A stretch of 35,284 nt of DNA from an uncultured Akkermansia sp. (GCA_947588645.1 CANPYO010000015.1:1-35284); one strand, 5' to 3'. Shown: positions 1-35,284, counted from the first letter of the stretch. The notes: generated from the sequence alone by a model not told the origin. Numbers and translations are program-made.

Positions 1-1
1 C

Positions 2-367
2 AATTATGCATCGCGCTACCCTGATATGCAGGAGCTGTTGGTAGCGGCGGACGCACTGGTGACGGATTACTCATCCTGTATCTACGACTTCCTGCTGACG
101 CGGCGTCCGGGCTTCATTTATGCACCGGATCGCAAAAAATATGAGGCCGGGCGGGGGCTGTGCTATCCGCTTGCCGAGACGCCTTTCCCGGTTGCGGAGA
201 CCAATGAGCAACTCGCGCAGGCAATCCGTTCGTTTGATGAAGCTGCGTATCGCACGCGGGTTGAGGAGTTTCTGCGTGGCAAGGGCAGCATAGATGACGG
301 GCATGCTTCCGCCCGCGTGGCAGACCTCATCGAGGGCATATTGGACGGAAAGGAGGTTGCGGCATGA
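2..367 (+). CDS. CDP-glycerol/CDP-ribitol polyol-phosphate transferase, C-terminal part (5' end outside window)
   Basis: The reading frame is open from the left edge of the window and ends at TGA 365-367, so only about the last 121 residues are present. They read YPDMQELLVAADALVTDYSS followed by a D-F-L-L-T-R-R-P segment, which matches the C-terminal signature of the TagF/TagB CDP-glycerol glycerophosphotransferase family. These enzymes transfer polyol phosphate from a CDP-activated donor to a growing polymer on the cytoplasmic membrane face. The stop overlaps the start of the next gene by 4 bp (ATGA), so the two are translationally coupled. That neighbour makes a CDP-polyol, probably CDP-ribitol, so the substrate here may be CDP-ribitol rather than CDP-glycerol. 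Family assignment is firm; substrate is inferred. Confidence 0.85.
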   Translation, partial: NYASRYPDMQELLVAADALVTDYSSCIYDFLLTRRPGFIYAPDRKKYEAGRGLCYPLAETPFPVAETNEQLAQAIRSFDEAAYRTRVEEFLRGKGSIDDGHASARVADLIEGILDGKEVAA

Positions 368-1743
368 AGACCTACGCCATCATCCTGGCCTCCGGCAGCG
401 CGCAGCGCTTCAGCCGTGGTGAAACGCAGCTCAAGCAGTTGGCGAAGGTCGCCGGGCGCACTCTGCTGGAGCACGTTGTGGACCTTTTTGAGCACAGCGA
501 GGGTATCGACGAAATATTCGTCGTGATCACCCCGGGCTATCACGAAGCAGCTGAGACCCTCTTGAAAGGAGGAGCATACAAAAAGGTGACGTGTATTATG
601 GAGGGTGGAGCCACCCGCCGAGAAAGCTCCCGCATCGGCATTTCGGCTATTCCCGATGAAGAAGCGCAGGTTGTCATCCACGATTGCGCGCGTCCCCTGC
701 TCTCGGATCGCATCGTTCGGGACTGCCTGGAAGCGTTGAAGAATCACGATGCCGTGGACGTTGCCATACCCACCGCCGACACGATCGTCCGCGTGAATGC
801 CGGCGGATTCATCGAAGAGATTCCGGAGCGCTCGCATCTCATGCGCGGGCAGACGCCGCAGTGTTTCAAGCTTTCGCTCATCCGTCGCGCGCACGAACTG
901 GCTGCCTCGGATGAGATCTACACAGACGACTGCGGGCTCATTGTGCGCCACGGGCTGGCTCCCGTCTACGTCGTTCGGGGCGAGCGCGCCAACATTAAGG
1001 TCACCTGGCCGGAGGATCTGCACCTGGCGGACAAATTTTTTCAGCTGCGCAGCATGAACGGACTGCCGGAAAACGACCAGGCCCTCGACCGTCTGCGCGA
1101 TAAAGTCATCGCGGTGTTCGGCGGCACGAGCGGCATTGGCGAACACATCGTTCAACAAGCGAGTGAGCGAGGTGCCGTCTGCATCCCCCTGTCCCGTCGC
1201 ACCGGGTGCGATATTGCCGACTACGCGCAGGTGCAGGCTGCCCTGGCAACAGCTGCTCAGCAACACGGTCATCTTGACGCCATCATCAACTCCACCGGCA
1301 TTCTGCGCATCGGCAAGCTCGCCGAACGTGAGTTGGATGACGTCATGGAGGAGCTTCGCGTGAACTACATGGGCGCGATTCACGTTTGTCGTGCCTCCAT
1401 TCCCTACCTCAGGAAAACGCGCGGGTCGCTCATCCTCTTTACCAGCTCATCCTACACGCGAGGGCGCGCGCTCTACGCCTCCTATTCATCGGCCAAGGCG
1501 GGCATCGTCAACCTTGTTCAGGCTCTCGCCGAGGAGCTCTACGAGGAAGGGATACGGGTGAATGCGCTCAACCCCGCCCGTACCGCCACGCCGATGCGGT
1601 ATGCGGCTTTTGGTGAGGAAGAGCCGGCCACCTTGCTCAGCCCCCAGGAAGTTGCCCGCACCACCCTGCTCACCCTCGTTTCCGGCATTACCGGACAAGT
1701 GATCGACGTTGGCAATGAAGAAAAGATGGTTCCTATGCCATGA
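364..1743 (+). CDS. Bifunctional IspD/TarI-type cytidylyltransferase - short-chain dehydrogenase fusion (Bcs1-like CDP-ribitol synthesis)
   Basis: This 459-residue protein has two domains. Residues 1-230 resemble the IspD/TarI cytidylyltransferases, with the nucleotide-binding N-terminus ILASGSAQRF, a conserved lysine in LKQL, and later R-G-Q-T-P-Q and T-D-D motifs. Residues about 245-455 are an SDR reductase with GGTSGIG and a Y374-S-S-A-K378 catalytic pair. The same arrangement and length occur in Haemophilus Bcs1, which reduces ribulose 5-phosphate and activates it as CDP-ribitol. The usual AGG of the first motif is ASG here, a mild deviation. It overlaps both neighbours by 4 bp. It presumably supplies the donor for the upstream polyol-phosphate transferase. 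IspD of isoprenoid synthesis is less likely because of the SDR fusion and the polysaccharide setting. Confidence 0.85.
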   Translation: MKTYAIILASGSAQRFSRGETQLKQLAKVAGRTLLEHVVDLFEHSEGIDEIFVVITPGYHEAAETLLKGGAYKKVTCIMEGGATRRESSRIGISAIPDEEAQVVIHDCARPLLSDRIVRDCLEALKNHDAVDVAIPTADTIVRVNAGGFIEEIPERSHLMRGQTPQCFKLSLIRRAHELAASDEIYTDDCGLIVRHGLAPVYVVRGERANIKVTWPEDLHLADKFFQLRSMNGLPENDQALDRLRDKVIAVFGGTSGIGEHIVQQASERGAVCIPLSRRTGCDIADYAQVQAALATAAQQHGHLDAIINSTGILRIGKLAERELDDVMEELRVNYMGAIHVCRASIPYLRKTRGSLILFTSSSYTRGRALYASYSSAKAGIVNLVQALAEELYEEGIRVNALNPARTATPMRYAAFGEEEPATLLSPQEVARTTLLTLVSGITGQVIDVGNEEKMVPMP

Positions 1744-2783
1744 GTACCTCTGACCTCAGAATTTTGGTTTGCTGCCACAAGCCCGCAGAGCTTGTGACGG
1801 GCGGAGTGTACACACCCATCCATTGCGGACGCGCGGTCATGCAGGAGGTGCACAAGGACGGAACGCTGAGCATGCCGGAGCGGCGCTGGTTGCTCGAACA
1901 CTGTATTGGCGACGACACGGGGGATAATATCTCGGCAAAAAATCGTTCGTACAACGAGCTCACGGCCTACTATTGGGCGTGGAAGAATTATGAAAAGCTC
2001 GGGAATCCAAGCTACATCGGCTTTACCCACTACCGCCGCGGCTTCCTGCCCGGCGCTTCCCCGAAGGGAGGGTGCATCGCCCGCTTCTCCACCCTCAGTC
2101 CGGAACTCCGCGCGCTCATTCTGGATACGGAGCGCCTCGACCTGGGGCAATATGAGCTCTACGCCCCGGAGCACACGCAAGCTTATCGTCTGAAGGTTGT
2201 GAACGGGCGCTACGATTGGACTCAGCGTCCGCCGATTCCCTGTCGCGTGGTCGAGAAAAATCCGGGCAACATCGGGCTTCCACAAACATTGGATTATGTG
2301 CAGGCGCATTACCCGCACCGTTCTGAGCATCTGCGCCGCTATCTGCACACACGTCGAGCCTTTCAATGGAACATGGCCATCTTTCAGCGGGACATTTTTT
2401 TTGATTACGCCAACTATTTGTTCGATGTGCTGCAGCACGTTGAAAAACAAATCGATAGCAGCTCCTTCAATACGGCGGATCGACGCTTCCCTGCCTACTT
2501 GGGCGAACACCTTACCGGCTCGTTCATTTTCGAAATGCAACACCGCGTACGCACCAAGTTTCTACCCACCTTCTTCGTGTACAAAACGCAGCCGGGCTCG
2601 GCAGCCGCAGAAAAACAGTCGCCCCCTCTCGCGAACACTCCCGCTGCAGCGCGGCGGCTTTTGCGTTTTCTGCAGCTCAAACGTTCGCTCACCTGGGGGC
2701 GCCGTCGCATTCACTACACAAAAAAAATCACCACACTTGAAGGGCAAATGCTCCTCTTCCAACTTAACTCTTCTTCTCTCTGA
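1740..2783 (+). CDS. DUF4422 family glycosyltransferase
   Basis: A 347-residue cytosolic protein whose N-terminal 250 residues carry the DUF4422 hallmarks: LRILVCCHKPAELV at the start, GGVYTPIHCGRA, then EHCIGDDTGDNIS, a YWAWKNY segment and FTHYRRGF. DUF4422 proteins are found in capsule and O-antigen clusters and are treated as glycosyltransferases; donor and acceptor cannot be read from sequence. The C-terminal 70 residues are basic and unassigned. It starts in a 4-bp overlap with the previous gene and ends 3 bp before the UDP-glucuronate decarboxylase. The gene holds a T8 run (2395-2402) and an A8 run (2720-2727). Its N-terminal segment is paralogous to the N-terminal half of the larger protein at 7135-9192. 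Confidence 0.8.
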   Translation: MSTSDLRILVCCHKPAELVTGGVYTPIHCGRAVMQEVHKDGTLSMPERRWLLEHCIGDDTGDNISAKNRSYNELTAYYWAWKNYEKLGNPSYIGFTHYRRGFLPGASPKGGCIARFSTLSPELRALILDTERLDLGQYELYAPEHTQAYRLKVVNGRYDWTQRPPIPCRVVEKNPGNIGLPQTLDYVQAHYPHRSEHLRRYLHTRRAFQWNMAIFQRDIFFDYANYLFDVLQHVEKQIDSSSFNTADRRFPAYLGEHLTGSFIFEMQHRVRTKFLPTFFVYKTQPGSAAAEKQSPPLANTPAAARRLLRFLQLKRSLTWGRRRIHYTKKITTLEGQMLLFQLNSSSL

Positions 2784-2786
2784 TTC

Positions 2787-3749
2787 GTGACAACATCACT
2801 TATCACAGGCGGTACCGGATTTCTGGGTTCAAACCTCTGCGCGCGGCTGTTGCGGGAGGGGCGGCGCGTGATCTGCCTGGACAACAACTACACCGGACGC
2901 ATGGAGAATATCTCGGAATTGCAGGGAAATGCAAACTTCCGTTTCGTGAAGCACGACGTGTGCGCTCCCTTCGACCCGGGCGAACAGCTAGATGAAATCT
3001 ACAACCTCGCCTGTCCCGCCTCGCCCCCTGCATACCAAGGGCGCCACTCCATCGATACCACCCGCACCTGCGTGTTGGGCGCTCTCAACATGCTGGAGCT
3101 GGCTAGGGCGCATGGGGCTCGCATCCTGCAAGCGAGCACCTCGGAGGTGTACGGCGAGCCGATGGAGCATCCGCAGAAGGAAACCTACCGCGGCAATGTG
3201 AACCCCATTGGCATTCGTGCCTGCTACGACGAGGGCAAACGCTGCGCCGAGAGCCTCTTCTTCGACTACCACCGCCACGAGGGCGTCTCCATCCGGGTGA
3301 TTCGCATTTTCAATACCTACGGTCCGAAGATGAATCCGAAGGACGGCCGCGTGGTGTCCAACTTCATCTGTCAGGCGTTGCGAGGAGAAGATATCACCAT
3401 CTACGGCGATGGGAGTCAGACGCGCTCTTTCTGCTATGTGGATGATCTCATTGAAGGCATGGTGCGGATGATGGCGGTAGAAGATTCCTCCTTTACGGGG
3501 CCGGTGAACTTGGGCAACCCCGGGGAATTCACCATCCGGGAGCTGGCGGACATTGTGCTCTCCAAAGTACGCAGCAACTCCAAACTCGTGCATTGCGATC
3601 TGCCGTCGGATGACCCCACGCAGCGGAGACCGGATATTTCTCTTGCACAGACCGTGCTGGGTTGGAGCCCGCGGGTGCCATTAGAGCAAGGGCTGGATGC
3701 AACCATTCAATACTTCCAAAAGCAAATCACACAAATCAGCAAACCATGA
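2787..3749 (+). CDS. uxs: UDP-glucuronate decarboxylase (UDP-xylose synthase)
   Basis: A 320-residue extended SDR that converts UDP-glucuronate to UDP-xylose in the cytosol. The NAD-binding [10 protein letters not shown] motif lies near residue 7, STSEVYG near residue 115, and the catalytic pair is Y147-D-E-G-K151. The segment [10 protein letters not shown] and the NTYGPKM block are typical of Uxs rather than GalE. Translation most likely begins at GTG 2787, three bases after the preceding stop; an ATG start would remove the nucleotide fold. The stop overlaps the ATG of the next gene. Together with the following UDP-glucose dehydrogenase it forms the UDP-glucose to UDP-glucuronate to UDP-xylose route, written in reverse gene order. 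Confidence 0.9.
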
Positions 3750-4999
3750 AAGTAGCCATCATAGGAACAGGATACGTGGGACTCCCCACGGGAGCGGGGC
3801 TGGCAAGCCTCGGGCACGATGTCACCTGCATCGATTGCGACCACGAAAAAGTGGAAAGACTGCGCGCCGGTGAAGTGACGCTCTTCGAGGAGGGTCTTGA
3901 AGAGTTGTTGAAATCGGGGCTGGAGAGTGGGAAACTCTCCTTCACCGAAGACATGGCTCAGGGGGTGCGCGGGGCTCAGCTCATCCTGCTGGCAGTCGGG
4001 ACTCCCCCGGATCGTCGAACCGGTCAGGCTGACCTGCGCTACCTGTTTGGAGCCGTGAAAGAGGTCGCTCCCTTCCTGCCCACCGAAGCCGTTGTCGCCG
4101 TCAAATCCACGGTACCGGTCGGCACGGGGGATGAAGTGGAAAAGCGAATCCGCAAAACCAACCCGAAGGCGTGCGTCGAGGTGATCTCCCTGCCCGAGTT
4201 CCTGCGCGAGGGCTATGCCGTGCATGACTTCTTCCACCCCGTGCGCATCGTCGTGGGCACCCAATCCCAAAAGGCGCGCGAGCTCATCCAGGAACTCTAT
4301 GCCCCTCTCCCCAACGCAACCAGGTTCCTCTTCGTGGCGCGTCGTTCCTCGGAGGCCATCAAGTACGCCTCCAATGCCTTCCTCGCGGTGAAGATTCATT
4401 ACATCAATGAGATGGCAGACTTCTGCGAGGCCGCGGGAGCCAACATCCACGAAGTCGCGCAGGGCATGGGGCTGGACTCACGCATCGGCCCGGCGTTCCT
4501 CAAACCCGGTCCGGGCTACGGCGGCTCCTGCTTCCCGAAGGACACGAAGGCCATCGAACACATGGCGCGCAAATTGGGGGTGGAGCTCTCGCTTATCCGC
4601 GCCGCCATCAAGGGAAACAAGAAACGCCGCGAGAACATGGCGAGACGCGTCCTGAAAGAAGTCGAGGATATACCCTCTCCGAAGATAGCCGTCTGGGGGC
4701 TGGCGTTCAAGGAAGGGACAGATGACTGCCGTGAGAGTCCCGCCGTGGAGATTGTGCAGTGCCTGGCGAGCAACCACGTGGACGTGTGCGTCTACGACCC
4801 GCAAGCCATGACGACGGCACGCCGGATTCTGGGCGACACCGTCACCTACGCGCCGGATATGTACAGCGCAGCGCAGGGAGCCGATGTATTGGTCATCCTC
4901 ACGGAATGGCCGCAGTTTGATGCGGCGGACTGGAAGCGAGTGGCAAGCGGGCTGCGCTCACGCCACATTTTAGACTTCCGCTTTTTCAAGAAACGATGA
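3746..4999 (+). CDS. ugd: UDP-glucose 6-dehydrogenase
   Basis: A 417-residue enzyme that oxidises UDP-glucose to UDP-glucuronate with two NAD+. It begins [14 protein letters not shown], the Rossmann motif, and the catalytic cysteine is C262 in [12 protein letters not shown]. The [20 protein letters not shown] block and the C-terminal [19 protein letters not shown] segment are classic for the UDP-glucose/GDP-mannose dehydrogenase family. A longer in-frame start exists at 3662 but lies inside the previous gene; ATG 3746 overlaps that gene's stop by 4 bp and gives the standard N-terminus. It supplies substrate to the upstream decarboxylase and is coupled to the following epimerase by another ATGA overlap. 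Confidence 0.95.
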
Positions 5000-5982
5000 A
5001 AGCAGACACTAAACAAATTCTGGTGATGGGAGGTGCAGGCTACATCGGCTCGCATACGGTGCGGCATTTGCTGGATCGCGGTTACGGTGTGGTAGTGGCC
5101 GACAACCTGATCTATGGGCACCGCGAGGCAGTGGATCCTCGCGCGGCCTTTGAAAAGGCCGACCTGCTGGAGCCGGAGAGTCTGCAAGCTCTCTTTGAAA
5201 AGTACGACATCGGCGCCGTGGTGCACTTCGCTGCCTTTGCCTACGTGGGAGAGAGCGTCACCAAGCCTACCAAGTACTACCGCAACAACGTGGTCGGCAC
5301 TCTTAACCTGCTGGATGCGATGCTGCAGCATGGGGTGAAGAAGATTGTCTTCTCCTCCACCTGCGCCACCTATGGCGAGCCGCACTACACGCCCATCGAT
5401 GAAAAACACGCGCAGAATCCCATCAACCCCTACGGGCGCAGCAAGCTCATGGTGGAGCAGATTTTTTCGGACTACGAACGCGCCTATGGTCTTCAACACA
5501 TCGCCCTGCGCTACTTCAACGCCGCCGGCGCCGCTGAGGACGGCAGCATCGGTGAGGCGCACGATCCGGAGACGCACCTGATCCCGCTGGTGCTGCAAGC
5601 CATCGCCGGCAAGCGCGATTGCATCCGCGTGTTCGGCAGTGACTACGACACGCCGGACGGTTCCTGCATCCGCGACTACATCCACGTGGAGGATCTGGCG
5701 GAGGCGCATCGCCTCGCGCTGGAAAAGCTGGAAGACTACTCCGGGTGCATCAACCTCGGCACGGGTTGCGGCACGAGTGTGCTGGAGTTGATCCACGCCG
5801 CCGAAGAGGTATGCGGCAAGTCCTGTCCCAAGGAATTGACGGAGCGTCGTCCCGGGGATCCGGCACGGCTCTACGCCAACAATGCCGCCGCGCGCTCCAT
5901 TCTCGGTTGGCAGCCGCGCCATACCGATATCCGTTCCATCCTCTCCACCGCCTGGCAGTGGGAGCAACACAGACGCTTTTAA
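4996..5982 (+). CDS. galE: UDP-glucose 4-epimerase family protein (operon copy)
   Basis: A 328-residue extended SDR. GGAGYIGSH near residue 13, HFAAFAYVGESV, SSTCATYGEP and the Y146-G-R-S-K150 pair are all present, followed by RYFNAAGA and the DGSCIRDYIHV block typical of GalE. The reaction is reversible C4 epimerisation of a UDP-sugar in the cytosol, generally UDP-glucose/UDP-galactose. It sits between ugd and a UDP-galactopyranose mutase, so supplying UDP-galactose for UDP-galactofuranose is the simplest reading. Because a UDP-xylose synthase is also in the operon, activity on UDP-xylose to give UDP-arabinose is an alternative. A second galE-like gene lies at 33120-34109. The start overlaps the previous stop by 4 bp. 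Confidence 0.9.
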   Translation: MKADTKQILVMGGAGYIGSHTVRHLLDRGYGVVVADNLIYGHREAVDPRAAFEKADLLEPESLQALFEKYDIGAVVHFAAFAYVGESVTKPTKYYRNNVVGTLNLLDAMLQHGVKKIVFSSTCATYGEPHYTPIDEKHAQNPINPYGRSKLMVEQIFSDYERAYGLQHIALRYFNAAGAAEDGSIGEAHDPETHLIPLVLQAIAGKRDCIRVFGSDYDTPDGSCIRDYIHVEDLAEAHRLALEKLEDYSGCINLGTGCGTSVLELIHAAEEVCGKSCPKELTERRPGDPARLYANNAAARSILGWQPRHTDIRSILSTAWQWEQHRRF

Positions 5983-5989
5983 TCTGACG

Positions 5990-7111
5990 ATGAGTACACC
6001 CCAATCGGAACACGTGAAGAACCTTGTGGTAGGCTGCGGCCTGTCCGGCATGGTTGTGGCGGAGCGTATCGCTTCGCAACTCGGTGAGCCCGTGCTCATC
6101 ATCGACAAACGCTCCCACATCGGCGGCAATATCTACGATGAAAAGGCTCCCGAAACGGGGGTGACGGTGCATCAATACGGGCCTCACGTCTTTCATACCA
6201 ACAGCAAGGAAGTGTGGGATTACCTGAGCCGCTTCACCGAATGGCATCCTTTCATGTACCGGGTGAAAGCGGTGGTGGACGGTACGGAAGTCCCTGTGCC
6301 TTTCAACCTCGACTCGCTGCATGCGCTCTTCCCGCGCACGATGGCGACCCGCATCGAGGAGAAGCTGATCGCTTCCTTCGGGTTCAACACGGATGTGCCC
6401 ATCCTCAAGCTGCGCGAAACGAAGGATGAGGATCTGCATCTGCTGGCGGATTTTATCTACGAAAAGGTGTTTGCCGGGTACACGATGAAGCAGTGGGGGC
6501 TGACGGCGGAGCAGTTGGATGCCTCCGTGAGCGCTCGCGTACCGGTACGAGTCGGACGGGATGATCGCTACTTCCGCGACACCTACCAGGCGATTCCCGC
6601 TGAGGGCTACACCGCCATGGCGCGGCGGATGATCTCGCACCCGCTCATAGAAGTGCGCCTCAACACGAATTGGTCGGATGTGAAGGACTCCATTTCCTAC
6701 GACCGACTTTTCTTCACGGGACCGATCGACGAATTCTTCGACTACGAGTTCGGGGCGCTCCCCTACCGCAGCTTGGATCTTCAGTTCCGTAGCCTGCCGC
6801 GGGAGTTCGTGCAGTCCGGTCCGCAGATCAACTTCCCCTGCAATTACGATTACACTCGCAGTGTGGAGTACAAATACTACCTGGACGAGAAAACAACGCA
6901 CACCACCATCTCGCGCGAATACCCCTGCGCCTACTCTCCCGGCAAGAACGAACCCTACTACCCTATCCCATCCCCCGGAAACGCCGCTCTCTACGAGCGC
7001 TACGCCCAACTCGCATCCTCCCTCCCCAACACCCACTTCCTCGGCCGCCTCGCCTCCTACCGCTACCTTAATATGGACCAGACGGTGAAGGAAGCATTGA
7101 AGCAGAAATAA
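5990..7111 (+). CDS. glf: UDP-galactopyranose mutase
   Basis: A 373-residue flavoenzyme that interconverts UDP-galactopyranose and UDP-galactofuranose. The FAD-binding start LVVGCGLSGMVVAERIAS is followed by IIDKRSHIGGNIYDE; the family motifs YGPHVFHTN, FTGPIDEFFDYEFGALPYRSL and NFPCNYDYTRSVEYK are present. The C-terminal EYPCAYSPGKNEPYYPIP segment also fits. ATG 5990 is chosen, 7 bp after the galE stop; the longer in-frame start at 5882 would overlap galE by 100 bp and adds a low-complexity leader. Presence of this gene indicates that the encoded glycan contains galactofuranose, or that UDP-Galf is a precursor of it. Confidence 0.95.
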   Translation: MSTPQSEHVKNLVVGCGLSGMVVAERIASQLGEPVLIIDKRSHIGGNIYDEKAPETGVTVHQYGPHVFHTNSKEVWDYLSRFTEWHPFMYRVKAVVDGTEVPVPFNLDSLHALFPRTMATRIEEKLIASFGFNTDVPILKLRETKDEDLHLLADFIYEKVFAGYTMKQWGLTAEQLDASVSARVPVRVGRDDRYFRDTYQAIPAEGYTAMARRMISHPLIEVRLNTNWSDVKDSISYDRLFFTGPIDEFFDYEFGALPYRSLDLQFRSLPREFVQSGPQINFPCNYDYTRSVEYKYYLDEKTTHTTISREYPCAYSPGKNEPYYPIPSPGNAALYERYAQLASSLPNTHFLGRLASYRYLNMDQTVKEALKQK

Positions 7112-7134
7112 TCCTTTTACAACAGAAAAGCAAG

Positions 7135-9192
7135 ATGACTAAACAATCAAAATTAAAAATATGTGTCGGGTATCATAAACCATCCTCTTTATTAAAAGGT
7201 AGTTGTTTTGTACCAGTATGGGGTGGTAAAAAGGTGGCTTCGGAAATTTCGAAAGATAGTAAAGGATTATCAGAGTTTGAATATCGCTGGATGGAGGAAC
7301 ACTGTATTGGTGATGATACGGGTGAGAATATCTCGGAGAAGAATCGTACGTACTGCGAAGCATCTATTTTATATTGGATGTGGAAAAATTTCGACAAATT
7401 AGGAAATCCTGACTATATAGGTTTTCTTCAATATAGGAGACTTTTTATACTAAATGATAATTATACGAGGCTCAATAGTAGAGGGAATATACATAATCTG
7501 ATTGTAGAACAATACTTTGAAGATAATTCTCAAGAAAAAATTGGACTCAATCAAAAAAATTTAGAAGATACGCTTGCCAAATATGATGGTATATTCTGTG
7601 TAAATAATACAAATCAGACAGTTCAAGATTATAAAGAAAACCATCATTCGCAGGACGTTAAATATTGGAATAAGGCAATAGATATTATAAAAAATGATTG
7701 GCCTCAATATTATGAAGCGGCGATGAAGTATAATAATGGCACATTGCACGCTTGGTCTAATTGCTTTGTTATGAAAAAGGAAGATTTCTTAGAGTATTGT
7801 CCTTTCTTATTTGACGTATTATCAAAAATAGATAATTTTGCTTCATTGGATTATAAAAATATGTCGATAGAACAGATGAGGGTTCCTGCGTACGTGTCGG
7901 AAACAATGCTTGGAATATTTTACACATACCTTGTTGATAAGGGGAAAAAATTCAAATCAACACATCTACTGTATATAAAGAAACCGTTCGAAACATTTGA
8001 GGAAAAGTTAGACATGGACAAAAAAACTATTGATAAAATTAAAGATAACGCAGTATCAGTGTTTCTTATTGCTGATAGTAACTATTTGAAATACAGCGCA
8101 GCAACTATTAAATCAATAGTAATAAATGCATCACCCGGTGACTTTTACGACATAGTAATATTGGAAGATGGAACGATACAGCAATCAGAAAAAAAATTAA
8201 TGCTTATTGATTTACCCTCTAATGTATCCATACGATTTTTTAACTCATCTTTTTACATAAGAAAGTATGGACTCCCTTCCTTCTGGAAGAAGCGGTTAAA
8301 CATCATGCCGTATCTGAAAGGCTTTGTTTCGGAAATATTCCTTAACTATGAAAGGATTTTGTTTTTGGACAGTGATACGATTGTTTTAAACGACTTGGCT
8401 GAGTTGTATTCTTTGAATCTACAAGGTAATTATGTGGGTGCTGTTGAGGATTTTATAGTTACAGAAAATAAAGCTGATTTTTGGAAGAGAAAAAGGGAAT
8501 ATATAATTTCGTTAAATAAAATGAAAAATCCTCGTAAATATTTCAATTCTGGGGTGATGCTTTTTGATCTCGTAAAAATTAGGGCGGATAAGAATTTTAT
8601 TAATAGTTTCATTTTAGAATCCAAATTTAAACATCCGTGGAGATGTAATCACGACCAAGATTCACTCAATTTTATTCTTGAAAATAGAGTCATGCTTCTT
8701 CCCCAAAAGTACAATTTCCAGTGTGCACTTCTCAACAACTACGAGACATTACCAGATAAAGTCATTTCTATGGTTGAGGCAACGAGAAAAAATATTGCAA
8801 TAATCCACTATGACGGGGATAAAACAAAACCTTGGAAGGTAAAAGGCTCCTCTTACGAAAGTTATATCTGGTGGAAATACGCTCGGATGACGCCCTACTA
8901 CGAGGAAATCCTATATTTCAATATGGGGACAAATATACTTAATGAAACACGCAAGCTTTTCCTCGATACACCTTATCCCACCCCAGGTAAGAACGAATTC
9001 CAACAGGAAGCTCTACAACTGAAAAAGATGCTTCAAAAAACTGTTGAGCTTCCTACCTACCGACGTAAACTTCAACGTATTCGATGGAAAGCGCACTTTT
9101 CTTGGGGGAAACGGAAGCAACGCTACCTTAAACGCAAGGAACAACTCAAGAAAGAAATCAATGCCATAGAGAAATTCCTAAAGAACAAGTAA
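7135..9192 (+). CDS. DUF4422 - GT8 fusion glycosyltransferase, AT-rich
   Basis: A 685-residue two-domain protein. Residues 1-270 are DUF4422 (KICVGYHKPSSLL, EHCIGDDTGENISEKNRTY, FLQYRRLFI). Residues about 300-600 are a GT8 galactosyl/glucosyltransferase-like domain with VSVFLIADSNYLKYSAATIKS, the metal-binding D412-S-D414 in RILFLDSDTIV, YFNSGVMLFDL, and an IHYDGDKTKPW ending. The C-terminal 70 residues are lysine/arginine-rich and probably coiled. The composition differs sharply from the surrounding genes: of bases 7501-7560 only 14 of 60 are G or C, against 36 of 60 at 5041-5100. Only the last 300 bp drift back toward the local composition. This points to horizontal import. No strong ribosome-binding site is seen before ATG 7135. 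Confidence 0.85.
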   Translation: MTKQSKLKICVGYHKPSSLLKGSCFVPVWGGKKVASEISKDSKGLSEFEYRWMEEHCIGDDTGENISEKNRTYCEASILYWMWKNFDKLGNPDYIGFLQYRRLFILNDNYTRLNSRGNIHNLIVEQYFEDNSQEKIGLNQKNLEDTLAKYDGIFCVNNTNQTVQDYKENHHSQDVKYWNKAIDIIKNDWPQYYEAAMKYNNGTLHAWSNCFVMKKEDFLEYCPFLFDVLSKIDNFASLDYKNMSIEQMRVPAYVSETMLGIFYTYLVDKGKKFKSTHLLYIKKPFETFEEKLDMDKKTIDKIKDNAVSVFLIADSNYLKYSAATIKSIVINASPGDFYDIVILEDGTIQQSEKKLMLIDLPSNVSIRFFNSSFYIRKYGLPSFWKKRLNIMPYLKGFVSEIFLNYERILFLDSDTIVLNDLAELYSLNLQGNYVGAVEDFIVTENKADFWKRKREYIISLNKMKNPRKYFNSGVMLFDLVKIRADKNFINSFILESKFKHPWRCNHDQDSLNFILENRVMLLPQKYNFQCALLNNYETLPDKVISMVEATRKNIAIIHYDGDKTKPWKVKGSSYESYIWWKYARMTPYYEEILYFNMGTNILNETRKLFLDTPYPTPGKNEFQQEALQLKKMLQKTVELPTYRRKLQRIRWKAHFSWGKRKQRYLKRKEQLKKEINAIEKFLKNK

Positions 9193-9209
9193 AGACTGCT
9201 TCGTCGGTC

Positions 9210-10562
9210 ATGAGTAATCAACAGCAAACTACTCAAGTAGAGAGATTATTAAGCACTATGGGTGCTTCGTGGTTTACTGTGTACAAGTATGATAAAAAAA
9301 AGTATCTCGACAAGTTAAAAGCCTGCGTAACCTTTAGGAGTAGGTTAAACATATATGATAGAAATAAAGAGCTTCATCAAAAGTTCATTGAAAGCGTGCT
9401 GAGGAAAGATCCCAAAAAGCTTGGGAAAAACAGGATGGGGATACGGGGAGAAGAAATCATGAGAATGGCAAAAGAGCTCCAAGACAAGCAAATGCCAAAA
9501 ATAAAGAGTCGGCTCACCAGTATGAAAAAAGACGAAAAAGGGAAAGCTATATCAGATCGCGTATTGGGCTCGCCAAAAAGAGCTCGCGTCGACAGGGAGA
9601 AGGTGACCGTCTTCTTTGCGGTGAACGATGGGCATGCTCCGTACTTAGGAGTAGCTCTGACGAGTTTGGTAGAGCATGCGGGAATCCACGAATACGAACT
9701 TATCGTACTGTATCGTGACCTGAACGAGCGCAATCGAGAGTTGCTAGAGCAAATCGTCTACCGGTGTGGGCAAAAAACTAAGGGGAGCTTTCGCCTGAGG
9801 TTCATGGAAATACCCATAAACATAGCTGATTATGACTTCGCCCCGGGGGCAAGACCTCTTTCAGTTGAGACGTGGTTTCGTTTGTTTGCTCCGAGTCTTT
9901 TCCCAGAATACGATAAGATGCTCTGGCTGGATGCAGACATTCTAGTGCGCGATGACGTGGCCAAACTTTATGCGACACATATGGGAGACAACTGGATTGC
10001 TGGCTGTCGCTGGGATTACGGCATCATTGGCATTCTGGAACACGAGAGGAAGCAAAAACTTTCCAAAATGAGGAATTACTTCACCAAAACACTCGGTATC
10101 AGGAGGCCGCAGGAAGACTACGTGAATGCTGGAGTATTGTTATTGAATTTGCAAGCCATGCGCGAGAAAAACGTGCAGGGAAAGCTGCTGCAGGCAGCGC
10201 AGAATCCTGCCATGTATTTTCACGATCAATGTGCCATTAATATGGTGTGTCACGGACACATCTGTTACTTGGATTCTATGTGGAATGGCTTGACTGGATT
10301 CAAAATGGATTTATTACCAAAAAAATACCGTGAAAAAGCACTTTACGACAAGCAGCATCGAAAGATCATCCATTGGGCGGGATCACATAAACCGTGGAAG
10401 GAGCCATGGTGTAAAGCAGCTGTAGACTGGTGGGAGGAGGCACGGCGGACCCCCTACTACGAGGAAATCCTTTACACCAACATCGGTGCTATCTTGCAGG
10501 GAGAAATGAATAAGAAACTTAAAAAACTTGGAAAAACCTATATAGAATTATCTCAAATTTAA
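9210..10562 (+). CDS. GT8 family glycosyltransferase with basic N-terminal extension
   Basis: A 450-residue protein. Residues 1-130 are a lysine/arginine-rich, largely helical-looking extension that I do not recognise. From about residue 131 the GT8 fold begins (VTVFFAVNDGHAPYLGVALTSL), with the metal-binding D241-A-D243 in MLWLDADILV, YVNAGVLLLNL and the C-terminal HWAGSHKPWKEPW motif. GT8 enzymes transfer hexoses from UDP-sugars with retention of configuration and include LPS galactosyl/glucosyltransferases. The C-terminus shares RRTPYYEEILY with the preceding protein, including an identical 20-bp DNA stretch. It follows that gene by 17 bp, so the two are probably co-transcribed. An A8 run lies at 9294-9301. 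Confidence 0.85.
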   Translation: MSNQQQTTQVERLLSTMGASWFTVYKYDKKKYLDKLKACVTFRSRLNIYDRNKELHQKFIESVLRKDPKKLGKNRMGIRGEEIMRMAKELQDKQMPKIKSRLTSMKKDEKGKAISDRVLGSPKRARVDREKVTVFFAVNDGHAPYLGVALTSLVEHAGIHEYELIVLYRDLNERNRELLEQIVYRCGQKTKGSFRLRFMEIPINIADYDFAPGARPLSVETWFRLFAPSLFPEYDKMLWLDADILVRDDVAKLYATHMGDNWIAGCRWDYGIIGILEHERKQKLSKMRNYFTKTLGIRRPQEDYVNAGVLLLNLQAMREKNVQGKLLQAAQNPAMYFHDQCAINMVCHGHICYLDSMWNGLTGFKMDLLPKKYREKALYDKQHRKIIHWAGSHKPWKEPWCKAAVDWWEEARRTPYYEEILYTNIGAILQGEMNKKLKKLGKTYIELSQI

Positions 10563-10740
10563 TCAATCGGAGAGAGAAAAGGAAATCAATCTTGTTTTTT
10601 GGATATCTAACTCTCCTTTCCAAGGCTTGCCCGCTACAAGATACCTACCGGCTAGGGTGGTCGAACTGAAGGAGGACGAGCATTCAGAAAAGTTCAAGAA
10701 AAGAGAACCTCTACTGAAGGAAGCACGTAAAACGACATAA
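10546..10740 (+). pseudogene. Possible remnant reading frame without a start codon
   Basis: In the gap after the GT8 gene, one frame stays open for 64 codons and ends in TAA 10738-10740. It has no ATG and only one internal GTG. The second half translates to a strongly charged tail (for example EDEHSEKFKKREPLLKEARK), similar in character to the basic C-termini of the neighbouring glycosyltransferases. It may be the decayed 3' end of another gene of this array. Chance openness cannot be excluded over so short a stretch. No terminator is evident between 10562 and 10752. Confidence 0.25.
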
Positions 10741-10751
10741 GGACGTCATCA

Positions 10752-13037
10752 ATGAATATTAATAGACTGAAAAGCAAAATGAAAAAGATTATAAAAGCGT
10801 TGTTAGGAGGTTTGAGCATCAGTGTTGTGCTGTGCTCTCTATTCCCGAGCGCCTTTCTGGATGGTGATGCTAAGTGGACGTTCCAAAACGATTTGGGGCG
10901 TGTGGATGTTATCTTTGCCGTGGATGCGCACAATGGGAAGATCGATGTCACAGGGAAAGGCTTAGAACTGGATAGGCCGCGATTTTACTTAGATAACAAG
11001 AGCAACCAGGGGATCGTGGCTAAGTTTCCTGTTTCCTACCTCCGGAAATCTTACCAGGTCACACTGAAGCCTCGTGGAAATGCCAAAGAAATCTCGCTGG
11101 TGATGGGGTTCCGAGGAAAGAATTTTCGCGTTAATAATCAGAGGAAGCCAGCACACGTTCGTTTTGAGAATATACGAATTAATGGAAAAACCATCGCCAG
11201 GGAGAAAACTGTTTGGCACGATAAATCATTCTGGTATCAGGCAAAGAACATTCCTGACAATTCAATGCTCAAATTGAGCTTTGACATCCGAAAGCCGCTC
11301 TCCTCCGAGGATATCGTATGGTACAGGTTGTTTGGATTGTTCATTGTTTGTGTGTTGCTTATTTCCTGTTTCGATCCCCTTAGACGACTAGTCCATGAGG
11401 TCAACAAGAAGGACATCGTCCAAGTAATCGCAGAAACCTACAGAAACATCGACGTGGTTTACCGAAGAGCCTTTTGGATTATCTTTGGCGTGCTTTGTCT
11501 CGCTTTTGGGTTCCATACTATTGAGTTCATGTGGGGAAATCACGACTGGAGATTCTTACGTTCTTCTTTAAATTGGATTGAGTTTCAACCTATTGGGCGA
11601 TACGCATTAGCATTCTTTCGGAAATTATTCTTAGGAGGTATTTATTTACCTCTCATTAGTGATATTATCTCATTTCTCTTCTTAGCCCTCAATGCAGTAC
11701 TCCTTTGCACCTATTGGAAATTGTCAAAACGAGTTATTTACCTTGTTCTATGCGGTCTCATTCTGACCGTGCAGCCGTTTACATTGAGCATGATGTATTA
11801 TGTGCATATGCTTCCCGAGGTCTTTATAGGTGTCACATTTATCCCGATGGCTTTAATGATTTCAGAGAAGATTGCTTTTGAAAAAAGTTCTCCCATGAGG
11901 AAAGGTACCTTCTCTGTCCTCTCTATTGTTCTAATCAACCTGTCACTGGCCACGTATCCTGTTCTAATTAACACCATTGCCGTGGCTTTCGTTGGCAGGT
12001 TGTTAATTAAATCATTTGACTGGGACGGTTCGTGGAAACAGTTCAAATCTTACTTCTTCCCCTTTTCTGTTTCGGTGCTTAACATTGTACTCGGAATTCT
12101 TTCCTACAAGATCATGCTTTCTTGTGTGTTTTCGCCGCAAAAAAACGGCTACAATGTGCAAGAACTGCCACTCGATGACCTCCCAGAACGTCTATTGATT
12201 TTACTCAAGCAGAGCTTCCATCAATTGAATGAATATAATCTCCCTTTCATTTCCCAAGCCGTTTTGTGGGTCTTTCTGTGTTTTACGATTCTCGTGGCCT
12301 TGTACATTTGCCTAACAGGGAACTTTAAACAGAAAATCGTGAGACTAATTTTACTAGGAGGAGCTCTCTATGCGACTCAAACAGCCATGATGGTTGCTAA
12401 TGAACACATCATAGACGAACGGATAGAATTATTTGGATTGGTGGTCTTTGAAGCACTTGTGACGGCTATAGTATTTACAGAGCTCAGGAAGCTGCACAAT
12501 TGGAGCGTCCTTGCAACCGTGGGAATTATCTGGGTATCCGTCATCAACGACTTGGACTGTCTTCGCGTCTGGAAACTGGGGTTTGATGCAGAAAAAATGA
12601 AGTGGAACAGAATATTGGCAAGGCTAGAAATCCAGAAAGATTTCGACGTAACCAAGAAATACAAGGTTGTTCAAATTGGTCCGGAGATATCAATGAGACC
12701 TCGCTATATTAAAGCAAAACCAGGAAAGCCGACCGCTAACATGCTGCAATATTCTTGGAATCTGCGCTCTTTCGATGCTGTTGACTTCTATTGTCAGCAA
12801 GGTTTTAGAAAAGAAGCACTTTCGTCTTACCGCTCTGGTGATAAACTCAAAGTCAAGGTTGAACTCAAGCGACTCTGGGAAGCTGGCGTCTTGGATAAGG
12901 CTCAGGCGTGGCCACACGAGAATGGACTCATCGTGTGGAAAGATATCATCCTCTTTGTCACCGATGCAAAACTGCTTGAGGAATACAAGAAGCAACTCGC
13001 CCAAGAATTTCCCCGACAACCTCAGAACACACTATGA
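10752..13037 (+). CDS. GtrII-like polytopic membrane glycosyltransferase (GT-C type)
   Basis: A 761-residue membrane protein. One membrane segment near residues 13-35 precedes a beta-rich region (about 40-190) likely outside the cytosol. A second segment near 192-210 leads into a hydrophobic core of roughly nine to ten further helices (240-620) and a soluble C-terminal part of about 140 residues. The WGNHDWRF motif near residue 261, followed by EFQPIGRYALAF, resembles the aspartate-containing first loop of GtrII-type glucosyltransferases, which use polyprenyl-phosphate sugars on the outer face of the membrane. The specific sugar is unknown. Its stop overlaps the phosphatase gene by 4 bp. An AAGGA ribosome site precedes ATG 10752. 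Family call is moderate. Confidence 0.65.
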   Translation: MNINRLKSKMKKIIKALLGGLSISVVLCSLFPSAFLDGDAKWTFQNDLGRVDVIFAVDAHNGKIDVTGKGLELDRPRFYLDNKSNQGIVAKFPVSYLRKSYQVTLKPRGNAKEISLVMGFRGKNFRVNNQRKPAHVRFENIRINGKTIAREKTVWHDKSFWYQAKNIPDNSMLKLSFDIRKPLSSEDIVWYRLFGLFIVCVLLISCFDPLRRLVHEVNKKDIVQVIAETYRNIDVVYRRAFWIIFGVLCLAFGFHTIEFMWGNHDWRFLRSSLNWIEFQPIGRYALAFFRKLFLGGIYLPLISDIISFLFLALNAVLLCTYWKLSKRVIYLVLCGLILTVQPFTLSMMYYVHMLPEVFIGVTFIPMALMISEKIAFEKSSPMRKGTFSVLSIVLINLSLATYPVLINTIAVAFVGRLLIKSFDWDGSWKQFKSYFFPFSVSVLNIVLGILSYKIMLSCVFSPQKNGYNVQELPLDDLPERLLILLKQSFHQLNEYNLPFISQAVLWVFLCFTILVALYICLTGNFKQKIVRLILLGGALYATQTAMMVANEHIIDERIELFGLVVFEALVTAIVFTELRKLHNWSVLATVGIIWVSVINDLDCLRVWKLGFDAEKMKWNRILARLEIQKDFDVTKKYKVVQIGPEISMRPRYIKAKPGKPTANMLQYSWNLRSFDAVDFYCQQGFRKEALSSYRSGDKLKVKVELKRLWEAGVLDKAQAWPHENGLIVWKDIILFVTDAKLLEEYKKQLAQEFPRQPQNTL

Positions 13038-13525
13038 ACGACAAACTATACAGATTCCTATGTTACACAGCCGGAAGCGGTTTCGGCGTCGGCTACTTTC
13101 CCTTTGCCTCCGGAACAGCTGGTTCGGCTGCGACTCTGCCCGTCGCCTTCGGCATTGCTTACTTCTGCGGGACGTGGGGACTGCTGCTCACCGCCGCCGT
13201 GACCTTCTTCATAGGTGTCATCGCATCCAAAGAAATCCTCAAATACACCAAGCACGATCCCTCTCTCATCATTATCGACGAGGTCGTGGGACAGTTGGTC
13301 ACCCTCGCCTTTGTCGGTCCCTGCCTGGTTGAAAATCTGCACGCCTGGTGGGCGTACATCGCCGGGTTTTTCCTGTTCCGACTCTTCGATATCGTCAAAC
13401 CCCAGCCCGCCAAGTGGGCGGATCAAAAGCTGCTCAACGCCTGGGGCGTCATGCTCGATGACGTCTTCGCCGGGATCTACGCCGGACTCTGCCTCCTCCT
13501 CATCAACTTCTATCTCGTCTCATGA
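13034..13525 (+). CDS. pgpA: Phosphatidylglycerophosphatase A family phosphatase
   Basis: A 163-residue membrane protein with all PgpA motifs: GFGVGYFPFASGTAGS near the N-terminus, IIDEVVGQ, FFLFRLFDIVKPQP and GVMLDDVFAGIYAG, plus about four membrane segments. PgpA removes the phosphate from phosphatidylglycerol phosphate to make phosphatidylglycerol. Here it is locked into a polysaccharide operon by 4-bp overlaps with the GT-C gene upstream and the UbiA-type phosphoribosyltransferase downstream. That makes dephosphorylation of polyprenyl-phospho-5-phosphoribose a credible alternative role. The family call is secure; which lipid it acts on is inference. Confidence 0.9.
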   Translation: MNDKLYRFLCYTAGSGFGVGYFPFASGTAGSAATLPVAFGIAYFCGTWGLLLTAAVTFFIGVIASKEILKYTKHDPSLIIIDEVVGQLVTLAFVGPCLVENLHAWWAYIAGFFLFRLFDIVKPQPAKWADQKLLNAWGVMLDDVFAGIYAGLCLLLINFYLVS

Positions 13526-14388
13526 AGGCCTTGTTGAAACTCATCCGCATCAAGCAGTGGGTCAAGAACGCTTTTGTTCTTGCGCCGCTGCTCTTCTCCT
13601 TCCAATTTACGGACATCCCCTCTGTCCTGTCGGCTCTCTATGCCTTTCTCGCATTCAGCCTTATCGCCAGCGCTCACTACATCGTCAATGATATTCAGGA
13701 TCGGGAAAAGGATGCGCTGCATCCTCAAAAGAAACATCGCCCTATTGCCAGTGGAGTCATCTCGGTGAAAAAAGGCCTTGTGGCAGCCTTATTTCTCCTA
13801 TACGGGGGGGGGGTATTTATCTGGATGTTGGGTGACGTCAAAGTTGCGGGAGTCATCGGACTCTATTTGCTCATCAACGTCCTCTATTCCGGAAAGCTGA
13901 AGAATATCGTCCTGCTGGATGTGTTCGTGATCGCCATAGGCTTCGTGCTGCGGGTGTATGCCGGCGCCTATGCCATCCATGAGCCGGTCTCGAGCTTTAT
14001 CTTCATGACGACGCTGTTTCTATCGCTCTTCTTGGGATTTGCGAAGCGCAAGGGCGAACTGCTGCGGCATGGAACGGCATCGCGAACCGTACTCAAAAAG
14101 TACGGGAAGGAAATGCTCAACGCCTATCTGGCCGTCACGATGGCGCTTACCATCATGTCCTACGCTCTCTGGACCATGGAGACCAATACGAAAGCTAATC
14201 TGGGCACGCACCGCATGATTTACAGCATCGTGTTTGTCGTGTTCGGAATGTTTTGGTACGTGTACATTTTGGACAAGTATAACGGTTCGGAGGACCCGAC
14301 CGAAAACTTGTACAAGGATAAGGCCTTGCTGTTGACGTGCTGCGCCTTTGTCGGCTACGTGCTGTTGCTCTTTCTCAACGTCGCATAA
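13522..14388 (+). CDS. UbiA-family polyprenyl-phosphate phosphoribosyltransferase (DPPR synthase-like)
   Basis: A 288-residue polytopic membrane protein. The first aspartate motif is N56-D-I-Q-D60 with D64 and HRPIASG following; the second is YSGKLKNIVLLDVFVIAIGF. The opening LLKLIRIKQWVKNAFVLAPLLFS and the RVYAGA and FLGFAKRKGEL segments are typical of decaprenyl-phosphate phosphoribosyltransferase (Rv3806c-type) rather than of ubiquinone or haem prenyltransferases. The enzyme would couple PRPP to polyprenyl phosphate at the inner membrane. It overlaps pgpA by 4 bp and precedes a small flippase-like gene. A run of ten G residues at 13804-13813 encodes YGGGV; one-base slippage either way leads to early stops, so expression may vary. 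Confidence 0.85.
   Translation: MKALLKLIRIKQWVKNAFVLAPLLFSFQFTDIPSVLSALYAFLAFSLIASAHYIVNDIQDREKDALHPQKKHRPIASGVISVKKGLVAALFLLYGGGVFIWMLGDVKVAGVIGLYLLINVLYSGKLKNIVLLDVFVIAIGFVLRVYAGAYAIHEPVSSFIFMTTLFLSLFLGFAKRKGELLRHGTASRTVLKKYGKEMLNAYLAVTMALTIMSYALWTMETNTKANLGTHRMIYSIVFVVFGMFWYVYILDKYNGSEDPTENLYKDKALLLTCCAFVGYVLLLFLNVA
13804..13813 (+). repeat. Poly-G tract (G10) inside the UbiA-type gene
   Basis: Ten consecutive G residues lie within the reading frame, encoding Gly-Gly-Gly plus the first base of a valine codon. With eleven Gs the frame reaches TGA about seven codons later; with nine it reaches TGA about thirty codons later. The tract is therefore a candidate slipped-strand switch. The assembled length is in frame. 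Confidence 0.75.
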
Positions 14389-14406
14389 TAGGGAGGTCAG
14401 AAACAC

Positions 14407-14787
14407 ATGAAAACCATCCTACTGATCTTGTCCAGTGTGGCATTGAATGCGCTGGCGCAGTTGTTCGTCCGGCAGGGGATGCTCAAAATCGGCTCCGTTT
14501 CCCTCGAGATCGGGCAGCTGTGGAACATGGTTTTGAGCTTTTTTACGAATCTGTACTTATGGGGCGGGATGTTGTGCTACGCCGTATCCCTAGTTCTCTG
14601 GATGGTAGTGCTTTCGAAGGTCAATGTGTCGCTGGCTTATCCCTTTTCCTGTGTCGGATTCATCATCACCGCTGTCTTGGCCTATTTCTTCCTCAACGAG
14701 CCACTGACTCTTCAGAAGTGCATCGGGATAGCGGTCATTTGCCTAGGGGTCATCATTTTAACTTACAGTAAAGATTTCACGTCATGA
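14407..14787 (+). CDS. Small EamA/SMR-type membrane protein (ArnE/ArnF-like lipid-sugar flippase subunit)
   Basis: A 126-residue protein with four membrane helices, opening LLILSSVALNALAQLFVRQGML and containing SLAYPFSCVGFIITAVLAYFFLNEPLTLQKCIGIAVICLGV, a pattern shared by ArnE/ArnF and small EamA/SMR proteins. ArnE/ArnF flip undecaprenyl-phosphate-aminoarabinose across the inner membrane. Here, immediately downstream of a polyprenyl-phosphate phosphoribosyltransferase, flipping a polyprenyl-linked pentose is the likely task. A multidrug efflux role is less probable in this setting. GGGAGG at 14391-14396, ten bases before ATG 14407, is a strong ribosome site. The stop overlaps the next gene by 4 bp. 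Confidence 0.75.
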   Translation: MKTILLILSSVALNALAQLFVRQGMLKIGSVSLEIGQLWNMVLSFFTNLYLWGGMLCYAVSLVLWMVVLSKVNVSLAYPFSCVGFIITAVLAYFFLNEPLTLQKCIGIAVICLGVIILTYSKDFTS

Positions 14788-15914
14788 AACAAGCCGATAC
14801 AACAATCACCGAAGAAGAAGCGAACCTCGCAACCACAGTCGAAAATGCATCCGTAAAAAGGCCGCGCGCGCACTACATTGATCTGGTACGAGGCATCTGT
14901 GCCTTGAGCATCGTGTTTATTCACACATGTTTTTGGTCAGGTGGGGGATACGTTCCCATACCGATAAAGTCCATTTCGTTGCTGTTGGATGTGCCGGCAT
15001 TTTTCTTCATCGCAGGCATGACCAGGGCGTACATTCAGAAAGACACTATTCTGACCCAGCTCATCAAGCTTTCGATGGTTTTTGTACTTCTGGGGCTCCT
15101 GTGCAATCTGGTTGATGGAGAAGTCACGTGGGCATCGATTTTCCGACCGCTGTTTCTCATGGGCATTAACGTTTCTCCTTTGTTTAAGGTTGTGCCGAGT
15201 TCCTACTGGTTCGTGCCGATCTATGCCTGCACCATCATCTTGGGCGGCGTGATTATTAAACATACCGGGGGGGGGTATATTATGGGGGTTATTTCCCTCA
15301 TCGTACTTACCTACGTCCTCGCGTTCGGAGGATTACTGAACTTTGCAGGGTACAGCTTCCTCGGGAGCAGACTGGAGATGTTGCTCTTCCCGGTAGCGAG
15401 TTACCTGTTTGGCTACTGGTGCCAGCAGCACATCATCCAAGCGGAGATCCACAAGCGCAGAAAATTTGTCCTGCTTCTGGCATTCGTGGCTTTCATTGTT
15501 TTTTGCCTCTGTTATCTGAGTGAGGGTAGTGGTGTCTACAATCTGCAAATTAATAAATTCCCCGTCAAACTTCCGTACATAGCCGCTTCCTGCCTCTCCA
15601 TGGCGGGCATCATTTTCTTCGCCAGTGACGCCCTGCGCAACCGATTCTTCGAACATGTCGGTCGCAACGCCATTTTCTACTACGCCGGTCAGGGAGTTTC
15701 CTCCTCCCTCCTCTTTCTCATTTCCCCGTATATCCGCCTGGAGTGGGGCATCAAACTGCCCATCATGTTCGCTATCAACCTAGCGCTTGCCATCATCTTC
15801 TCGGAAGCCCTGCGGTTGCTGGATACCGCGCTCGTATCCGCTATCCGGGCGGACAAAAAAGCGCTGTTCCACCGTCTGCTGCTCCGTTGTCGGCTTTCAA
15901 AAGCTGAAGAATAA
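14784..15914 (+). CDS. Acyltransferase 3 family membrane O-acyltransferase
   Basis: A 376-residue protein with about ten membrane helices. The N-terminus HYIDLVRGICALSIVFIHTC carries the conserved R and H of the acyltransferase-3 family (OafA/NodX type), and VPAFFFIAGM matches its third motif. These enzymes add acetyl or other acyl groups to sugars on membrane-linked glycans. It is the last gene of the polysaccharide operon, coupled to the flippase gene by ATGA. The residues before 30 are a short cytosolic leader. A run of nine Gs at 15267-15275 encodes Gly-Gly-Gly, and slippage of one base in either direction leads to a premature stop. The product may thus be phase-variable. Confidence 0.85.
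   Translation: MKQADTTITEEEANLATTVENASVKRPRAHYIDLVRGICALSIVFIHTCFWSGGGYVPIPIKSISLLLDVPAFFFIAGMTRAYIQKDTILTQLIKLSMVFVLLGLLCNLVDGEVTWASIFRPLFLMGINVSPLFKVVPSSYWFVPIYACTIILGGVIIKHTGGGYIMGVISLIVLTYVLAFGGLLNFAGYSFLGSRLEMLLFPVASYLFGYWCQQHIIQAEIHKRRKFVLLLAFVAFIVFCLCYLSEGSGVYNLQINKFPVKLPYIAASCLSMAGIIFFASDALRNRFFEHVGRNAIFYYAGQGVSSSLLFLISPYIRLEWGIKLPIMFAINLALAIIFSEALRLLDTALVSAIRADKKALFHRLLLRCRLSKAEE
15267..15275 (+). repeat. Poly-G tract (G9) inside the acyltransferase gene
   Basis: Nine consecutive G residues, in frame as three glycine codons. Loss of one G leads to TGA about 25 codons later; gain of one leads to a stop further downstream. It is a candidate contingency tract altering O-acylation of the glycan. 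The assembled length keeps the gene intact. Confidence 0.75.
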
Positions 15915-15984
15915 GACGGGAAAAAGTTGATGACATCCTTGAACTCTCAACATTCTCTGATAAACTGACAAAAAATAATTAATT

Positions 15985-16028
15985 AGGCAGTTTGGCCAAA
16001 AGCATGGCTTTTGCCCCGCAGGGGCGAA
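15985..16028. repeat. GC-rich intergenic module, copy 1
   Basis: Starts GGCAGTTTGGCCAAAAGC and continues through GCTTTTGCCCC and GCAGGGGCGA. The copy at 25251-25290 differs by a few substitutions and a shorter second hairpin (GCCC/GGGC). Both inner palindromes are kept in both copies. Confidence 0.6.
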
Positions 16029-16250
16029 AGCTCGTGAGGCAAGCTTTAAAGCAAAGCGGAATTTTGAAATGATGATGCGTTGATAGGAGGAAAGCATCTG
16101 CTGTTACGCTATGCCCCCTGCTCAATCATCAATGGTTTGAGCTTCTTGCTGGTTTACTTCCTTCGTCTGTTGGAAACGCATGGGAAATGGGCTGAATGAG
16201 CCCGAAGAAGGTTTTATTGGGACGGATGTGACACCCTGCTCTGCCGGACA

Positions 16251-16280
16251 TGTGTGTTGCATTGAATTTTGCAACGCACA
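16251..16280 (-). terminator. Imperfect hairpin just downstream of lptB
   Basis: Reading the minus strand, TGTG-C-GTTGCA pairs with TGCAAC-A-CACA around an eight-base AT-rich loop, giving ten base pairs with one mismatch. It begins 6 bp after the lptB stop. There is no T-run, so it may act as a stabilising 3' hairpin or a weak terminator. Confidence 0.4.
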
Positions 16281-16286
16281 AATTCC

Positions 16287-17036
16287 TCACATTTTGAAAT
16301 GCTCTCCAAGATAGATTTTTCGCGTTTTGGGATCGTTGGCTATTTCTTGTGCATTTCCATGTTTGATGACACGGCCCTCAAAGAGGATGTAGGCACGGTC
16401 AACGATACCGAGGGTTTCGCGCACATTGTGGTCGGTGATGAGGATAGACAGGCCATCCGCTTCCCTCAGCGATGCAACGATGTGTTGAATATCCTGCACC
16501 GCAATGGGATCCACCCCGGCAAAGGGTTCATCGAGCATGAGGAGCTTGGGATTGGAAGCGAGAGCGCGGGCGATGGTGAGGCGTCGTTTTTCTCCGCCGG
16601 AGAGTTGGAGGGCTTGATTTTTACGCAGGCGCGAGATGCTGAAGCGCTCCATAAGTTCTTCCGCTTTTTCCTTTTGCTGGCGACGGGTAAGATCCGCGCG
16701 CGTTTCGAGGATGGCCATGAGGTTATCCTGCACGCTGAGTTTGCGGAAGATGGATTCCTCCTGCGGGAGGTAGCCCATGCCGAGGCGAGCGCGCAGGTGC
16801 ATGGGGAGGCCAGTTACATTCCTCCCGCAAAAGTCCACGGTACCCTCATCCGGTCGCACCAAGCCGGCGACCATATAGAAGGAAGTGGTCTTGCCGGCGC
16901 CGTTCGGCCCAAGCAATCCTACGATTTCACCGCTGTGAACCTCCATGCTCACGTGGTCGACCACGCAGCGATCCTTATAAGTTTTGCAGAGTCCGTTGGC
17001 AAGCAGCAACGGAACGGGTGTTTCTGTGGCGCTCAT
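16287..17036 (-). CDS. lptB: LPS export ABC transporter ATP-binding protein LptB
   Basis: A 249-residue ABC ATPase that powers extraction of lipopolysaccharide from the inner membrane with LptF/LptG. Walker A is GPNGAGKT at residues 43-50, the Q-loop lies in YLPQEESIF, the signature is LSGGEKRRL, Walker B is LLMLDEPFAGVDP and the switch histidine is in ITDHNVRETL. YLPQEESIFRKLSV and DHNVRETL are characteristic of LptB rather than of amino-acid transporters such as LivF. It overlaps lptA by 4 bp and ends the kdsA-lptC-lptA-lptB unit. Confidence 0.95.
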   Translation of the reverse strand: MSATETPVPLLLANGLCKTYKDRCVVDHVSMEVHSGEIVGLLGPNGAGKTTSFYMVAGLVRPDEGTVDFCGRNVTGLPMHLRARLGMGYLPQEESIFRKLSVQDNLMAILETRADLTRRQQKEKAEELMERFSISRLRKNQALQLSGGEKRRLTIARALASNPKLLMLDEPFAGVDPIAVQDIQHIVASLREADGLSILITDHNVRETLGIVDRAYILFEGRVIKHGNAQEIANDPKTRKIYLGEHFKM

Positions 17037-19315
17037 TTCTTTTTTTGCGAGTCGATTTGGTGGTGGATCTGATTGGCCGTGGTGGTCTGGCGCTCACCGG
17101 ATATGTGCACATTGTTGTCCGGGTCGATGGTGACACAAGCTCCGGCTCCCGAAGCCGTGTGGGTATTGTATGCGTCCTGAAGCAAGACTTTGCTGCCGCG
17201 CAGGTAGATATTGCCGCTGTCGTGGTCGAAGTCCACCCGATCGCCATCGGCGCGGATAAGCCGGCCTTTGGCATCTTTACCGGCGAGCCGCACGCGCTCC
17301 TGGGCCGAGGCTGTTTGTATCAGATCGCGCGGATTATCTCCCGTTTTGCCCGGCAGCATCTCCAAGTGCAACGCTCCTTCGTACTGCATGCTCAATTTGG
17401 CGGATTGCAGGGTTCCGCCCTTCAGAGTGCTCGCACTGCGCAGTCCGGTGTAATTGTAGTTCAAGTGCGGATATTTCGGCAACTGAAGCCGAGGTTGCTC
17501 GCCCTCCTGCAACACAGCCTGCAGCGTTGCGCGCGCGGTCAGGATTCCATCCGGAGAGAGAATGGTAGAGAGAGGTCCGATGGTAAGCGTGTTCTCGGCA
17601 CGTTTCAAGAACAATTCCCTGGTGCAATCAACGGAAGTGACACCTTTTTCCCCGGGCAGAATCGCGTGCACCAGGTCACCGGCGGCGTGCAGGTCGCCGT
17701 TTTCCTTCACCCACAGGTCGGCTTTGCCTGTTTTTGGACTCTTCGCGGTGAGCGTATGTCCGCCGTAGCGCAAATGAGCCACACGGCCGGCAGAACCAGA
17801 CAGGTGAGCCGTGCCGCGTTGAAGATCGCCTTCCATGACATCGCAGCTCATGTCCATTTCCGGTTGCTCACCCTCTGCCCGTGCGTGCACTCGGACTGCC
17901 CCCTCCGCGAGGAAATGCGAAACGCCTTTCTGGCGGGCAATGCTGAGATTGAGTGCGCCGAGTTGATGAGGAGGAAGGGACGTATCCTCCCGCAGCAGGT
18001 ATACCTTGACGGACCCAGTGCAATGAAATTGAGCTGTGGTATCTTTCGCGCTCAAACCGGCGGGGAAGATTACGCTATTCTCCGATGCGTTGTACCGGAT
18101 GACGCCCCGCGCGGTATAAGAGCCAATGATCGGTTTGCTGCCGGCCTGGTCGGACGCCATGGGGCGCTCGTAGGAACCCGTAATTTTTTCCCCGGTGATG
18201 GTAACGTCTCCATTGGGCAACAAATCGATTTGCCCGGACGTAACCATGCTTTGTCCCCCATACGAGAGCGTGCAATTTTTACCGATCATGCAACATGCAC
18301 CCGTGGCGGCATTGTAGATGAACTTGTCCCCCGTGGCTCGTGCAGCGGGACGTCCCTGCTGTTCAGGCATGGTGCATACCACACCACCCCGCGCCTCGGC
18401 GCATTCTACGCCGTTCAACCGCATATTGGCGAATTGAGCAAATGGTTCTTTGCTCGGCCGGACGGGAGCCTCGCCCGGAGCAAAGGTGATGCGCATCTGT
18501 TCGCTGCTGCGCAGTGTGCCCTGCGCTGTGACAAGTGAGGACGGGCCGTAAACAGTGAGCGTACGCGTGGCAGCTTCATAAAACACGGGACCTTGCTGCG
18601 CAGTAAGTTCCCGACGATCCGCCTCCTGAGTGGATACCCCCACAATACGCGTGCCGATGAGAACCACATCCCCCCCCTGGTTCGCGTACGCCCAAGCCGG
18701 CGCTCCATTCTTCTGCACCTGCATCACCAGCGAATCCGTCTGCCGCTCCATGGTGATGGAAGGCGCACCGCGGCGCCCCTCCAGCAGGGCCTTATTGCCC
18801 GGCACATCCACCGCGGCATTTTCCGAGGTAATTTCCACGACATCTTGATGAGTCTCCTGTTTGGGAGGGTTAGGAGGTTTCGGAACGCTCCCTGCTGCAG
18901 GTTTTGCCTGGGGCGCTGCCGTTTTTTGGGGATTTGCGGCTTCCCGAGCCGCGTTCTTCTTATCCTTTTCCGGGAGCAGCACATAGAGCCGCTGCGCCGT
19001 GCGCACACGCACCCGCTCATTATTCAGCCGCACGTTACCCACGTAGAGAAGGCATGAGCTCTGATTGTCAAAATACATGCCCGCGTCCGACACAACCGCC
19101 GTCTCTCCCGGTTTGGCCAGCGGGAATGGAGCCCGCGGGTTAAAATTGACACGCGGCAGAGCGCCCAAAGCAGAAAGCTCCTTCACCTTGCTCTGAACCT
19201 GACTGTTGAATCTCCACATCTCCGCCTGTCCGGCGGCAAATGCCCCCTGCCCTGGTTCGGCAGCGTGCGCCACCGCCACGAGAAGCAGCAGTCCAATGGT
19301 GCAGCGGAAAGTCAT
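17033..19315 (-). CDS. lptA: Large LptA/OstA-type periplasmic LPS transport protein
   Basis: A 760-residue secreted protein. The signal peptide is within residues 1-19 (hydrophobic core LLLLVAVAHA). A first beta-strand-rich segment is followed by an Ala/Pro-rich linker at about 119-157, then long OstA-like repeats; the last 80 residues (VRLAGKDAKGRLIRADGDRVDFDHDSGNIYL and following) look like a standard LptA unit. LptA bridges the periplasm between LptC and LptD. Ordinary LptA is near 185 residues, so this protein is about four times larger and may form most of the bridge alone or include an LptD-like N-terminal part. No 16-stranded barrel region is apparent. It overlaps its neighbours by 4 bp on both sides. 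A G8 run (complement of 18672-18679) occurs within it. Confidence 0.75.
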   Translation of the reverse strand: MTFRCTIGLLLLVAVAHAAEPGQGAFAAGQAEMWRFNSQVQSKVKELSALGALPRVNFNPRAPFPLAKPGETAVVSDAGMYFDNQSSCLLYVGNVRLNNERVRVRTAQRLYVLLPEKDKKNAAREAANPQKTAAPQAKPAAGSVPKPPNPPKQETHQDVVEITSENAAVDVPGNKALLEGRRGAPSITMERQTDSLVMQVQKNGAPAWAYANQGGDVVLIGTRIVGVSTQEADRRELTAQQGPVFYEAATRTLTVYGPSSLVTAQGTLRSSEQMRITFAPGEAPVRPSKEPFAQFANMRLNGVECAEARGGVVCTMPEQQGRPAARATGDKFIYNAATGACCMIGKNCTLSYGGQSMVTSGQIDLLPNGDVTITGEKITGSYERPMASDQAGSKPIIGSYTARGVIRYNASENSVIFPAGLSAKDTTAQFHCTGSVKVYLLREDTSLPPHQLGALNLSIARQKGVSHFLAEGAVRVHARAEGEQPEMDMSCDVMEGDLQRGTAHLSGSAGRVAHLRYGGHTLTAKSPKTGKADLWVKENGDLHAAGDLVHAILPGEKGVTSVDCTRELFLKRAENTLTIGPLSTILSPDGILTARATLQAVLQEGEQPRLQLPKYPHLNYNYTGLRSASTLKGGTLQSAKLSMQYEGALHLEMLPGKTGDNPRDLIQTASAQERVRLAGKDAKGRLIRADGDRVDFDHDSGNIYLRGSKVLLQDAYNTHTASGAGACVTIDPDNNVHISGERQTTTANQIHHQIDSQKKK

Positions 19316-19785
19316 GGCGCAGCGACATGGCGTATCACCGTTTTTACAGGGCCGGTGAGTACGCCCCGATGGGTGGCACTGTAAAAAAGCAAACCGGCAG
19401 CTTGCGCATCATATCGCGGATGTTGCATAAGCACCGGTCCCGCCGGGGCGTTGAAGAGGTCTGAACGAAAATTATAGCGCGCACCGGGCATCTTCAAGCT
19501 GGTGATTTCTCCGTTCTCGTGGTAGAGCATGATGTGAATCTTGTCTATACGAGCCTCGTAACGAGAAAGGATCTCAAGCTTTTCCGCCATGAGCAGAGCC
19601 GATACCCGGTGATTCTCGTAGCGCGGCAACGATATACCATGCACCACACTGCCCGGTGGCAACAGCTGCAGCGCAGGGAACTCCCCCCTGCCAGCCGTGC
19701 GCTCCGCCACTTGCCCACGTGCCGTCGGCAGCAAAACACAGAGTAACAAAGCGGCAATAAGTCGGCGCACCATGGTGATCATCAT
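19312..19785 (-). CDS. lptC: LptC-like protein
   Basis: A 157-residue protein starting MMITMVRRLIAALLLCVLLPT, a signal peptide or membrane anchor. The rest has the short alternating strands expected of LptC: a GEITSLKMPGARYNF segment, PVLMQHPRYDAQAAGLLFYS, then RGVLTGPVKTVIRHV. LptC is anchored to the inner membrane and passes LPS from LptFG to LptA. Sequence similarity alone is weak; position between kdsA and lptA-lptB is the stronger argument. A longer in-frame start at 19845 lies inside kdsA; ATG 19785 overlaps the kdsA stop by 4 bp and immediately precedes the signal sequence. Confidence 0.65.
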   Translation of the reverse strand: MMITMVRRLIAALLLCVLLPTARGQVAERTAGRGEFPALQLLPPGSVVHGISLPRYENHRVSALLMAEKLEILSRYEARIDKIHIMLYHENGEITSLKMPGARYNFRSDLFNAPAGPVLMQHPRYDAQAAGLLFYSATHRGVLTGPVKTVIRHVAAP

Positions 19786-20609
19786 TCTTCCTTCTGCATA
19801 GCATCCCACGCTCCACGCACCAACTGCAGGTGCCGCAGCACGCACTTCAAATCGGAAAGGCGTATCTGATTCGGCCCGTCGCTGAGCGCGTGTTCCGGGT
19901 CGCTGTGTACCTCCATAAACACGCCATCTATCCCCACTGCCATGGCCGCATTTGCCAACACGGGCGCGAGCTCACGATCTCCACCCGTTGCCCCACCTAA
20001 CCCACCAGGTCTCTGCACGGAGTGTGTGGCATCGAACACGACGGGGCATCCAAAATCTCTCATCCACTTCAACCCTCGCATGTCCACAACAAGATTGTTG
20101 TAGCCGAAGCTCGTGCCACGCTCACAAAGCATGAACTTCTCACAACCGAAGGAAAGCATTTTCTCGCAGATGTTGCGACAATCCCACGGGGCAAGAAACT
20201 GCCCTTTTTTCACGTTGACGGGACGCCCGCTCTTCGCGCAAGCCTCCAGCAAATCGCTCTGGCGACAGAGAAACGCCGGCACCTGCAGCAAATCCACGTA
20301 CTGAGCCGCGTACTCAGCCTGTTCCTCGGTGTGCACATCTGTTACCACGGGTATCTTCAATTCTTTCCCGATGTCAGAAAGAATGCGGCACCCCTCTTTC
20401 AAACCGGGACCACGGAAACTTTTTGCGCTTGTGCGGTTCGCCTTGTCGTAAGATGATTTGAAGATAAAGTTCACATCCAACTGCGCGCATATTTCTTTAA
20501 TGCTGCGCGCCATTTGCCAAGCAAAATCTTCTTTCTCCAGCGAGCACGGACCTAATATATAGAATGGCTTGCTGCCGCCTATCTCGATGTTCTGTATTTG
20601 AAATGTCAT
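19782..20609 (-). CDS. kdsA: 3-deoxy-8-phosphooctulonate synthase (Kdo 8-phosphate synthase)
   Basis: A 275-residue cytosolic enzyme that condenses arabinose 5-phosphate with phosphoenolpyruvate to make Kdo 8-phosphate for LPS inner core. FKSSYDKANRTSAKSFRGPG, VPAFLCRQSDLLEA, VNVKKGQFLAPWD, CERGTSFGYNNLVVD and DATHSVQRPGG are diagnostic. Cys22 in ILGPCSLE stands where the metal-dependent (Aquifex-type) enzymes carry the metal-binding cysteine and E. coli has asparagine, so the enzyme is predicted to need a divalent metal. It is first in a four-gene LPS unit. GAGGGG before ATG is a good ribosome site and a near-consensus promoter lies upstream. Confidence 0.95.
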   Translation of the reverse strand: MTFQIQNIEIGGSKPFYILGPCSLEKEDFAWQMARSIKEICAQLDVNFIFKSSYDKANRTSAKSFRGPGLKEGCRILSDIGKELKIPVVTDVHTEEQAEYAAQYVDLLQVPAFLCRQSDLLEACAKSGRPVNVKKGQFLAPWDCRNICEKMLSFGCEKFMLCERGTSFGYNNLVVDMRGLKWMRDFGCPVVFDATHSVQRPGGLGGATGGDRELAPVLANAAMAVGIDGVFMEVHSDPEHALSDGPNQIRLSDLKCVLRHLQLVRGAWDAMQKEE

Positions 20610-20632
20610 GGGCTTCCCCCTCGTGTGTTCCC

Positions 20633-20661
20633 ATTATGCCCTACGAATCCGTTAATGTCAA
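20633..20661 (-). promoter_or_regulatory. Predicted sigma-70 promoter of the kdsA-lptCAB operon
   Basis: On the minus strand TTGACA (20656-20661), a 17-bp spacer and CATAAT (20633-20638) precede kdsA by 23 bp. The -35 is perfect and the -10 differs from TATAAT at the first base. A hairpin repeat starts 21 bp upstream of the -35. Confidence 0.7.
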
Positions 20662-20682
20662 AACATTCCACCCACATCCTAG

Positions 20683-20743
20683 GGCAAACGCATTAGAAAA
20701 TGCGTTTGCCTATGTACGAGGTACGATGTACGATGTACGATTT
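20683..20743 (+). repeat. Hairpin-TACGAT intergenic element, copy 1
   Basis: A perfect inverted repeat (arms GGCAAACGCATT and AATGCGTTTGCC, loop AGAA) at 20683-20710 is followed by TATG and tandem TACGAGG, TACGATG, TACGATG, TACGATTT units. It sits between the GH20 3' end and the kdsA promoter, tail away from kdsA. A further module (GCGCGTTGCGCAGAT) follows at about 20755-20769. Confidence 0.85.
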
Positions 20744-20870
20744 GGAAAGTGAGCGCGCGTTGCGCAGATTTTTTCAGATCATTTTTACGATGTGCAAAAT
20801 TCGGCGAGCGGAGCTCGAGAAGCTGCAAAGCAAATGCTGAGCGGAATTCTGAAAGCCGTGCGCAATGGAT

Positions 20871-23150
20871 CTATTGCTCCAAAGGGCGTAGATCCAAGGA
20901 GTAAACTTTTCCATTCAGAGTAGGCGCGAGCGTCTGAAGGGGCAACACAAAGGTAGAAACAAGCCCCTTGGTGCGCGGATGGAAATTTTCTTCCACGGAG
21001 AGGAAAGTGTTGAGACGCATGCGAGTGATCGGCTGACCGTCCAGCAAGAGTTTGGTGTTACCGGATGTAGCTATGAGCTCCAGCTTTACCCTCTTTCCCA
21101 CGGGCAACTTCGCCTCATAAGCAAACTCCACCCCATCTGCTCGCCGGAAGCCAATGCAACCATCTTTCATGACGGCTATCAGCTGACCTATGGGCGAGGA
21201 AAGTAACACCTGCTCCTTCCCTGCCGGGGCATCCGACAGCTCCAACTCTACGGTCAGATGGTAGGCGGGTCCAAGATCCGGCATATTCAGCTGCATGGGC
21301 AACTGCTCCGGGTGGAGGGTAATGGCGTTCATCCCACCGGGATGGTGCATGGGATTGCTGTCAGGCGCCGGTCCTATTTGCCGGACAAGTTCGCAATGTT
21401 GCTGGTAGGTATCCGGTGGTTGAGCAAGACCCCACATCTTTTGACACAGGGTGCTCAGGGAGCCTGAGATAATGGGCCAAATGTCGATCATGCCGTAGCC
21501 GTTGTGCAAAAGGTCGGTGGTATCATTCCACACGGCACAGGCAGCGCCGAGCAGCTGCGGATGCCCCGCGGGCAGTTTCTCTGCATACATCATATGCGGC
21601 TGCCAATGCTCGTACAGCCAACCCATATTACGATCTGCCCGGTAATATTTGGCATATGGCACTATGTAGAGAAAGGCATCGTTCGTGTTGATGACATCGA
21701 AACCGAGCTGAATCGCCTCACGAGCACTCATCCATGTCGAGTTCCAAAGGTTGAGCTGCACTCCCTGAGATGTAACGGGGGTTTGTCCGCGTTTGGAGCT
21801 CAGACTCCCCCAAATGCGCGGGGTGTGGTGCCGGCTCTTGACGTACTGCACCAGACCATCCGCGTATTTGCGGTAGTCCTCAGCATCACCAAAAAATTCA
21901 TCTGCTCCCACATGAATGACGTCACATTTATCCAACACCGCTTCCTTGCCATCCTCCTGAGGGAGCAAATACTCATCCAGCACGCCCTCCACAAAGGCAA
22001 GGGTCTCAGGATTAGCAGCATCCAGCATCTCACAGCGACGCTTCTCATGGTGATTCATGGCACCTTTGTAGATGAGATCCGGCCGCAGGTGAGTGAATGC
22101 CAACGCATGTCCCGGCGTATCAAACTCCGGCACAATACGCACCCCACGCTGCCGCGCGTAATCCACAAGCTCCGCGAACTCTTTTTTGCTGTAAAACACA
22201 TCGGACGCCGTGAGCGGAGTTCCATCCACCCCCTTATGCGATGACTCCAAGCGGAACGCCGCATAGCTCTCCTTAAAGGGATCGCGCCCGGCATCCACAT
22301 ATCGCTCGTGGAAGATAAAGTTGTTGTTGATGACCAAGTGCAGGTCGTTCATTTTGTACCAGGACATGGTGTTGATGACATCCCGCAGCTCCGAAATGGT
22401 ATAAGGAGCACGGCCGGCGTCCAGCACAAACCCGCGCACCGCGTAACGCGGCATATCTATGATTTCACCACAGGGAACGGCTCCATCGTGCGTGCGCAGG
22501 ATTTGTTGCAGCGTACGAATCGCCCACACGACACCATCCCGGCTCTCTGAACGGATTAATATCCGTTGCGAGTTGATAATCATGTGGTAACCTTCATTAT
22601 CCAGTCCAGCTTCGCCCAGTTCAATTTTTATATCCTGATTATCCGAATTGGCGTCAACATCACGAACAGGCAGACCTGTGGCAGCGCTCAGCGCCTCTTT
22701 TGCGAACTCAATCCCCGCTGCGCCTCCAACCCGCAGCTCGCTTCCTTGCGGCTTCCACTGCCCCTCTCCTCCCTTCCACTGCAGGATGGCAGGCACCACT
22801 GCCGGTTTTGCATTCGACCCGGCCGGCTTATCCGTCTGCACATTGGCGGGCAAGGTAATCTCGTAATCAGGAGAATCAACTGCCTGCCCATCCTTGCTCA
22901 CACGCAAAAACACCTTCACCGGCGTATCGGCGATGATCCCTCGAGCAACCTTTCCCTGCCTATCCAGCAATTGCTCGTAGTCCACCCCACCAAGCTCCAC
23001 TTGCACCCCCGGCGCTTGGGGCAATACCAGCTGCTGCTTCTCTGCATCCAATGTGGGCGCAGGAAGTGCATCTGCTATCTCTTGGAGGCTTTGTGCAGAC
23101 AATACTGAAGCGGCCAGCATACTCATGGCAATATATCGCAAGATTTTCAT
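20871..23150 (-). CDS. Secreted glycoside hydrolase family 20 beta-N-acetylhexosaminidase
   Basis: A 759-residue exported enzyme. Residues 1-19 form a signal peptide; about 20-230 hold the GH20b-like N-terminal domain; the catalytic barrel begins near RGFVLDAGRAPYTISEL and carries D417-E418 in HVGADEFFG, the acid/base region of GH20 (commonly HxGxDE). The last 150 residues look like a concanavalin/LamG-type beta-sandwich (VLLSSPIGQLIAVMKDG, LLLDGQPI). It releases terminal GlcNAc or GalNAc from glycans such as mucin O-glycans. It is monocistronic, with repeat-filled gaps on both sides. The length exceeds the common 500-650 residues because of the C-terminal domain. No clear promoter was identified. 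Confidence 0.9.
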   Translation of the reverse strand: MKILRYIAMSMLAASVLSAQSLQEIADALPAPTLDAEKQQLVLPQAPGVQVELGGVDYEQLLDRQGKVARGIIADTPVKVFLRVSKDGQAVDSPDYEITLPANVQTDKPAGSNAKPAVVPAILQWKGGEGQWKPQGSELRVGGAAGIEFAKEALSAATGLPVRDVDANSDNQDIKIELGEAGLDNEGYHMIINSQRILIRSESRDGVVWAIRTLQQILRTHDGAVPCGEIIDMPRYAVRGFVLDAGRAPYTISELRDVINTMSWYKMNDLHLVINNNFIFHERYVDAGRDPFKESYAAFRLESSHKGVDGTPLTASDVFYSKKEFAELVDYARQRGVRIVPEFDTPGHALAFTHLRPDLIYKGAMNHHEKRRCEMLDAANPETLAFVEGVLDEYLLPQEDGKEAVLDKCDVIHVGADEFFGDAEDYRKYADGLVQYVKSRHHTPRIWGSLSSKRGQTPVTSQGVQLNLWNSTWMSAREAIQLGFDVINTNDAFLYIVPYAKYYRADRNMGWLYEHWQPHMMYAEKLPAGHPQLLGAACAVWNDTTDLLHNGYGMIDIWPIISGSLSTLCQKMWGLAQPPDTYQQHCELVRQIGPAPDSNPMHHPGGMNAITLHPEQLPMQLNMPDLGPAYHLTVELELSDAPAGKEQVLLSSPIGQLIAVMKDGCIGFRRADGVEFAYEAKLPVGKRVKLELIATSGNTKLLLDGQPITRMRLNTFLSVEENFHPRTKGLVSTFVLPLQTLAPTLNGKVYSLDLRPLEQ

Positions 23151-23546
23151 TAAAAAAATTCGTTTCTCTATGGATACGCCTTTCCCGACAAAATTCTTTC
23201 ACTTTTTTCTCCCCGAGGAACCGCATCACATCCGTCCCAAGAAAAAGCCCGTCCATTTACGATTACGATTTGGAAAATTCCCGCGCCTACGCGCGAATTT
23301 GGCGAAAGCGGCCGACGGCCCCGAGCAGCCGCAGAGCGGCTGCTCATTTACGAGGTACGATGTACGATGTACGATTTGGATTATAGCGCGCCGGAGGCGC
23401 GGGGAGGTGAAAACTGACGACGGCTGGAAGGCAGCTTTGTACGATTTACGATTCGGTTTGTGTCCGGCAATGAGCGAGATCAACCGATGGAAGGGATTCT
23501 TCTACCAGGGCAACCGCACTAGGAAACACGGTTGCTGTGTCTCATG
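23151..23546. other. Repeat-rich intergenic region upstream of the GH20 gene
   Basis: This 396-bp gap contains no credible gene. From 23227 it has CACATCCGTCCCAAGAAAAA, followed by TCCATTTACGAT-type units (to about 23272) and GC-rich palindromes. A second tandem TACGATG block lies at 23347-23379, directly followed by TTATAGCGCGCCGGAGGCGC at 23381-23400, which recurs at 25052. Another TACGATTTACGATT pair lies near 23438. The complete 12-bp hairpin is absent. Confidence 0.6.
23347..23402 (+). repeat. TACGAT tandem units plus GCGCGCC palindrome module
   Basis: Tandem TACGAGG, TACGATG, TACGATG, TACGATTT is followed by a module whose GCGCC and GGCGC arms pair around GGA. The tail is the same as in the hairpin elements, but the hairpin itself is missing. 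The palindrome module recurs at 25051-25072 after a similar tandem block. Confidence 0.65.
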
Positions 23547-24056
23547 TCACTGATTTTCCTGCTGCAGGGCATACAGCCCGGCGTAAATGCGGGGATCCAC
23601 GGCCTTGCCGGCGGCGCGCTGAGCTTCCAACCATGAGCCGATTTCCTCCTGGGGCACCTCGTGCACAATGATACGCTCACCCTGCACGCCCCCGCCTGGA
23701 CCGCGTCGCACCAAATCTGTTGCCAGAAAAAAGGAGATGAACTCGGACGTAATGCCCGGCGAAGAGGGGCCGGCATAGAGGAAGCGAATCTGTCCCGCCT
23801 CATAGCCGGTTTCCTCGAGTAATTCGCGGCGCGCAGCATCCTCCGCCCGTTCTTCCCCGGCATCGCCAATAAGGCCAGCCGGGAAGCATATGCTCTGTTG
23901 CCGAATGGGCGGGCGATACTCCTCGACCAGCAGGATCTTCCGGTCACGAGTGCGCGCAAAAATCATGGCTGCCGCCGTCTTGTTGACACGCTCACAGTAC
24001 TCCCAGCGCCCATCGCGCACGAGATTCACGAAGCGCCCGCTGTAAAGCATCTCCAT
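23547..24056 (-). CDS. Nudix hydrolase (ADP-ribose pyrophosphatase-like)
   Basis: A 169-residue protein with a Nudix box, GLIGDAGEE followed by RRELLEETGY, two residues longer than the strict consensus between the glycine and the first glutamate. The preceding EYRPPIRQQSICFPAG and following AGPSSPGITSEFISFFLA segments resemble the ADP-ribose/nucleoside-diphosphate sugar pyrophosphatase subgroup. It would clear ADP-ribose or related nucleotides in the cytosol. It starts 9 bp after the ilvE stop, so the two are co-transcribed. Substrate is not certain. Confidence 0.85.
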   Translation of the reverse strand: MEMLYSGRFVNLVRDGRWEYCERVNKTAAAMIFARTRDRKILLVEEYRPPIRQQSICFPAGLIGDAGEERAEDAARRELLEETGYEAGQIRFLYAGPSSPGITSEFISFFLATDLVRRGPGGGVQGERIIVHEVPQEEIGSWLEAQRAAGKAVDPRIYAGLYALQQENQ

Positions 24057-24065
24057 GGGGTAAGA

Positions 24066-24917
24066 TCACTCGCGCACGAGTTTCTGGAAGCGATCCAGAA
24101 TACGTTTTGTGATAGCCCCCGCACGACCGGTACCGATAGTGCGACCATCCAAGCTGGTGGCAGCGATCACCTCCGCCGCTGTGCCGGTCAGGAAGCACTC
24201 ATCCGCGCAGATGATGTCAAAGCGGTTGAGCACTTTCTCCTCGCAGGGTATACCGAGCTCGGCGCAGATATCCTGCACTGCATGGCGCGTGATGCCGCCG
24301 AGCGCTCCTTCGGTGAGTGGCGGGGTGATCACCACGCCGTCTTTCACGATGAAAATGTTGTCGCCCGTACACTCCGCCACATTCCCGCGCTGATTGAGCA
24401 TGAGAGCCTCGCCCGCGCCCTGCTGCACCGCTTCAATTTTGGCAGAGATGCTGTTGAGGTAGTTGAGGCTTTTCACCTGCTGACAAAGGACATCCGGGTT
24501 GGGACGGCGGTACGAACTGGTGATGAGGCTCAGACCATTCTCGTACATCTCCTTCGGGTAAAGGGCGATATTTTGCGCGATGATAAACATGCTCGGCTTG
24601 GGGCAATTGCGCGGATTGAGACCCAAATCGCCCACGCCACGCGTCACCACTAAGCGAATGTACCCGTCCTGCATCCCGCTGGCATCCACTGTCTCCTGCG
24701 TCGCAGCGCACACCTCCTCAAAGCTCCATGGGCTGTCAATCAACAAATAGCGCATACTGTTGAACAGACGTACGATGTGCTCCTCCAGGCGAAAAATCTT
24801 ACCGGAGTAGAAGCGAATTCCTTCAAAGCAGCCATCGCCGTAGAGCGTCGCGTGGTCAAACACCGAGGTCTTCGCCTCCTTTTCATCTACCAACTTTCCG
24901 TCAAACCAAATTTTCAT
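24066..24917 (-). CDS. ilvE: Branched-chain amino acid aminotransferase
   Basis: A 283-residue class IV PLP aminotransferase, the last step of leucine, isoleucine and valine synthesis. MKIWFDGKLV, DHATLYGDGCFEGIRFYSGKI, RLVVTRGVGDLG and the PLP-lysine region QQVKSLNYLNS are conserved, as are AECTGDNIFIV and DECFLTGTAAEV. D-amino-acid transaminase or aminodeoxychorismate lyase are less likely relatives. In-frame ATGs exist upstream at 25010 and 24948, but the latter overlaps a predicted -10 box, so ATG 24917 is taken as the start. No strong Shine-Dalgarno is seen. It heads a two-gene operon with the Nudix hydrolase. Confidence 0.9.
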   Translation of the reverse strand: MKIWFDGKLVDEKEAKTSVFDHATLYGDGCFEGIRFYSGKIFRLEEHIVRLFNSMRYLLIDSPWSFEEVCAATQETVDASGMQDGYIRLVVTRGVGDLGLNPRNCPKPSMFIIAQNIALYPKEMYENGLSLITSSYRRPNPDVLCQQVKSLNYLNSISAKIEAVQQGAGEALMLNQRGNVAECTGDNIFIVKDGVVITPPLTEGALGGITRHAVQDICAELGIPCEEKVLNRFDIICADECFLTGTAAEVIAATSLDGRTIGTGRAGAITKRILDRFQKLVRE

Positions 24918-24942
24918 GTCATGTATTGGGGTTACGCCACCC

Positions 24943-24970
24943 ATTATAGAACGATTTGCCTGCTTGTGAA
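24943..24970 (-). promoter_or_regulatory. Predicted sigma-70 promoter of ilvE-nudix
   Basis: Minus-strand TTCACA (24965-24970), 16-bp spacer, TATAAT (24943-24948). The -10 is perfect. The start would give a leader of about 20 bases to ATG 24917. Confidence 0.6.
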
Positions 24971-24996
24971 GAAAAAAATTTCGAATACTTTTATCC

Positions 24997-25072
24997 CACA
25001 TCCGTCTCAAGAAAAAAGCCGATCCATTTACGATTTACGATTTACGATGGATTATAGCGCGCCAGAGGCGCG
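24997..25072 (+). repeat. Composite repeat upstream of ilvE
   Basis: CACATCCGTCTCAAGAAAAA (from 24997) is followed by three TTTACGA units (to 25047) and then TTATAGCGCGCCAGAGGCGC with paired GCGCC/GGCGC arms. Order and content mirror 23227-23270 plus 23381-23402. No full 12-bp hairpin is present. Confidence 0.65.
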
Positions 25073-25250
25073 AGGAAGCAAGTGGTGTGTCTCGCATTCC
25101 ACACGCGAAGCAATGGGTTAAATGAGCCCGGAGAAGATTTTCTTGGGACACGTGTGCTTTTATTGACTGATATTACCGTTTATACACATCAAAAAAAATC
25201 TTCGCAACGCGCACATTATTAATAAATCGTACAAAACTGCCGACGGCGTA

Positions 25251-25290
25251 AGGCAGTTCGGACAAAAGCGTAGCTTTTGCCCGAAGGGCG
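25251..25290. repeat. GC-rich intergenic module, copy 2
   Basis: GGCAGTTCGGACAAAAGC followed by GCTTTTGCCC and GAAGGGCGA; the partner of the copy at 15985-16028, keeping both inner palindromes. Confidence 0.6.
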
Positions 25291-25317
25291 AGTAGGCAAT
25301 GGGGTGCCTACGAGTCA

Positions 25318-25368
25318 ACGTAAATCGTAAATCGTACATAGGCAAACGCATTTTCTAATGCGTTTGCC
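25318..25368 (-). repeat. Hairpin-TACGAT intergenic element, copy 2
   Basis: Read on the minus strand: arms GGCAAACGCATT and AATGCGTTTGCC around loop AGAA (25341-25368), then TATG and TACGATT-type units (to about 25318). The tail points away from trkH; the hairpin ends 21 bp before the predicted trkH -35. Confidence 0.85.
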
Positions 25369-25389
25369 CCGGGTTGCCCCATGAGAGTC

Positions 25390-25418
25390 TTGCTTTATGG
25401 AGGAGGTTGTGCTAAACT
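25390..25418 (+). promoter_or_regulatory. Predicted promoter of trkH-trkA
   Basis: TTGCTT (25390-25395), 17-bp spacer, TAAACT (25413-25418), the latter preceded by TGC as in an extended -10. Both hexamers match consensus only in part. A leader of roughly 18 bases would precede ATG 25443. Confidence 0.45.
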
Positions 25419-25442
25419 CCGAACCCGGAATTACTTGGTGCA

Positions 25443-27257
25443 ATGAACCAGGTCCAAAAGAAACGACTGGCTCGCGAGCTACCGGATGGACTCTCCGGGG
25501 TATCTGCTTTGCTCGTGGTGCTATGGGTTATGGGCTTTGTGCAGAGGCAAATGATCACGCAGGGTTGGCATATCCTGCTTGGCGTGTTGGTATGGATCAA
25601 TGCGGCATGCGTGTGCATCCGCATCTTGCGCCCGCTTCTGCGACGCTCCGGGAAACGCCTTCCCTCGCGCCCGGATTGTTGGCTGTTGTTTGTGGTCACG
25701 CTCAACTCGCTGCTACTGGGGGGAGCTGTCACACTATCCGTGCCGCGTGACAGTTTGTACTGGGTTTTGTTTACGGCAATGCTGCTAAGCATCGTGCAAG
25801 GCATTTCCTCCTCAGCGCGCATGCTACAACTTGTGCTCGACGTGCGATCCGGCGGGGTGCAAAGACTCACCAGAACGGATCGCTGGTCGCCTGTCATCGT
25901 CTTCTTCTTGGGCTTGGCCGGTTGGGTGCTGGGGAGTACGCTCCTGCTCATGACCCCCAACGCCCACACCAGCGGCAGCACACTTTCCTTTATCGACGCC
26001 CTTTTCACCTGCGCGAGCGCCACATCCATCACCGGGTTAACCTGCATTGACGTTGGAGCTGATCTCTCCCAATTTGGGCAATTCATCGTGCTGCTGGATT
26101 TTCAAATTGGCGCCATGGGCGTCATGACTTTCACCTATTTTGTGATGATGATGATAGGCAATCGCCTCAGCGTAGGCGGGAGCAGCGCCGTTTCTTCGAT
26201 GTTAGACCAGGAAAACCTGCGCACCATCCCTGCCTTGCTCAGCACGGTGGTGGGCGTGACGCTGAGCATTGAGGCTGTAGGCGCTCTGCTCCTGTACAAC
26301 ATGTGGGAAGGCGTGCAGGGGGTGGACCAAGCTCATCTTTTGTTCTACGCCATTTTCCACTCGGTTTCCGCCTTCTGCAACGCCGGCATCACTCTTTTCC
26401 CGAACAACATGGCGCAAAGCGGCGTGAGCGCCTGTTACTCGGCGCAAGTGGTGATACTGCTGCTCATCATCGCCGGCACCTTGGGCTTCGGCATCTACAG
26501 AGAAGCCTTGGCGAGACTGGGACGTCGATTGCACCACAAGAAGAACACGCGACGTTGGAGCACGCATTCCTGGTTGGTCATGCGCGTCACCGCCATCGTG
26601 CTGGTGGGAGGTTTCCTCGGGTTAACCTTTCTGAGTTTTTTGGAACCCTCCTCCGCCCACGCCGTGACGGGGCACTCGCTCTGGGAAAGCTTGTGGAATA
26701 CGGTTGGACGCTCGGCCGGCTTCAATTTCACCGACATCACGGAGTACGGTCCTGTGTATAAACTTTTTCTGTGCATCCTCATGTTCGTGGGCGGTAACCC
26801 GGCAGGCACCGGCGGCGGCGTCTTCGCCCCTGTGGTAGCCATCTGCGTGCTAGAGGTATTTCGCGTGCTGCGCGGCCAACAGGATGTCCAAATCCACGAG
26901 CGTCGCATTGCCCGCTCCACAGTGGAACGCGCGATGGCGACGGTCGTTCTTTCCATTTTCTGGATTATTGTCACCACCATGCTACTGTTGCTTGTGGAAG
27001 AGTGGAGCAACGGGGCAGACAGAAGTCACTCAGGGCTTACCCATCTGCTCAATATGCTTTTCCTGGAGGTGAGCGCCTACACCACCACCGGCTACTCGCT
27101 CATAGATCCCGCCAACCTTTCCCCCATCTCCAAGCTCATTATTACGATCAATATGCTTTTTGGTCGTATGGGCATGTTCACGTTCATGCTTATTTTCATC
27201 ACTCCCAAACCACCGCAGCCTTTCCGCTTCCCAGAAACGCGTCTTCCGCTCAACTAA
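25443..27257 (+). CDS. trkH: TrkH/KtrB-type potassium transporter membrane subunit
   Basis: A 604-residue membrane protein. After about 150 N-terminal residues with several extra membrane helices not found in KtrB, the four pore repeats follow, with filter regions SATSITGLTCID, SAFCNAGITLF, RSAGFNFTD and SAYTTTGYSLID. The KtrB/TrkH membrane-loop motif appears as GGNPAGTGGGV where GGSPGSTAGG is usual. The protein takes up K+ (possibly with Na+ or H+) and works with the cytosolic nucleotide-binding subunit encoded 21 bp downstream. The unusual fourth filter might affect ion selectivity; that is speculation. Start ATG 25443 follows the predicted promoter. Confidence 0.9.
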   Translation: MNQVQKKRLARELPDGLSGVSALLVVLWVMGFVQRQMITQGWHILLGVLVWINAACVCIRILRPLLRRSGKRLPSRPDCWLLFVVTLNSLLLGGAVTLSVPRDSLYWVLFTAMLLSIVQGISSSARMLQLVLDVRSGGVQRLTRTDRWSPVIVFFLGLAGWVLGSTLLLMTPNAHTSGSTLSFIDALFTCASATSITGLTCIDVGADLSQFGQFIVLLDFQIGAMGVMTFTYFVMMMIGNRLSVGGSSAVSSMLDQENLRTIPALLSTVVGVTLSIEAVGALLLYNMWEGVQGVDQAHLLFYAIFHSVSAFCNAGITLFPNNMAQSGVSACYSAQVVILLLIIAGTLGFGIYREALARLGRRLHHKKNTRRWSTHSWLVMRVTAIVLVGGFLGLTFLSFLEPSSAHAVTGHSLWESLWNTVGRSAGFNFTDITEYGPVYKLFLCILMFVGGNPAGTGGGVFAPVVAICVLEVFRVLRGQQDVQIHERRIARSTVERAMATVVLSIFWIIVTTMLLLLVEEWSNGADRSHSGLTHLLNMLFLEVSAYTTTGYSLIDPANLSPISKLIITINMLFGRMGMFTFMLIFITPKPPQPFRFPETRLPLN

Positions 27258-27278
27258 CCCTCACACTAACGCACAACC

Positions 27279-27986
27279 ATGGCTCATTCCAGAAAATTCG
27301 TTATCATCGGCATCGGACAGTTCGGCCGCGCTCTTGCTTTGCACCTGCATGATGAAGGTTACGAGGTGACCGCCATCGATGAGCGCGAATCCGCCATCAA
27401 TGACATCAAGGACAAAGTCACTCAGCCCATCATCGGCGACGCGACCAGCGACCACCTCCTCGACAAGTTGAACTTGGACAGCAATACGCACGTGATTGTT
27501 GCTGTAGGCGAACGCTTTGAACGCAACCTGCTCATCGCGGCTCATCTCAAAATCACCAAAAAGGTGGAGCATCTCTACGTGCGCTCGGTGAACGAACTTC
27601 AGGCGGAGATGCTCAAATTGCTCGGCATCAATGAGCTTTTCCGCGTGGAGGATGTGGCTGCTCGCCAGCTGGCGCTACGCTTTGTCAACCCCAGTTTCAA
27701 GAGTCTCACATCGATTGACTCCACGCACTCTCTCGCCGAAGTGACGCTGCCGGACGAATGGATCGGCAAATCCCTCGTGGAATCCGGTCTGCGTTCAAAG
27801 TACAACCTCAACCTCATCACCGTACGTCGCGGCACACCCAGTGAAACGACTCCGGATGAAGCCCTGATTGGACAGCCTGTCGTTGGCACCCCGGATCCCG
27901 CCATGGTGTTCCAACAGGAAGACGTGCTCGTCCTCTTTGGCAAACAGAGTGACTTGGATGACTTTGTCAAGGATATCAACGACTGA
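27279..27986 (+). CDS. trkA: TrkA/KtrA-type potassium uptake regulatory subunit
   Basis: A 235-residue cytosolic protein with an RCK_N domain (FVIIGIGQFGRALALHLHDEGYEVTAID, residues 7-34) and a C-terminal RCK_C domain from about residue 145. It binds NAD(H)/ATP and gates the TrkH channel. The single RCK pair and 235-residue length fit KtrA rather than the double-length E. coli TrkA. It directly follows trkH. Its stop lies 5 bp before a hairpin element, which may serve as a 3' end structure. Confidence 0.92.
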   Translation: MAHSRKFVIIGIGQFGRALALHLHDEGYEVTAIDERESAINDIKDKVTQPIIGDATSDHLLDKLNLDSNTHVIVAVGERFERNLLIAAHLKITKKVEHLYVRSVNELQAEMLKLLGINELFRVEDVAARQLALRFVNPSFKSLTSIDSTHSLAEVTLPDEWIGKSLVESGLRSKYNLNLITVRRGTPSETTPDEALIGQPVVGTPDPAMVFQQEDVLVLFGKQSDLDDFVKDIND

Positions 27987-27991
27987 CACAG

Positions 27992-28047
27992 GGCAAACGC
28001 ATTAGAAAATGCGTTTGCCTATGTACGATGTACGATGTACGATTTAT
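27992..28047 (+). repeat. Hairpin-TACGAT intergenic element, copy 3
   Basis: Perfect 12-bp stem with loop AGAA (27992-28019), then TATG and three TACGATG/TACGATT units. It begins 5 bp after the trkA stop. A GATTTATTGATAACGTGCGC extension and GTTGCGCAGAT module follow. Confidence 0.85.
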
Positions 28048-28246
28048 TGATAACGTGCGCGTTGCGCAGATATATTCTGAACGGCAGATGTACTCAAAAA
28101 CAAGAAAGGAACAACTTCATTTGCATCGCAGAGTGCACTGCCATTGCGGTTTTCATATTCGAAAACAGACACGTGATCAAACGTTTGGAGAGTTTTCTCT
28201 GCTTTTCCATTTCATACAAATGCGTTTGCCCCGACGCCTGATACAG

Positions 28247-28296
28247 GGCAGCCGCATTAGAAAATGCGTTTGCCTATGTACGATGTACGATTTGAG
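28247..28296 (+). repeat. Hairpin-TACGAT intergenic element, copy 4 (5' arm altered)
   Basis: The 3' arm AATGCGTTTGCC, loop AGAA and the TATG-TACGATG-TACGATTT tail are intact, but the 5' arm reads GGCAGCCGCATT, giving one G-T wobble and one mismatch in the stem. Confidence 0.8.
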
Positions 28297-28411
28297 AAAT
28301 TCGGCGAGAGGAGCTCGCGGGTCGGTGGCAGACGGGGCTGCCCACGTACGATTTGGAAAATTTTTCTGCTGATTAACGTCTCTAACTCTAACTCCTGACA
28401 TTGCTCCCTAT

Positions 28412-29020
28412 ATGCCTCGCGTGATTCTCCCGACTCGTTGGTTTGCCGGCTATATCTTCGATCTGGACGGCACACTGGTGGACAGCATGCCCCTGCACTT
28501 CCGGGCCTGGCGCCAAGCGTTGCACGATGCCGGAGCCAATACCTCCGTCTTTGATTGGGATGATTTTCTGGCTCACGGGGGGATGGCCGCCGTGGACATC
28601 GTGAAGGATCTGAACTGCAAGCACGGGCTTTCCATGCCTCCGGAACAGGTGGCGCACGCCAAGCGTTCCCTCTATGCCGACTACGTCGCGCGAGAGAAGG
28701 TACCCCCTATCCCGGAGACTGTCGGGCTGGTGCACGAGTTACGCCGCCGCGGCATCCCATACGCTATCGGCACGGGCAGCGCCATCGCCGGAGCCCTTCA
28801 GACGCTCCACGCCGCCGGTCTGCAACAGCTCTTCCCTCTCATCGTCACTCCGGAAGATGTGGAACATGGCAAACCCGCCCCGGACATATTTCTGCGAGCG
28901 GCTCAGCTCATGCGAGTCTCCCCGAGCGACTGTGTTGTTTTCGAAGATGCAGATCCCGGGCTTTGCGCCGCTTCCGCCGCCGGCATGCATTCCGTACGCG
29001 TACTTCCCATTTCTTCCTGA
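28412..29020 (+). CDS. HAD-superfamily sugar phosphatase/phosphomutase (beta-phosphoglucomutase-like)
   Basis: A 202-residue cytosolic protein. Motif I is FDLDGTLVDSMP near residue 17, with the cap domain helical segment after it; motif II is the IGTGSA segment; the conserved lysine lies in EHGKPAPDIF and motif IV is VVFEDADPGLCAASAAGM. This subgroup includes beta-phosphoglucomutase and sugar-phosphate phosphatases such as YqaB/fructose-1-phosphatase; the substrate cannot be told from sequence. The gene stands alone between repeat elements. Start ATG 28412 is used; the context has no strong ribosome site. Confidence 0.85.
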   Translation: MPRVILPTRWFAGYIFDLDGTLVDSMPLHFRAWRQALHDAGANTSVFDWDDFLAHGGMAAVDIVKDLNCKHGLSMPPEQVAHAKRSLYADYVAREKVPPIPETVGLVHELRRRGIPYAIGTGSAIAGALQTLHAAGLQQLFPLIVTPEDVEHGKPAPDIFLRAAQLMRVSPSDCVVFEDADPGLCAASAAGMHSVRVLPISS

Positions 29021-29066
29021 CAAAATTTGCTCTGTTTTCCCGCGCCGCAGGCGCACGATTTTTTCA

Positions 29067-29125
29067 GATCGTAAACCGTAAATCAAAAATCGTAAATGGC
29101 AGACGCATTTTCTGATGCGTCTGCT
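29067..29125 (-). repeat. Hairpin-TACGAT intergenic element, copy 5 (compensatory stem change)
   Basis: On the plus strand the stem reads GGCAGACGCAT and ATGCGTCTGC (29098-29125): relative to the consensus an A-to-G change on one arm is matched by T-to-C on the other, so pairing is kept. Degenerate TACGAT-type units (as ATCGTAAA) lie at 29067-29097, away from the coaE-rho gene. Confidence 0.8.
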
Positions 29126-29146
29126 GTGGGTTTTGAGCATTTGGGC

Positions 29147-29175
29147 TTGCGAATGAGGGGGCAGTATGCTAGGAT
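29147..29175 (+). promoter_or_regulatory. Possible promoter of the coaE-rho gene
   Basis: TTGCGA (29147-29152), 17-bp spacer, TAGGAT (29170-29175) preceded by TGC. The match to consensus is modest. Its main support is the 21-bp distance to the hairpin element, as at kdsA and trkH. If real, transcription would start near 29182, favouring GTG 29183 as translation start. Confidence 0.3.
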
Positions 29176-31081
29176 GAGCGGCGTGAAGGTTATTGTTATC
29201 ACCGGAGGAATTGCGTCCGGGAAGAGTACCGTGGTGAAGATGCTGCAGGAAATGTGCGGGCAGGGGATGGTGTTGTTTGATTGCGACCGCGCAGTGACAG
29301 AGCTGTACGAGAGCGGAAAGTTGGCGCGCGATCTGGTTTCTGCTTTCGGTTCGGAGGCGCTGGATGAGCAAGGAGCTGTCAATAGGGATTTCCTGCGCAA
29401 TATCGTCACGTCTGATCCGCAGGGACGGGCAAAACTGGAGGAACTGGTACACCCTAAGCTGGCGCAAATATGTACTCAAGCGCAAGCCGATGCGAGACAG
29501 AGCGGGAAGGTACACACATTTGTTGCGGATATTCCTCTCTACTTCGAGAGCAGGAGCGGGGTGAATGTGATGGCGGACAAGGTATGCACGGTAGCGCTCA
29601 CCCCGGAAACCCAGATGAGACGACTTATGGAGCGCAATGGCTTTTCGCGCGAGGTCGCTCAAGGCATGGTGAATGCTCAATTATCCACTGAGGAAAAAAT
29701 TGCCGGTGCGGATTGCGTGTTCTGGAATGAGGGTTCCATCGACCAACTCCACGAACAGGTGCGTCTCTTTTACCGCCAGGAGATCGAAAAAGAGGCCAAA
29801 GCCTGCATCGCTGCCATGGTGGAAGTGAATCTTAATGAGCTACAAGCGCTTAGTTTCCCGGAGTTGCAAAAAAAAGCCGAAGGGCTTTCCGCCCGCTGGC
29901 TCACAGGGGATCACACCCGACGCCAACTCGTTTCAGGGCTAGGGCGCACGTACTCTACGGAAGGCAACCAAGTGTACGCCACAGGGATTATCGACCGTGG
30001 TCGTTTCCCCAAACAGGGCATGTTGCGCTACCCCTCATGCAGTTTCCGCCCGGGGGAGGATGATGTCCTCATTTCCCCGGAGCTCATGGCGCGTTATGAT
30101 CTACGCTACGGTAACCAGGTCAAGGTAAAGCTACGCGGTCAGCAGCGCTGGGAGCACCCGCTCCAGGCCACAGAAATCGTGGAAATTGAAGGCGTGCCGA
30201 CGGCGGATTACGTGCAGCGACCTGACTTTGAGCAACTCACCGCACTCATCCCCACACGCAGACTCATTTTAGAGAACATCGACAACCCCTCGCCCGCCAT
30301 GCGTCTGCTGGATTTGGTGGCGCCGCTTGGCATGGGGCAGCGCGCATTGGTGGTGGCTCCGCCGCGCGGAGGGAAGACGATTCTGCTTAAGTCGATGGCG
30401 CGGTCATTGCGGGCAAATTATCCGGAAGCTGAGCTGTTGATTTTGCTGCTTGATGAACGTCCGGAAGAGGTGACAGACTTTGAAGAGACGGTGGATGCAC
30501 CGGTGTATGCTTCCACCTTTGATGAAAGCTCATACCGCCACGAACAACTGAGTGATATGGTGCTGGAGCGCGCGCGCCGCCTTGTGGAACAGGGAAAGGA
30601 TGTGATTATCCTGCTGGACTCGCTCACACGTCTCGCCCGAGGCTACAATGCGCATGCCACCGGTGGGCGCACCATGTCCGGCGGACTGGACTCCCACGCC
30701 TTGGAAAAACCGCGTAAGTTTTTCGGCGCCGCGCGCAATGTAGAAGAAGGGGGTAGCCTCACCATCATCGCCACTTGCCTAGTGGACACGGAATCCCGGA
30801 TGGATGAAATCATCTTCGAAGAATTCAAAGGAACCGGCAACATGGAGATCCGGCTGGATCGTGAGCTCGCAGAGCGCCGCATCTTCCCCGCTATCTCCCT
30901 GCCCCAAAGCGGCACGCGTAATGATGACCGGCTCTACCATCCGGATGAGCTTGCCCGCGTGTTGCAGTTGCGCCGTCAGCTTGCAACCCACCCGGGGTGG
31001 GAAGCCTTGGAGCTCCTGCTAGCCAACATCCGTAAAACGCAGAACAACGCAGAGCTTCTGCTGCGCGGCCTCGTTATTTAA
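29174..31081 (+). CDS. coaE-rho: Dephospho-CoA kinase - transcription terminator Rho fusion protein
   Basis: One uninterrupted frame encodes two normally separate proteins (635 residues). Residues 1-214 are CoaE: P-loop GGIASGKSTV, DCDRAV, VADIPLYFESRSG and the AQ...ADCVFWNEGS block; it phosphorylates dephospho-CoA. Residues 215-635 are full-length Rho (421 residues; E. coli has 419): N-terminal helical domain, RNA-binding OB fold (GMLRYPSCSFRPGEDDVLIS), Walker A APPRGGKT, LLDERPEEVTDF, DSLTRLARGYN and FGAARNVEEGGSLTIIAT. The Rho part begins with an ATG (29816), so separate translation is conceivable, but no ribosome site is close to it. Starts upstream of 29174 lie in the repeat; GTG 29183 is an alternative. 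An A8 run lies at 29868-29875. Confidence 0.92.
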   Translation: MSGVKVIVITGGIASGKSTVVKMLQEMCGQGMVLFDCDRAVTELYESGKLARDLVSAFGSEALDEQGAVNRDFLRNIVTSDPQGRAKLEELVHPKLAQICTQAQADARQSGKVHTFVADIPLYFESRSGVNVMADKVCTVALTPETQMRRLMERNGFSREVAQGMVNAQLSTEEKIAGADCVFWNEGSIDQLHEQVRLFYRQEIEKEAKACIAAMVEVNLNELQALSFPELQKKAEGLSARWLTGDHTRRQLVSGLGRTYSTEGNQVYATGIIDRGRFPKQGMLRYPSCSFRPGEDDVLISPELMARYDLRYGNQVKVKLRGQQRWEHPLQATEIVEIEGVPTADYVQRPDFEQLTALIPTRRLILENIDNPSPAMRLLDLVAPLGMGQRALVVAPPRGGKTILLKSMARSLRANYPEAELLILLLDERPEEVTDFEETVDAPVYASTFDESSYRHEQLSDMVLERARRLVEQGKDVIILLDSLTRLARGYNAHATGGRTMSGGLDSHALEKPRKFFGAARNVEEGGSLTIIATCLVDTESRMDEIIFEEFKGTGNMEIRLDRELAERRIFPAISLPQSGTRNDDRLYHPDELARVLQLRRQLATHPGWEALELLLANIRKTQNNAELLLRGLVI

Positions 31082-32445
31082 GCGCCAAGTTTGTCGCGCC
31101 AAAAGGCAATGCGCTCAACAGTGCGTTGCACATTGGGGGAGCCGGGGTTGGTCCGCAAGGTGAAGGCTCGGTCAAGGTTGAATACGGCACATGGATCATC
31201 TCCAAAGTCCGGAGAAATGCCGTGGAATTGCTCGACGCTGAGCTGCGAGAGAGGCACACCCTCTTTTTCCGCCAACGCCACAGCCTTGCCCACCAATTCG
31301 TGAGCGTGACGGAACGGCACACCGCGGCGTACCAGGTCATCGGCCAGATCTGTGGCAAGCAGCAGCGGATCTGCCACAGCTGCCGCACAGCGTGCCTCAT
31401 TGATGCGCATCGCTGCAATCATTTCTGCATTCACAGCGAGAGCGTGCAACACCGTATCGAAAGAATCGAAGAGCGGCTCCTTGTCCTCCTGCAAATCGCG
31501 ATTGTAAGTAAGCGGCAGCCCCTTGAGCGCTACCAGCATGGCCGTCAGGTTGCCGTACAACCGTCCCGTTTTCCCTCGCGTGAGTTCGCACACATCCGGG
31601 TTCTTTTTCTGGGGCATCAGGCTGGAGCCCGTGGTATGCGCATCCGACAACGTACAGAAGCCGAATTCAGCGCTGCTCCACAGCACCAAATCTTCGCTCA
31701 GACGGCTGAGGTGTGCGCCGATGAGCGCGAGACAGAAAAGAGACTCGGCCATATAATCGCGGTCGGCGATGGCGTCCATGGAGTTTTGCGTCACCCCGTC
31801 AAAACCTAACTCGGCTGCAATTGCCGAACGATCCAAGTTGATGGTGGATCCTGCGATCGCCCCGGAACCCAGCGGGCACACGTTCACCCGCCCCCGGCAA
31901 TCCGACAGCCGCTCCACGTCCCGCTGCAACATCTCCACGTAGGCCAGCAAATGGTGCGCCACGGTCACCGGTTGCGCGCGTTGCAGATGCGTGTATCCGG
32001 GAATACGAACGGCGGCATACTGCTCAGCCTTTTGCACCAGCACACGCTGCAGATCTGCGAGGGCGCGCAGGGCATCGTCTATCATACTGCGGCAGTAAAG
32101 GCGCGAGTCAGTGGCTACCTGATCATTACGAGACCGAGCGGTGTGCAGCTTGGCACCGGCGGGGCCAATACGCCGCGTCAGTTCGCTCTCGATATTCATG
32201 TGCACATCTTCCAGCTTCATGTCCCAGTGGAACTTTCCCGCCTCAATATCTGCCAAAATCTCTTTCAACCCGGTCTCGATAGCCGCAAACTCATCTGTCG
32301 TGAGCAACCCGGCCTCCACCTGGGCACGCGCATGCGCAATCGATCCTGCTATGTCATACCGGTACAGCCGCCAATCGTACGACACGGACTCGCTGTATTT
32401 GAGCACAAGATCTGCTGTTGCTTGGGAAAATCTGCCTGTCCACAT
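31078..32445 (-). CDS. argH: Argininosuccinate lyase
   Basis: A 455-residue enzyme (counting from MWTGRFSQ) of the fumarase/aspartase superfamily that splits argininosuccinate to arginine and fumarate. The signature GSSLMPQKKNPD, the HTARSRNDQVATD block, YTHLQRAQPVTVAHH and SRLSEDLVLWSS are all conserved. An in-frame ATG at 32466 would add MVYPAWV; the family normally begins close to the WTGRFS motif, so ATG 32445 is preferred. The gene is transcribed toward coaE-rho, and the two stop codons overlap in TTAA at 31078-31081, leaving no room for a terminator between them. Confidence 0.95.
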   Translation of the reverse strand: MWTGRFSQATADLVLKYSESVSYDWRLYRYDIAGSIAHARAQVEAGLLTTDEFAAIETGLKEILADIEAGKFHWDMKLEDVHMNIESELTRRIGPAGAKLHTARSRNDQVATDSRLYCRSMIDDALRALADLQRVLVQKAEQYAAVRIPGYTHLQRAQPVTVAHHLLAYVEMLQRDVERLSDCRGRVNVCPLGSGAIAGSTINLDRSAIAAELGFDGVTQNSMDAIADRDYMAESLFCLALIGAHLSRLSEDLVLWSSAEFGFCTLSDAHTTGSSLMPQKKNPDVCELTRGKTGRLYGNLTAMLVALKGLPLTYNRDLQEDKEPLFDSFDTVLHALAVNAEMIAAMRINEARCAAAVADPLLLATDLADDLVRRGVPFRHAHELVGKAVALAEKEGVPLSQLSVEQFHGISPDFGDDPCAVFNLDRAFTLRTNPGSPNVQRTVERIAFWRDKLGA

Positions 32446-32505
32446 AACCCACGCAGGGTACACCATTTTGTGCCACCGAGCAAGCGGAATTTGCTATGGC
32501 AGTGA

Positions 32506-32549
32506 ATTGCAGATCGTAAATAGCAGTCGCATCACCTAATGCGTTTACC
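32506..32549 (-). repeat. Hairpin-TACGAT intergenic element, copy 6 (degenerate)
   Basis: The stem (32522-32549) is broken by several mismatches: the arm matching AATGCGTTTGCC has become AATGCGTTTACC and its partner AGCAGTCGCATC. Tail remnants (ATCGTAAAT) are at 32512-32520. It lies between the small membrane protein gene and argH. Confidence 0.65.
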
Positions 32550-32603
32550 CTGGTACACACCGCAGTCAGCTAAAGAAGAAAACTGAGAAGTCGCTTCTAT
32601 TTT

Positions 32604-33104
32604 TCACGGAGTATCGCTTTCCTTCCGCTTGAGTTCATGCAGCAATTCGAGGATGCGACGATCGTTTGCGCGCAGCCGTTGCATGCTCACGAGCAGCAAG
32701 AGGGTGACCAGCACCAAATAGGCAATGATTACCCAGCAAAATGCCTGCAGCGTCGTGATGGCGGACTGCACTCGCGGGCTGCGCACGATGCGTTCGGCGA
32801 GCATATCGCCAAGTTCTCGTGCATAGGCGCGGCCTTCCTCTTTGTACTGTTCTTTGATGCCCCTGACACTTTTCTCCAGCGAATCAATGAGTACGCGACT
32901 GAGGGCTCCGGCGGGATCAGCAGGAGCGGCAGGAGCAGCATTTGCATCGGGAGCCTCAGAATCTTCTCGTCCCTGTTGCAGCGTTGTCTGCACCGCCTGC
33001 ACCCCGGCGCGGAAAAGGTTATTGAGTATCCGCTTACCATCGGAATCTGCCCGTACAGGCAAACACAGCAGCGCCATGCACAGGACGAGAAGGATACGTT
33101 TCAT
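32604..33104 (-). CDS. Small exported membrane protein of unknown function
   Basis: A 166-residue protein that I do not recognise. Residues 1-19 are a signal peptide (MKRILLVLCMALLCLPVRA); 50-66 are Ala/Pro-rich; 67-115 are charged and probably helical; a membrane segment follows at about 120-142 (FCWVIIAYLVLVTLLLLVSM) and the last 24 residues are charged, coiled-coil-like and likely cytosolic. So it is probably a single-pass inner-membrane protein with a periplasmic N-terminal part. It lies 15 bp after galE in the same direction and likely forms the third gene of the tal-galE unit. Confidence 0.6.
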   Translation of the reverse strand: MKRILLVLCMALLCLPVRADSDGKRILNNLFRAGVQAVQTTLQQGREDSEAPDANAAPAAPADPAGALSRVLIDSLEKSVRGIKEQYKEEGRAYARELGDMLAERIVRSPRVQSAITTLQAFCWVIIAYLVLVTLLLLVSMQRLRANDRRILELLHELKRKESDTP

Positions 33105-33119
33105 GATCCGCGTTCAACA

Positions 33120-34109
33120 TTAATAATGACCACCGCGAGGGCCATTGGTCCAGCGCCAGGCCGTTTCCACAATCTGCTCGGCATTTGTGTAGCGCGGTTT
33201 CCATCCGAGCACTTCCTGAGCCTTGCGGGAGTCGGCAATGAGGTAGGGCGGGTCACCTTCGCGGCGAGCGCCATAGGTCACCGGGGCTTTCTTGCCGGTC
33301 ACCTTTTCTGCGGCATCGATGATTTCCTTCACCGAGAGCCCCTTGCCGGTGCCTAGATTAAAGCTGTTTGTATCTCCGCCTTTCATCAGGTAATCCAGTG
33401 CACGCAGATGGGCATCCGCCAAGTCATCCACATGCACATAATCGCGTACGCAGGTGCCATCCGGCGTGTCGTAATCCGTACCGAATACGGTGATGCCATC
33501 ACACTCGCCCTTTATGGCCATGAGGATGCGTGGGATAAGATGCGTTTCAGGCTCGTGATCTTCTCCGATTGCGGCATCTTCGGAGGCGCCGGATGCGTTA
33601 AAATAGCGCAGAAACACCGCTTTGAGTCCATACGCCTGCTCGCAATCGCGGCACACGCGCTCCAACATGAGCTTGGAAGCGCCGTAAGGATTGATGGGTG
33701 CTTTGGCTGCGGTCTCGGGAATGGGCATCTCCTCCGGTACTCCGAACACAGCCGCAGTGGAGGAAAATACAAAGCGTTTGGTGCCCGCCTGGATCATGGC
33801 GCGCAGCAGGGTGAGCGGTTTGGCAATATTGTTCTCGTAATACTTGAGCGGGTTCTTTACGGACTCCCCCACCTGAATGAAGGCCGCGAAGTGCACCACA
33901 GCGTCAAAATGCCCCTCGGCCAACAGCGGATACACCACTGACGCATCGCCCAAATCCCCTTTCACAAGCTTCACACTCGGATCCACCAAAGCAGCCGGGT
34001 GGCCGTAAATCATGCTATCGAGTACAGTTACATCCGCTCCGGATCGCACAAGTTGGCGCACGGTATGAGATCCAATATATCCGGCTCCGCCGGTCACTAA
34101 TACTTTCAT
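33120..34109 (-). CDS. galE: UDP-glucose 4-epimerase (second copy)
   Basis: A 329-residue SDR with MKVLVTGGAGYIGSH at the start, HFAAFIQVGESV, SSTAAVFGVP and Y142-G-A-S-K146, then RYFNASGA and DGTCVRDYVHVDDLADAH. It interconverts UDP-glucose and UDP-galactose. It is paralogous to the operon copy at 4996-5982 with clear divergence, so the two may serve housekeeping and surface-glycan needs separately. A longer in-frame start at 34247 would overlap transaldolase; ATG 34109 gives the canonical N-terminus and is 31 bp after the transaldolase stop. Confidence 0.92.
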   Translation of the reverse strand: MKVLVTGGAGYIGSHTVRQLVRSGADVTVLDSMIYGHPAALVDPSVKLVKGDLGDASVVYPLLAEGHFDAVVHFAAFIQVGESVKNPLKYYENNIAKPLTLLRAMIQAGTKRFVFSSTAAVFGVPEEMPIPETAAKAPINPYGASKLMLERVCRDCEQAYGLKAVFLRYFNASGASEDAAIGEDHEPETHLIPRILMAIKGECDGITVFGTDYDTPDGTCVRDYVHVDDLADAHLRALDYLMKGGDTNSFNLGTGKGLSVKEIIDAAEKVTGKKAPVTYGARREGDPPYLIADSRKAQEVLGWKPRYTNAEQIVETAWRWTNGPRGGHY

Positions 34110-34140
34110 TGTTGTTGAGGTTAGTTTGTATGAAATCTGT

Positions 34141-35106
34141 TTATGCTCCCGCATACATCTCCAGCAGCATATCTTCCAGCTTGCGGATGTCTGCCGAGAA
34201 TCGGCGTATGCCCTCGGCGGTCTTTTCTGTGGCCATGGCATCCTCATTCATCAGGAAACGGAAGTTTTTCTCATCCGCCGGGACACGTGGGATATCCATA
34301 GTCGCCGAGACCGTAGGTGTAAGCTCGCAATTCACTGTCCCTTGCCCGGTGGACAACTCCCCGAGGAGAGTCGGCGAAATCGTCAATAAATCACAGCCCG
34401 CCAACGCTAATATCTCCCCAGTGTTGCGGAAGGACGCACCCATGATTTGCACCGGGTAGCCGTACTTTTTGTAATAGTGGTAAATGGAGCGCACGGAAAG
34501 CACGCCGGGATCTGTCTGGGAGGTGTAGCTTTCGCCCGTGTTCTTGCTGTACCAGTCCAAAATTCGACCTACAAAAGGGGAAATCAGCCGCACCCCCGCC
34601 TCCGCGCATGCCACTGCCTGCACCAAGCTGAAAAGCAGCGTGAGATTACAATGTATCCCTTCCCTCTCCAGTTCACGCGCAGCGCGGATGCCCTCCCAAG
34701 TGGAAGCAATTTTGATGAGAACGCGCTCACGATCTACCCCGGCTTGCTCGTAGAGGCGGATGATCTCATGAGCTTTGCTGATGGTGGCCTGCGTGTCAAA
34801 GGAGAGACGGGCATCCACTTCACTTGAGACGCGACCAGGTATACGCTTGAGGATTTCGAGACCGAAGGCGACAATTACGCGATTCATGAGCTCCTCAGCC
34901 AGGACAGAACCACTCAAGAGAGTATCCTTCATGTCCCGCACAACCTTCTCCAAAATCGGGCGATATTCGGGAACTTTGGCAGCGGATAAGATAAGCGATG
35001 GGTTCGTCGTTGCATCCTGTGGGGTAAACTCTTCCATTTGATGGAAATCACCAGTATCTGCCACCACTGTCGTGTACTGCTTGAGTTGATCAAGGAGAGT
35101 CTTCAT
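34141..35106 (-). CDS. tal: Transaldolase
   Basis: A 321-residue TalB-type enzyme of the non-oxidative pentose phosphate pathway, moving a three-carbon unit between sedoheptulose 7-phosphate and glyceraldehyde 3-phosphate. The Schiff-base lysine is K132 in [12 protein letters not shown]17 in VVADTGD and E96 in RVSSEVDAR are at the same positions as in E. coli TalB, and [13 protein letters not shown] is conserved. ATG 35106 gives the family N-terminus [11 protein letters not shown]; the longer frame start at 35217 lies in repeat sequence. It heads an operon with galE and the small membrane protein. A near-consensus promoter is very close upstream. Confidence 0.95.
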
Positions 35107-35119
35107 AGGCACGTTACCT

Positions 35120-35147
35120 ATTATAATACACATCCCTCTTAGGTCAA
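35120..35147 (-). promoter_or_regulatory. Predicted sigma-70 promoter of tal, giving a very short leader
   Basis: Minus-strand TTGACC (35142-35147), 16-bp spacer, TATAAT (35120-35125). The -10 box ends 13 bp before ATG 35106, so the predicted leader is only about 6-8 bases and has no room for a Shine-Dalgarno. A hairpin element starts 20 bp upstream of the -35. Confidence 0.65.
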
Positions 35148-35167
35148 GCCCATTTGCCCACGACCAG

Positions 35168-35214
35168 GGCAAACGCATTAGGAAATGCGTTTGCCTATGT
35201 ACGATGGACGAAGT
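35168..35214 (+). repeat. Hairpin-TACGAT intergenic element, copy 7
   Basis: Perfect 12-bp stem with loop AGGA instead of AGAA (35168-35195), followed by TATG, TACGATG and a degenerate GACGAAG. The tail points away from tal. Bases 35215-35284 hold no gene; GCAAAGCGGA near 35273 recurs at 16050. Confidence 0.85.
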
Positions 35215-35284
35215 CAACTATAATTTTGAGGCGGGGTAAATTTTTATTTTTGCTCAATCCATCAGAGCAAAGCGGAGCTTGTGG

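Follow-up and report, generated by a model that had tools for sequence, protein, structure and literature searches.

A PgpA-family phosphatase tied to polyprenyl-phosphate phosphoribosyltransferase in probable pentofuranose modules of some gut Akkermansia

A stretch of 35,284 nucleotides from an uncultured Akkermansia sp. (GCA_947588645.1, contig CANPYO010000015.1; hereafter the window) contains five consecutive genes, among which a member of the PgpA family, to which phosphatidylglycerophosphatases belong, stands between the genes for a GtrII-type GT-C glycosyltransferase and a UbiA-type enzyme. What a phosphatase of this kind does in such company is the question raised by the locus. We propose, with a probability of roughly 0.78 judged from sequence evidence, that the five genes form a self-contained system for pentofuranose decoration into which PgpA was recruited once, and that this module was acquired horizontally and then multiplied. 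The core of this reading is supported by family scores, by motifs, by the co-occurrence of PgpA with the UbiA-type polyprenyl-phosphate phosphoribosyltransferase (PPPRS), by the clade that the PgpA proteins form and by two donor-like genomes that carry PgpA in duplicate.

Open reading frame calling places all five genes on the plus strand between 10752 and 15914 (Table 1), with ATGA overlaps at 13034, 13522 and 14784, that is, at three of the four junctions, in agreement with the sequence-only reading of this DNA. The UbiA and EamA genes are separated by 18 bp that include a ribosome-binding-like site, GGGAGG, and all five Pfam matches (GtrII, PgpA, UbiA, EamA and acyltransferase) exceed the curated cut-offs. 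The arrangement is not due to chance, since it recurs twice more in the genome as well as in other Akkermansia and in alphaproteobacterial genomes.

Table 1. Features of the window module and location of the two further modules (C9 and C64, other contigs of the genome)
Feature	Position	Strand	Details
GT-C glycosyltransferase, GtrII type	10752-13037	+	761 aa, PF14264 2.4e-19
GT-C N-terminal domain, predicted beta-sandwich, probably extracytoplasmic	10851-11315	+	model pLDDT 74
PgpA-family phosphatase, proposed polyprenyl-phospho-5-phosphoribose 5-phosphatase	13034-13525	+	163 aa, PF04608 7.1e-39
UbiA-type polyprenyl-phosphate phosphoribosyltransferase (PPPRS)	13522-14388	+	288 aa, PF01040 1e-25, NF008977 255 bits
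Small EamA/SMR-family protein, proposed polyprenyl-phospho-ribose flippase	14407-14787	+	126 aa, PF00892 1.5e-7
Membrane acyltransferase, optional tailoring gene	14784-15914	+	376 aa, PF01757 2.3e-9
Donor cassette block	12900-15930	+	mostly 85-97% identity to C9 copy
Second module	C9:2656-7881	-	all five genes present
Third module	C64:10620-14163		contig ends inside UbiA

In the proposed pathway, PPPRS would transfer phosphoribose from PRPP to polyprenyl (undecaprenyl) phosphate, PgpA would remove the 5-phosphate at the cytoplasmic face, the EamA/SMR protein would flip the resulting polyprenyl-phospho-ribofuranose outward, the GtrII-type GT-C would pass the pentofuranose to a surface glycan, and the acyltransferase would place an acyl group on the sugar or the glycan. 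Gene families, motifs, linkage, phylogeny and purifying selection are read directly from the sequence, and we infer the catalytic steps, the sugar and the acceptor. The identification of UbiA as a PPPRS is borne out by NCBIfam, in which the protein scores above the cut-off of 234 bits for NF008977 ('decaprenyl-phosphate phosphoribosyltransferase') and far under the own cut-off of every family not named PPPRS. It aligns with Mycobacterium tuberculosis Rv3806c (8j8j) at 104 bits and keeps the N-D-x-x-D-x-x-x-D motif (NDIQDREKDALHPQKKHRPIASG, against NDVRDVEADREHPTKRFRPIAAG in Rv3806c), the residues of which are required for the activity of Citrobacter ORF15 (PMC11127046). The protein has no further domain, and a separate PgpA gene precedes its own; in one alphaproteobacterial module (L085) PgpA is itself preceded by a PRPP synthetase gene (TIGR01251, 176 bits; cut-off 113), which fits PRPP as the donor.

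The match to PF14264 agrees with the GtrII-like GT-C named from the sequence. The AlphaFold model of this protein is poor (pLDDT 53) and a fold search with it gave chance matches, so that its class is assigned from PF14264 and from a conserved motif, WGNHD, which is invariant in the alignment (residues 261-265) and lies after the first core helix, where the first loop predicted to be extracytoplasmic begins. Searches of PDB sequences with PgpA, a PgpA profile and a GT-C profile returned no matches. The N-terminal beta domain of the GT-C is homologous to domains found at the C-terminus of GT2/TupA glycosyltransferases that sister loci encode, and a glycan-binding role common to them is our guess; the model of this domain found no significant Foldseek match, and the label of carbohydrate-binding module was not adopted. 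At one sister locus (L084) a single PgpA is preceded by tandem GT-Cs, of which one is broken into two reading frames that overlap. The EamA protein also matches the SMR family (PF00893, 8.5e-6) and finds its best NCBIfam match, under the cut-off, in ArnF (8.6e-15), consistent with the predicted ArnE/F-like flippase.

The closest known relatives of this arrangement are the three-component systems of Citrobacter youngae O1 and O2 (Kelly et al. 2024, PMC11127046), which likewise combine a UbiA-type PPPRS, a separate flippase and a GT-C, have an SDR epimerase in some versions (ORF13 in O2), and by analogy with which the sugar would be added outside the cytoplasm. They differ in that a HAD domain is fused to PPPRS where the window has a separate PgpA gene, in that the flippase is of the MATE rather than the EamA/SMR type, and in that the GT-C belongs to GT136 whereas PF14264 is the best match here, a comparison by family name only; the Akkermansia module adds an acyltransferase and is present in several copies per genome. 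With the mycobacterial decaprenyl-phospho-arabinose pathway (Rv3806c, Rv3807c, Rv3789 and DprE1/DprE2) it shares a PPPRS homologue, a separate phosphatase gene and an SMR-type flippase, but the gene beside PPPRS is PAP2 there and PgpA here, the GT-C is different, and DprE1/DprE2 are missing from the loci examined. The Gtr systems of O-antigen glucosylation (GtrA, GtrB and GtrII) resemble it in clustering a GtrII-type GT-C with the maker of a lipid-linked donor and a small flippase, and in their logic of serotype variation; the donor maker is UbiA here and GtrB there, the flippase EamA/SMR here and GtrA there, and the module would need a phosphatase in addition. From the genes present, its placement as a variant of the three-component pentofuranose systems, with PgpA as the putative phosphatase, is well supported. 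We did not find this PgpA-type variant described in open-licence papers in PubMed Central, where no published link between PgpA and PPPRS was found.

Which pentose the module would handle can be approached through the Citrobacter prototype, which makes ribofuranose without an epimerase, xylofuranose with ORF13, the SDR epimerase that turns Ribf into Xylf in O2, and arabinofuranose with DprE1/DprE2 (PMC11127046). The gene after EamA encodes an acyltransferase in the window, in the C9 module and at four sister loci (L080, L082, L083 and L090), and at three others (L077, L078 and L084) an SDR epimerase. This enzyme bears GGxGFVG and YGxSK motifs and shares 62-64% identity with its counterpart at that position in three alphaproteobacterial modules (L086, L089 and L092). 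Since some copies carry the epimerase instead, the acyltransferase is optional, and of the acylation step proposed from the sequence the PF01757 gene stands but its place as a fixed part of the module does not. Because an acyltransferase and not an epimerase follows EamA in the window, and the prototype without an epimerase makes ribofuranose, ribofuranose is by analogy the most likely sugar. The same donor route might nevertheless end in arabinofuranose or xylofuranose if an epimerase encoded at another place in the genome acted on a shared lipid pool, which we consider unlikely. Such an outcome would be in keeping with the ORF13 conversion and with the exchange of acyltransferase for epimerase between Akkermansia modules, two genomes having one of each (L078 with L082, and L077 with L083), and the gene after EamA in the C64 copy falls beyond the contig end; yet neither complete module of this genome, in the window or on C9, has an epimerase, no DprE1-like gene was found in the window, in the C9 and C64 stretches or at the sister loci examined, and PF04030 has no match in the genome, though one DprE1-like protein elsewhere escapes this model too. 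DprE1/DprE2 are thus missing from the window, as had been noted, and the evidence at the locus favours ribofuranose over arabinofuranose, as proposed earlier, but does not prove this choice for the genome. Other pentoses are conceivable, given the lipid pool that the modules would share, the truncation of the C64 module and a DprE1 test that is imperfect. Two epimerase genes further upstream in the window were considered and rejected as pentose epimerases, neither being close to the module epimerase: that at 4996-5982 is a clear GalE (TIGR01179, 431 bits), and that at 2787-3749 is nearest to dehydratase and UDP-xylose-synthase types, under all cut-offs.

Could PgpA instead be an ordinary phosphatidylglycerophosphate (PGP) phosphatase that lies in a glycan operon by chance? 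The protein matches PF04608 over the whole family at 133 bits and retains all the PgpA motifs (IDEVVGQ, FRLFDI and GVMLDD), as such an enzyme would, but its distribution makes this improbable. The sequence-only reading had pointed to further pgpA copies as the thing to look for and to a sole, housekeeping copy as the case against it; the genome (2.49 Mb, 158 contigs, 95.9% complete) carries exactly three PgpA genes, all within modules. Among 76 Akkermansia genomes, 7 have PgpA, and these seven are also the ones with PPPRS (Fisher p 4.6e-10, kinship uncorrected), with up to three copies per genome, and PPPRS adjoins every one of the 12 PgpA copies; as the seven genomes may reflect one gain, the co-occurrence is not independent evidence per genome. 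Neither gene is found in the other 69, of which 49 have a completeness of 90% or more and contamination of 5% or less, so that PgpA is not the housekeeping enzyme of the genus. Since this genome has PgsA (TIGR00560, above cut-off), PGP is made, and as module-free congeners have no PgpA, a different enzyme must take the phosphate off PGP in this genus. Across 288 genomes sampled from the phylum, the PgpA found outside the genus is single-copy and, by the listed coordinates, never beside PPPRS.

The history of PgpA points the same way. In a scan of 84,980 species genomes the module was found in uncultured Akkermansia MAGs (L077-L084 and L090), whose isolate names ('Lapin') presumably indicate a rabbit gut source, and in gut-type Alphaproteobacteria (L085, L086, L089 and L092), the latter with about 70-78% identity for PgpA, 58-60% for UbiA and, in the three alphaproteobacterial modules where it was found, 60-70% for EamA. 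Maximum-likelihood analysis places the 17 module PgpAs on one side of a single branch (support 100/95), as a clade nested among alphaproteobacterial stand-alone PgpAs and far from the verrucomicrobial ones, which the tree rules out as the source. The module was therefore probably acquired horizontally from a gut-alphaproteobacterial lineage, its PgpA being a dedicated paralogue that would have been recruited once from a PgpA of that lineage, with multiplication following the probable transfer to Akkermansia. Within the alphaproteobacterial order, 138 of 153 genomes have PgpA, and more than one copy is seen only in G294 and G297, both of which bear the module and thus keep a separate PgpA besides the module one, a further point against an ordinary PGP phosphatase. 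In its favour, the module copy is the only PgpA found in the other two of the four module-bearing genomes (G295 and G296), where it may also serve phospholipid synthesis.

A dedicated phosphatase acting on a ribose 5-phosphate would not be foreign to the family. CobZ is kin to PgpA, and the module PgpA matches the CobZ family weakly. CobZ is the archaeal alpha-ribazole-5'-phosphate phosphatase, which takes off a 5'-phosphate (PMC3223730), and offers by analogy a precedent for the substrate; what sets the module proteins apart from PgpA phosphatidylglycerophosphatases is their genetic tie to PPPRS and their separate clade within the alphaproteobacterial PgpAs. In a handful of unrelated bacteria and one archaeon, which do not amount to a survey, the gene adjoining PPPRS is PAP2 in Rhodococcus, a divergent PAP2/DUF212 in Marivivens, HAD on a Lactococcus plasmid and in an alphaproteobacterial genome (G322), and PHP in Halostagnicola; on a Flammeovirgaceae plasmid this position is taken by genes of the DprE1/DprE2 type, encoding FAD oxidoreductase and SDR proteins, and no phosphatase gene stands beside PPPRS at locus L157 or on a Legionella plasmid. 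PgpA is thus one of several kinds of phosphatase in this slot. The earlier claim that it takes the place of the mycobacterial PAP2 enzyme agrees with the PF04608 gene found there, the exact co-occurrence and the dedicated clade; as a non-homologous replacement only the PgpA case is new and not the principle, since HAD in Citrobacter and PAP2 in mycobacteria were already known to vary in this way. The mycobacterial phosphatase Rv3807c is dispensable (PMC5964476), so that the step may not strictly depend on a phosphatase of its own. Least probable of all is that UbiA prenylates another substrate and that the module makes a different lipid-linked compound, for although UbiA enzymes are diverse and some of their clusters, such as ebo, make other products, the family scores given above, the PRPP synthetase gene of L085 and the clustering of UbiA with a GtrII-type GT-C and an SMR-type protein all speak against it.

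Taking the module, then, as a pentofuranose system with its own PgpA, its three copies in this genome can be compared. The three PF14264 genes of the genome all lie in these paralogous modules, as do the three of PPPRS type among its five UbiA genes. Between copies, PgpA, UbiA and EamA share 95-98% protein identity (dS 0.25-0.33) and are under purifying selection (dN/dS 0.04-0.08), whereas the GT-Cs share 63-66% (dS 1.2-1.9). Along the window and C9 copies, identity stands at about 65% until an abrupt step near 12,900, inside the GT-C gene, takes it to about 93%, and it drops to 51% after 15,930. Either gene conversion of the donor cassette or exchange or diversification of the GT-Cs would account for this pattern. 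The near-identity of the donor cassette against the diverging GT-C, and the exchange of the last gene between acyltransferase and SDR epimerase, are new here. A fuller picture we put at slightly short of even odds. In it, PgpA would be a phosphatase dedicated to polyprenyl-phospho-5-phosphoribose, among at least five kinds that occupy its slot, and the module would be a multi-copy cassette for surface diversity in Akkermansia, with a homogenised donor part, a GT-C that diverges in each copy and, as its interchangeable last gene, either an acyltransferase or a pentose epimerase.

Judged from these genes, some gut Akkermansia very probably have up to three copies of a cassette that builds lipid-carried ribose for a surface sugar chain. 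Current annotation would label its phosphatase gene phosphatidylglycerophosphatase A, so that similar modules could be missed. If the proposal is true, PgpA would be a new enzyme for the removal of the 5-phosphate, a step common to the mycobacterial arabinan pathway, and rare pentofuranoses would be predicted on the surface of some gut Akkermansia, varied by recombination and gene swapping, a variation that would bear on recognition by host and phage.

The N-terminal domain of the module's GT-C glycosyltransferase, a predicted beta-sandwich (window 10851-11315), has homologues, with E about 1e-7 to 1e-11, in GT2/TupA glycosyltransferases encoded in the same genome or at sister loci, where they form the C-terminal domain. 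At the Akkermansia locus L084, a single PgpA is preceded by GT-C genes in tandem (284-7008); one of these is broken into two frames, 4715-5239 and 5230-7008, that overlap.

The same junction at the module's end holds either an acyltransferase, as in the window, or an SDR epimerase, as at the related Akkermansia loci L077, L078 and L084, and both kinds are present together in two genomes.

Last genes of the module, and GT2/TupA glycosyltransferases with a C-terminal domain like the GT-C N-terminus
Feature	Locus	Coordinates
SDR epimerase, last gene	L077	6897-7865
SDR epimerase, last gene	L078	8742-9710
SDR epimerase, last gene	L084	8742-9707
Acyltransferase, last gene	window	14784-15914
GT2/TupA	L009	8655-11939
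GT2/TupA	L010	95-4291
GT2/TupA	L078	1273-3777
GT2/TupA	L082	1-1443

In Halostagnicola (L177:3959-5585) the polyprenyl-phosphate phosphoribosyltransferase gene is directly followed by a PHP-domain gene, a candidate for another phosphatase at the step proposed for PgpA. In an alphaproteobacterial module a PRPP-synthetase gene (L085:3712-4629) lies immediately upstream of PgpA and the phosphoribosyltransferase. Elsewhere in the window, a single ORF (29096-31081) has a dephospho-CoA kinase domain (PF01121) ahead of a Rho-like transcription terminator (PF07497, PF00006). The glycan locus containing the module begins with a fusion of an IspD-type cytidylyltransferase with an SDR (window 364-1743), resembling enzymes that make CDP-ribitol.
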